Source: Puniceicoccus vermicola
GTDB taxonomy: Bacteria > Verrucomicrobiota > Verrucomicrobiia > Opitutales > Puniceicoccaceae
Assembly: GCF_014230055.1 (NCBI RefSeq)
Contig: NZ_JACHVA010000005.1
Span: 1 to 47,409, forward strand
Length of the DNA stretch: 47,409 nt
Direction of reading: 5' to 3'
Positions 1-47,409 of this stretch are shown piece by piece; the stretch's first letter is position 1, and every line of letters begins with the position of its first letter. The translations under genes were made by a program, and so were the position numbers. The notes under the pieces are model-generated. The model was not told where the DNA came from. It searched no databases and worked only from the letters and a program-made list of their open reading frames with translations.

Positions 1-2
1 CG

Positions 3-521
3 GTCGGGGACTTGCAGAGCTATAGGCTATCGAGTTTTCCAAAGTTTCGCAAGAGGGTGGTGATGCCTCCGCTGGATCGGGGTTGCTGCCTATCGCTCTG
101 TGACTTGCCGGACAGTCTGGCGGGAATGCGCAAATACCAGAAGCGGCTTGAGATTGTAGAGGAAAGCGATCCGAAAAGAAAAGACGAGCTGGATCGGAAA
201 TACGGGCGTGGTTGGTTTCTGGGAAGTAGCCAAGCCAAGAAGGAGCTAGTCAAGGAATTGGAGAAATCCGGTTCGGAGGTGGATTGGGATGGCGTCGACC
301 TGAAGGAGTTGAACGAGTCGCGTTGGGAGGGGATTGTGTGTGAAGAATTGAAGAAGCGAAAGATCTCTGAAGCGACGATCATCTCCAGTCCCAAAAGCGC
401 GGACTGGAAGATTGAGATCGCCAAAAGACTGCGCAAAGAAACGACGGCAAAGAATCCGTGGATTGCCAAGCGGTTGGCGATGGGGCATCCAAACTACGTG
501 AGCAATTTGGTGAATGGGTAG
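3..521 (+). CDS. Y1-type (REP-associated) transposase, C-terminal part, cut by window edge
   Basis: The reading frame is open from the first bases of the window, so the gene begins outside it. The visible 172 residues match the C-terminal half of Verrucomicrobia/Planctomycetes Y1_Tnp-family transposases. There is a basic linker, a GRGWFLGS segment near the middle, and a final helix-turn-helix-like stretch with the signature WIAKRLAMGHP. The HUH nuclease core is not visible here. A relative showing the complementary N-terminal half, including HUH, sits at the right edge (46901-47409). These enzymes act on single-stranded palindromic DNA. The gene is followed by a 16-base motif at 540-555 that recurs at 1085-1100. 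Family assignment rests on the C-terminal pattern only. Whether the copy is intact cannot be judged. Confidence 0.7.
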   Translation, partial: VGDLQSYRLSSFPKFRKRVVMPPLDRGCCLSLCDLPDSLAGMRKYQKRLEIVEESDPKRKDELDRKYGRGWFLGSSQAKKELVKELEKSGSEVDWDGVDLKELNESRWEGIVCEELKKRKISEATIISSPKSADWKIEIAKRLRKETTAKNPWIAKRLAMGHPNYVSNLVNG

Positions 522-539
522 AGATCATTATATTTTGCG

Positions 540-555
540 TTTGACCCCTTTTAAA
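540..555 (+). repeat. 16-base direct repeat, copy 1
   Basis: TTTGACCCCTTTTAAA starts 19 bases after the transposase stop codon and is repeated exactly at 1085-1100. From memory, a GACCCCTTTT half-palindrome is common beside Y1-type transposase genes, so it may be a transposon-end or REP-like remnant (inference). Confidence 0.6.
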
Positions 556-661
556 AAAACGTCTAAACAGAAATATGTCGTGAGGTTTTTTTTTCTTTCC
601 GCTAATTATCGGCATTTCACTTTCCACCTTATCCGGGCTAGCGGAGAGAATCAAAGTTGAC

Positions 662-1033
662 GTGATTCCGAAAGAATTGGTTTCGGCGATGTATGATCAA
701 ATTGAAGCCTACGTTGAAAAAGACGATTCAAGGTTCTTTAGGGATTTTGCACGGCCCGAAGACGGGAGGCTGCCCGAATCTGAGAGTTCTCTTCCGAAAA
801 CCTATGGCTGGGTTGATTCCATTACGGTGACAAGAGTCCTTATTCAGCATTACGAAAGCTCAAGCTCGGACGGAGCAATCCGTTTGCCGATCGGCGAGAA
901 TGTGTATATTTGCTGGTATGATGTTCTATATGAGGGAAAGGAGGGTTCGCTTCAGAACGAAATGATCTCAAAAAACCGAAGCGTTTGGAAAATTGTCGAA
1001 GGAGAATGGAAGATAATTGAGATGGGATACTAA
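662..1033 (+). CDS. Orphan small protein, probable NTF2/SnoaL-like fold, likely 5' frameshifted
   Basis: The 123-residue frame starting at GTG 662 is not a family I can name. Its pattern (helical start with paired acidic/aromatic residues, then strands ending WKIVEGEWKIIEMGY) resembles NTF2/SnoaL-like domains, in which a closing 'W.i....W.i' strand pair is typical. The frame stays open upstream from 584 and encodes FFFFPLIIGISLSTLSGLAE, which reads like a signal peptide, but it has no start codon. GTG 580 lies one frame away, just before a run of nine T (586-594). Removing one T would give MR followed by that hydrophobic segment. The gene was therefore probably an exported protein of about 150 residues. 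The start at 662 may be only the remnant. Composition is AT-richer than the rest of the window. Confidence 0.5.
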   Translation: MIPKELVSAMYDQIEAYVEKDDSRFFRDFARPEDGRLPESESSLPKTYGWVDSITVTRVLIQHYESSSSDGAIRLPIGENVYICWYDVLYEGKEGSLQNEMISKNRSVWKIVEGEWKIIEMGY

Positions 1034-1084
1034 GGTTTTTGCGGGGGTATGACCCAAAAACATCGGTATCACTCTGTGATGGCA

Positions 1085-1100
1085 TTTGACCCCTTTTAAA
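1085..1100 (+). repeat. 16-base direct repeat, copy 2
   Basis: An exact second copy of TTTGACCCCTTTTAAA (first at 540-555), in the same orientation and 52 bases after the stop of the 662-1033 gene. The two copies bracket that gene. The element could be a transposition scar or part of a REP-like family. Confidence 0.6.
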
Positions 1101-1199
1101 CTTTTAAAATAAATAATAATATTTCCCTTTTATATATTTCCAGTCGCTTACGATCAAATGGGGGCGAGTTTATAGAATAAGAGAATTGTAGTTGGCATT

Positions 1200-1652
1200 A
1201 TGAAATCTTATAAAGCATTTTTTTTCTTCAGCAGTTTGTGGCTTGCCTCTCTTTCTTCTTTGATGGCATTAGATGGCTCGAACGAATTTGTTGAGATAGA
1301 GCTTCCGGAAGTTGAAAAGTTTAGAGTTTTTTATTCTGGGGATGGTATTTTGGAGAGAATTGAGATAAAATTTCGTTTTTTAACCAATGGTGAAGGCGTT
1401 CAAGTAAATGAAAGTTATATTCATTTTTCGAGTGATAGAAAAATTCTGATCGGAAAACTTGTGGCGATGGGTGCCATGGAGATGACGGGTAGCTTGCCTC
1501 CATCGCCAGCCTTAAAATACGTCTTTAACGAGCATGAAGTTTGGGAAGGGGCGGATAACTTGATTTATTCAGAAAGAGTGACTTTGCCGTATTCAGGCGC
1601 TGGAATTGAGTATTTTGTGCCTTTTCAATATGCTATCGATAAGGAGAAGTAA
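1200..1652 (+). CDS. Orphan exported protein, unknown function
   Basis: A 150-residue protein whose first 23 residues form a clear Sec signal peptide: MKSYK, a Phe/Leu/Ser-rich core, and a likely cleavage after SLMA. The mature part is strand-rich and acidic, with no motif I recognise. No lipobox is visible, so it is probably periplasmic or secreted. The ATG at 1200 is the natural start because the signal peptide begins there. No strong Shine-Dalgarno sequence is seen. Its stop codon directly abuts the 3' end of a transposase fragment on the other strand (1653). With its AT-rich composition this suggests acquired DNA (inference). Confidence 0.6.
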   Translation: MKSYKAFFFFSSLWLASLSSLMALDGSNEFVEIELPEVEKFRVFYSGDGILERIEIKFRFLTNGEGVQVNESYIHFSSDRKILIGKLVAMGAMEMTGSLPPSPALKYVFNEHEVWEGADNLIYSERVTLPYSGAGIEYFVPFQYAIDKEK

Positions 1653-1856
1653 TTAGGCCGCGTGGACAAATTCAAATTTGATCCAATCGACTATTACCGC
1701 GAGGGTTACGAAACCGAGGAAAGTCTGAGGAAGTTGTTCGTATCGTCTAGCGACTCTTCTGTATGACTTTATTCTGCAGAAGAAGTTCTCGACCATTCTT
1801 CGAAGCTTTCCGATCTCTTTTTCATAGTGGATGTGTTCTTTTCGAGTAATACCCAA
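1653..1856 (-). pseudogene. C-terminal fragment of an IS5-type DDE transposase
   Basis: Sixty-seven residues on the minus strand match the conserved C-terminus of IS5/IS427-group transposases: RRMVENFFCRIKSYRRVARRYE, then a hydrophobic TFLGFVTLAVIVDW tail. The glutamate of RRMVENFF corresponds to the last acid of the DDE triad. The N-terminal two thirds, with the other two catalytic acids, is missing. The frame is closed upstream by a stop near 1880. It is therefore a dead remnant and not an active insertion sequence. It lies tail to tail with the 1200-1652 gene, with no bases between the stop codons. I see no matching terminal repeats. Confidence 0.75.
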
Positions 1857-1936
1857 TAAGAAAAGGTTAGCGAGTTAATGGGTGTCAGCTATCGTCTTTG
1901 TATGAGACGCCGCAATCTTGGGGAATAAGCGTGAAA

Positions 1937-2145
1937 GGCACTAGTTTAAGAGCTCTTGCGAAGATAATCTGGCGATTGGCACGTCGATAAGAACCCCTCC
2001 ACCGCCTGACGGCGGTCCCCCTCCCCTCCAAGCAGGGGAGGAGTCTCTACTTAAATTTTCAACTCCCCTCCTACGAGTAGGTGGGGGGACCAGCGCCAGC
2101 TGGTGGGGTGGTTTCGCGATGCGTAGATATCCTTAAACTAGTGCC
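1937..2145. repeat. MITE-like element: 14-bp perfect terminal inverted repeats around a nested palindrome
   Basis: GGCACTAGTTTAAG at 1937-1950 is the exact reverse complement of 2132-2145, bounding about 209 bases. Inside lies a second, C/G-rich imperfect inverted repeat (about 1989-2110; the CCCCTCCCC and GGTGGGGGG arms face each other). No reading frame fits the element. The flanks carry a near-direct repeat (GGGAATAAGCGT at 1921-1932 and GGGAGTAAGCGT at 2150-2161, 11 of 12 identical), although it is offset four bases from each terminal repeat. This is the anatomy of a non-autonomous element, but no family can be assigned. Confidence 0.65.
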
Positions 2146-2231
2146 ATTCGGGAGTAAGCGTCCGGTGGGCGACCCCTGATAACTCGACGCGCAAAGATAT
2201 CTTTTGGTTGAAGTATTATCAGGCCCCTCTT

Positions 2232-2270
2232 GAGATCGTTACAGAGGGAACGGGGATAAAGAACGATCTC
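2232..2270 (+). promoter_or_regulatory. Inverted repeat in the leader of the TonB-dependent receptor gene
   Basis: GAGATCGTT (2232-2240) pairs perfectly with AACGATCTC (2262-2270) around a purine-rich 21-base loop, about 130 bases before the receptor start. It is not followed by a T-tract, so it is not a plain terminator. It could be a structured leader, but I recognise no riboswitch class in it. Confidence 0.3.
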
Positions 2271-2401
2271 CTTCCGAAAGCCGAATAAAGAAACAAAGCT
2301 GTAACAATTTTCTTGAGATTGAGACTCTCTCCCATTGGGATCTCCGTTTTGCCGGAGCTCCTTGAGGCTCTAGTGCGGTAGAAAACCCTCGAAACAAGCT
2401 C

Positions 2402-4696
2402 ATGACGAAACCTAAGAACCCTCTCTCCATCAGCGCCTTGTGGTCGTTCCTCATTCTGGGATCCGCACCGGCCGAAACCCCTGAGTCCTCGACTTCGCCG
2501 GATGAATCGGAATCCGCCCAGCAACAGGAAAACTCTTCCCCCGCGGAAGAACCGCAGATGCTGGAAGCCTATCAGGTCATCGGAACGCAGGATCTCGCCT
2601 TCTCTCTTCCCGGTTCCGCCTATGTTCTCGACGAAGGCGATATCCAGAACCTGAACTACGAAAACATCAACCAGGTACTTCGCCAGATCCCCGGCGTCTA
2701 CGTCCGCGAGGAAGATGGCTACGGAAACTTCCCGAACATCAGCATTCGCGGGGTCGATGCCAGTCGATCAGCGAAAGTGACCTTGATGGAAGACGGCGTT
2801 CTCACCGCCCCGGCCCCGTATTCCGCCCCGTCGGCCTACTACAGTCCTGCCGTTGGCCGGATGGCCGGAATCGAGGTCCTCAAAGGATCCAGCCAAGTGC
2901 GCTATGGACCGGAGACCACCGGAGGCGTGTTGAACTATATCGCCACTCCCATTCCCGCCGGGAAAGACGAGGGCTATGCCCGCCTCTCCTACGGGAACAA
3001 CCAAGATCTCCAAAGCCACATCTGGGGCGGAGGCACCTACGATCTCGAAGCCGGCCAGCTCGGCGTCCTCGGCGAGTTTTACAGCCGCAGCACCGACGGG
3101 TTTCGCGAGATGGACACCACCGCCGCCTACAACGGAACGAATGACACTGGATTTGAGCGGATCGACGGGCGGGTAAAGCTCTCCTTCGTTCCCAACTGGG
3201 AAAAGTACAATAAGTTGGAGTTCAAACTCGGCTACACCGATTTCGACGCCAACGAAACCTATCTCGGAATCAGCACCCAAGACTTTCGCGCCGACCCCAT
3301 GCGCCGTTACGCCGCCAGCCGTAACGACCAGATCAATACCTACAGCACCCAAACCTACCTCCGGCACACGGTCGATCTCGAGGAAAACTGGCGCCTCGTC
3401 ACCACCGGATATTATCAGGAGTTTCAACGCAATTGGTACAAACTCAACGATCTGGTCGATCCGGACGCCTCCCTCTCGCAGTCTCTTTTTGACGGCACCC
3501 CTGGCTACAACGTTCTGACCGGACAGGCCGCCGGCCAACTCCGCTATCGGGCCAACAACCGGAACTACGGACTCTACGGAATCCAGTCCGACCTCAATGG
3601 TCTTTTCGAAACCGGTGATTTCGACCACCACATCAGCACCGGCCTCCGCCTCCATCACGACTACGAAGACCGTTTTCAGCACCAGGACGTTTACACACAG
3701 AATGATCTGGGTGCCTTCACCTCCGTCGACCGGGGCGCTCCGGGTAGTCAGACGAATCGGAAGAGCAGTGCCGACGCCATCGCCTACTACCTGCAGGACC
3801 GGATTGAGTATGGCGACTGGGCCGTCATCCCCGGGGTTCGCTATGAATACATCGACTACGAGGTCAACAACCGGGCTTCGGGCTCGACGGAGAGTGCTAA
3901 CCTCGACGTCTTCACTCCCGGCATTGGCCTCGAGTATCTCCTCGATCCCGACTGGATGCTCTTCACCGGATACTACCGCGGATTCTCACCTCCCGGGCCC
4001 TCGGGAGCCGTCAACGGAATCAAGGAAGAGACCAGCGACAGCTTCGAGCTCGGCACCCGTTACCGCAACGATCAGGGCTTCCGCGTGGAACTCGTTGGAT
4101 TCTACACCTTCTTCAACGATCTCCTGGTCGCCGAGAGCATTGGCAGCGGCAATCTCGACGACGAGAACGTCGGCAACGCCATCAGCCGGGGCATCGAGGC
4201 TTTGGTGGGGATCGATCCCGCGCAAATGACCGGTCAGTCCTTCCGTTCGCCTATCACCTTGGCCGCTACCTACACGGACGCGACCCTTGATGGGAATGCC
4301 TCCTCCGCCGATGCGGAATCAATCTTCGCCGGCGGCAAGGACGGGAACCGGATGCCCTACATTCCGGAGTGGCAGATCAACCTCACCGGGGGACTCGAGT
4401 TCGACCGCATCCGCGGATATGCCAGTGTGAGCTTTGCCACCAGCACGTATGCTTCCGCCAACAATTCCTCCGCTGAGGTCAATCCGGCCACCGGCGAAGC
4501 CGATGCTCGCTTCGGGAAAGTCGACAGCTACACGACCGTCGACTTGAGCGCGTACTACCGCCTCTGGGGCGAAGTGGAGCTCTTCGCCTACGCGCAGAAT
4601 GTCTTCAACGACGAATACATCATCAGCCGCCTGCCGCACGGCCCGCGTCCCGGTACGCCGGCAACCTACGGGATCGGTCTCCAGGCCCGCTGGTAG
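2402..4696 (+). CDS. TonB-dependent outer-membrane receptor, FecA-like
   Basis: The protein has 764 residues: a signal peptide (about 1-25, ending SAPA), a low-complexity Ser/Pro/Glu linker, a TonB-box-like EAYQVIGT, then the plug domain. Plug features include LRQIPGVYVRE, ISIRGVDASRS and VLKGSSQVRYGPETTGGVLNYI. A long 22-strand barrel follows and closes with YIISRLPHGPRPGTPATYG and a terminal aromatic Trp. These plug and C-terminal patterns are typical of FecA-type siderophore or ferric-dicitrate receptors, which import ligand using TonB-ExbBD energy. The substrate cannot be read from sequence, and no ferric transport genes flank it. It stands alone, preceded by a structured leader and followed by a strong terminator. 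No clear ribosome binding site precedes the ATG. Confidence 0.9.
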   Translation: MTKPKNPLSISALWSFLILGSAPAETPESSTSPDESESAQQQENSSPAEEPQMLEAYQVIGTQDLAFSLPGSAYVLDEGDIQNLNYENINQVLRQIPGVYVREEDGYGNFPNISIRGVDASRSAKVTLMEDGVLTAPAPYSAPSAYYSPAVGRMAGIEVLKGSSQVRYGPETTGGVLNYIATPIPAGKDEGYARLSYGNNQDLQSHIWGGGTYDLEAGQLGVLGEFYSRSTDGFREMDTTAAYNGTNDTGFERIDGRVKLSFVPNWEKYNKLEFKLGYTDFDANETYLGISTQDFRADPMRRYAASRNDQINTYSTQTYLRHTVDLEENWRLVTTGYYQEFQRNWYKLNDLVDPDASLSQSLFDGTPGYNVLTGQAAGQLRYRANNRNYGLYGIQSDLNGLFETGDFDHHISTGLRLHHDYEDRFQHQDVYTQNDLGAFTSVDRGAPGSQTNRKSSADAIAYYLQDRIEYGDWAVIPGVRYEYIDYEVNNRASGSTESANLDVFTPGIGLEYLLDPDWMLFTGYYRGFSPPGPSGAVNGIKEETSDSFELGTRYRNDQGFRVELVGFYTFFNDLLVAESIGSGNLDDENVGNAISRGIEALVGIDPAQMTGQSFRSPITLAATYTDATLDGNASSADAESIFAGGKDGNRMPYIPEWQINLTGGLEFDRIRGYASVSFATSTYASANNSSAEVNPATGEADARFGKVDSYTTVDLSAYYRLWGEVELFAYAQNVFNDEYIISRLPHGPRPGTPATYGIGLQARW

Positions 4697-4727
4697 ACCC
4701 TCTCCCGAAGTCGCCCTGACACTTCTC

Positions 4728-4757
4728 AGCCGCCCGGAACTCTCCGGGCGGCTTTTT
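4728..4757 (+). terminator. Intrinsic terminator after the TonB-dependent receptor
   Basis: AGCCGCCCGGA pairs with TCCGGGCGGCT across a 4-base loop, followed by T6. This is an 11-bp GC-rich stem beginning 31 bases after the stop codon, a textbook Rho-independent terminator. Confidence 0.93.
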
Positions 4758-5403
4758 TATGGGCGGGAAAATGGGCCGCGGCCGTCCGTCTCACGACCGG
4801 GTCCATCCAGGTCACTCTGGAGGGTGGGGTGTTGATGGGGTCAGTCCACAGTGGCACTTGGATCAGGCCGGATTCATGGATTTTGTATTGCCCGAAAGCA
4901 GAGAGAGATCTGCCCGAGGCGTTGGAATCTGCAAGCTTTTGGTGTGCAGCAAAATAACCTGTTTCTTCCCGGTTTTCAACGCGCCTTTGGGCGAAGCCCT
5001 CAATCTGCCCTCAAGAGGCTTGAGGATCATCGCCATTCGATGATGAAGGGCCTGCCGGGTCAACTGCGGTATGTTTTTGAGGAGGGGTGTTGCCTTTGGA
5101 CTCGATTCCCAAGCGTCCGAAGGAACGCGATCGTGGTTTTTCTTCGGCGGTTACAGTTTGGCACATGATCAGTCAGGGCTTTTTGTTTTCCGGGGGGTGG
5201 CGAAATCGATTCCGGTCCCACCCAAAGGCGCAAAAGATCACAAAAAGAGGAGAGTTGTGTAGGGGCCGGGTTGATCCCGTGTCCTGTGGTTGGCACGGGG
5301 TAGGTCTGGGGACACCTGAGGTGAACCGAGTCGCCGCAAGAAGTGAGTATAAACCAAGGTCATCTGTAGCAGGTGCCCAGGAGTCCCCACGCTTTCCAGC
5401 ATG
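4758..5403. other. Gene-poor interval with one long-range inverted repeat
   Basis: No convincing gene is seen in about 650 bases. Short open frames are present on both strands but show no domain or start signal. TGGGGACACCTG (5307-5318) faces CAGGAGTCCCCA (5378-5389), 11 of 12 paired with a loop of about 60 bases, just beyond the 3' end of the minus-strand gene at 5404. It may be part of that gene's 3' untranslated region. Confidence 0.4.
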
Positions 5404-6399
5404 TTACTCGGGAACCGATTCTCGGTTGAAATGGTAGGTTCTGATCCAATCGATTGCCTCACCGGGCTCCACGGGAAATTCCACGAACTGTTCGGGGCTC
5501 ACATACTCCTCTCGGGCATAGATGAAAGTGCGCACAAGAGGGACTCCTTCGGTCACCACCCGCACCGAGAGGTCATCTCCGAGAGCGAGAAGGATTTCTC
5601 CTTCAGTCGGCAGGGGAATCGGGGAAGGCACGTTAATGACGACTGACTCCTCCACCTTTTCCGGAAACCGGATTTGCTCACCCTCTATCCGGGCATTGCC
5701 TCGCAAAACCTCGCCCCCGGAAGCCGACCGGCCGAGATCCAGTCGATACGCTTCACCGATCGGAACCCCATTCAGTGAAAAGAAATTATGAACATAATGC
5801 TGAACTTCCAGAGCTCGCTCGCCGAGGTTCTCCAGTTTATTGCGAAGAATGATCCGGTTCTCTTCCAGTTCGACCGATGCCGTCAGTCGGTATCGATATC
5901 CCCTGAATTCCGGTGAAACCTGTATAAAATCAACTCGATCCTTCTCGGCCCTATACTCGGTCTTCGCTCTCTCGATGACTTCGTAGGGTCGATAAAAATC
6001 ATAGTGTTCCGAATCCTTACGCAAGACCCCGACCCCAATCTTCAGAAAACCCTCTCCAATTATCGCATTTTGAAACTCCGTAGGATCATCTTTGTTAAAC
6101 TCCGCAGCCAATCCGCCGCTTTCGGTCATTGGATTATGCTCAACAGGCGCAAAGAGAAACTCATCCTCCTCCACGGAGACCCGCAATACCGTCGCCACGT
6201 TGGTAAATCTCGTGCCCCGGTTATATCGATCGGGGGAGTTCGGGAGCATCACCTCCGCCCTTATCATTCCGTTCGAAAGGATTAAGACGTCCGCGAGTGG
6301 AGCTTTTGAAATGTCCTCCGATCCAAAGACGGCCCCTGCCAATACTACATGGAGCATCAGCAACGCCCATTTTCGCATTCTCTCACTCATTTTAATCAT
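5404..6399 (-). CDS. Secreted galactose-mutarotase-like protein
   Basis: A 331-residue protein with a signal peptide (n-region MSERMRKW, core LLMLHVVLAGAVFG). The body is strand-rich and follows the aldose-1-epimerase/galactose mutarotase-like fold: ILSNGMIRAEVMLP, then NRGTRF, YRYRLTASVEL with NRIILRNKLENLGE, HNFFSLNG, and a closing YHF. Members of this broad fold bind carbohydrate. The usual mutarotase catalytic His pair is not obvious, so enzymatic activity is uncertain. It diverges from a pseudopilin/heparinase pair, and the shared intergenic region carries two copies of an operator-like motif. A role in handling the oligosaccharide released by that lyase is inferred. Start: ATG 6399, with ATG 6390 equally possible. 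Confidence 0.65.
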   Translation of the reverse strand: MIKMSERMRKWALLMLHVVLAGAVFGSEDISKAPLADVLILSNGMIRAEVMLPNSPDRYNRGTRFTNVATVLRVSVEEDEFLFAPVEHNPMTESGGLAAEFNKDDPTEFQNAIIGEGFLKIGVGVLRKDSEHYDFYRPYEVIERAKTEYRAEKDRVDFIQVSPEFRGYRYRLTASVELEENRIILRNKLENLGERALEVQHYVHNFFSLNGVPIGEAYRLDLGRSASGGEVLRGNARIEGEQIRFPEKVEESVVINVPSPIPLPTEGEILLALGDDLSVRVVTEGVPLVRTFIYAREEYVSPEQFVEFPVEPGEAIDWIRTYHFNRESVPE

Positions 6400-6469
6400 T
6401 GGGCTTTGGTAGGTAACTCTTAGAAAGGCACCTCAAGTGCCAGAACGGCTAAACTCAATCCAATGTGTA

Positions 6470-6522
6470 CTTTAATCATACAACAGACAGGTGTCGAACT
6501 TCTTTCAGGTGTATGATTACAA
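6470..6522. promoter_or_regulatory. Two operator-like sites in a divergent promoter region
   Basis: CTTTAATCATACAA (6470-6483) and GTGTATGATTACAA (6509-6522) are opposite-strand versions of the site at 9389-9402 (TTGTAATCATACAA), matching at 12 and 13 of 14 positions. Half-sites are TTGTA-N4-TACAA. The two centres are 39 bases apart, close to a whole number of helical turns, between the divergent genes at 6399 and 6582. The likely ligand is the LacI-family protein encoded at 9402 (inference). Confidence 0.6.
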
Positions 6523-6581
6523 CTGCAAATACCTTTTCTTATAAATTCCCTTGTCTAGGATTGGAAGAACCACCCCTCCGT

Positions 6582-7313
6582 ATGAGATTTTACCGCAGAC
6601 CCCATTCTCGTTTAACCCGTTACACTGGTTTCACACTTGTCGAAATCCTCGTTGCGATCGCCATCATCGGGCTCCTCGCTGGAATCATTTCAGCAGTAAC
6701 CCACAAGTCGATCGAGTCGGCTCGTCTCGCCCGGTGTCAAAGCAATTTACGTCAGATCGGGAATCTCTTTCATCTTTACGCCAACGACAATGACGGGCGC
6801 TTTCCCTATCAGATCACCTCTCGCGAAAATGGTGCGCTCGCTTGGGACTTTCAGTTGATGCCGTACGCAAATTCCTACGTCTCCGATATGGGATATGGAA
6901 ATGCGCACGAAGAGTATCTGGGCGAACGTCCTCCCGGCATTTTCGCCTGCCCCGCGAGCAGCAAAGACTCCCGCGGCACGACTCAACTTTCCAACTATGG
7001 CGTCAACGGAACTCTTGTGCGCCGAGGCAACGCTTCTCCGGCTCAGCTAAGACCACAGGTAAAGGTCGCCAACATTGTCGAACCGGCGAAGACGTACTTG
7101 GCGGCGGATTCGAATCAAAGGACGTTTACCCACTACAGTCGCAGTGATTTCACGGAAGAACCTGCCGACGCGGAAAGTGCGGCCGACCGACATGTAGGAG
7201 TCATCAATATGCTATTTGTAGACGGCCATGTCGAAACACTTACCCTCGACCAGATTGACTGGTCCGACACTGCGGCTGGCGTCGCGGATCGCGCTCCATG
7301 GGGAGCCAATTAG
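6582..7313 (+). CDS. Pseudopilin-like secreted protein with prepilin N-terminus and H-X9-DG motif
   Basis: From ATG 6582 the product has 243 residues: a short basic leader, then GFTLVEILVAIAIIGLLAGII. This is the prepilin peptidase site followed by the hydrophobic pilin helix, with the essential Glu at +5. Downstream is the C-terminal H-X9-DG motif (H in RHVGVINMLFVDGHVE), diagnostic of the DUF1559/GspG-like pseudopilins expanded in Verrucomicrobiota, Planctomycetota and Lentisphaerota. An in-frame upstream ATG (6465) would add residues without pilin character and would run through the operator sites, so 6582 is preferred. The heparinase gene follows after 23 bases, so the two are probably one transcript. 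In such loci pseudopilins are often found beside carbohydrate-active enzymes. Their exact job there is not established. Confidence 0.88.
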   Translation: MRFYRRPHSRLTRYTGFTLVEILVAIAIIGLLAGIISAVTHKSIESARLARCQSNLRQIGNLFHLYANDNDGRFPYQITSRENGALAWDFQLMPYANSYVSDMGYGNAHEEYLGERPPGIFACPASSKDSRGTTQLSNYGVNGTLVRRGNASPAQLRPQVKVANIVEPAKTYLAADSNQRTFTHYSRSDFTEEPADAESAADRHVGVINMLFVDGHVETLTLDQIDWSDTAAGVADRAPWGAN

Positions 7314-7336
7314 ACCCTATCCACCATCGCACATCC

Positions 7337-9271
7337 ATGTCTCTTCGAAAAATTGCTTTGTTCCAACTTGCTCTCTTGACCGTCCCCGCGGCTTTTCTGA
7401 TTGCCGCAGAGGATGAGATGAACTCCGAGACTCCGATCCGCACCCTTTCCCCAAAGGCATCCGTTTTCGAAGACCTAAACCTGAACGAGAACGAGATGGA
7501 CCTTCTTCGCAGCCTTCATTCCCAAGCGATCCACGATGCCCAGAAGCCACTAATCGAACGGCCTACCACTCTTGAGGAGCTCAAAGCCTCCGGTCTGCGG
7601 ATGAAATATCCGGAGAAACCTCTCCATCTCAGCCAGATCAGTGAGGAAACATGGGAACAAGTGGCTCTCAGCTTCGCCGACATCGACATCGCCTATGGCA
7701 TGGCGGCAAAACTGCCCCGCATGGCCGCCTGCGCCCGCTTCACCCAAGACGCGGAGCTCGGTCAATACGTTGCCGATCAGCTCATGATCATTTCGACCTG
7801 GGATCCCCTTCAACGTCCGGGATGGTCCCTTCGCAACAACAACAGAATCACGATTCCTGCGGACGGAGATGGCGCGTGGCTCGGCACTGGCTGGATGATC
7901 CGGGCGATCACCGATTCAATGGCTCTACTCCCCGATGAATACAAAACACCCGAGCTTGAGGAGGCGGTTCATCATCGGCTCAACGAAGAGATCGATTCTC
8001 TCATGGACGACTGGAATACCAAGCGCCAGTGGTTCTTCCGAGTCGAGGCTGCCAGCTCCAATCAATGGGTCATGCCCAGCGAGGCCATGATCCGGGCCAG
8101 CCTCTTCACCGGGAAAGACGAACATCCGGAAGCCTATGAGGTTGGCGTACAGAACCTTCTCAAAACTCTCGATACCCTCGGCGAAAATGGGGAGTTTCCC
8201 GAAGGACTTTCCTATTCCTCGATGACCCTGACGGGAATCGTCTTGGCCGCCGGAGCTGCGGCGGAAGAGGGAGATTTGCGCCTGATCGAGCACCCGTTCC
8301 TCCAAAACTATCCCACCTGGTTCGCCCACCACATCCAGCCCGGAAATGCCCTCATCAATTCTTTCGATATGGGAAAACCCGAGGTGACCGATTACGACTT
8401 TCAACAGAGCATGGCACTCTTCGCCGTTTACCTCGACAATCCAGTGGCACTTTGGACTCTCGAGAATTACACGGGATTCCCCAAAACGATTGAAGGTGTC
8501 ATCGCAAGCATACTTCCGACTACAGACGCCGAAGCGCCCTCCCTCTTTGCCTATTATCCAATGGCTACGAGGGTGAACTGGCGCGATAGTTGGGCAAAGG
8601 ATTCCTCGGGATTCTGGATGCGGGGCGGACACATCGAAGATTCCCACGATCATATGGATCGGGGACATGTCAACTTTACCGTCGACGGAGACCCCATCCT
8701 TATCGAAGCCGGAAAGCCGCCCTACGACGACCCTCGTTACTTCTCCCACTTCAAGAGTGTCGCCGGACACAACGTCCTGCAAGTCGGCACGCAGTCACCC
8801 GAAGATTTCTCAGAAGAATCCCTCCGGGCGGGAGGAGGGCAGATTCTAGCCGGAGATCATCGTGAAGCCCCGATGGAAGTTCTTCGACTCGACAGTCTCG
8901 GAGGAGAGGTCACCGTCGATGCTTCAAACGCGTATGCGACGGTTGAGGAGTGGATACGGAATGCGTCATGGGACAGCGAAGAGCTGACCGTCATCGATAC
9001 CGTGGAGCTTGAAATGCCGGAAACGATGCTCTTTCGTTGGCATCTAAACGAGCGGGCGAATTCCCCGATCGAATGGAGCGAGAAAAAACTATTGGTGGGA
9101 GACGTAGTGATCCAATGGGAATCCGACACACCCATTCGGGTTCAAACCGAATTGATGCCCGCAACGAAAGGCCACGGTCGACCGATTGAAGAAAAAATCT
9201 GCGTCGTCATGACCACCGAGCAACCGGGCACTTCCTGGAACCTCCGTACAACAATCTCCACGAAGCCCTGA
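7337..9271 (+). CDS. Heparinase II/III-family polysaccharide lyase, secreted
   Basis: From ATG 7337 the product has 644 residues: a signal peptide (about 1-24), an alpha/alpha-toroid domain (roughly 60-400) containing RPGWSLRNNNRI and the N-Q-W segment SSNQWVMPSEAMI, then the beta-sandwich Heparinase II/III domain. That domain has the signature SHDHMDRGHVNF, with a probable catalytic or metal-site His, followed by YFSHFKSVAGHNVLQVG. Family members (PL12/15/17/21-type) cleave uronic-acid polysaccharides by beta-elimination. The substrate (alginate-like, glycosaminoglycan-like or other) is not deducible by eye. The gene is co-oriented with and 23 bases behind the pseudopilin, inside an operator-flanked unit. 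The regulator at 9402 is next. Confidence 0.85.
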   Translation: MSLRKIALFQLALLTVPAAFLIAAEDEMNSETPIRTLSPKASVFEDLNLNENEMDLLRSLHSQAIHDAQKPLIERPTTLEELKASGLRMKYPEKPLHLSQISEETWEQVALSFADIDIAYGMAAKLPRMAACARFTQDAELGQYVADQLMIISTWDPLQRPGWSLRNNNRITIPADGDGAWLGTGWMIRAITDSMALLPDEYKTPELEEAVHHRLNEEIDSLMDDWNTKRQWFFRVEAASSNQWVMPSEAMIRASLFTGKDEHPEAYEVGVQNLLKTLDTLGENGEFPEGLSYSSMTLTGIVLAAGAAAEEGDLRLIEHPFLQNYPTWFAHHIQPGNALINSFDMGKPEVTDYDFQQSMALFAVYLDNPVALWTLENYTGFPKTIEGVIASILPTTDAEAPSLFAYYPMATRVNWRDSWAKDSSGFWMRGGHIEDSHDHMDRGHVNFTVDGDPILIEAGKPPYDDPRYFSHFKSVAGHNVLQVGTQSPEDFSEESLRAGGGQILAGDHREAPMEVLRLDSLGGEVTVDASNAYATVEEWIRNASWDSEELTVIDTVELEMPETMLFRWHLNERANSPIEWSEKKLLVGDVVIQWESDTPIRVQTELMPATKGHGRPIEEKICVVMTTEQPGTSWNLRTTISTKP

Positions 9272-9309
9272 GCGGAACAGCCGTCCCTTGGTCGCCGACG
9301 TTTGCTTGT

Positions 9310-9369
9310 CCTCAAGGTTCCGCCTCAAGGAATCCAGTCCTTAACCAGAGAGGTCCTTTAGCCTTGAGG
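9310..9369. repeat. CCTCAAGG repeats and inverted copy before the LacI gene
   Basis: CCTCAAGG occurs at 9310-9317 and 9323-9330, and its inverse CCTTGAGG at 9362-9369, so alternative hairpins can form between the lyase stop and the regulator promoter. No T-tract follows. The function is unknown. Confidence 0.35.
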
Positions 9370-9388
9370 ATCCGTCTCTTTCGCCGAA

Positions 9389-9402
9389 TTGTAATCATAC
9401 AA
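9389..9402. promoter_or_regulatory. Operator-like site overlapping the LacI-family start codon
   Basis: TTGTAATCATACAA has perfect 5-bp inverted halves around four bases and ends on the A of the regulator's ATG. The same motif occurs twice in the divergent promoter at 6470-6522. The position implies tight autorepression (inference). Confidence 0.6.
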
Positions 9403-10445
9403 TGAAAACGGTGAAATCCATGGTGGAACTGGCGGAAATCGCCGGTTGCAGTGTCATGACCGTTTCCTATGCCCTACGGGACAGCCCGAAGATTTCCCGC
9501 GAGACCCGGCAGCGGATCCAGGAACTGGCTCTGAAGCATGGCTATCGAAAGCATCCCTATATCTCCGCGCTCATGGCGACTCGTCAGAAAAAGGGAAAGC
9601 TTGGTGGCGAGGTCATTGCCGTTCTCACGAAAGAAGACCAAGCCATCAGTAGTAGTGAAGTCAGGCTACCCTTTTACTCCGACCTCTACGACGGAATGAA
9701 AGAAAGGGCCGCCGAGCTCGGATACCAATTGGAGGAGTTCGCCACAGCGAGCGAGAATGCCCTCGACGGTCCCCGGCTGACTTCGGTCTTACATTCCCGC
9801 GGAATCCGAGGCGTCGTTCTCATGCCGGGCGGTTCGCTAAAGCGAAGCTTTCCGAAGATCGATCCGACCCATTTCTCCCTCACCGCCGCAGGATTCCATG
9901 CTCAGGATCTAGCCATTCATCGAACTGCCACCGACTACGGCGCCGGCTTTCGACTCTGCCTCGAGGAAATGAAAAGGCGCGGCTATCGACGAATCGGGTT
10001 TCCCATCAACAAGAAGCTCGACCCTCAGTTGCGCTATAGCGTTTCCGGGCGCTTTCTCGCCTGGCAAACCGGAATTCCCAGGAAGGACCGGATTCCTTTT
10101 ATTCGCGATGACAGCGTCACCACTGAGAAAGGGCCATTCCTGGAGTGGTTTCACAAATATAAGCCCGACTGTATTCTCGCTCCCCGGATTTCGATTCTCT
10201 ACTGGCTTCGCGAAGAGGGGCTGCGGATTCCCGAAGATGTGGGATGCTGTTTCATCCCCACCCGGGACAACGCCGAGCTAAGCGGATTCGATACTCATAG
10301 CTGGCAGGTGGGCCGAACCACCGTCAACCTCCTCACCCGGGAGCTTCTCCTTAACCATCAAGGCTTGCCCGATACTCCCGAAATACTGCTGGTCAGCGGT
10401 CGTTGGCAGGAGGGCCAGACCTTGCGCCCGGTGCCGACGAACTGA
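9402..10445 (+). CDS. LacI-family transcriptional regulator
   Basis: A 347-residue protein with an N-terminal LacI helix-turn-helix (MVELAEIAGCSVMTVSYALRD, then ISRETRQRIQELALKHGYRKHPY for helices 3-4 and hinge), followed by a periplasmic-binding-protein-like sensor domain with the usual LPFYSDLYDGMKERAAELGY opening. Such proteins bind palindromic operators and release DNA when a sugar binds. The local arrangement (next to a lyase, mutarotase-like protein and pseudopilin, all with matching 14-base sites) suggests it represses this unit and itself. The ATG at 9402 overlaps an operator, and no Shine-Dalgarno sequence is visible. ATG 9420 would trim six residues and is possible. Confidence 0.9.
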   Translation: MKTVKSMVELAEIAGCSVMTVSYALRDSPKISRETRQRIQELALKHGYRKHPYISALMATRQKKGKLGGEVIAVLTKEDQAISSSEVRLPFYSDLYDGMKERAAELGYQLEEFATASENALDGPRLTSVLHSRGIRGVVLMPGGSLKRSFPKIDPTHFSLTAAGFHAQDLAIHRTATDYGAGFRLCLEEMKRRGYRRIGFPINKKLDPQLRYSVSGRFLAWQTGIPRKDRIPFIRDDSVTTEKGPFLEWFHKYKPDCILAPRISILYWLREEGLRIPEDVGCCFIPTRDNAELSGFDTHSWQVGRTTVNLLTRELLLNHQGLPDTPEILLVSGRWQEGQTLRPVPTN

Positions 10446-10477
10446 AGTGATGCGCCTCTGATCGTTTCGGCGGCGGG

Positions 10478-10517
10478 ATCATACCCAAGGATCCATTCGC
10501 AAGGTTTACGATTACAC
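10478..10517. promoter_or_regulatory. Weak operator-like pair upstream of the PEP-CTERM-like gene
   Basis: ATCATAC (10478-10484) and GTTTACGATTACAC (10504-10517; 10 of 14 positions match TTGTATGATTACAA) repeat the two-site layout of 6470-6522 with a spacing of about 31 bases. They may extend the LacI regulon to the gene at 10602, but the match is degenerate. Confidence 0.3.
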
Positions 10518-10601
10518 TTAAGGCATGGTTGTCGTATTTCGAGCGGGGTAATAGTCTATCTTTTTAATATTCGATAACCCTAAAATAACCCTGAACCTCC
10601 T

Positions 10602-11408
10602 ATGAGAACAAATCTGCATCACCCTTTTCTTCCAACCGTTTCTTTCTTCTGTGCATCGCTCGTCCTTCCGGCTTCGGCCGCGGTCGTGGATGATCCCGAT
10701 CTCTATTCGGTTTTCGATCCGTCCGGGGGGCGATCCATCACAAACACGGCTTCGGGGGCCACTTCGGCCTCAACACTGGAGGCGCTAGGTGATTTTGGCA
10801 TCATCTACGAGTATGGCTCATTCAACCAAGGCACCAATATCATCGCATTCTCTGACGAAACGCGATCCGACCTGCAGATTTCATTCTCCGGTGCCGTCTC
10901 GACCAGCTCTTCCGGTGCGGGAGCATCCCTATCCAATAATTCGTATTCGACCTCACCGACCTCTGCTATTCGCTTCGCCGACAATGCAGAAACCGCTGCC
11001 CACATTCTTTCCACCACCTTGGATCTGGGATCTTGGGACGGCTCAACCTTCGACGGATCCGTTGGGGGCACCTCCGCTTTCGGCTTCACTCTTTCAGCGC
11101 CGGACGGAGCCTTTAGCCGGCTGAATAGTATTACCGTTCAATTTCTCGATGCCAGTAGCCAAACCTTGTCCACCCAGACGATCTCTGGGGTGAACTCGGG
11201 AAGTGTTGGATTTTATTTCGGATACCAAAGCAATGCCGCCGATATTTCATCGGTAACCGTCGACGTCAGCATTAATGAGGGTTCCGGGAGTTTCCTGATG
11301 GGCATGGACGACATCGGATTTTCTTCGATTCCCGAAACATCGACATACTCCCTCATCACGGGAGCCTTGGGAATTGGTCTCGTGCTCTTCATCCGTCGCC
11401 GCTCCTAA
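10602..11408 (+). CDS. PEP-CTERM-like sorted surface protein
   Basis: A 268-residue protein with an N-terminal signal peptide (cleavage near PASA), a Ser/Thr/Gly-rich strand-forming body of low complexity, and a C-terminal tripartite sorting tail: IPETSTYSL, a hydrophobic helix (LITGALGIGLVLFI), then RRRS. This is the PEP-CTERM arrangement recognised by exosortase/archaeosortase systems, although the usual PEP is PET here. Such proteins are cleaved and attached to the cell surface or exopolysaccharide. No exosortase gene lies in the window. A polysaccharide pyruvyl transferase gene follows after 29 bases, in keeping with an envelope-polysaccharide setting. The ligand or role of the mature domain is unknown. 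Confidence 0.8.
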   Translation: MRTNLHHPFLPTVSFFCASLVLPASAAVVDDPDLYSVFDPSGGRSITNTASGATSASTLEALGDFGIIYEYGSFNQGTNIIAFSDETRSDLQISFSGAVSTSSSGAGASLSNNSYSTSPTSAIRFADNAETAAHILSTTLDLGSWDGSTFDGSVGGTSAFGFTLSAPDGAFSRLNSITVQFLDASSQTLSTQTISGVNSGSVGFYFGYQSNAADISSVTVDVSINEGSGSFLMGMDDIGFSSIPETSTYSLITGALGIGLVLFIRRRS

Positions 11409-11437
11409 AAACTAAGAACGGTTAAACCCATCGGCGG

Positions 11438-12682
11438 ATGAATTCAGTCCCGACAACTCAAGTGGAAGCCATTTCCCAGAGCGGAAGTGCCCGGCCCAAC
11501 GTTCTTATCCGATCCTCGTGGCAGACGGTCAACATCGGGGATATCGGGCATACGCCGGGGCTGCTAAAACTCCTTCAGCACTATTTCCCCGAAGCGCAGC
11601 TGATCCTTTGGGCCGGAGACCTCAGCCACGGAGTGGGAGAAATGCTCGCCAAAGAGTTCCCCGACGTAAAGATCTTCTGCGAACCGGAAAACGGGAGCGG
11701 TATCCCCATTACTGCCCAAGGGCGAGAACTGTGGGAGAAGTCGGACTACCTGATTCATGGATCGGGTCCCTATCTTGTCGCCCGACCCGTCGTGGAAGAG
11801 TGGGTGAAGTCAGGTCGCCCCTTTGGGGTTTACGGGATTACCCTGGAGTCCTTTACCCCGGACTTGGTGGAACTGCTCAGCCGGGCGGATTTTCTCTTCT
11901 GTCGCGATACCATCTCTTTGCGGGCTGCGAGAGCAGCCAAGATTCGTCCTCGGATTCTGGAATTCGCTCCCGATGCCGCATTCTGGGCAGACCACCAAGA
12001 TCACACCCAAGCGAAAGCTTTCCTGCGCGAACACGAATTGGAGGACCGCCAATTTCTCTGTGTCATCTCCCGCCTTCGCTACACTCCTTATTTCAAAATT
12101 CGCAATCGTCATCCCAGCGAAGAAGAGAGCAAACGGGACAAGATCAGCGAGGCCTACAAAAAGGCGGACCATGAACCCCTTCGCCATGCCATCATCTCCT
12201 GGGTCCGGTCCACTGGGATGAAGGTCCTCCTCTGCCCGGAGATGACCTATGAGATCGAGCTGACCAAGGAGCAGCTCCTGGATCCCCTGCCTGAGGATGT
12301 CCGCAAAAACGTCGTTTGGCGTAAGACCTACTGGCGTCCCGATGAGGCCACGAGCGTCTACGCACATTCTTTCGGCATCCTCAGCATGGAAATGCATTCA
12401 CCCATCCTCGCGTTTTCGGTAGGTGCCCCGGGTTTCTACCTGCGATTGCCCACCGACACTTGCAAAGGGCAGATGTGGCGGGATATCGGCCTTCCCGAAT
12501 GGATCTATGAAATCGAAGAATCCGACGGGACCGATCTTGCCCTCGGGCTAGCTCAATTGGTTGAAAATCCGGAGAGGACCCGATCAAAGTTGCAGCATGC
12601 CCAGTCTCGCGTGAAACATCTTCAAGGTGAATCAATGGCCATCGTTCGTGAAGCCGTGCTCTCTCACGTCCACTCTCTATAG
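11438..12682 (+). CDS. Polysaccharide pyruvyl transferase family protein
   Basis: A 414-residue protein with the family opening RSSWQTVNIGDIGHTPGLLKLL, the YLIHGSGPYLV segment and FCRDTISLRAAR (the family's 'R-D..S' region). Its second half, with LSMEMHSPILAFSVGAPGF, corresponds to the family's 'H..I.A...G.P' motif. Relatives such as CsaB/WcaK transfer pyruvate from phosphoenolpyruvate to sugars of exopolysaccharide or secondary cell-wall polymers. Acceptor identity cannot be inferred. No signal peptide is seen, so it is cytoplasmic. It lies 29 bases behind the PEP-CTERM-like gene and is probably co-transcribed. The ATG at 11438 gives a non-conserved 20-residue lead before the core. Confidence 0.8.
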   Translation: MNSVPTTQVEAISQSGSARPNVLIRSSWQTVNIGDIGHTPGLLKLLQHYFPEAQLILWAGDLSHGVGEMLAKEFPDVKIFCEPENGSGIPITAQGRELWEKSDYLIHGSGPYLVARPVVEEWVKSGRPFGVYGITLESFTPDLVELLSRADFLFCRDTISLRAARAAKIRPRILEFAPDAAFWADHQDHTQAKAFLREHELEDRQFLCVISRLRYTPYFKIRNRHPSEEESKRDKISEAYKKADHEPLRHAIISWVRSTGMKVLLCPEMTYEIELTKEQLLDPLPEDVRKNVVWRKTYWRPDEATSVYAHSFGILSMEMHSPILAFSVGAPGFYLRLPTDTCKGQMWRDIGLPEWIYEIEESDGTDLALGLAQLVENPERTRSKLQHAQSRVKHLQGESMAIVREAVLSHVHSL

Positions 12683-12847
12683 TTCCTTCGTCTCAAACAA
12701 CTCCGCTTCTCCCGCAAACCGTCCAGGCTCGTAGGATTTGACGAACGCTGCCTTTTTCAGAAAAAACGGGCGCTACGACACCGGTAAGCGGTTGGGTTTT
12801 TCCTGCGGATCGTTGATTCTTCGGCAGGGTTGCGCTATCCTCCCGAT

Positions 12848-13852
12848 ATGATCAAAGCGTACATGGCGAGCGGTAAGGGTGCCCCATTTGAGCTGTCGGA
12901 ATATGATCCTGGCGAGCTGGGTAGGGATGAGGTCGAGATTCAGGTTGAATACTGCGGCGTCTGCCACAGTGATTTTTCCATCTGGAAGGACGAATGGGGA
13001 ATGAGCGAGTATCCGCTCGTCGCCGGGCACGAGGTGGTTGGGACGGTCGCCGAGGTGGGTTCCGACGTGAAGCATCTCCATGAAGGTCAGAAGGTTGGGC
13101 TCGGCTGGATCTCCGGATCTTGCATGACCTGCCATACTTGCATGGAAGGGGATCACAATCTGTGTGAGAGCGCCGATCAGACGATTGTTGGTCGGCATGG
13201 CGGTTTTGCCGAACGCGTCCGAGCTCGGGCGGAATGGACGATTCCTCTTCCAGAAGATTTGGACTTTGCCAAGGCTGGGCCGCTTTTTTGCGGGGGGATC
13301 ACCGTTTTTAACCCGTTGGTCATCAACGAGGTCCGGCCGACGGATCGGGTCGGCGTAGTCGGAATCGGTGGGCTTGGTCACTTGGCTCTGCAATTTGTCA
13401 ATGCTTGGGGCTGTGAGGTGACCGCTTTTTCTTCCTCGGCGGATAAGAAGGAAGAGGCTTTGAAGTTGGGGGCTCATCGGTTCGTCTCGAGCAAAGATCC
13501 GAAAGAGGTTGAGGCTGTGGCGAATTCTTTGGACTTGATCCTCGTCACGATCAACGTGCCTCTCGATTGGGAACCATTTCTTGCCGCCCTTCGCGCCAAA
13601 GGAAAGCTTCACTTCGTCGGAGTGCTTCCCGAACTCCAGCTTCCTTTCTTCCCGTTGCTTGCGGGGCAAAAGAGTGTCGGTGGCTCACCCTTTGGCAGCC
13701 CAGCCACTCTCGCCAAAATGCTTGAATTCTGCGCAAGGCACGACATCGCTCCGATGGTCGAGGAGATGCCGATGAGCCAGATTAACGAGGCTTTCGAGAG
13801 ATTGGAAGAGGGCAAACCTCGGTATCGAATCGTTCTCAAAAACGATATCTAG
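12848..13852 (+). CDS. Zinc-dependent alcohol dehydrogenase (medium-chain, CAD-like)
   Basis: From ATG 12848 the product has 334 residues. Catalytic zinc site: CGVCHSD (Cys39) and GHE (His61-Glu62). Structural zinc site: four Cys at about 92, 95, 98 and 106 (SCMTCHTCMEGDHNLC). The Rossmann motif GVVGIGGLGHLALQ starts at about 173. The pattern matches the cinnamyl-alcohol-dehydrogenase/YahK/AdhC-like group of NADP(H)-dependent aldehyde reductases. The substrate is unknown. A TTG at 12830 would extend it by six residues without family support. It stands between an envelope gene and gltB without a tight link to either, so no pathway is inferred. A hairpin follows at 13971-14020. Confidence 0.9.
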   Translation: MIKAYMASGKGAPFELSEYDPGELGRDEVEIQVEYCGVCHSDFSIWKDEWGMSEYPLVAGHEVVGTVAEVGSDVKHLHEGQKVGLGWISGSCMTCHTCMEGDHNLCESADQTIVGRHGGFAERVRARAEWTIPLPEDLDFAKAGPLFCGGITVFNPLVINEVRPTDRVGVVGIGGLGHLALQFVNAWGCEVTAFSSSADKKEEALKLGAHRFVSSKDPKEVEAVANSLDLILVTINVPLDWEPFLAALRAKGKLHFVGVLPELQLPFFPLLAGQKSVGGSPFGSPATLAKMLEFCARHDIAPMVEEMPMSQINEAFERLEEGKPRYRIVLKNDI

Positions 13853-13970
13853 CCGGAGCCGGATCATGGCCTCGTTGCCAGAGGATCGGGAGGATTTGAC
13901 GGTAAATAGGTCAAATCTTGGCGGGAACTTGGATTGGCGGGAAAGGTTTTTCTAGGAGAGGAGTGGCCAA

Positions 13971-14020
13971 CTAGGTTTCGAGGAGCGCTCTTTTCGGAGC
14001 TTTTTCGCTGCGAAACCTAG
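13971..14020. repeat. 10-bp perfect inverted repeat downstream of the dehydrogenase gene
   Basis: CTAGGTTTCG (13971-13980) and CGAAACCTAG (14011-14020) are exact inverses with a 30-base T-rich loop. No T-tract follows the stem. It may be a weak bidirectional terminator or a binding site in the 324-base interval before gltB, where nothing else is recognised. Confidence 0.4.
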
Positions 14021-14176
14021 CCGGAAAGCCTTACTAATCCCTCTGGAGGCACATTATTGACTGAAATAATAGTGGATCTGCATTTTTTTCTTCAATTCGT
14101 TGTTCAGGACTCCGATGATTCTTAGGATTGTTGGCTTCGTAAGTGGCCATGCATAAAACCCTTTTCTAATTCGACT

Positions 14177-17100
14177 ATGGAACAACGATTTGAACGACCT
14201 AAGGCGCAAGGCCTTTACGATCCAAATAACGAGCGCGAAAACTGCGGTATCGGACTGATTGTGGACATGAAGGGGCGCCGGTCTCATGACATCGTCCAAG
14301 GTGCGTTGGAGATCTGCGTGAATCTCGATCACCGGGGCGGTTGCGGTTGCGACCCGATTACCGGAGATGGCGCCGGGCTTTTTATCCAGATTCCTGACAA
14401 GTTCCTCCGCAAGGTCTGCCGCATGGAGGGAGGCTTTGAGCTTCCCGAAGAAGGGGATTACGGTGCGGGTTTTGTTTTTCTCTCCAAGGATCCGGAAGAG
14501 CGGGCCGAGGAGGAGAAGACGATCGAGGAGATCGTCAAAGAAGAAGGTTTTTCTTTCCTCGGTTGGCGCGATGTGCCGGTACGCAGCGGGATCCTCGGGA
14601 AAGCCTCTGCCGATTGTGAACCGTTCATGCGTCAGTTCTTCATCGGGCGTGAGGATGTGGTCGAGCGGGGTCTGCCGTTTGAACGGAAGCTATACGTCAT
14701 TCGCCGGATCGCAGCCCACCGGATTCGCTACCGGGGCGAGGATGAGGAGTCTATTTATTACATTAGCTCCCTTTCGAGCCGGACGATGGTCTACAAGGGG
14801 ATGCTGACCACCGGGCAGCTCCAGGAGTATTTCCCGGATTTGAGCGATGAGGCGATGGAGTCGGCGATGGCGCTGACGCACTCTCGTTTCTCTACCAACA
14901 CTTTCCCTAGCTGGCCGCGGGCTCAGCCTTTCCGCTACCTTTGCCATAACGGCGAAATCAACACCGTTCGTGGAAATGAGAATTGGCTCCATGCCCGGCA
15001 GATGCAGTTGGCATCGGAGGTTTTTGGGAAGGATTTCCGCAAGTTGCTCCCGATCATCCGCGAAGAAGGGTCGGACTCGCAAAAGTTCGACAACTGTTTG
15101 GAGTTCCTCGTCCTTTCCGGACGGAGTCTCGCCCACGCGATGATGATGATGATTCCTGAACCGTGGGAGCGTCACCGTCATATGCCACAGCATAAGCGTG
15201 ACTTTTACGAATTCCACGCCTGCATGATGGAGCCTTGGGATGGCCCGGCTTCGATGGCGATTTCCGACGGGGTTCAAGTCGGTGCGACTCTGGACCGTAA
15301 TGGTCTGCGCCCATCTCGTTACTACGTAACGTCTGACGATAAGGTGATTCTCGCGTCTGAAGTCGGGGTCTTGGCCGGAGTGGAGTCGAAGAATGTGGTC
15401 CAGAAAGGCCGTCTCGAGCCGGGTCGGATGTTCCTGATCGATATGGAGAAGGGCCGGATCGTCGGAGATGACGAGCTGAAGGAACAGATTGCCAGCGAGC
15501 ATCCTTATGGGGAATGGTTGCGGGACAACTTGGTCGAAGCCGAGCGTCTTCCGGTTCCGAAAAAGGTGATCGCGGATGATTTTGAATCGATCGAGACGCG
15601 GCAGAAGGCTTTCGGGTACACCTTTGAGGATATGCGCTTTATCCTCGGTCCCAGTGCCGAGATTGGCAAACAGCCCTTGGGTTCGATGGGGAACGATGCG
15701 CCGCTGGCCGTGTTCTCCGACCAGCCGCAGCTACTTTACAACTACTTCAAGCAGCTCTTTGCGCAGGTCACCAATCCGCCGATCGATCCCATTCGGGAAG
15801 AGTTGGTCACCGCCAGTGTGACTTTCCTCGGTTCGGAAGGGGACCTGACTCGTCCGGGGCCCGAAAGTTGCCGGATGATCAAGTTGGAGTCTCCTTTGAT
15901 CGACCGCCATCAGCTGCGGCAGTTGGTGGAGATCGACATGAAGGGCTTCAACTCTACCATCTTGCCGATTACCTTTTCCCCGCGGGTGGGAGGATTGGCC
16001 AGTGGACACAGCCAGAATTCCGAACCGGATATTTCTGAGAAAGGGTTGGAAGCTGCCATGGAGCAGCTCTTCGAGAATGCCGATGCGGCGATTGATGACG
16101 GGGTGAATATTCTTATCCTCTCAGATCGTAAGGTCGGGCCGAAGAAGGCTCCGATCCCGGCTCTCCTCGCCGTGGCTGGTCTTCACCACCACCTCGTGCG
16201 GCAGGGAACGCGCACGCGGGTATCCATCGTCTTGGAGTCGGGTGAACCCCGCGAAGTTCACCACTTCGCCCTTCTTTTGGGCTACGGGGCGGATGCCATC
16301 AATCCGTATCTCGCTCTGGAGAGTGTTCGTCACATGGTGGCGAATGACGACATCAAGGTGGGGCCGGACAAGGCTTGCCTCAATTTCCTGAAGGCAAACT
16401 TGAATGGCGTGATCAAGACGATGTCGAAGATGGGGATCTCGACCGTGGCTTCCTACCGCGGCGCACAGATCTTCGAAGCGATCGGTCTCAACCAGCTCGT
16501 GATCGATAAGTATTTCACCAAGACCGCCTCCCGTGTGGAGGGGATTGGAATTGAAGCGATCTCTCGCGAAACCGAAATCCGCCATTTCAGCGCTTTTGCT
16601 CCCCGGGGTGACAGCCGCGCGGTGGCTCTCAATTCCGGAGGGGTCTACCAGTGGAGAAAAGACGGTGAACGCCACCTCTTTAATCCGGTGACGATCCACA
16701 AGCTGCAAAAGGCAACCCGCCTCGGCGACTACGCGGTCTTCCGCGAGTATGCGGACATCATTGACAACCAGTCCAAGGAAACCTTCACCCTGCGGGGACT
16801 GATGGAGTTTCGCTTTGACGAATCGAAGTCGATTCCGGTTGAGGAAGTCGAGTCCGTCGACGCCATTGTCCGTCGTTTCAAAACGGGTGCTATGTCCTAC
16901 GGGTCGATCTCGAAAGAAGCGCACGAATCGTTGGCCATTGCCATGAATCGCCTGGGAGGAAAGTCCAACACCGGTGAAGGTGGGGAAGATTCTGACCGCT
17001 TTACTCCGGATGAGAACGGCGACAGCCGTCGTTCGGCGATCAAGCAGGTGGCCTCTGGCCGTTTCGGGGTGACCAGTCACTATTTGGTCAATTCCGACGA

Positions 17101-18826
17101 GATTCAGATCAAGATCGTTCAGGGTGCCAAGCCCGGTGAAGGTGGAGAGCTGCCCGGACACAAAGTCCTCCCGCAGATCGCCAAGACACGGGGAACCACT
17201 CCAGGGGTCGGACTCATCTCGCCGCCGCCGCACCATGATATTTATTCGATTGAGGATCTGGCCGAGCTGATTCACGACCTGAAGAATTCCAATGTGAATG
17301 CTCGGGTGAACGTGAAGCTGGTCTCGGCAGTCGGGGTCGGAACGATTGCCGCCGGTGTCGCGAAGGCGAAGGCCGATGTTATTCTTGTCTCCGGCTACGA
17401 TGGGGGAACTGGGGCGTCTCCTCGTTCCTCGATCCAACACGCCGGAGCTCCATGGGAGTTGGGTGTCGCCGAAACCAATCAGACTCTATTGCTCAACGAC
17501 CTGCGCTCTCGCGTCGTGGTCGAGACGGATGGCCAGTTGAAGACAGGCCGCGACGTTGCCATCGCCTGCTTGCTCGGCGCCGAGGAGTTTGGTTTTGCGA
17601 CCGCACCCCTCATCACCCTCGGGTGCTTGATGATGCGTGTTTGTCAAAAGAATACCTGCCCAGTTGGGATCGCGACGCAGAACCCTGAGCTTCGGAAGAA
17701 GTTCAATGGAGGAGCGGAGGCCGTTGAAAACTTCATGCGATTTGTGGCCGAAGATCTTCGCGGCGTTATGGCGAAGCTTGGTTTCCGCACGATCAATGAG
17801 ATGGTCGGACGCGTCGACAAGTTGGAGCTACGCAAGGCTATTGATCACTGGAAGGCGAGAGGGCTGGATTACAGCAAGATCCTCTACCGTCCGTACGTCG
17901 GTAAGAATGTCGGCACCTATTGCCAGATGAAGCAGGACCACCTGCTTGATATTTCTCTCGATCGCACGGAAATTCTCAACCGCGCAAAGCCGGCGATTGA
18001 GGAGGGCAAACCAGTTGAGATGGATCTGCCTGTGATCAATACGAACCGGGTCGTCGGAACGATGACCGGAGCCGAAATCTCGAGAAAACATGGCGCTGAG
18101 GGTTTGCCGAATGACACGGTCCGCATCAACTTGACCGGTTCCGCGGGGCAGAGTCTCGGCGCGTTCTGTCCGAAGGGGATGACCTTCTCTGTGACCGGCG
18201 ATACCAATGACTACCTCGGTAAGGGATTGTCTGGAGCTAAGATCATCGTCCGTCCGCCGGAAGATTCACCGTTTGTCGCCCGTGAGAACATCATTACCGG
18301 TAACGTCTGCTTCTATGGAGCAACGGCCGGAGAAGCCTACGTCGCCGGAATGGCGGGAGAGCGCTTCTGCGTTCGCAACTCGGGAGTTGAGGCGGTTGTT
18401 GAAGGAGTCGGCGATCACGCCTTGGAATACATGACTGGCGGGATGGTAATTAATCTCGGAACAACCGGACGTAATCTTGGTGCCGGGATGTCAGGTGGAG
18501 TCGCCTACGTCTACGACGAGTTGGGTGATTTCGTCGAGAAGCGCCTCAATGCCGAGATGGTCAATGTGTATCAACTCATCGAATGCAAGGATGAGGAGAT
18601 CGAATTGGTGCGCTCAAAGATTGAGCGTCACGTCGAATACACCGGATCCGTTCACGGAAAAGCGATTCTCGACGAGTGGCCAGAGAGCGCTCAGCGCTTT
18701 TTGAAGATCATGCCTCAGGATTATGAACGTGTGCTGCAGGCACAGACCCGTGCCGAGGAGCGCGGACTCGAAGGAGACGCGGCCATCCTCGCTGCCTTCG
18801 AAGAAAACGTGATGGCGGGACACTAA
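14177..18826 (+). CDS. gltB: Glutamate synthase (NADPH) large subunit
   Basis: At 1549 residues the length is normal for GltB. The glutamine amidotransferase domain begins at Cys23 ([15 protein letters not shown]). Removal of the 22-residue propeptide would expose this catalytic N-terminal Cys. The central and FMN-binding synthase domains follow. They contain [26 protein letters not shown], and the [3Fe-4S] cysteines at 1150, 1156 and 1161 ([12 protein letters not shown]). The C-terminal Gly-rich beta-helix is clear ([28 protein letters not shown]). With GltD it converts glutamine and 2-oxoglutarate to two glutamate in the cytoplasm. gltD follows after 46 bases. The start is supported by the position of the catalytic Cys. 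No strong ribosome binding site is seen. Confidence 0.98.
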
Positions 18827-18872
18827 GCCTCTCGCTGATCGAAATATTACAAATTAACGGGAACGACTGTTT

Positions 18873-20360
18873 ATGGGAAAACCAACCGGATTTTTGGAGT
18901 TCGAGCGCAAGACGATCGCAGATCGCGATCCGATCCAGCGCTTGAAGGACTGGAACGAGACGCACGAAGGATTTGACGAGGGCAAGCTGAGAGAGCAGGG
19001 CTCGCGCTGCATGGATTGTGGCACCCCCTACTGTCACACCGGAATGACTCTGGCCAACATGGCCAGTGGTTGCCCCGTGAATAATCTCATCCCCGAGTTC
19101 AATGACCTCGTTTACAAGGGCCGCTGGAAGGATGCCTATGAGCGGCTGATGAAGACGAACAACTTCCCGGAGTTTACCGGGCGCGTCTGCCCCGCTCCCT
19201 GCGAAGGCTCCTGTGTTCTTGGGGTGATTGAGCCTCCGGTGACCATCAAGAATATCGAGCAGTCGATCATCGACAAAGCTTGGGCCGAAGGTTGGGTGCA
19301 GCCCAACCCTCCTGCGACTCGCACGGACAAGAAGATTGCAGTGGTTGGATCCGGCCCGGCCGGACTCGCCGCTGCCGATCAGCTCAATCAGGCAGGGCAC
19401 CGTGTGACTGTGTTCGAAAGGGCCGACCGAATTGGAGGGCTTTTGATGTACGGGATTCCGAACATGAAGCTGCAAAAGGAAGTCGTGAATCGACGAGTGC
19501 AGTTGATGGAAGACGAGGGCGTTACCTTCCGCCCCGGAGTTGAGATCGGAAAGGATCTGCCCGCCCGTCAGCTACTCGACGAATTCGATGCCGTCGTTCT
19601 TTGCTGCGGTGCCACCAAGCCGCGCGATCTGCCTATTCCCGGGCGGGAACTGGGCAATATCCATTTTGCCATGGATTTCCTCGGACCGAACACCAAGGAG
19701 ATGTGGGACGTCCGCGAAGGCAAAGGATCGCAGTTTAGCGAATTGGCCAAGGGTAAGAACGTCATCATCATCGGCGGTGGCGACACCGGAACCGATTGTG
19801 TGGGCACGTCCTTGCGTCATGGATGCGAAAGCGTTTCCCAGCTCGAGATCATGCCGAAACCTCCGATGGAGAGGGCTGCGAACAACCCTTGGCCGGAATG
19901 GCCCAAAGTCTTCAAGGTCGACTATGGCCAAGAGGAGGCTGCTGCCGTTCAGGGCGAGGACCCACGCCAGTATTTGGTGACCGCCAGCAAGTTTGAGGGA
20001 GACGAGGACGGAAACGTCAAAGCCATCCATGTTCACGATGTCGAATGGGTCAGCGAAAACGGTCGGTTTATGCCGAAAAAAGTAGAAGGGTCCGAAAGGG
20101 TTCTTCCGGCTGAGTTGGTTCTTTTGGCCATGGGCTTCCTAGGCCCCGAAGCGACGATCGTGGAAGAACTCGGCCTCGAGCAGGATGCCCGATCGAATGT
20201 CAAAGCCGAGTACGGAGAATTCCGGACCAGCATCGACAAGGTCTTTGCGGCTGGCGATATGCGCCGTGGCCAGTCTCTCATCGTCTGGGCCATCAACGAA
20301 GGTCGTGCCGCCGCCCGTGAGTGCGATCGTTTCCTTATGGGATCGACCAAGCTTCCCTGA
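18873..20360 (+). CDS. gltD: Glutamate synthase small subunit (NADPH oxidoreductase)
   Basis: A 495-residue protein. The N-terminal domain has the Cys sets of two [4Fe-4S] clusters: Cys46, 49, 54 and 67, then Cys106, 110 and 114 (CPAPCEGSC). Next come the FAD site [19 protein letters not shown] with the family's [13 protein letters not shown], and the NADPH site [12 protein letters not shown]. The C-terminal FAD loop is [18 protein letters not shown]. It passes electrons from NADPH to GltB. GGGAACG lies upstream of the ATG as a modest ribosome binding site. It is co-directional with gltB and certainly the same transcription unit. Confidence 0.98.
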
Positions 20361-20788
20361 GGCGACCTCGATCCTCTTATGACAGCAAGGTAGCTTGTTT
20401 GTCATGAGGGCGGGGGAGTTGCCGGAAGTTCCGGGGACTTCATCTGTCAGGCCAGCCATTTCGTGAGAAAAACGCGGAGAGGTTGAGGGGAGCGCGGTGC
20501 TTTAGCCCGCGATGTCAGTGCGTTCTTTTCTTTGCGCAGCGGAGGCTGAAGTGCCGCGCTCTCGAAAACCCGAGGGAAATGGGAGCGTTCCGTTGCGAAA
20601 ACTTCGAGGACTTGTAGTCACGTCCGGGGGAGAGTTCCTGCCGCGATGGGTTGGCGATTGTGGGTGGGTTTCTTCAGCACCCAACTTTGACGAGCGGAAG
20701 TTTTCTGGGTTTTCGGAAAGGCTTTCCGTTTGGCCAGACCCTCGGAATTGGCTCGTGAGCGCGCCCGATTTTTCTTTAAGATGAAATC
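20361..20788. other. Intergenic stretch after gltD with a weak hairpin
   Basis: CTTATGACA (20376-20384) faces TGTCATGAG (20400-20408), pairing with one G-U. It could stop gltD transcription, but no T-tract follows. A separate palindromic repeat is listed at 20490-20562. No other gene or RNA is recognised. Confidence 0.4.
20490..20562. repeat. Imperfect palindromic intergenic repeat (REP/BIME-like)
   Basis: GAGCGCGGTGCTTTAGCC (from 20490) faces GGCTGAAGTGCCGCGCTC (to 20562) with three mismatches and a loop of about 37 bases. The sequence type, GC-rich arms ending GCGCTC, is familiar from dispersed intergenic repeats in Opitutia genomes (from memory). Only one copy is seen in the window. Confidence 0.55.
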
Positions 20789-20950
20789 GTGAAAAAGATC
20801 TGTCTTTTTACCGCCATCACTGTCTTTAGCTATGCTGGGTGGGCGCTCGGCCAGAAGGTTGGAATGATGACGGCCTTTGGATTGAGTTTTGTCGGAAGCG
20901 TCCTCGGGGTTTTTGTCGGTTGGTGGATCAATGAAAATTATTTCGAATGA
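20789..20950 (+). CDS. 53-residue two-helix membrane protein
   Basis: A GTG start at 20789 opens 53 codons ending TGA 20948-20950. The product starts MKKICLFTAITVFSYAGWALG, continues with a second hydrophobic helix rich in Gly/Phe/Val (GMMTAFGLSFVGSVLG and following) and ends WWINENYFE. Two transmembrane segments joined by a short loop with a charged C-terminal tail are evident. The Lys pair at the N-terminus suggests N-in/C-in topology. I recognise it as the sort of small conserved inner-membrane protein common in this phylum, but not as a named family. It converges on birA (26 bases between stops). The ribosome binding site is weak (AAGATG). Confidence 0.65.
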   Translation: MKKICLFTAITVFSYAGWALGQKVGMMTAFGLSFVGSVLGVFVGWWINENYFE

Positions 20951-20976
20951 TCCCAGGAGACGGTTCCAGATTCTGA

Positions 20977-21984
20977 TCAGGAAGCGTCGGGGCGGAGGCT
21001 GACGTCGCCGGCGCGGAATGATTGCAGAGCGCCCGAAGGGGTGCGGAGAAGGAGGGAGCCGGCCCGATCAATTCCGGAAAGTGTGCCAGTGCTTTTCGTG
21101 CCGTCAGAATTGAAGACGTACACAGCTTTGCCGAGGAAGCAGGCGAGCTTCTCCCAATCGTCGGCCAAGCGATCTTCATCAATCCCGGTGATGCAGTCAC
21201 TCGTAGCCCCAAGCACTTCCTCAACCACTGCGGAAATGATCGCATCGAGAGAAAATGTGTGCTCAGCCTCGATGGCCAAGCTCGTCGCGGTGGCCCGGAG
21301 GTCGGGAGGGAAATCTTCCGTCTCCATATTGATGTTCATGCCCACGCCGATGACCAAGGCGGTAATGCGTTCGGTCTCCAGTGTCGATTCGGAGAGAATC
21401 CCCGCGAGCTTACGTCCATTGATGTAAAGATCGTTAGGCCATTTGAGTTGGATCGGCAGGTCGGTCATTTCGCCGATGCGTTTGCAGATCCGGAGTCCGG
21501 TCCAAATAGTGAGGAGCCCGATGCGCCGCGGATGGATGTCGGGGCGAAACCCGAGGCTGCCATATAGGTTTCCGGGGAAGTCGCCGCTCCAAGAGTTTCC
21601 TCGCCGCCCTTTGCCCCCGGGCTGGCGCCGGGTAATGCAGGCCAGAGGCGCTTCGGATCCTGTCGCGAGGAGTCGCATGACCTCGTTGTTGGTGCTCGCC
21701 GAAGTCTCTGTAAGGATGAGTTCTTGGAGGGACGAGTCTGGAGGTAAATGGGAAAGGATCCCGGCTTCGGTTGCTTGCTCGGGAGTCTGGCTGAGTTGGT
21801 AACCCTTTTTGCGGATCGCTTCGATGACGAAGCCCAGCTTCTTCAAATTCTCGAGTCGCTTCCATACCGCGACCCGCGACATACCCAGCTGTTGGGCAAG
21901 ATCTTGCCCGGAGCAGAAGCTTTCCGGGGAACTGCGAAGAGCCCGGAGGATCTGAACATCCGGGGAATCAATTCGCATCGTCAT
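20977..21984 (-). CDS. birA: Biotin-protein ligase with DNA-binding domain (BirA)
   Basis: A 335-residue bifunctional form. The N-terminal winged helix (SGQDLAQQLGMSRVAVWKRLENLKKLGF, about 25-52) should bind DNA. The catalytic domain has the biotinyl-AMP loop GGKGRRGNSW (123-132) and KWPNDL (181-186, catalytic Lys). A C-terminal SH3-like domain ends SFRAGDVSLR. It attaches biotin to carboxylase carrier proteins, and class II members like this one can repress biotin genes. It is the last gene of the lysA-galE-nadC-birA operon, 3 bases after nadC. No biotin synthesis gene is present here. Confidence 0.95.
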   Translation of the reverse strand: MTMRIDSPDVQILRALRSSPESFCSGQDLAQQLGMSRVAVWKRLENLKKLGFVIEAIRKKGYQLSQTPEQATEAGILSHLPPDSSLQELILTETSASTNNEVMRLLATGSEAPLACITRRQPGGKGRRGNSWSGDFPGNLYGSLGFRPDIHPRRIGLLTIWTGLRICKRIGEMTDLPIQLKWPNDLYINGRKLAGILSESTLETERITALVIGVGMNINMETEDFPPDLRATATSLAIEAEHTFSLDAIISAVVEEVLGATSDCITGIDEDRLADDWEKLACFLGKAVYVFNSDGTKSTGTLSGIDRAGSLLLRTPSGALQSFRAGDVSLRPDAS

Positions 21985-21987
21985 GAC

Positions 21988-22959
21988 TTAGGATGCGAGG
22001 TCCAAGCCGAGGTCTACCCATCGGCTCTGGTGGACGGTGGCGCCAGTTGAAATGAAGTCTGCTCCAAGAGGGGCGAGCTGCGGGAGGCTTTCGGCGGTTA
22101 CGTTCCCACTGATCTCGGTCAGACAGCGTCCTCCTACGATGGATACTGCCTTTTGGATATCGGTCGTTGAAAAGTTGTCGAAGAGGATCATGTCCGGTTC
22201 GGCGGAGAGAACGGTAGGGAGTTGCACCAAGGAGTCGATTTCGACTTCGATCGGAAGGTCGGGGCGGAGGTCGCGGGCCTTGGAAACGGCCTCGGCGAAG
22301 GCCGACTCGAAGGAACTCGCATTTGCGGCGAGATGGTTGTCCTTGAGCATGATGCGGTCATAGAGCCCAAGTCGGTGGTTCCATCCTCCGCCTGCGGAAA
22401 CGGCATACTTGGTCAAGGCCCGATACCCGGGATGAGTCTTGCGGGTGTCGAGGAGGCGGGTTTTAGTAGCCTCCAAGAGTTTGGTCAAGCGGTGGGTTTC
22501 TGTGGCGATCCCTGAGAGCATTTGGACGAAATTGAGGAGCGTCCGTTCTGCGGTGAAGAGGGACGGTGCGCTTCCTGTTATCTCGGCCAGTGCGGTTTTT
22601 GCGGATACCGATTCACCATCCCGGACCAGAAATTCAATCTTCAGCTTAGAGTCGAATCGATCGAGGATGGCCGGTGCCATCCGGAGTCCGGCCACGGTCA
22701 TAGGCTGCCGCGCTACAAGGGTCGCGGTTACCTTTTGGTCAGGGGACAGAAATAGTTCCGAGGTAGGATCTCCGGGCTTTTCGCAGGCATACCGAAATCC
22801 GGCGCCCGCTAAATCTTCCTTCGCTGCGCGGTCGATTAACTCCGCGACGTGCGCAGAGTCGAGATCCTCCCACTGCACCTGCCGGTAGAAATGTTCCCGA
22901 AAGCGATTCCGCCGCTCCAGGGCGGCATCGCTGAGAGAGGGGATCTTCTCGGAGGGCAT
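21988..22959 (-). CDS. nadC: Nicotinate-nucleotide pyrophosphorylase (quinolinate phosphoribosyltransferase)
   Basis: A 323-residue protein with the characteristic motifs AERTLLNFVQMLSGIAT, LDTRKTHPGYR (phosphoribosyl/quinolinate-binding Arg-Lys), GGGWNHRLGLYDRIMLKDNH and the later EVEIDS (acidic metal/PRPP residues). The terminal FISTGATVHQS corresponds to the usual 'D.ISVGALTHS'. It makes nicotinate mononucleotide from quinolinate and PRPP in de novo NAD synthesis. About 35 extra N-terminal residues precede the usual family start. It is embedded in a four-gene minus-strand operon between galE (16-base gap) and birA (3-base gap). Confidence 0.96.
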   Translation of the reverse strand: MPSEKIPSLSDAALERRNRFREHFYRQVQWEDLDSAHVAELIDRAAKEDLAGAGFRYACEKPGDPTSELFLSPDQKVTATLVARQPMTVAGLRMAPAILDRFDSKLKIEFLVRDGESVSAKTALAEITGSAPSLFTAERTLLNFVQMLSGIATETHRLTKLLEATKTRLLDTRKTHPGYRALTKYAVSAGGGWNHRLGLYDRIMLKDNHLAANASSFESAFAEAVSKARDLRPDLPIEVEIDSLVQLPTVLSAEPDMILFDNFSTTDIQKAVSIVGGRCLTEISGNVTAESLPQLAPLGADFISTGATVHQSRWVDLGLDLAS

Positions 22960-22975
22960 GAATCCCGTGGTTCAG

Positions 22976-24007
22976 TTAGGACTCGATTCCGCGAATGCTC
23001 TTTTCCCAGGCCCAAGCACTGGAGATCATCTCTTCGAGGCCGAGCTCAGATTTCCATCCGAGAACTTCGTTGGCCCGGCGGGTATCGGCGTAGACGGCCT
23101 CGACATCGCCAGCTCGACGGGGCGAGATCGTTTTCGGAAGTTCCTTTCCGGATACCTTTTCGAAGGTATCGACGATCTCCTTGACCGAACTTCCCTTCCC
23201 CGTGCCCAAATTGAAAAATTCGTACTGTTCGGGAGCCGTTTTCTTTAGGATTCGCTCGGTGGCAATCACGTGCGCCTTGGCCAAGTCGACCACATGGATG
23301 TAGTCGCGTACGCAAGTGCCATCCGGTGTGTTGTAGTCGTCGCCAAAGATTTGGATCTTCTCACGAAGGCCAGCCCCGGTTTGGGTGATAAAGGGAACCA
23401 GGTTGTTGGGCACGCCCCGCGGAAGCTCGCCGATCTTTGCGGAAGGGTGAGCTCCGATCGGATTGAAATAGCGGAGTGCGATGGTTCGGTAGTCTGCTCC
23501 CGATGCAATGGCATCCTGCAGAATTTCTTCACATATCTGCTTGGTGTTGCCGTAGGGGGAAAGTGCCTTCTTGACGGGTTCCTCTTCGGTCACTGGAAGC
23601 GTGTCGGGTTGCCCATAAACGGTGCAGGAAGAAGAAAAAACAATTCCTTTGGCCTGAGTCGTCGGGAGCACCTCAAGCAGGTTGACCAGCGAGAGGATAT
23701 TGTTCCGGTAGTAGTGGAGCGGGCGTGACACGGATTCCCCTACCGCTTTGGCGGCAGCGAAATGAATGATCGCGGCGATGTCCGGATGGGCTTGGAAGAA
23801 GAGTTCCAGCTTGGCCTCGTCGCAGATGTCAAACACGGCAAGATCAGGTCGGGTGCCGGTAATGGATTCAATGCCGTCGAGAACGGTTTCTTCCGAGTTG
23901 GAGAGATCGTCGATGATGACGACTTCGTAGCCGCGTTCGATCAATTCGACTGCTGTGTGCGATCCGATGTATCCGGCACCGCCGGTGACGAGGATTTTTT
24001 CTTTCAT
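22976..24007 (-). CDS. galE: UDP-glucose 4-epimerase
   Basis: From ATG 24007 (a TTG at 24013 is possible) the product has 343 residues. It is an extended short-chain dehydrogenase: NAD-binding VTGGAGYIGSH, HFAAAKAVGES, SSSCTVYG, then the catalytic YGNTK (Tyr-x3-Lys), YFNPIGAHPS and the C-terminal RAGDVEAVYAD. It interconverts UDP-glucose and UDP-galactose, supplying envelope polysaccharide and galactose metabolism. It is second in the operon, 7 bases after lysA, a purely positional link to amino-acid and cofactor genes. Confidence 0.95.
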   Translation of the reverse strand: MKEKILVTGGAGYIGSHTAVELIERGYEVVIIDDLSNSEETVLDGIESITGTRPDLAVFDICDEAKLELFFQAHPDIAAIIHFAAAKAVGESVSRPLHYYRNNILSLVNLLEVLPTTQAKGIVFSSSCTVYGQPDTLPVTEEEPVKKALSPYGNTKQICEEILQDAIASGADYRTIALRYFNPIGAHPSAKIGELPRGVPNNLVPFITQTGAGLREKIQIFGDDYNTPDGTCVRDYIHVVDLAKAHVIATERILKKTAPEQYEFFNLGTGKGSSVKEIVDTFEKVSGKELPKTISPRRAGDVEAVYADTRRANEVLGWKSELGLEEMISSAWAWEKSIRGIES

Positions 24008-24014
24008 GGGCAAC

Positions 24015-25265
24015 TTAGATTTCGTTGGCGAGAAGTTGGTCCAGTGTTTGTCTGCGGCGAATCAAGTTCAAGTCTCCATTCTCTGACCGTAGGACTTCCG
24101 AAGTCTCTGGAAAGCTGTTGTAGTTCTTGGTGCTCATGGCGCTGCAATAGGCACCCGCTCCGCCAATGACACACCAATCGCCAATTTGCGTCTTAGGGAG
24201 ATTCCTGAAGGCCAGTTTTTCCCCATCGTCGGGTGCCGGAGTCACCAAGTCGCCCGATTCACAACAATGCCCCACGATCACATAGTCTTCCATGTCTTCG
24301 ACGGTTCTGCCCCGGGGAATGATGGAAATGGGATGTTGCGCGGCATAGAGCGAAGGACGTAGGAGCTCCGTCATACCGCTGTCGAGCTTGAGGAACTGAT
24401 GCCCCCCGGTTCCGGTATCGACCACGTCCTGAACGCGGCTGACCAGATAGCCAGCATTGGCCACGACGAACGTTCCGGGCTCAATCTCCAAACGGATCTT
24501 GCGACCGGTTTCTTCCGCAAACTCCGTAAGTGCCGCGGCAACGGGTTCGCCGATCTTGAGAAGGTCAGTGCTCACCTCGTCCGCCATCCGAGCCACCTTG
24601 TAGCCTCCACCAAGGTTGAGGCTCTCGACCGTTTCGAACTCACGGACCAGAGCCAGGCTCAGGTTGGCGGTCCGTTGCCAGACCGCCGGATCGCTTCCGG
24701 ATCCGATATGAGTGTGGATCCGTTCGATCTTCAGTGAAAATTCAGCGGCAATTGCCCGGACTTCCTCCTTTTTTTCGTGCCAGATGCCGAAGCTTGAAGA
24801 TGGACCTCCGACGTTGGTCTTCGCGGTCCCCCCCGAGCCGAGGCCGGGATTGAAGCGGATGCCAATGGAAGTGTTGGGAAACTTCTCTCCGTAGCGTCGC
24901 AATTGGGAGAGGGAGCAGGCATTCATCTTTACCCCCTTCTTGATCCATTGATCAAAGTCCGAGGGCAGTTCCTGTGTGCTCAAGGAAATGGCGGTAGGAT
25001 CCACTCCTGCCCGGAGAGCCCGGTCAATTTCAAATCCAGAACTAGCGTCGATCCCAATCCCTTCGCCCGTGACCAAAGCCAAAATTGCCCGAGTCGGGCA
25101 GGCCTTCATCGCATACCGGGGAAATAGTCCAAAGGGAGCGGGGAATTTCTTCATGATGTCTGTCTGACGGCGAATCGTCGCCTCGTCATAGACATAGCAA
25201 GGAGTGCCCGAAAGGGCCTCCAACTCGCTCAGGAGCTGCGCATTAAAGAATTCTGGAATCTCCAT
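24015..25265 (-). CDS. lysA: Diaminopimelate decarboxylase-type PLP enzyme
   Basis: A 416-residue fold-III (alanine-racemase-like) decarboxylase. The PLP lysine is Lys54 in RYAMKACPT. HTHIGSGSD and the phosphate-binding LNLGGGYKV follow, then EIEPGTFVVANAGYLV, and GHCCESGD with the Cys reaching the partner active site. The family contains LysA, ornithine/arginine and carboxynorspermidine decarboxylases. CESGD and overall length favour LysA, which makes lysine from meso-diaminopimelate. It opens the lysA-galE-nadC-birA operon. Some distance from classical LysA leaves room for another substrate. Confidence 0.82.
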   Translation of the reverse strand: MEIPEFFNAQLLSELEALSGTPCYVYDEATIRRQTDIMKKFPAPFGLFPRYAMKACPTRAILALVTGEGIGIDASSGFEIDRALRAGVDPTAISLSTQELPSDFDQWIKKGVKMNACSLSQLRRYGEKFPNTSIGIRFNPGLGSGGTAKTNVGGPSSSFGIWHEKKEEVRAIAAEFSLKIERIHTHIGSGSDPAVWQRTANLSLALVREFETVESLNLGGGYKVARMADEVSTDLLKIGEPVAAALTEFAEETGRKIRLEIEPGTFVVANAGYLVSRVQDVVDTGTGGHQFLKLDSGMTELLRPSLYAAQHPISIIPRGRTVEDMEDYVIVGHCCESGDLVTPAPDDGEKLAFRNLPKTQIGDWCVIGGAGAYCSAMSTKNYNSFPETSEVLRSENGDLNLIRRRQTLDQLLANEI

Positions 25266-25509
25266 ACCACTATCGAGCCTGAGAGGCGCAGGGAAGGCAA
25301 GTCCACTTCAACTCTCCGCCAGAGGTTTCCTTCAATCTACTGAGCAGATGAAAATGCACTGATATCTTGGAAGGTGGTTTTTCGCAACTTCCGGATTTAA
25401 CGGTTGCAGGTGGAATCTTCGCTGAGTCTGGGTTTACAAGATGAATGGGGTTTTGTGGTTTTAATTTGTTGATTATAAGTGCCTTGCAAATATTTCACGG
25501 AATATAATT

Positions 25510-25532
25510 AACCAGGTTTAAAATGGTTGACC
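25510..25532. repeat. AACCAGGTT-type motif in the hrpB-lysA intergenic region
   Basis: The 22-23 bases beginning AACCAGGTTTAAAATGGTTG resemble 46850-46871, just before the right-hand transposase (AACCAGGTT, A-run, G, TTGA shared). It contains a small hairpin AACCA/TGGTT. It may be a scar or substrate of that transposase family. The rest of 25266-25556 is AT-rich with nothing recognised. Confidence 0.35.
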
Positions 25533-25556
25533 CTATCGAGAAATGGGCTCGGGGAG

Positions 25557-28085
25557 CTATACTGATTCGGGCCAGTGGTGTTTGGGATAGCGGCCTCGGA
25601 GGTCTTTTCGGATCTGGGGATAGCTAGTCGACCAGAAAGCTTCTAGGTCTTGGGTCACTTGGACGGGGCGTTGGTTGGGGGCGAGGAGTTCTACGGTGAG
25701 GCGGCAGCGGTTGTTGGCGATGTGGGGGTGTTTCTTGAGAGCCATGGCTTCCTGGATGCGAAGGGAGATCCTTGGGCTCTCGGGGGTTCCGTAATCAATG
25801 TTGAGGGGCTTCCTGCGCTCGGGAATCGGGTAGTGCTCGGGGAGTATCTGGTTCATCATCGCCCGGTGCTCGGGGCTGAGCCATTCGCGCAGGGTGGGTA
25901 GGATCTCCGCGTTGCGGAATTCTTTCGCAGTTTGAGTTTCGTGCGCGATCATTTCGAGGACCGTACGTTTAGCTTCTTCGTCGAATTCGGGGATTTCGAA
26001 TTCGGGAAAGTGAAGCCGGAGACAGTCCATGCGTTGGATCCAACGATCGACGGCAGGGGTCCATTTGCGTAGGGGGATGTTCCCATTGATGGCTTCCTCG
26101 GCAAAATAGCTGGCGCGGTCAGAATCGTTGGCGTCGCCGAGGGTATTTCGCTCAAGTTCTATGGCATCGAGCTGAAGGATTTCCTGTCGAAGGAGACGTC
26201 CCGTAGGGTCTTCGAAAACGCCAGTATTGCGGCTCAGCGAATCGCCGAGGCTTTCCTGGATCCAACTGGGCTCCAAGTTCGTTGGAGAGCAGAGAATGGC
26301 GGTGCGAGTTCCTTGAACCAGCATCTCCTTTTTGTCGAGAGCGAGGATCCATTCGTCTCCAGTGACGCGGGTGCGGCGATCGAGACGGGCGGTGCTGCCG
26401 TCGCGGCAGAGGTAGGTGGTGGTTCCACGGTCGAGCCTGCGGGCCACTCGGTCAGGGAATCCGGCGAGGCAGCATTGTCGCAGGCGAATCATTTCCTCGA
26501 CCGAATCGGCAGATCCCGGGGGGAGTCCGCGACTCAGCCGTTTGGCTTGCTGGAGTACTTGCCGGGCCGCTCCCAGCCGCGCCCCTTCGCCTGGCGAAGG
26601 AGATTGTCCGTGTTCAATTGCGTCGAGAAGCCGGAGATCCGCTTCAAAGTCGGCTTGGTCGCGTCTTTCCGCATATCGGGATTCGGCGGGGGTGTCTGGG
26701 ATGATGAGCCTCTCTTCCTCAATGAGGGCTGCGAGTCGGGCTGCTGCTGGGCCGACGCCCCGTTTTGTTCCCTCAATGATAAGGGCGGCCAGTCGCGGAT
26801 GAAGGGGAAGTTGCCCGAGGGTGGAGCCGTGCTGGGTGAGCGTTCGTTCGGTGACGGCCCCGAGTTGGCGAAGGAGGGTCCAACCCTGCTCAAGATTCTC
26901 TGGGGGAGGAGGGTCGATCCAAGGGAAATCCTCTGGGGCTATCTGCTTGCCAGCCAAATTTTGCAGGAGCCAATCGGAGAGGTCGAGCCGTTGGCATTCA
27001 GGAAGATCCTGAAGAGAGAGGCTGCGTTCCTCCCGTTCGCTCCAGAGGCGAACGCAGATCCCGGGATCAATTCGCCCGGCTCGCCCGGAGCGTTGGCGGG
27101 CCGAGAAGAGAGAAACCCGGACGGTGCGGAGGGCGTTGATCCCTCGTGACGGGTCGTAATCCATCCTCCGGGCGAGGCCACTGTCGACAACCGCCCGTAT
27201 GCCTTCGACGGTGAGACTGCTCTCGGCCAGGTTGGTGGCGATAACGACCCGCGGGCGGCCGCTGGAGCGGATCGCTCGGTCCTGTTCCTCGGGGCTTTGC
27301 TCGCCGGAGAGGGCGAGGATGTCCCAGCCTTTCATCTGAGGGTGTTCGCGGAGGTTGCGAACGGCCTGGCGGATTTCCCGGTATCCTGGGAGGAAAACGA
27401 GGTAGTCGGGTGAGGATCCGCTCTGCGCTAAACCGAGAACGGCTTGGACGGCGCGATCGGTCGCGGTACGGGCATCAAATTGAGTTGGTCGGCTGGTGTG
27501 CCGGATCTCGACGTCGTGGAGCGGAGACTCAACTTCGACGGTCCGGGAGTCGGGCCAGAGTTTGCGGATCGGTTCTGGATCGAGGGTGGCGGAGAGGATG
27601 CCAATCCGCAGATGGGGATGGTGGTTCCGTTGAGCGAGAAGGTAGCCAAATATCCAATCCGTCTCCAGCTGACGCTCATGAAATTCATCGAGGAGAATCG
27701 CGTGATATTGATCGAGCGAGGAGGGTTCGGACAGAATTTGCCGGAGAAATACCCCCCGCGAGACGAATTCAATGCGGGTCTCCCGAGAGATTTTCTTGTC
27801 GAAACGGACTCGGTATCCAACCAGGCCTCCGGGAGTGCCACCTGTCTCTGATGCGACTCTCTGGGCGAGGGATCGAGCGGCGATGCGGCGAGGCTCGATG
27901 CAGATGACTTTCCGGTCACCCTCGGCCAGAAATCGAGGAACTCGAGTGGATTTTCCGGTGCCGGGAGGTGCGAGAAGAATGGACAACCCTGGTTCTCGAA
28001 ATGAATCCAGGATTTCTTCGCGGTGTTGATCGATCGGCAGTTCCATCTGGAACCGAATCCCGTCGGATCGAGCGGAAAAGGTCAA
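25557..28085 (-). CDS. hrpB: ATP-dependent helicase HrpB
   Basis: An 842-residue DEAH-box-like helicase: Walker A APPGTGKST (about 39-47), CIEPRRIAARSLAQRVA, Walker B as LLDEFHER (DEFH at 132-135), SATLD, VIATNLAESSLTVEGI and QRSGRAGR. The family's C-terminal HrpB domain ends near RGRYPKHHWPE, a clear HrpB ending. It probably acts on RNA or RNA-DNA in the cytoplasm. Its cellular role is poorly known in bacteria. The start is TTG 28085, overlapping the HD-GYP stop (TTGA), or ATG 28046, which begins the conserved part. The overlap suggests co-transcription with the GGDEF/HD-GYP pair. Confidence 0.95.
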   Translation of the reverse strand: MTFSARSDGIRFQMELPIDQHREEILDSFREPGLSILLAPPGTGKSTRVPRFLAEGDRKVICIEPRRIAARSLAQRVASETGGTPGGLVGYRVRFDKKISRETRIEFVSRGVFLRQILSEPSSLDQYHAILLDEFHERQLETDWIFGYLLAQRNHHPHLRIGILSATLDPEPIRKLWPDSRTVEVESPLHDVEIRHTSRPTQFDARTATDRAVQAVLGLAQSGSSPDYLVFLPGYREIRQAVRNLREHPQMKGWDILALSGEQSPEEQDRAIRSSGRPRVVIATNLAESSLTVEGIRAVVDSGLARRMDYDPSRGINALRTVRVSLFSARQRSGRAGRIDPGICVRLWSEREERSLSLQDLPECQRLDLSDWLLQNLAGKQIAPEDFPWIDPPPPENLEQGWTLLRQLGAVTERTLTQHGSTLGQLPLHPRLAALIIEGTKRGVGPAAARLAALIEEERLIIPDTPAESRYAERRDQADFEADLRLLDAIEHGQSPSPGEGARLGAARQVLQQAKRLSRGLPPGSADSVEEMIRLRQCCLAGFPDRVARRLDRGTTTYLCRDGSTARLDRRTRVTGDEWILALDKKEMLVQGTRTAILCSPTNLEPSWIQESLGDSLSRNTGVFEDPTGRLLRQEILQLDAIELERNTLGDANDSDRASYFAEEAINGNIPLRKWTPAVDRWIQRMDCLRLHFPEFEIPEFDEEAKRTVLEMIAHETQTAKEFRNAEILPTLREWLSPEHRAMMNQILPEHYPIPERRKPLNIDYGTPESPRISLRIQEAMALKKHPHIANNRCRLTVELLAPNQRPVQVTQDLEAFWSTSYPQIRKDLRGRYPKHHWPESV

Positions 28086-28732
28086 TCTTGCTTAACGGGC
28101 GCGACTTGAGTGGTAAATAATTCGATCAGCTCCGGGTCGAACTGGCTTCCGGCGCAGGTCTGGAGTTCCTGAATGGCCTCTTTCTCCGATTTGGCCTCGC
28201 GATAATGCCGACCTGAAGTGATGCATTCGTAAACGTCGGCGATGGAGACGATCCGCGAGAAGAGGGAGATTTGGGTGCCCTTTTTTCCGTTGGGATAACC
28301 GCCTCCGTCCCAACGCTCGTGGTGGCAAAGGGCGACGTCGGCGCAGGTGCGGTAGAGTTCGCTGTCGATTCCCTGCAGCATCTGATGACCCAGGATCGTG
28401 TGGCTTTGAATCTCGGAGAACTCCGTTTCGGTCAAATTCCCCTCTTTCTTGAGAATGAGGGGATTGATTCCGATTTTTCCGATATCATGAACCGAAGCGG
28501 CGTACCAAAGATTCTCTTGTTCCTTGGGTTTGAGTCCGAGGGCCTTCGCGATTCTTAGGGAGATGACCGCCGAAGCGCGGAGGTGCCTGCCTAGATAAGC
28601 GTCTTGAAAGCAAACGGAAAACCGGATCCTCGCGAGAGTTTTGCGTTCCAAATCGCGGAGCGGATCAGGGGACGCTGCGGCGAAAGCAGCTTCCTCAGGA
28701 TCTTCGATTTCCTCCGCGAAGCCAATCATCAC
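28082..28732 (-). CDS. HD-GYP-type phosphodiesterase
   Basis: A 216-residue protein with one HD-GYP domain and no sensor: His50 (YLGRHLRAS), HD at 82-83 in SVHDIGKIGI, His111 (QSHTILGHQML) with His116, and HHERWDGGGYP at 137-147 containing the GYP motif. The downstream IVSIADVYECITSGRHYR is typical. This set of metal ligands is complete, so hydrolysis of cyclic di-GMP (or a related dinucleotide) is expected. The gene overlaps the preceding GGDEF regulator by four bases (ATGA) and its stop overlaps the possible TTG start of hrpB. An Ala/Asp/Glu-rich N-terminal 20 residues may be disordered. Confidence 0.92.
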   Translation of the reverse strand: MMIGFAEEIEDPEEAAFAAASPDPLRDLERKTLARIRFSVCFQDAYLGRHLRASAVISLRIAKALGLKPKEQENLWYAASVHDIGKIGINPLILKKEGNLTETEFSEIQSHTILGHQMLQGIDSELYRTCADVALCHHERWDGGGYPNGKKGTQISLFSRIVSIADVYECITSGRHYREAKSEKEAIQELQTCAGSQFDPELIELFTTQVAPVKQD

Positions 28733-29643
28733 GGTGAAGTCGGAGCGCTCTCCCGGCTCTCTCCTTTCTTCGAGCGTTTTTGCTCGTATAGACGCGAGTC
28801 TGCGTCGCTGAGGGCTTCGTCCAAGGAGGTTTTCTCGTCGGAGCTGACCTTGCGATATCCGTAGCTGGATTTGATGGCAAAGGGCAGTTTACCTTCCGCG
28901 TTGAAGCGCTCCAGGGCGTTTTCAAAGGAGGTAATGACATCATCGGGCTTCCGACCGTCGAGATTTCCAATAAAGGCGACGAATTCGTCTCCTCCGACCC
29001 GCGCTACGGAGTCATCCCGGTGGAAGGTCGTCTTGAGGATATCGGAAAAGGCACGCAACGCATCATCACCATGGTCATGGCCAAAGGTGTCGTTGACTTG
29101 CTTGAACTCGTCGAGGTCGAAGTAAAAAAACAGGGCGCTTCCGTCTGGAGAGGACATGGCTTCCTGGTATTGGCGCTCTACGACGGCAAAAAATCCCCGG
29201 CGATTGTAGAGCCCGGAAAGCTCATCGATGACGGATAGCCGGCGCAGGGTCGACCACATGCGGTGTCGCTCCCGGGCATATCGGAGGGCGCGGAGCAGGA
29301 TGCGGTCGTTATATTCGCCTTTGACGAGGTAGTCTTGGGCTCCGAGTTGGACGGCTCGCACACCGATTTCCTCGCTTTCGTTCCCCGTCAATACGATAAC
29401 CGGGTGGTATTCTGCGAGCTCGACGCAGTGATTGAGGGTCTCCTCGGTAGTACTGTCGGGGAGGTTTAGGTCGAGGAGGATTACGTCGAATCCGTGCTGC
29501 TCAAGTTCACTCTTGGCGGAAGCCATTGTGGTTACGTGAGTTGTACGGGCTTCCAGACCGCGACCTTTGCTAAGGATCAGTCTCACCAATTTGGCCGCAA
29601 GAGGGTCGTCTTCGACTAAGAGAATGTGAAGGAGGTTCTCCAC
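28729..29643 (-). CDS. Response regulator with GGDEF (diguanylate cyclase) domain
   Basis: A 304-residue protein. Receiver domain: acidic pocket VEDD near 10-13, phospho-acceptor Asp58 (ILLDLNLP), Lys108. The GGDEF domain follows (YFDLDEFKQVNDTFGHDHGDDALRAF; GGDEF at 217-221), so the active site is intact. The residues upstream (HRDDSVARV) do not give the RxxD inhibitory I-site, so product feedback at that position is not expected. It synthesises cyclic di-GMP on phosphorylation. The partner HD-GYP gene overlaps by four bases, giving a synthesis/degradation pair. No kinase is adjacent. Confidence 0.95.
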   Translation of the reverse strand: MENLLHILLVEDDPLAAKLVRLILSKGRGLEARTTHVTTMASAKSELEQHGFDVILLDLNLPDSTTEETLNHCVELAEYHPVIVLTGNESEEIGVRAVQLGAQDYLVKGEYNDRILLRALRYARERHRMWSTLRRLSVIDELSGLYNRRGFFAVVERQYQEAMSSPDGSALFFYFDLDEFKQVNDTFGHDHGDDALRAFSDILKTTFHRDDSVARVGGDEFVAFIGNLDGRKPDDVITSFENALERFNAEGKLPFAIKSSYGYRKVSSDEKTSLDEALSDADSRLYEQKRSKKGESRESAPTSP

Positions 29644-29756
29644 GATAAGTGCTACTGTAGGTGGAGTTTACAGGATGACAACGCGTAAATTCCCGGGTGT
29701 TTTTGGTTCGGTTCCTTGACATCGTGAGCTGGGAGGACTTCTTCACAGGGTAGATC

Positions 29757-30917
29757 ATGTACAACGACGAAAAATTCCCTCCATTTTCTCTGCAGCGCTT
29801 GATGACTACTTGTTTTGGCGAAGGCCAAGGCGAGAAGCTCTGCATTTTGATTGATTTGCCGGATCCTAAAGAGATTGAGGATTTTCGATTTCTCTCGGAC
29901 GAGTCCCTTTCCATCCAAAATTATGGCTATGAAGTCTTTTATAAGGGCTTTAAGAATGGAGACCTTGAGGCGCTAAACTATACCGGCGGTGATATTTTTG
30001 CATACAAGGAGACGGGCGGGAGTAACCTCGATATGGAGGATGATTGCTACGATCCGGACGGGAAGCATTTGAGCCTCGAGAAGGATATTTATCCGAATTA
30101 CCAAATTATTCTGACTGTATCGACTTTCTCGGCCACAGCCCCATTGACGGCGCAGGCCAAGGCGTTTGGTTTCCGTGGTGCGACTTTACACGGGTTGAAC
30201 CAAATCATCGTCGAGTCGGGACTCGCGGTAGATTATAATCGAATCAGTGATGATGCCGAAAAGCTGCGTCTTGGTCTGACCAAAGCCGACCGCTTCGAAA
30301 TTGATTTTGAGGTGGAAAATCAGGTGACCACCCTGACTTTGAATACCGATCAGCAGGAAGCGCAGAAAAGTCACGGTCTTTGCCCCCGTGGCAAGCCGGA
30401 CGTCGCCAATCTTCCGGCTGGGGAGGTCTATTTCGTTCCGACATCCGCCAGCGGCCAGTTTCCCTTTAAGTATGAGGAGGAAACCTTGGGTCTTTTGACT
30501 GTCGAAGACGGCAAGATCATTAAGTCCCGCCTGATTTACGGAGACTATTCCCTTGTTGAGGAGCATAATGCCAAGTTGGCCGACGATCCCATGACGGGAG
30601 CTCTTGGAGAACTGGGTTTCGGCACACAAAAGCTTCCTTTCTCCGGTCGTGACATCCAGGACGAGAAGATTCTTGGCACTTGTCACATCGCCACCGGTCG
30701 CGACGACCACCTCGGCGGTCATTTAACGCCAGACCTGTTCAAGCACCGCGAGAATGCCTCTCACGACGACGTGCTTTATGCGCCGCACAAGACTCCTGAG
30801 ATCAAGGTGAAGCAGGTGCGCATGTATCGTGATGGGGAGGAGACGGTCATCCTTGAGAACTATCGTCCCGCTGCCTACTTGCTGAACCTGCTCAAGGGTG
30901 AAGCGGTCCTGAGCTGA
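29757..30917 (+). CDS. M29-family (thermophilic metalloprotease-like) aminopeptidase
   Basis: A 386-residue protein resembling AmpS/PepS M29 aminopeptidases, most clearly in the second half: NLPAGEVYFVP (Glu223), GALGELGFGTQ (Glu285), DEKILGTCHIATGRDDHLGG (His310) and SHDDVLYAP (His336, Asp338). These match the family's spacing of metal ligands, so a two-metal active site is likely. The N-terminal half is divergent. No signal peptide is present, so it is cytoplasmic. The start codon follows an AGGGTAG-like ribosome binding site. Fifteen bases separate it from an ovothiol-type methyltransferase, so the two probably act together. A role as a peptidase is not guaranteed. Confidence 0.75.
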   Translation: MYNDEKFPPFSLQRLMTTCFGEGQGEKLCILIDLPDPKEIEDFRFLSDESLSIQNYGYEVFYKGFKNGDLEALNYTGGDIFAYKETGGSNLDMEDDCYDPDGKHLSLEKDIYPNYQIILTVSTFSATAPLTAQAKAFGFRGATLHGLNQIIVESGLAVDYNRISDDAEKLRLGLTKADRFEIDFEVENQVTTLTLNTDQQEAQKSHGLCPRGKPDVANLPAGEVYFVPTSASGQFPFKYEEETLGLLTVEDGKIIKSRLIYGDYSLVEEHNAKLADDPMTGALGELGFGTQKLPFSGRDIQDEKILGTCHIATGRDDHLGGHLTPDLFKHRENASHDDVLYAPHKTPEIKVKQVRMYRDGEETVILENYRPAAYLLNLLKGEAVLS

Positions 30918-30932
30918 GACCCGGAGCCTTCG

Positions 30933-31685
30933 ATGAGTTCTTCAAAAGCGGTCGACTATGAGTCGGACCGTCTGACTTCCGAGTACCTTCACTTCCATTA
31001 CGGAAAGGCCGAGGAGGTATTTCCATGGGGTTCCGGTCTGCGTGCGGTGACCTCCTATGCCGAGCGATTGATTGCCGAGCGTTTTCCCTGCGTGCCGGTG
31101 GATCGCGGATTGGAGGTCGGTTGTGCGGTGGGTCGTTCCTCCTTTGAGATGGCTCGGCACTGTGAAGAAGTCGTGGGGATCGACTACTCGGAAAAGTTCA
31201 TTACCACGGCAAAGTCTCTGCAAGCCGGAGATTCGATCCAGTATTCGGTGCGGATGCAGGGAGTCCGCACTCAGGATTTTACCGCCCGTGCTCCGGAGGA
31301 TGTCGATCTTTCAAGGGTCCGATTTGAGGTCGGGGATGCGCACGCGCTCCCCGAGGAATTGGACGCCTTTGATTGGGTGCTGGGAGCCAATCTTCTTTGC
31401 CGCCTTCATCATCCGCGGCAATTTCTGCAACAACTACCGAGACTCGTGACGCCCGGCGGTTACTTGGTTCTCAATTCACCCTTTACTTGGATGGAGGAAC
31501 ATACCGAACCCGCAGAGTGGATCGGAGGGCAGGTGGATGGTCCTGATTCAGCGGAGGAGCTGAAGGCGATTCTGGATCCGCATTTCGAGCTCGTTGATGA
31601 GTGCTCGATGCCGTTTCTTATCCGGGAGACCGAACGAAAGTATCAACTCACTGTAGCCCATTCGGGCAAGTGGCGTCGACGGTAG
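30933..31685 (+). CDS. Stand-alone ovothiol-type (4-mercaptohistidine N1) methyltransferase
   Basis: A 250-residue class I methyltransferase. It carries the signature set I associate with the C-terminal domain of OvoA: YLHFHYG near the start, GLEVGCAVGRSSFEMA (SAM motif I, about 59-74), VGIDYSEKFI, FEVGDAHALPEEL, GANLLCRL, LVTPGGYLVLNSPFTWMEEHTEP, and a C-terminal IRETERKYQL. In most ovothiol producers this domain is fused to a sulfoxide synthase. Here it is free-standing and no OvoA N-terminal domain lies in the window. GGAG upstream of the ATG serves as ribosome binding site. It follows the M29-type gene by 15 bases. Confidence 0.85.
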   Translation: MSSSKAVDYESDRLTSEYLHFHYGKAEEVFPWGSGLRAVTSYAERLIAERFPCVPVDRGLEVGCAVGRSSFEMARHCEEVVGIDYSEKFITTAKSLQAGDSIQYSVRMQGVRTQDFTARAPEDVDLSRVRFEVGDAHALPEELDAFDWVLGANLLCRLHHPRQFLQQLPRLVTPGGYLVLNSPFTWMEEHTEPAEWIGGQVDGPDSAEELKAILDPHFELVDECSMPFLIRETERKYQLTVAHSGKWRRR

Positions 31686-31711
31686 TAAAGCCCCTTCAAG
31701 GCTTGGCCTGA

Positions 31712-32206
31712 TCAATACATTTGTGGGCTGTGATGATCGACGAACTCGCATTCGCCGACAGCGAATGATTTCTGACTCGTCGTCAATCTGGCAATACAGG
31801 TCGTTTTCAACTCTTTGTCTTCCCCCGAGAGAAGATGGAGAAGCGAGCTGATCCCGGGATTGTGGCCAACGAGGGCAATGCGCTGGGCCTGGTCATCGAA
31901 TTGTTGTAAGACTGCGAGCAGGGTCTCTGGAGTCGCCTCGTAGATTGCATCCTGTAGGAGGTAGCGCTCCCACGGCAGATTCCATTCTTCCCGAAAAAAC
32001 TGCGAGGTTTGGTAGGCGCGGATGGCGGGGCTGGAGATGAGAAGATCTGGGGCATCCCAGCGGGGACCGAATCGCTTGGCCATTTTGGGGGCGTCGCGGA
32101 GACCTCTGTCGTCCAATGGACGATCAAAGTCATTGAGATGAGGGTGTTCCCACCCGGATTTTGCGTGGCGAATCAGTATAAGCTCTCTCACAGTTCGATG
32201 ATTCAA
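31712..32206 (-). CDS. sixA: SixA-type phosphohistidine phosphatase
   Basis: A 164-residue member of the histidine phosphatase superfamily: the catalytic LILIRHAKSGW (His14) near the N-terminus, FDRPLDDRG, LLISSPAIRAYQT (second Arg), and VGHNPGISSLLH with the second catalytic His. The compact size and 'RHAKS' signature point to SixA, which removes phosphate from Hpt/PTS histidines. The start may be TTG 32206 or GTG 32191. It is the last gene of the rplM-to-sixA minus-strand series, 35 bases after recF. A weak AAGCC/GGCTT hairpin sits at 31688-31704 in the short gap to the convergent methyltransferase. Confidence 0.9.
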   Translation of the reverse strand: MNHRTVRELILIRHAKSGWEHPHLNDFDRPLDDRGLRDAPKMAKRFGPRWDAPDLLISSPAIRAYQTSQFFREEWNLPWERYLLQDAIYEATPETLLAVLQQFDDQAQRIALVGHNPGISSLLHLLSGEDKELKTTCIARLTTSQKSFAVGECEFVDHHSPQMY

Positions 32207-32241
32207 TCAGGGTTTTGAATGGAGTTCAAAAGGATACCTGA

Positions 32242-33324
32242 TCAAGAGGTGCGTTCGAATCTCCCTTCTTCAACTCTGAACACTTCCCAGTCTCCCGGAT
32301 GTCGGTCAGGATCAAACTCGGTGCCCGTCGAAAATACCTGGCAGTCCGAAGGCAGGGTTTCCCAAAAGGCTTTGCGCCGCCGGGCGTCCAACTCGCCGAG
32401 AATGTCGTCGGCCAAAAGAACGGGAGTTTCTGAGAGGTGGGAAGCCAGATCGCGAAAAAGGGCCAGTTTCAGGGCAATTGCCAGATTGCGTTGTTGCCCA
32501 TCCGAGGCGTAGTCGCGAGCGGTCCCGGTCTCCGTGGAAAAAATCCAATCATCTCGATGTGGACCTGTTTGTGTTGAGCCGAGGAGTCGATCTCGCTCAA
32601 GACCCTCGTTCCAGATGTTTCGTAGCTCCTTTGCGGAACCTTTCTGGAAAGAGCTCCTCAGGCGGAGTCCAGGGTCATCCTTCCCTCCGGATATTTTCTG
32701 GAATATGGAGGTGAACAGGGGCGATAGGGATTCGGTTCCCCGTTGGCGGTGGTGGCTGAGTGAGGCTGCCGCTTCGGAGAGAGGATAATCGTGGGCACGA
32801 ATCTGTTGGTCGGAGGCACCTTTCTTCAGGAGTCGATTGCGCGAAGCGAGTCCGCGGGTGAACTCCCTCAATGCCTCGTAGTAGCTCTTTTGAGAGGAAG
32901 CGAAATGGAGGTCCATCATTCGCCTGCGAATGCTGGGGGAGCCACGGATGATCTGAACATCGTCCGTGGCGAGGACAATAGCAGGGAAGCGCGAGAGAAA
33001 GTCGCCAAGAGTCGGGCATCTCTCTCCATTGAGTTCCACTTCGCGTCCTCCGGCTCTTTTCAGTTGGAGGAGGACGGTTTCCTGATCAGGGGCGCCGGAC
33101 TCCAGTTCGAAATAGATACGAGCCATCGATTGCTCGCGACGGATTAAATGGCGGAGGTCGGAGGTGCGGAAGGAGCGCACGGCGTGGAGAAGCCCGAGTG
33201 CTTCCAAGAGGTTCGATTTTCCCTGTCCGTTTAAACCGACAAAAAAGATCCGATCTCCCTCGAATCGCAATCGGGCGCTTTCGATATTGCGAAAGTTCTC
33301 CAGATTGCAGGAAAGAATCTTCAT
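32242..33324 (-). CDS. recF: Recombination protein RecF
   Basis: A 360-residue ABC/SMC-type ATPase: Walker A GLNGQGKSN (30-38), ATDDVQIIRGSPSIRRRMMD, TGPHRDDW, signature ASDGQQRNLAIALKLA, and Walker B PVLLADDILGELDARR. It loads RecA at single-strand gaps together with RecO and RecR. The start ATG overlaps the stop of the LysM lipoprotein gene by four bases (ATGA). recF is away from its common dnaA-dnaN location and instead sits behind ribosomal protein genes. A RecO-like gene is at 37693. Confidence 0.96.
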   Translation of the reverse strand: MKILSCNLENFRNIESARLRFEGDRIFFVGLNGQGKSNLLEALGLLHAVRSFRTSDLRHLIRREQSMARIYFELESGAPDQETVLLQLKRAGGREVELNGERCPTLGDFLSRFPAIVLATDDVQIIRGSPSIRRRMMDLHFASSQKSYYEALREFTRGLASRNRLLKKGASDQQIRAHDYPLSEAAASLSHHRQRGTESLSPLFTSIFQKISGGKDDPGLRLRSSFQKGSAKELRNIWNEGLERDRLLGSTQTGPHRDDWIFSTETGTARDYASDGQQRNLAIALKLALFRDLASHLSETPVLLADDILGELDARRRKAFWETLPSDCQVFSTGTEFDPDRHPGDWEVFRVEEGRFERTS

Positions 33325-34133
33325 TCGCCCGGTACGCGCAGCTCTTGGCCGACACGGAGGTCGTTGGGGCTCCGGAGGAGGTTGCGGTTGGCTTGGAAAA
33401 TTTCTTCCCAGCGGGCGCTGCTACCAAAGACTTTGCGGGCGATCGAGGAAAGGGTGTCCCCGGGCTGGACCACATAGACGGCGGGCTGTTCTGCTGCGCC
33501 GCCTGAACGATTGGATGAGGATGAGCCGGGGTTTGCGGTGGCGGAAAGGGTTCCCAAGCGCCGCCGGAGTTCCTGATTCTCACGTTCCAATCGGCTGATC
33601 CGGTTTTTGAGGCGATCGCTTTCTTCGCGCTGTCGCTCTACGACCTCCAGCAAATCCGTTTGCTCGACTCCGCTTTGGAACGGTCGACCGGGTAGGGTGC
33701 GGGCAAATTCCTTTTTCGCCGTATCGATGAGGCTCTCGACTTCGGGTGCTTGCTTCGCGTCGGGGCGAAGCTCCAGGAACTTCATGAAATGATAGATCGC
33801 CAGAATCGGCTGGTTCATATCATTCAGGTAAATCAAGCCCGCTTCAAGGTGTGACTCCGGGGAGTCGGTGCGGTTGTCGATGACCCGCAGAAAGGCGAGG
33901 AGCGCTTGCTCATCTTCGCCTTGGCGGAGGAACTTCTTCCCGCGGACGTATTCGGGTTCGTCAGTCTCTTCAAAGACTGCTCGGCCGCCAGGGCTGCAGG
34001 AAATCAACAAAAAAGCTGCGAGCGCACTGAAAAACAGTGCGCTCAGCAGCTTTGAAAAAGTTGAAGGCGCGAAACGGGATTCTTGCCGACCAGTCAACCC
34101 ATTGCGCAAGATATGCGGAATCAAGGGGCCCAC
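33321..34133 (-). CDS. LysM lipoprotein with TPR-like and coiled-coil segments
   Basis: A 270-residue protein: a hydrophobic segment LLSALFFSALAAFLL ending in the lipobox LISC (Cys46), then a helical repeat region (EYVRGKKFLRQGEDEQALLAFLR, TPR-like, about 60-130), a coiled coil (ESDRLKNRISRLERENQELRR), a Ser/Gly linker and a C-terminal LysM domain (VYVVQPGDTLSSIARKVFG to the end). It is predicted to be a peptidoglycan-binding outer-membrane lipoprotein. The n-region from ATG 34133 is unusually long (about 27 residues), so a TTG in that stretch might be the real start. A strong intrinsic terminator lies within the signal-peptide codons (34005-34053). It follows rpsI by 20 bases and overlaps recF by four. 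Confidence 0.85.
   Translation of the reverse strand: MGPLIPHILRNGLTGRQESRFAPSTFSKLLSALFFSALAAFLLISCSPGGRAVFEETDEPEYVRGKKFLRQGEDEQALLAFLRVIDNRTDSPESHLEAGLIYLNDMNQPILAIYHFMKFLELRPDAKQAPEVESLIDTAKKEFARTLPGRPFQSGVEQTDLLEVVERQREESDRLKNRISRLERENQELRRRLGTLSATANPGSSSSNRSGGAAEQPAVYVVQPGDTLSSIARKVFGSSARWEEIFQANRNLLRSPNDLRVGQELRVPGE
34005..34053 (-). terminator. Strong intrinsic terminator embedded in the lipoprotein signal sequence
   Basis: GAGCGCACTG/CAGTGCGCTC plus AAAGCTGC/GCAGCTTT form an 18-bp stem with one bulged base and an A5 (T5 on the transcript) loop. On the minus strand the stem is followed by TTTTTTGTTG. It lies 100-150 bases after the rpsI stop but inside the 33321-34133 gene, encoding its hydrophobic core. 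Confidence 0.85.
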
Positions 34134-34153
34134 TGGGATCCCGTTTCTGAAAA

Positions 34154-34552
34154 TTAACGCTTCGAGAACTGGAACTTCTTGCGGGCGCCGGGCTGACCGG
34201 TCTTCTTCCGCTCCTTCTCGCGAGGGTCGCGACGAAGGTGACCTTCCTTCTTAAGAGGGGCGCGGAGTTCTGCGTCATACTTCTGCAGAGCCCGAGCGAT
34301 TCCGAGAGAAACAGCTCCAGCCTGACCGGTGATTCCACCACCATTGACTCGTGCGATCACGTCGAAGGAGTCTTGCTTTTCAGCGGTGATGAGTGGAGCC
34401 GCTACGGCACGTTGTGCCTGCTCGGTTGGGAAAAATTCAGCGCAGGTCTTGCCGTTGACGGTGATTTCACCGCTGCCGGGCTTGATGCGGACGCGTGCGG
34501 AAGCGCGCTTGCGACGGCCTGTGGCCGAGAAAATAGTCGTTGTCTCACTCAT
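34154..34552 (-). CDS. rpsI: 30S ribosomal protein S9
   Basis: A 132-residue protein of usual length: ATGRRKRASARVRIKPGSGEITVNG at the start, VNGGGITGQAGAVSLGIARAL in the middle, and the basic ending PGARKKFQFSKR that reaches toward the P-site tRNA. It lies 17 bases behind rplM in the conserved rplM-rpsI pair. The strong terminator at 34005-34053 is well placed to end this ribosomal transcript. Confidence 0.98.
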   Translation of the reverse strand: MSETTTIFSATGRRKRASARVRIKPGSGEITVNGKTCAEFFPTEQAQRAVAAPLITAEKQDSFDVIARVNGGGITGQAGAVSLGIARALQKYDAELRAPLKKEGHLRRDPREKERKKTGQPGARKKFQFSKR

Positions 34553-34569
34553 AGGTCGGAGAAATTATC

Positions 34570-34998
34570 TTAGAAAGGAAAAGAAGTCGGCTCTTGGGCA
34601 CCGTGGGGATGTTCTTCACCCGCGTAGACCTTAAGCTTCTTGATCATCTCACGAGCCAGCTTGTTCTTGGGGAGCATTCCCTTCACAGCATTCTCGATGA
34701 TGAACTCGGGGCGCTTGGCGCGGAAGTCGGCCACGTTGCGGTAGTGCTCGTTCCCCATGTAGCCGGTGTAGAACATGTATTGTTTCTGTTCTTCCTTCTT
34801 ACCGGTGAGCTTCACCTTGTCCGCATTGATGACGACGACGTAATCTCCCGTATCAATGTGCGGGGTGTAGGAAGGCTTGTGGCGGCCGCGAAGAACGTTG
34901 GCGATACGGACAGCGAGGCGACCGAGAGTTTCTTCGGAGGCGTCGACCAGGTACCAGCTACGTTCGATTTCGGCAGGTTTGGCTAAAGTGGTTTTCAT
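34570..34998 (-). CDS. rplM: 50S ribosomal protein L13
   Basis: From ATG 34998 the product has 142 residues, the family norm: [86 protein letters not shown]. An upstream in-frame start at 35043 would add a non-conserved tail and is rejected. It begins a minus-strand series continuing to rpsI, the LysM lipoprotein, recF and sixA. Two hairpins lie in its leader. Confidence 0.98.
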
Positions 34999-35021
34999 TG
35001 TGGAAAAACGGAGGAAGAAAA

Positions 35022-35071
35022 CGGCCGCAGGCCGGAATGTCAATGGATTTTCGCAAAAGTCGTGCTTTTGC
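35022..35071 (-). promoter_or_regulatory. Two-hairpin leader upstream of rplM
   Basis: On the minus strand GCAAAAG/CTTTTGC (35053-35071) is followed by CGGCC/GGCCG (35022-35034) and TTTTCTTCC, ending 24 bases before the L13 start. It could be a ribosomal-protein autoregulatory leader or attenuator (inference). Confidence 0.4.
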
Positions 35072-35124
35072 CAGATTTCGTGACCGGGTCGCGGGGCGAC
35101 TCGATCAGTGTTTGAGGAAAAGAA

Positions 35125-35147
35125 AGGCCGCGCCTTCCGGCGCGGCC
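35125..35147 (-). terminator. Intrinsic terminator of the TorF porin gene
   Basis: GGCCGCGCC and GGCGCGGCC pair over a 4-base loop, with TTTCTTTTCC following on the minus strand. It lies 26 bases after the stop of the 35173-35865 gene and insulates it from rplM. Confidence 0.88.
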
Positions 35148-35172
35148 TTCCCGTAAAAAAGTCTAGATCGAC

Positions 35173-35865
35173 TTAGAATCCCAATCCCCAGGAGACGAAG
35201 AAGAGAGGATCGTCAGTAGCGAGATCCGATTCGTCAGCCTGTGAGTAGGAGAAGGTGAAGTCACCCAGGTCGGTGCTCTTCGTGAGGTCGATTTGACCGT
35301 GGAAGTAGTCACTGTCGCTAGCCGCGTCGAAGAAGTAGTAACCCAAGGTCAGGGAAACAGACACGGTTTCGGTGATGTCGTATCCGCCAGAAACGTAGAA
35401 GTAGAGGTCGTTTTCGGCGAAGGCACCGTCGTCGATTTCACTGTAGAAAGTGTAAGCAACACCAGCACCGAACATGTCGTAGGAGAGGCCTAGGTAGAGT
35501 TCAGCGAAGTTCGCGTCTTCCCCGTCCTTTTCAGGGTAGAGGTAGCCGACAACACCGACATCGTAACCGACTTCTTCGTATTCACCAGCGTATCCGCCGT
35601 ATACGTCGAGTTCAGTTCCGCCAGCGAAGTTCACGTTGGAAGTCCAGGTTCCGACATAAACGCCGCTTTCGTGAGCGTAGTCCAGTCCACCTTGGACGGC
35701 TGCGCCATCACCGGTCTGAGTTACACCACGGAAAAGATAGTTACTGGTTACTCCGATGTTGCCTTCGATTGGGAAGGATTCTTCTTCTTCCTGAGCGATC
35801 GCGGTCGAGAACGATGCGGTCGCGAAGACAACTGCGGCGGGCAGGATCTTGCTGAGTTTGTTCAT
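35173..35865 (-). CDS. TorF-family putative porin
   Basis: A 230-residue protein with a clear signal peptide (about 1-24, cleavage after AIA) and a mature beta-barrel pattern: GNIGVTSNYLFRGVTQTGDG near the start (the hallmark of TorF/Gcw_chp proteins), alternating aromatic strands (YGGYAGEY, YVGTWTSNVNF), and a terminal aromatic FVSWGLGF. These are outer-membrane proteins of unclear transport specificity. It is an isolated gene with its own terminator at 35125-35147. Acidic residues are abundant in the loops. The 135-base upstream gap presumably holds its promoter, but I cannot point to reliable -35/-10 boxes. Confidence 0.85.
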   Translation of the reverse strand: MNKLSKILPAAVVFATASFSTAIAQEEEESFPIEGNIGVTSNYLFRGVTQTGDGAAVQGGLDYAHESGVYVGTWTSNVNFAGGTELDVYGGYAGEYEEVGYDVGVVGYLYPEKDGEDANFAELYLGLSYDMFGAGVAYTFYSEIDDGAFAENDLYFYVSGGYDITETVSVSLTLGYYFFDAASDSDYFHGQIDLTKSTDLGDFTFSYSQADESDLATDDPLFFVSWGLGF

Positions 35866-36000
35866 ATCAGTTGGTTTGTATTAGTTGTTTTGTTTCGAAA
35901 TCCGGAACGGTTGCCCGGTTCGAGTCGGGATTAGTGCACTTTTGATGCCAAATGTCGAGTGAGAATGTAACAATGGTGTTATTGCCCACAAATTTTCACA

Positions 36001-37218
36001 TTAACGCCTTCCGAAAAGAGCCGTTGCGGTCTTTTTCCATTCGTGTTTTTCCGCGTGCAGCCTGCCGTTGGCGCCGAGTTGGCGGCGAAGCTCGGGGTCG
36101 CGAATCAGTCGCTGAAAACAGGAGGAAATTTCTTCAATGCCACCTTCTTCGGCTAGAAGTCCCGTTTTCCCATCGAGGACTGCTTCCGGGATGCCTCCGG
36201 ATCGAGTGGCTACGACGGGGAGCCCCATCGCGGAAGCGTCCAAATAGACGAGTCCAAAGCCTTCGACGCTCATCCGGGTCTGGCGGCTGGTCAGGGCAAA
36301 GATGTCGGCGGAGCGGTATTCCTCTTCCAGGGCTTTTTCATCGAGGGGGCCGGGAAGCTCGATGGGAAAGGGGCAGGTGGCTGCGTGTTGGAGGATTGAT
36401 TCCCGGTAGCGCGAGCGGACGCTGGGGCCCACGATGCGGTACCGGATGAGTTTTTGGTCAGCCATGGGAAGCCGGCTCAGGGCTTGCAGGGTGTCGAGCT
36501 GTCCCTTGCGCGGGTGGATGCGGCCGACGGTGAGAATTGTAATTGCAGGGGATGAGGCCGATTTCTCCTGAGTGGCTGTCGCGGGTGCACTGAATTTCCA
36601 CGAGGGTGCGCCGGGAGCGACAATGATGGGGGCGGTCACGCCGGGAAGCCGTTTATTGAGAAGTTGTCGGTTATAATCGGAGAGAACGTGGATGGCCCGG
36701 CATTGATTGAGGAGGCGGCGAAGAAGCCAGCGGCGGTGGGGCAGGCAGGTGAAGCGAAGGATTTCCGTTCCGTGGAGAATGAGGCTCGGAGGGCGGGAAA
36801 AGGAGATTCCGAAAAAAGGTGCATAGAGGGCGGCCCGGACTGCACCCGGTTCTGCGAGTACCCATTCCTCATCGGCTTGTGGGGGCCTCTTTTTGAGGAA
36901 TCTCAGGAGTGCGATCCGGTCGCCCCAGTCCTGCTTGCCGCGGGTTTCGGTTCTTTCGATGGTAAAGGGGGCGGATTCGTCTTCTTCGGTTGGGTGACCC
37001 GGGGCGATGGCCGTCACGGTCCAGCCGAGCCGGGACGTGGCTTCGGCCAGTTCAGAAACTACCGTCGCCGCTCCGCCGATCTTTGGGCGAAATTCCTGAG
37101 TGACGAAGGTGATTCGTTGCGGTGCTGATGGATGGTCGGACAAGATGAGTACTTCCGGGGATCGTAAGCTTATAGGACGATCTCTCATTCGCTGAAGGCA
37201 AGGCGAAAGGAGGCGCAT
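36001..37218 (-). CDS. Family 4 glycosyltransferase
   Basis: A 405-residue GT-B enzyme: N-terminal RITFVTQEFRPKIGGAATVVSELAEA (acceptor side), SLILHGTEILRF, HVLSDYNRQLL, LTVGRIHPRKGQLDTLQAL, and the E-x7-E donor site (EGFGLVYLDASAMGLPVVA) followed by GGIPEAVLDGKTG. It transfers a nucleotide-activated sugar in lipopolysaccharide or exopolysaccharide synthesis. Donor and acceptor are unknown. The start at 37218 gives about 34 residues before the conserved part, so a start at 37188 or later is possible. It is divergent from the DUF423 gene. No other glycosyltransferase genes lie alongside. Confidence 0.9.
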   Translation of the reverse strand: MRLLSPCLQRMRDRPISLRSPEVLILSDHPSAPQRITFVTQEFRPKIGGAATVVSELAEATSRLGWTVTAIAPGHPTEEDESAPFTIERTETRGKQDWGDRIALLRFLKKRPPQADEEWVLAEPGAVRAALYAPFFGISFSRPPSLILHGTEILRFTCLPHRRWLLRRLLNQCRAIHVLSDYNRQLLNKRLPGVTAPIIVAPGAPSWKFSAPATATQEKSASSPAITILTVGRIHPRKGQLDTLQALSRLPMADQKLIRYRIVGPSVRSRYRESILQHAATCPFPIELPGPLDEKALEEEYRSADIFALTSRQTRMSVEGFGLVYLDASAMGLPVVATRSGGIPEAVLDGKTGLLAEEGGIEEISSCFQRLIRDPELRRQLGANGRLHAEKHEWKKTATALFGRR

Positions 37219-37261
37219 GGTTCACCCGGCGCAAATTGGTTTTCAGGTGTTGGCTTTTTGA

Positions 37262-37696
37262 ATGGCCAAAGAGGCCGGAGCGAGGAAGCTGTTTGGTATG
37301 AGTCGGAGTTTAGGAATAGATCGTTGGATTTTGGGTTTAGTCGCAATTCTGGGGTTTTGCGGAGTCGTCGGGGGTGCGATTGGTGCTCATCCGCCCGAAG
37401 GCTTTTTGGCAGAGGCTAAGGAGCAGGCGGCGTGGACTTCGGCTTCCCTCTTTCTGCTGTTTCACGTTTTGGCGATTCTTGCATTGGCGGACTTGCGGTC
37501 GAGGAGTCTCGCTCCGTTTCGGCTGAGTGTGATCTTTTTTCTCGTCGGAATTTTTTTGTTTTCCGGGAGTATTTTTGCGCTATCGGCCGGGGCTCCCGGA
37601 CTTCTCGGTCCGGTGACCCCGCTGGGAGGTCTCGCTCTGATGATCGGATGGTTGTCGCTGGCTTTTCGCCTGCTGGGAAAGACGTCGGCCTACTAA
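37262..37696 (+). CDS. DUF423 family inner-membrane protein
   Basis: A 144-residue protein with four transmembrane helices and the DUF423 landmarks: GGAIGAHPPEGFL, LFLLFHVLAILAL, FFLVGIFLFSGSIFALSAG and TPLGGLALMIGWLSLAF. The function of the family (YgdD) is unknown. ATG 37298 would start closer to the family's usual N-terminus, and 37262 adds 12 residues. Its stop codon overlaps the stop of the convergent RecO-like gene. Confidence 0.88.
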   Translation: MAKEAGARKLFGMSRSLGIDRWILGLVAILGFCGVVGGAIGAHPPEGFLAEAKEQAAWTSASLFLLFHVLAILALADLRSRSLAPFRLSVIFFLVGIFLFSGSIFALSAGAPGLLGPVTPLGGLALMIGWLSLAFRLLGKTSAY

Positions 37697-38304
37697 AGGC
37701 TTTGTTTGGGGACGAGGAAATGCGCTTCTTGGGCCAGCCACTGCTCCAGGGATGAGGTGATACCTTTGAAGATGGCCACTTCTGTGGGTTGTTCTTCAAG
37801 CGGGCTTTTGAGGATGGTCTCCAGATCCTTGCGGACGCTGTCGCTCAATTGAGAGGCCCAGTCTTCGCGGACGGGCAGGCCTTCAGTTTTGGCAAAGAGG
37901 TAGAGGGTTTTGAGGTAGGCCGCTCGAGGGGAGGGGCCGGTCTCGAGGGAATCAAAGAAACGCTCCGAAATCTGGAAGAGAACTTCGTAGTCGGCCAGAT
38001 GCTGCGAATTCTTGCGGAGGATCTCTGCGAAGCGGGAGGCGATTTGAAGGATTTCGTAGGATCGCGCCAGTCCGCTGCGTCTTCGGGTGGGGTAATAGTC
38101 GGAGAGGAATATTAATTCGCCCTGCTTGGCGCGGGATATGCGCGCCTGACCGGTGTCGAAAAGATCGGGGCGATTTCCTCTCTTTGTTTTCCGAACGAGA
38201 GGATGATAGAGACCTTGGCTATGAGAGAGAAAAGCCAGGGACCAGAATTTCTCCCCTTTCTCTGCATAGTTTAAGACCAATCCGTGATCTTCTTCCGGGA
38301 GCAT
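37693..38304 (-). CDS. RecO-like protein
   Basis: A 203-residue protein that starts LVLNYAEKGEKFWSLAFLSHSQGLYHPLVRKTKRG, the layout of the RecO OB-fold N-terminal domain ('a..l.......ge....l..lT...G'). A helical C-terminal half contains FFDSLETGPSPRAAYLKTLYLFAKTEGL, similar to the RecO helical domain. No zinc-finger Cys set is seen. It is shorter than typical RecO (about 240). RecO works with RecF, which is encoded at 32242-33324, but they are not adjacent. It is 3 bases behind cobA. Assignment is moderate: the resemblance is in layout and not in strict motifs. Confidence 0.6.
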   Translation of the reverse strand: MLPEEDHGLVLNYAEKGEKFWSLAFLSHSQGLYHPLVRKTKRGNRPDLFDTGQARISRAKQGELIFLSDYYPTRRRSGLARSYEILQIASRFAEILRKNSQHLADYEVLFQISERFFDSLETGPSPRAAYLKTLYLFAKTEGLPVREDWASQLSDSVRKDLETILKSPLEEQPTEVAIFKGITSSLEQWLAQEAHFLVPKQSL

Positions 38305-38307
38305 GGT

Positions 38308-39078
38308 TCAATCTTCGGATGACTGCGGGGGTAAGGCTGTCTTCCCGATGATGACGATCGCCGGGGAGGAGAGATTTGCCTTCTCGACGTCCTCGGCAAC
38401 CGAGTGGAGTGCTGAGTAGAGGATTTTCTCTTCCGGGGTCGTCGCCCATTGAATCACCGCGCAGGGGGTCTCCGGGCTTAGTCCGCCCTCGATGAGGGAG
38501 TCGCGGATTTTTCCGAGCCGCCCCATGGCCATATAAAGGCAGAGAGTGGTCTGGAGCTTTGCGTAGTCGGCCCAGTTGACTCCGGTGTCTTCTTTGCTGG
38601 GGTCTTGGTGGCCGGTCAGAAAGACGACGGAGGAGTTGAAGGATCGATGAGTTAGAGGGATTTCCGCTCGTGCGGCGGCAGCGATGCTGGCCGTAATGGC
38701 GGGAACCACTTCATAGGGGATGCTTTCCGACCTCAGTCGGGTGACCTCTTCGCCGCCGCGGCCGAAAACAAAGGGGTCTCCCCCTTTGAGGCGGACGGTC
38801 GTTTTGCCCGATAGGCTGAGGCGAACCAGAACGTCCTGGATCTCTTCCTGCCTGAGGGAGTGGAATCCGGCACGTTTTCCGACACAGATTTTCTCGGCGT
38901 GAGCCGGAGCCCAATCGAGAATCTCTTTGGCGACCAGGTAGTCAAAGACGAGTGCGTCGCAGGAGCGAATGAGCTTTTCCGCCTTTCGGGTCAGCAGATC
39001 GGGATCTCCGGGGCCAGCACCTACTAGGTAGACCGTTGATCGTTGCGAAGTTGGGTCCGGGTTGCCGGAGTCTCTCAT
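38308..39078 (-). CDS. cobA: Uroporphyrinogen-III C-methyltransferase
   Basis: A 256-residue tetrapyrrole methylase: the SAM-binding loop VYLVGAGPGDPDLLTRKA (16-33), ICVGKRAGFHSLRQEEI, VRLKGGDPFVFGRGGEE (about 95-111), VPAITASIAAAARAEIPLTHR and the C-terminal SPAIVIIGKTA. It makes precorrin-2, the branch point to siroheme and cobalamin. It is the single-domain CobA/SUMT and not the fused CysG. No other cobalamin or siroheme genes are in the window. It precedes the RecO-like gene on the same strand by 3 bases and lies just after tRNA-Tyr. Confidence 0.95.
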   Translation of the reverse strand: MRDSGNPDPTSQRSTVYLVGAGPGDPDLLTRKAEKLIRSCDALVFDYLVAKEILDWAPAHAEKICVGKRAGFHSLRQEEIQDVLVRLSLSGKTTVRLKGGDPFVFGRGGEEVTRLRSESIPYEVVPAITASIAAAARAEIPLTHRSFNSSVVFLTGHQDPSKEDTGVNWADYAKLQTTLCLYMAMGRLGKIRDSLIEGGLSPETPCAVIQWATTPEEKILYSALHSVAEDVEKANLSSPAIVIIGKTALPPQSSED

Positions 39079-39117
39079 CGTGGTGGGTGCGTTTTTTCCG
39101 ATTCCGTCCGAAGTTCA

Positions 39118-39141
39118 GAAACCCTCAAAAAAAAGGGTTTC
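39118..39141 (-). terminator. Hairpin downstream of tRNA-Tyr
   Basis: GAAACCCT and AGGGTTTC pair around an 8-base loop that is a T-run on the minus strand. It begins 12 bases beyond the tRNA 3' end. It lacks a T-tail after the stem, so it is a doubtful terminator. Confidence 0.4.
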
Positions 39142-39152
39142 AAAAAGGGGAA

Positions 39153-39239
39153 TGGTGGTGGGGACAGGATTCGAACCTGTGAAGGGATAGACCCGGCTGA
39201 TTTACAGTCAGCATCCGTTGGCCGCTTGGATACCCCACC
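39153..39239 (-). tRNA. tRNA-Tyr (anticodon GUA), CCA encoded
   Basis: The 87-base minus-strand sequence folds as a class II tRNA: acceptor GGTGGGG/CCCCACC, discriminator A, encoded CCA, anticodon stem GCTGA/TCAGC with loop CTGTAAA (anticodon GTA), a long variable arm, and T-loop GGTTCGAATCC. It lies alone between cobA and the Na/phosphate cotransporter gene. Confidence 0.97.
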
Positions 39240-39378
39240 GGAAAATTGTCCACAGTGGAGAGGTGCCCCCTCCTTGCCAAGTTTTTTTTGGATGATTTTT
39301 CACTTCTTTCTCGATCGCTGCTTCGACGGGGGAATCGGGAAACCGAATTTCGATTTGTCGGTGAAGTTTTTCGGGGTA

Positions 39379-41046
39379 ATGGTTGGCCTTTCGATGGAGA
39401 GTTCAGAGATAGATTGGATCCAGTTGGGACTTCAGCTGCTGGGAGGACTGGCGTTGTTTCTCCTCGGTATGGAGGAGTTGACTGCTTCGCTGCGAGCCGT
39501 AGCCGGTGGGCACCTCAAAAAGTTTTTAGCGAAAGCCACGAAGAATCGTTTCCTGGCCTTGGTGTCTGGGACGGTCGTGACTGCAGCAGCTCAGAGCTCT
39601 TCCATCACGACGGTTCTTCTTGTCGGGTTCTGTTCGGTAGGCCTGCTCTCGCTTTCGAATTCGGTGGGTATCATCCTCGGAGCCAATCTGGGATCGACCG
39701 TCACGGCCCAGATTATCGCCTTCAATGTGACCCAATGGGGCCTATTGCTGGTCGCGATCGGTTTCGCAATGAGGCTGATCAAGCAGCGTGAAAAGGTTCG
39801 CTACGTGGGGGGACTTCTTCTCGGGCTTGGGTTGATCTTCTTTGGCATGGAATTGATGTCAGAGGCCACTCGTCCCTTGCGGGATTATCAGCCGTTTGTC
39901 GACCTCATGGCCGAGATGACCAATCCGGCGTTCGGGATTCTTTGCGGGTTGCTGTTTACCGCGCTGGTCCAGAGTTCAGCTGCCGCCACCGGGTTGACGA
40001 TTGTTCTGGCGACTGAGGGGTTCTTGAGCCTTCCTGGTGCGATTGCCGTCGTTCTCGGCTCGAATGTGGGAACTTGTGTGACGGCTTTGATGGCGGCGGT
40101 CGGACAGCCTCGAATCGCCCTGCGGGTGGCGATGATTCATGTTTTGTTCAATGTGGGAGGGGTCCTGATATGGTTGCCGTTTTTACCCTATCTCGCGGAT
40201 ATTGCTCTCTGGATGACGAACCTATTTTCGCCGGGAAGCGGCGATGACGTGGGAAGGGCCGTCGCCAACGCGCATACTGTTTTTAACTTTATCAATGCGT
40301 TTCTCTTTCTCGGTTTTACCGGGCTGCTTGTGTCTCTGGTCGAAAAGATGATTCCGGAGAGGGATAAAGATCGGCGCATCAACCGGTTTCTGGATGACTA
40401 TTACCTGTCGGAGCCAGAGACGGCGCTTGGGCAGGTGCGCGCGGAGGTCGTGGATTTTCTCCAGACCGTTTCCGGGTTGCATCGGGATTTGAGCCAGGCC
40501 ATAGGCGAGAAGAACGAGAAACGCATTCGCGAATTTGACGGGGCGGATGATGAGATCGACCGTCGTCAGGAAGATCTTTTGCGTTTCCTTGGACGTTTGG
40601 CCGAGAAGCGGCTGACAGGTCTCCAGCAGGCGCAATCGAATTCTTTTGTCGGGATTGTGAATCAGATCGAAAATTTGGGGGATCTTCTCGACCATGTTTT
40701 TCAGGGGCTGGGAATCGACTTGCTTGAACTGGAAAGTGGCATGAGTGACGAGACGAGTCGGTTGCTCCTTCAATTGACCGATGGGGTTCAGGAAGTTTTT
40801 GCCCGAGGGATCGAGGCCGTGAGGCATCCGACTAGCGAGACGAAGAAAGAGGTAGTTGATCAGGAGAGGGGCGTTCGGCAACTTGTCCGTGAAGCAAAGG
40901 ATTCTCTCTCCACTCGGCTAGCGAATCGAGATGATGAGCGGTTGAGGATCTTCCGGATCGAGGTCGATATGATCGAGTGTCAGTCCCGTGTCGCGCATAT
41001 CCTAGCGGAGATCGCCCGGGAGATTCGGCTCGAAAAGGGAGCTTAA
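39379..41046 (+). CDS. Na+/phosphate cotransporter family protein with PhoU-like tail
   Basis: A 555-residue protein. The membrane part carries the paired QSSS/QSSA repeats of the family (TAAAQSSSITTVLLVGF and TALVQSSAAATGLTIVLA) and the GANLGSTVTA / GSNVGTCVTA copies. These mark an inverted-repeat NptA/YjbB-type transporter. After about residue 340 comes a cytosolic helical PhoU-like domain (NQIENLGDLLDHVFQG and similar). It imports or exports phosphate with sodium. Start: ATG 39379 has GGGG four bases upstream; ATG 39394 is an alternative. Anything further upstream in the same frame would run into the tRNA. Its stop overlaps that of the opposite-strand gene at 41043. Confidence 0.92.
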   Translation: MVGLSMESSEIDWIQLGLQLLGGLALFLLGMEELTASLRAVAGGHLKKFLAKATKNRFLALVSGTVVTAAAQSSSITTVLLVGFCSVGLLSLSNSVGIILGANLGSTVTAQIIAFNVTQWGLLLVAIGFAMRLIKQREKVRYVGGLLLGLGLIFFGMELMSEATRPLRDYQPFVDLMAEMTNPAFGILCGLLFTALVQSSAAATGLTIVLATEGFLSLPGAIAVVLGSNVGTCVTALMAAVGQPRIALRVAMIHVLFNVGGVLIWLPFLPYLADIALWMTNLFSPGSGDDVGRAVANAHTVFNFINAFLFLGFTGLLVSLVEKMIPERDKDRRINRFLDDYYLSEPETALGQVRAEVVDFLQTVSGLHRDLSQAIGEKNEKRIREFDGADDEIDRRQEDLLRFLGRLAEKRLTGLQQAQSNSFVGIVNQIENLGDLLDHVFQGLGIDLLELESGMSDETSRLLLQLTDGVQEVFARGIEAVRHPTSETKKEVVDQERGVRQLVREAKDSLSTRLANRDDERLRIFRIEVDMIECQSRVAHILAEIAREIRLEKGA

Positions 41047-42170
41047 TTCTCGCCTTCGAACTGTTCCCAAGCCCGTTTCCAATGACGGGCCGCCGAATCC
41101 CAGTCATCTGCGCGGGTAGCTTCCTCTGAGTCGGAAAAGGCTCGGGCCGCTGCCAAAAACTGGAGGGCAAAGGATTCGTTGGTGAAGTGGTGGGTAACTT
41201 TGAGGAAGGAAGAGGAATCCTGCTGAGCGAGAGCCACTTCCCCCTTGGTCCGGAGAGTCTTGTTTTTGAGCTTTTGGGCGCTGGGAATGCGGAATTGTCC
41301 AATGGCGACCTCCGACCTGTCGCGCTGGAGGTTTGGAGGTAGGCAATTTTGGATATCCGAGAGTTCAAAGGGTTTTCCGAGAAAGCGGTCCGCGCCAGAG
41401 CGGAACGAATTCTCTTCGGAGTCTGGGTTGCCCGCTGCCGAGGTCGCGATGACGAAGGGAATCTGGGCAGATTTTTTCCAGCGTTCAATGAGTAGGCATC
41501 CGTCACCATCCGGTAGCTGGAGGTCAACGATAGCGACAGCGAAAGAATATCGGGAGGCGATGATTTCCGCTTCTGCCATAGACTGTGCAAGAAGAGAACG
41601 GCATTTGAAGTGTTGGAAATAGTTGAGGTAGAGCTCTCCCACATTGGCTTCATCCTCGACTAAGAGGATATCGTAATCTGGATCGGATGGGTGGGCCGAG
41701 ACATTCGTCGAGATCGGAACGCGGAGGCAGAGGCGGTTTTGATCGTTGTCGGAGGTCTCATGAAATATGTCTCCTTGAAGTCGATCCAGAAAAGGCCTGA
41801 GAGTGCAGAGGGTCTCTATGAGGCCCTCGGGGGAGGCCGCCTCTCGTTTCACGACTGTGACTTCCTCCGAATTCTCCGCAGCGAATTCAATCTGGAGATC
41901 CTTTCCCTCGGTCTGGACCTTGAGTGAAAGGCTTCGGATTCCCTTTTCTGTTGCGAGGGTATGTTCCAGCATCTCCGTTATCGTTTTGCGGAGACATGCC
42001 GTATGGAGATATGATTTTTCTGGAAGACCTGTGGCTAGATCCAGCTGGAGTCGATCCAGCTTACTTTCGTGGCCAACGATGAGTTCCTCTTGGAGAGAAA
42101 GAAAAAGCTCCCGGATTCCGGTCAGGGATGGGCTTTCTTCGAGGATGGATCTATCGGAGGAAGGCTTCAT
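41043..42170 (-). CDS. Degenerate hybrid histidine-kinase-like protein with receiver domain
   Basis: A 375-residue protein. Residues about 20-155 follow the outline of a DHp/HATPase pair, but the ATP-binding N-box Asn is replaced (TEMLEHTL) and no Gly-rich G-box is present. It still ends like a kinase domain (LRPFLDRLQGDI, LCLRVPI). A full receiver follows at 167-280: acidic pair VEDE, Asp216 (IVDLQLPDGDG), Lys266 (GKPFE). The last 60 residues form a helical region with a His pair (VTHHFTNESFALQFLAAARAF) that might be a phosphotransfer-like domain. The kinase part is probably inactive, and the receiver is probably functional. It follows a LuxR-type regulator on the same strand by 85 bases. 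Confidence 0.7.
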   Translation of the reverse strand: MKPSSDRSILEESPSLTGIRELFLSLQEELIVGHESKLDRLQLDLATGLPEKSYLHTACLRKTITEMLEHTLATEKGIRSLSLKVQTEGKDLQIEFAAENSEEVTVVKREAASPEGLIETLCTLRPFLDRLQGDIFHETSDNDQNRLCLRVPISTNVSAHPSDPDYDILLVEDEANVGELYLNYFQHFKCRSLLAQSMAEAEIIASRYSFAVAIVDLQLPDGDGCLLIERWKKSAQIPFVIATSAAGNPDSEENSFRSGADRFLGKPFELSDIQNCLPPNLQRDRSEVAIGQFRIPSAQKLKNKTLRTKGEVALAQQDSSSFLKVTHHFTNESFALQFLAAARAFSDSEEATRADDWDSAARHWKRAWEQFEGEN

Positions 42171-42255
42171 GGAGCAACCTCTCGATAGTGGGGGCTCCCT
42201 TGCTCCCTACGGAAGAGTAAAATTGGTTTTTGTCGCGGTATCGGCGACTATGGTC

Positions 42256-42906
42256 TTATGGACTTTCCGAAGGAAACAGGCGCACCGCTTCCCGAATCAG
42301 CTCGGAGGAGGAGGTTAGCTGTAGCTTCCGCTTGATGTTTTCCCGGTGTCTCTCGACCGTTTTGCCACTAATGCCAAGACGACTCGCGATCCCACGATTA
42401 GTGCGACCGGAGGCGACTTCACGGAGAATTTCCTCTTCCCGACGCGTGAGGTTGGGCAGGCGGGCAGATTTTTCCCGACCGACATAGGGGGAAATCGAAT
42501 GAGAAACGTACGACAGGCCGCTACGGACACTGAGGAGCCCTCGAATCAGTTCTTCGGACGAGTCTGATTTACTGACAAATGCGTTGGCACCGTTTTCGAG
42601 AGCGCGTTTCGCGATGAGATAATTGCGGGAGGCACTTAGGATGAGAAAGCGGACATCGGGATGAGCCGTTTTCCAAGCTTGGATCTCGTGGAGGGCGTCG
42701 TCATCTCCGAGCGCTAGATCGAGAATGACGATATCAATATCTTGCGTGGCGAGGGATTGAGTGACGCCCGTGACCGATTCCGTAGTGTCGATCACGATGA
42801 ATTCATCTCGACCCGAGAGCCAGAGATTGATCGTGTCTCTTACCAGCACGTGGTCCTCTGCGATGAGCAGTCGACTGGCTTCGGGACTCTGGTCTTTGGA
42901 TTCCAT
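42256..42906 (-). CDS. NarL/FixJ-type response regulator
   Basis: A 216-residue protein: receiver domain with the acidic pair in LLIAEDH, Asp63 (IVILDLALGDDDAL), Ser/Ala in ILSAS and Lys in FVSKSD. A C-terminal LuxR-type helix-turn-helix follows (LTRREEEILREVASGRTNRGIASRLGISGKTVERHRENIKRKL). It is a phosphorylation-controlled DNA-binding regulator. The kinase-like protein behind it (41043-42170) lacks kinase motifs, so the true phosphodonor is probably elsewhere. Target genes are unknown. Confidence 0.95.
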   Translation of the reverse strand: MESKDQSPEASRLLIAEDHVLVRDTINLWLSGRDEFIVIDTTESVTGVTQSLATQDIDIVILDLALGDDDALHEIQAWKTAHPDVRFLILSASRNYLIAKRALENGANAFVSKSDSSEELIRGLLSVRSGLSYVSHSISPYVGREKSARLPNLTRREEEILREVASGRTNRGIASRLGISGKTVERHRENIKRKLQLTSSSELIREAVRLFPSESP

Positions 42907-42950
42907 AAAGATCTATTCGTAAAACGATATATTAGAAAATGAAACCAAAT

Positions 42951-43517
42951 TCAGAGCATGAGGGGCGGTTTTTTAATTTCTTCACTGACGGAAGCTCCTT
43001 TCCGGTAGTGCTGGATCGCACGAATTGCGTTGGAGGTGCGGATTTTGCCACTCCCCGAGATTATTGCATGTTCGTTGCCAATCTGCTTTAGGAGCATCTT
43101 GTAAATTTGTAAAAGGTTCTTTCGCTCGATTTCCGAAGGGTTTTCCCGCAGAGGATCCGCGGCCCATGGGAGGTCGATCTCAAGCAGGAGTGTAAGGGGG
43201 TAGGAATGTGAACGGGTGACGGCATCGATCCGCGGAGATACCCGGCCGTATTTGTAATGGCTCCAGACCCAAACGACCTCGGGCCCGGTGTCGCAAAAAA
43301 GATACTCTCCTGCGCTCGAAGCCGCTTCGTTCTCGAGGGCAATCTGGCCTTCGAGGATCGTTTCCAAATCTTCTTCCTGATAGGGGCGGCCGAGCTCTTT
43401 GAGATAGATCCGGGCGTATTCGGGGACCCAAGGGCAGTTGAATTGCCGGGCAAGGGCCTGGGTAAGAGAACTTTTTCCAGTAGCTTCGGGTCCGGTGATG
43501 CAGATGCGGAGGGTCAT
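42951..43517 (-). CDS. NadR-like nicotinamide riboside kinase (P-loop)
   Basis: From ATG 43517 the product has 188 residues: Walker A ITGPEATGKSSL (about 7-18), WVPEYARIYLKELGRPYQEED, LFCDTGPEVVWVWSHYKYG, LLLEIDLPWAADPLRENP. This is the pattern of the NadR C-terminal kinase domain and related AAA_28 proteins. It phosphorylates nicotinamide riboside to NMN. The N-terminal adenylyltransferase and regulator domains of full NadR are absent. The start overlaps the pnuC stop (ATGA), which fixes ATG 43517 and rejects longer in-frame starts up to 43676. The pair forms a salvage unit. Confidence 0.88.
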   Translation of the reverse strand: MTLRICITGPEATGKSSLTQALARQFNCPWVPEYARIYLKELGRPYQEEDLETILEGQIALENEAASSAGEYLFCDTGPEVVWVWSHYKYGRVSPRIDAVTRSHSYPLTLLLEIDLPWAADPLRENPSEIERKNLLQIYKMLLKQIGNEHAIISGSGKIRTSNAIRAIQHYRKGASVSEEIKKPPLML

Positions 43518-44122
43518 GCCGAGGCCAGGGAAGTGGTGGATTGGCTGCGGTATTGCTTGAGCCAGATGAAAAAACCGACGACTGCAATAAGCGAGTAGAA
43601 TGCCATCAGTCCCGCGTAGATTGGGAGCTCGCGGGAGTGATAAAGCCAGACCGAAAACGCGTCGATCGCCACCCAATACAGCCAGTTCTCTAAAATCCGT
43701 TGTGCGACCATCCAGGTGGCGAGAAAGCTGAAAACGGTTGAGCCCGCGTCAGCGTAAATATTGGAGCTGCCGAGAAGGTCGAGGATCTGAGCCAAGCCGA
43801 TCGTTAGCAGAATGGAGATGGTGATGGCCAGCGCGTGAAACCGAATCGATCGGACGAGAATGGGGGGATTGGTATTGAGCTTTGATCCGTATTTCCAGTG
43901 AAAGTAGCCGTAGAGGCCCATGACCACATAGTAGACATAAAGTAGGGATTCGGCCAGCAGATTCACTCGGATAAAGAGCCAGACGCTGAGAAGGGAGGCC
44001 GCAATTCCGAACCACCATCCAGATCTACGGTTGACGGCGATCAGGCCCACGTAGAGCAGGCTCAGGATTACCGTGATGATTTCGATTCTTTGATCGATAC
44101 TGATGGTTCGAAGGAACTCCAT
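43514..44122 (-). CDS. pnuC: Nicotinamide riboside transporter PnuC
   Basis: A 202-residue membrane protein with seven hydrophobic segments. PnuC features are present: W-rich helices (NRRSGWWFGIAASLLSVWLF), LLYVYYVVMGLYGYFHWKYG (W..W-type substrate-gating region), and ENWLYWVAIDAFSVWLYHSRELPIYAGL. It brings nicotinamide riboside in by facilitated diffusion, trapped by the kinase encoded directly behind (four-base overlap). The upstream leader (44123-44212) has a small GTGGGCCCCAC palindrome but no riboswitch that I can recognise. Confidence 0.93.
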   Translation of the reverse strand: MEFLRTISIDQRIEIITVILSLLYVGLIAVNRRSGWWFGIAASLLSVWLFIRVNLLAESLLYVYYVVMGLYGYFHWKYGSKLNTNPPILVRSIRFHALAITISILLTIGLAQILDLLGSSNIYADAGSTVFSFLATWMVAQRILENWLYWVAIDAFSVWLYHSRELPIYAGLMAFYSLIAVVGFFIWLKQYRSQSTTSLASA

Positions 44123-44212
44123 GGGACCTCACAATGTGGGGCCCACGTTTGTGAATCGAGGGTTTTGTCGGTCCGAGGGAGAGGCGTGATGGCCTCGGGT
44201 GCCGTATTAATT

Positions 44213-46138
44213 TCAGTTTCCGGGCAGCGGCGGCATAGGAGCGCCCATTGAAAGCGAAATCAAGCGAAGGAAGGTCCACTCGCGGTCCGAAGTTTCATTG
44301 TCACTCAGAACGATGGCGGCTGCAGCCTCAAGGACCTCCTTGCGGATCGCAAAGGAGGCGCTGCTCATTTCGGCGAGTATTTGTGAAAGATGGGATAGTT
44401 CCGGAATCGATTCAGGGGGTCTAACCGTGGGAGCCAGTAGCGGCTGTTTGGAAACGGCCTCTTCGAACTCGCGTTTTGCAGTTTCTCCGTCGGGACTTTC
44501 AAGGCTGGCCACGAGGTAGAGTAGCTTCGAGATGGGCGAAGAAAATTTTGCCACATTCTTCTCAAGACGCTGCGACGAAGATTTTTGGCTTCCGGCCGGC
44601 GCAAACTGGCGATGAACCACATCGAGCACCAGTGATTCGCGAAGTGAGAGCTTTCCATCGGCGTCTGCGAGCTTCTGCAGGAGGGCCGTGAAAGCTTCCT
44701 GCTCGTCCTTCTTGAGTTTTCGGAGGCCTGGGAAGCAGAGTTCCATAACCGCAAAACGGTCGGAGGCGGATAGAGTGACCATGGATCGAGAGCGGGATTC
44801 TACCGTCTCAGCAAAGGCCGGACTCGATTCGGTGCGGATGATCTCGATTTGATCGGAAAAAACTTTATCTTCGGGGGAGAGAATTAGAGCGGCAAAGGTG
44901 GATCGCGTCTCTTGGATATTGTCTAGATTCACCGGCCCAAGACTCTTTCGAATTCGGATCCGGCGTTCAATTCCTTCACGAAGATGGTCTTCAGAAAGCG
45001 ATCCTACTGCGGCCATTGCGGTGGCAGCCGTCATCGGAATCGCGCCACCGAAGGACTTTGCCTTTTTCGACTCTTGCGAACTCGGCTCAGGGGATTCTGT
45101 TTTCCGGGGCGCGAGAAAAGATCCGTCCCAATCGGGCATGACCGCCTGAATCCGTTTTGGCAGAGGAGGGTGGGTGCTGAGAGAAGAGCCCAATGCTTGA
45201 GCGAAGAACATGTGTGCAGTGTCTTCTGCGTGAGCGTGGCTAATTTTTGAGCCTGCGGGAGTGTAGCCCAATCGACGCAACGCGTTTCCGATGCCCTCGG
45301 GGTTACGGGTGAATTGAACTGCGGATGCGTCCGCGAGATATTCCCGCTGGCGAGAGATTGCGGCTTGGATCAGCCGACCGAAGATAACCCCGATATATCC
45401 AATGACCATGATCGCAAGGCCGACCAGAGCAAGATTCCCTTGGTTTTTGTCCCGGCTTCTTCCACTTCCGGAGTAGAGGAACATCCTTCCGATGAAAGCG
45501 ATGACAAGAAGTCCGAAAAGTGGGCCGATGAGGCGAATATTCAGCCGCATGTCCCCCGAAAGAATGTGGCTGAACTCGTGGGCGATTACCCCTTGGAGCT
45601 CGTCACGAGAAAGCTGCTGGATCGCTCCTTTGGTCACAGCGACAGCCGCATCGTTCAAATCATGACCCGCTGCAAAGGCATTGATTCCCTGTTCTCCTTC
45701 AAGAATGAACACATCGGGCATAGGGGTTCCGGAGGCGATCGACATCTCCTCCACGATATTCATGAGCTTCCGCTCGTCGGGGTTGTTGGTCGACATGTCA
45801 ATCTGCCTCCCTCCAACCGATTTCGCGATAGCAGCGCCGCCCTTCCCGAGAGTGCTGATCTTGTAGAGGGAAGCTCCCACGATCACGAGAATGACCCCAC
45901 CCGCGACGGAAAAGAAAAGCGAAGGGTTGATCAGGTCAATTGGCTCTTCATTCTGGATGGGAGCTGCAGGGTACGATAACCCGGATTGCGAATTGACCAT
46001 GTCTTTCCCGAACCCGGCGAGAATGAAGACGAAATAAATGCAGACGATGATTGCCAAAATCGCTGCAAAATAGAGGGCAACCAGTTGCTTGGTCCTCCCC
46101 CGTGCTTGGTCTTGTGCGCCAAAGAAATCCATAGCCAA
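44213..46138 (-). CDS. M48-family zinc metalloprotease (HtpX-like) with C-terminal extension
   Basis: A 641-residue protein: two N-terminal membrane helices (about 17-42 and 74-95), then the M48 domain with HEFSH (187-191), a further two-helix membrane section, and the third ligand in RQREYLADASAVQF (Glu about 267). After about 330 there is an extension of about 300 residues with TerB-like character (ALLQKLADADGKLSLRESLVLDVV and a C-terminal IVLSDNETSDREWTFLRLISLSMGAPMPPL). HtpX proteins clear damaged membrane proteins. The extension may regulate that. It lies 59 bases behind lemA, a recurrent LemA/M48 pairing. Confidence 0.9.
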   Translation of the reverse strand: MAMDFFGAQDQARGRTKQLVALYFAAILAIIVCIYFVFILAGFGKDMVNSQSGLSYPAAPIQNEEPIDLINPSLFFSVAGGVILVIVGASLYKISTLGKGGAAIAKSVGGRQIDMSTNNPDERKLMNIVEEMSIASGTPMPDVFILEGEQGINAFAAGHDLNDAAVAVTKGAIQQLSRDELQGVIAHEFSHILSGDMRLNIRLIGPLFGLLVIAFIGRMFLYSGSGRSRDKNQGNLALVGLAIMVIGYIGVIFGRLIQAAISRQREYLADASAVQFTRNPEGIGNALRRLGYTPAGSKISHAHAEDTAHMFFAQALGSSLSTHPPLPKRIQAVMPDWDGSFLAPRKTESPEPSSQESKKAKSFGGAIPMTAATAMAAVGSLSEDHLREGIERRIRIRKSLGPVNLDNIQETRSTFAALILSPEDKVFSDQIEIIRTESSPAFAETVESRSRSMVTLSASDRFAVMELCFPGLRKLKKDEQEAFTALLQKLADADGKLSLRESLVLDVVHRQFAPAGSQKSSSQRLEKNVAKFSSPISKLLYLVASLESPDGETAKREFEEAVSKQPLLAPTVRPPESIPELSHLSQILAEMSSASFAIRKEVLEAAAAIVLSDNETSDREWTFLRLISLSMGAPMPPLPGN

Positions 46139-46197
46139 GATTGCCCTCTTCTTAAACTGCCGAGGCCAGCAGAGTTCGACAGTTCGCTAAGAGCGAA

Positions 46198-46797
46198 TTA
46201 AAATTCCACCTTAACCGCCTCGCGCTCCTGCTGGTTCTCAATCTCAAAGAGCTGAGCCTCCTGAAAGCCAGCCGGGCCCGCAATAAGGACATTGGGAAAG
46301 GTCTCGCGGGCAGTATTGTAAGTCATCACCGAGTCGTTGTAGGACTGCCGGGCAAATGCGATCTTGTTCTCGGTGGAAGTAAGCTCTTCCGTGAGCTGCA
46401 TCATGTTCTGGTTCGCCTTCAGATCAGGATAAGCTTCTGAGAGCGCAAAGAATTTCCCCATAGCCCCAGTCAAAGCCGCCTCTGCCCCAAGCAGCCCCTT
46501 GATTGCCCCAGGATCCCCCGGATCCGCAGCCGCTTTCTGATTCGCACTAGCCGCACTGTTCCGAGCCTGAATCACCGCCTCAAGCGTCTCCCTCTCATGC
46601 GATAAATACCCCTTGGCCGTCTCAACCAAATTCGGAATCAGGTCATAGCGTCGCTTCAACTGAACATCGATCTGAGAAAAGGCGTTCTTAAACCGATTCC
46701 TCAACTGGACGAGTTTGTTGTAGATACTGATGGCAAAGATAACCAACAGAACAATGAAACCGAGAATGCAGAGCAGGATGATCGTGGACGTCGACAT
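46198..46797 (-). CDS. lemA: LemA family protein
   Basis: A 199-residue protein: one N-terminal membrane helix (IILLCILGFIVLLVIFAISIYN), then LRNRFKNAFSQIDVQLKRRYDLIPNLVETAKGY, ERETLEAVIQARNSA, LSEAYPDLKANQNMMQLTEELTSTENKIAFARQSYNDSV and FPNVLIAG, all diagnostic of LemA. The family adopts a long helical bundle with an extracytoplasmic N-terminus. Its molecular role is not settled. It precedes the M48 metalloprotease gene, and they are presumably one operon. Confidence 0.96.
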   Translation of the reverse strand: MSTSTIILLCILGFIVLLVIFAISIYNKLVQLRNRFKNAFSQIDVQLKRRYDLIPNLVETAKGYLSHERETLEAVIQARNSAASANQKAAADPGDPGAIKGLLGAEAALTGAMGKFFALSEAYPDLKANQNMMQLTEELTSTENKIAFARQSYNDSVMTYNTARETFPNVLIAGPAGFQEAQLFEIENQQEREAVKVEF

Positions 46798-46849
46798 AAT
46801 GATATCTGTTTGGATCAGAACTTACTAGGAGGCAAGACTAAAATCTATA

Positions 46850-46871
46850 AACCAGGTTAAAAAGTTTGATC
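46850..46871. repeat. AACCAGGTT-type motif just upstream of the transposase
   Basis: AACCAGGTTAAAAAGTTTGA lies 30 bases before the transposase start and resembles 25510-25532. It is a possible left-end recognition sequence of the transposase. Confidence 0.35.
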
Positions 46872-46900
46872 TAGATATGAGGATCTGTTCAACTTGGTGC

Positions 46901-47409
46901 ATGAGAAGAAAACGCATTCAGCTCGAGGGACAAACAGCTTACTACCATGTGATGAGTCGAACGGTGAATGGGGAGGCTCTCTTTGGGGATCGGGAGAGGG
47001 AGGTTTTGCGGAAGATGATTTGGCAGGTGGCTGATTTCTCGGGGATTCGGGTGGTTACCTATGCGGTGATGAAGAACCACTTCCATGTTTTGGTGGAGGT
47101 GCCGGCGGAGGTGAGTATTTCGGATGAGGAGTTGGTGCGTCGGTATCGTCGGCTCTATCCGAAGCCTACGCCTTGGAATCCGATGCGGGCTGAGGTTTTG
47201 GAGGGGCACCTTCGGGATCATACTTTGGAAGGGATGGACTTGCGGAAGAGTCTGTTGCGACGGATGGGGGATGTTTCCTGGATGATGAAGACCCTCAAGC
47301 AACGATTCACGCTTTGGTTTAATCGGTCGCGGGATCGTTTTGGACCGCTTTGGTGTGAGCGGTTTAAGAGTGTTCTGGTGGAAGGGGATCGTTGGGCGCT
47401 GCGGACGGT
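46901..47409 (+). CDS. Y1-type transposase, N-terminal part, cut by window edge
   Basis: From ATG 46901 (an in-frame ATG at 46877 is possible) 169 residues are visible with no stop before the window end. They match Y1_Tnp/REP-associated transposases: YYHVMSRTVNGEALFGD, the HUH pair in VMKNHFHVLVEVP, and RFGPLWCERFKSVLVEG. At the position where REP-type transposases carry the catalytic Tyr (R-Y-x-x-x-x-N) this one has RFTLWFN, a Phe. That is either a subfamily trait or loss of function. A complementary C-terminal half of a relative is at 3-521. They are separate copies. Confidence 0.8.
   Translation, partial: MRRKRIQLEGQTAYYHVMSRTVNGEALFGDREREVLRKMIWQVADFSGIRVVTYAVMKNHFHVLVEVPAEVSISDEELVRRYRRLYPKPTPWNPMRAEVLEGHLRDHTLEGMDLRKSLLRRMGDVSWMMKTLKQRFTLWFNRSRDRFGPLWCERFKSVLVEGDRWALRT

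Follow-up and report, generated by a model that had tools for sequence, protein, structure and literature searches.

Ribosomal-protein operons with an internal terminator are exemplified by rpsU-dnaG-rpoD of Escherichia coli, where the terminator is placed in a spacer. The Puniceicoccus vermicola locus described here is similar in that a ribosomal-protein gene is followed by a predicted hairpin terminator and then by a replication or repair gene needed in smaller amounts; it differs in that the hairpin sits within the translated part of the next gene. In E. coli reporters, a ribosome close behind RNA polymerase prevents intrinsic termination (PMC5021804), and the pyr leader and the intragenic terminators exposed by failed coupling, as presented in the same source, are likewise terminators that a close ribosome can mask. 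The masking ORF here would, however, be that of a lipoprotein, acting through its signal peptide; there is no separate leader peptide, and no shared antiterminator was found. ORF-internal 3' ends have been mapped experimentally in E. coli, and at least one of them (aceK int) scored as intrinsic termination (PMC7815308). The present case resembles these in that the transcript would end within coding sequence, although those ends were mapped whereas the hairpin described here is a prediction based on sequence and comparison alone. Among the matches listed (titles and abstract openings), no report of a terminator in signal-peptide codons was found, which does not prove that none exists.

The window, i.e., the whole 47,409-nt stretch analyzed, belongs to the P. 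vermicola genome (G000). On its minus strand the gene order is rplM, rpsI, lysM, recF and a sixA-like phosphatase gene, with two predicted hairpins near the start of lysM:

34570..34998, minus strand: rplM, ribosomal protein L13 (Pfam PF00572, E 4.7e-46)
34154..34552, minus strand: rpsI, ribosomal protein S9 (Pfam PF00380, E 5.7e-47)
34090..34136, minus strand: hairpin 1, the upstream hairpin, a common predicted fold in G000 and the congeneric genome G002
34009..34053, minus strand: terminator-like hairpin, 18 bp with one bulge, 5-nt loop, T6
33321..34133, minus strand: lysM lipoprotein gene (Pfam LysM PF01476, residues 220-268, E 4.4e-11)
32242..33324, minus strand: recF (TIGR00611, 298.6 bits against a cut-off of 172)
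31712..32206, minus strand: sixA-like histidine phosphatase gene (Pfam PF00300)

The sixA-like gene scored 35 bits against TIGR00249, under the cut-off of 74.5. The rpsI stop codon occupies 34156-34154, 100 nt from the stem, and the 3' end of lysM overlaps recF by 4 nt. A repeated element was considered and rejected: an 840-bp stretch is single in G000, and a model of hairpin 1 had one match there. A clean intergenic terminator lies between a Gcw_chp-family gene and rplM (about 35152-35113, minus strand), and LSU rRNA was not found in the G000 assembly.

The 5' arm of the terminator-like stem (34053-34035, minus strand) consists of 8 bp, a bulged T at 34045 and 10 bp; it is followed by a TTTTT loop (34034-34030), a 3' arm (34029-34012) and a T6 tract (34014-34009) whose three leading T can pair with the AAA at the base of the stem. 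The earlier note had placed an 18-bp stem, a 5-base loop and T6 at 34053-34005; all three were recovered, with the tract ending at 34009 and with a bulge that had gone unmentioned. The predicted energy of the 45-nt hairpin is -31.2 kcal/mol, and the surrounding 161 nt fold with a z of -7.4 relative to dinucleotide shuffles. The stem corresponds to lysM codons 27-42, reading SKLLSALFFSALAAFL in frame, and is followed, after three further codons (L, I, S), by the codon of the lipobox cysteine at 33998-33996. Because homologues show a hydrophobic segment and a lipobox at the same place, as judged by eye, the stem can be assigned to signal-peptide codons; frame and homologues thus agree with the earlier proposal that the same bases encode the signal peptide near the lipobox of a LysM lipoprotein.

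The strength of the stem was compared with chance expectation by fixing the encoded peptide and randomizing synonymous codons (5000 draws each for G000 and G002; the G002 null drew on G000 codon usage). None of the 5000 G000 draws was as stable as the observed -31.7 (mean of the null -6.7, lowest value -26.7), and none of the 5000 G002 draws matched its stem of -30.4 kcal/mol; G001, a further genome of the genus, gave a z of 0.04, and a row for G003, set out of frame, was left out. A genomic background was provided by the window and 20 stretches of 20 kb (447 kb, both strands), which lie on three contigs of the 5.2-Mb genome besides that of the window. Among the 3018 hairpin-plus-T sites of this sample, the lysM stem had the lowest energy, and it ranked second by a combined stem and tail score patterned on a published formula; the clean terminator upstream of rplM ranked third. 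A consensus scan of 8 kb returned 14 terminator-like sites against 11.0 (sd 3.5) in shuffles, and a plain scan of this kind is insufficient by itself to reveal the lysM stem as unusual.

The hairpin could in principle have arisen by chance, in that Ala, Leu, Ser and Phe codons are G+C-rich and then T-rich, so that signal peptides mimic terminators. Such an origin would be in keeping with the 30 compact terminator-like sites filtered from the 3018, of which 19 fell inside called genes, a count that is approximate because the 267 gene calls were home-made (in the window they missed rpsI and the sixA-like gene and started rplM at an upstream TTG). Sites with a combined score of at least 0 were likewise spread over intergenic (17), sense (19) and antisense (15) positions. 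Terminator-like sites in coding sequence are therefore common, and what distinguishes the lysM stem is its strength. A second terminator-like hairpin was found in apparent signal-peptide codons of another G000 gene (L068:13883-16000, near 13973, plus strand; 12 pairs including G-U, then T6; -19.6 kcal/mol), and composition alone may yield such structures; for this gene G001 and G002 gave only weak partial matches, and a genome of the same family, G003, gave none. Two paralogues of the L068 protein (38-39% identity) are encoded in G000, one of them at window positions 7538-9064 (plus strand). Chance is nevertheless a highly improbable explanation of the lysM stem, given the peptide-preserving null in two genomes, the location outside called genes of all four compact sites that follow it in energy, and the compensatory changes in G002 that are described below.

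In G002 a stem is present at the same position, although 10 of the 16 residues over codons 27-42 differ and only 6 are identical. Of the 18 stem pairs, 12 are unchanged between the two genomes, four are double changes, one is G-U and one is broken. Pairs were related to codons by hand: one changed pair replaces both residues (A32T with A37V), two link codons 28 and 40 (K28T and A40V, each opposite the partner codon's third base), and the last joins the third base of codon 32 to a silent change in S36. As far as this comparison reaches, the peptide has thus shifted together with the stem. Sliding the partner strand by 1-3 columns gave zero double-change pairs, the +3 slide yielding five further pair types. 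If the arms had changed independently, the probability of at least four of five changed 5' positions facing the six changed 3' positions would be about 0.02, complementarity aside. Shuffling the 3' letters matched the observation in 28 of 500 shuffles, and only two sequences bear the stem, so it is the codon null and the register control that carry weight. Since the codon null was never matched and G002 retains the stem despite residue changes, the hairpin is very probably under selection. The null, the genome background and the compensatory changes together bear out the earlier note's view that a real terminator-like element is embedded in the signal-peptide codons.

Two sequence features of an intrinsic terminator can be recognized in each genome, i.e., a stable G+C-rich stem with a short loop (-31 kcal/mol in G000, -30 in G002) and a T tract right after it, which is T6 in G000 and a weak TTTATA in G002. 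The G002 tail (TTTATACTG) had a tail score of 3.07 against 4.99 in G000, and the combined scores were 5.4 and 48.6, respectively (38.5 for G000 under other trimming). Because the G002 T tract is weak, termination there should be weaker. This observation bears on the possibility that the hairpin itself is conserved rather than termination, either protecting processed rplM-rpsI mRNA at its 3' end or slowing early translation of the signal peptide. The strong stem above a weak tract in G002 would suit such a role, as would the conservation of hairpin 1, which covers candidate start codons; however, the full T6 of G000 lies directly at the stem, its terminator score ranks second in the genome sample, and the combined score in G002 is still slightly above zero. 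A role for the hairpin without termination is accordingly considered improbable.

The distribution of the element was assessed more widely. A protein match was obtained in 83 of the 87 genomes searched (G000 included), four of which belong to the family (G000, G001, G002 and G003); rpsI-lysM-recF order is kept in all four, and recF identity to G000 is 73% in G002, 60% in G001 and 49% in G003. The stem is absent from G001 and G003. Across 40 loci examined, a strong compact hairpin in signal-peptide codons occurred only in the records of G000 and G002; among these loci, the pairs L002/L014 and L003/L018 each very probably represent one record, and L004 ends before the signal peptide. L034 has a weaker hairpin in signal-peptide codons (-22.8); the L022 hairpin is strong (-32.9) and stops 153 nt short of the anchor, upstream of the likely start. 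Viral contigs gave a single 57-residue match that was of no use. The comparison with related genomes that the earlier note named as a test thus came out divided: G002 retained the stem as the peptide changed, but G001, G003 and the other members of the order examined have the protein without the stem. As these genomes keep the protein, the element appears to be lineage-restricted, and on the same comparison it is dispensable for recF in general.

The neighborhood of rpsI was surveyed across the order (34 of 35 genomes matched, four of these matches came with no locus to examine, and 30 loci were checked, 26 of them outside the family). A terminator with a positive score followed rpsI in 19 of the 26 non-family loci, its T tract starting 34-73 nt past the stop codon, and was missing from the other 7; the stems of these non-family terminators (L086-L111) are often GCCCTCC-like. 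In 16 of the 26, the next ORF starts with a GASGYSG-like motif, and two examples of this ORF match semialdehyde-dehydrogenase families; we take it to be ArgC. In the four family members, lysM lies downstream of rpsI in place of this ORF. In G001 and G003, the 260 nt after rpsI yielded no positively scoring terminator, and the T tracts of G000 and G002 start inside lysM, 139 and 142 nt, respectively, downstream of the rpsI stop codon. A terminator at this point therefore fits the habit of the operon, since rpsI outside the family usually precedes one, and this role appears to have shifted into lysM in G000 and G002. The simplest history would be a loss of the usual terminator as lysM-recF became the neighbor of rpsI, followed by the reappearance of one within lysM in the ancestor shared by G000 and G002; loss of the stem in G001 is an alternative history that these loci also allow.

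These observations are consistent with a selected intrinsic terminator between rplM-rpsI and lysM-recF that is passed when ribosomes translate the lipoprotein, an account to which we would give about an even chance. The hairpin would limit the entry of rplM-rpsI transcription into lysM-recF-sixA, and it probably reduces the output of these downstream genes. A ribosome on the signal-peptide codons, close behind the polymerase, would block formation of the stem and permit read-through, and where lysM had not been initiated the transcript would end at the stem. The ribosomal-protein transcript would thus supply lysM, recF and the phosphatase gene at a low level gated by translation. Because a trailing ribosome prevents intrinsic termination in E. 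coli reporters, the most likely mode of working is termination unless the signal peptide is translated; attenuation by translation of the lipoprotein leader, as the earlier note had it, is thus plausible.

Full-length lysM transcripts necessarily cross the stem. A scan of 30-38 kb listed no minus-strand promoter consensus of the sigma-70 type between rpsI and the stem, and lysM-recF is therefore probably fed by read-through, a promoter of another kind being possible. Termination in the cell, read-through as the main source of lysM-recF mRNA and translational control are what we infer from this arrangement.

The main rival is a plain, partly leaky terminator of rplM-rpsI that overlaps the next ORF, the spacer being short, and that would reduce lysM-recF expression by a fixed factor, like other internal terminators of ribosomal-protein operons, with no control by lysM translation. 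The frequency of terminators after rpsI elsewhere in the order accords with this explanation, and as none was found in G001 and G003, tight control of recF is evidently not required. Any translation of lysM, however, means ribosomes covering the stem, and the position of the stem was kept while the encoded residues changed; a leaky terminator of this kind is possible, if somewhat unlikely.

If the preferred account, a terminator gated by lysM translation, is true, a signal peptide's hydrophobic core, for which many sequences will do, also serves as a terminator, and joint replacements of residues have been guided by RNA pairing. Such a case would also indicate 5' coding sequence as a place to seek terminators that are missed by searches limited to the stretches after stop codons, and would open to test a link between recF expression in these bacteria and translation of the ribosomal-protein operon.

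Hairpin 1 consists of the helices CCAGU/ACUGG, GGCCC/GGGUU and UUG/CAA, and both candidate lysM starts (GTG 34133 and TTG 34097) lie inside it. Its counterpart in G002 is near L014:1498-1544, and the two genomes share invariant blocks of 21 nt and 18 nt that pair with one another. The three main helices are invariant between G000 and G002 and therefore offer no covariation. In stability the fold barely exceeds shuffles (6 to 42 of 200 were as good). Residues shared by the two proteins use identical codons in 9 of 11 cases in the first 16 codons versus 83 of 187 in the mature protein. Across rplM-recF, 267 of 2649 52-nt windows were at least as conserved as hairpin 1 at the best register tried (389 to 643 at other registers), and on this measure the conservation of its DNA is not extreme.

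Among 372 genomes drawn from the order, the hairpin 1 model matched strongly at this locus in G000 and G002 only. A candidate carrier, G222 (E 0.007), was rejected with 6 of 16 pairs broken, as was a weak second match in G002 (E 0.088), which is read as GVGPL in the frame of a long ORF; this ORF presumably encodes an MFS transporter, which it resembles. No Rfam family reached its gathering score in the region (three matches, E 0.7 to 7.7, fell far below), and a known riboswitch or ribosomal-protein leader was rejected, there being no match to a curated RNA family.

Hairpin 1 could control lysM initiation. The start, GTG or TTG, is not fixed; the GTG has only GGGA upstream, and SD-like cores are uncommon in G000 (42 of 263 genes, from rough gene calls). 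A two-part translation sensor can be imagined in which hairpin 1 would hide the lysM starts and the stem would terminate transcription unless lysM were initiated, e.g., by ribosomes arriving from rpsI. The supply of LysM lipoprotein and RecF would then be tied to translation of the ribosomal-protein operon, and the stem would have dictated the paired residue replacements. This fuller scheme is tentative and rather unlikely.

A separate short leader ORF, as in attenuators of the trpL/pyrL type, was not found, the ORF over the stem being lysM itself. A shared antiterminator was not found either: when the leader was folded without the 3' arm, the 5' arm paired differently in G000 and G002. On the minus strand of G000, GAAACGGGAT (34147-34138) and ATCCCGTTTC (34080-34071) could form a 10-bp helix around hairpin 1, which is absent from the G002 fold, where a different small hairpin is predicted. 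A two-codon ORF, ATG GGT TGA (34102-34094), ends before the stem and is thus not a leader ORF over it; its stop codon overlaps the TTG candidate start.
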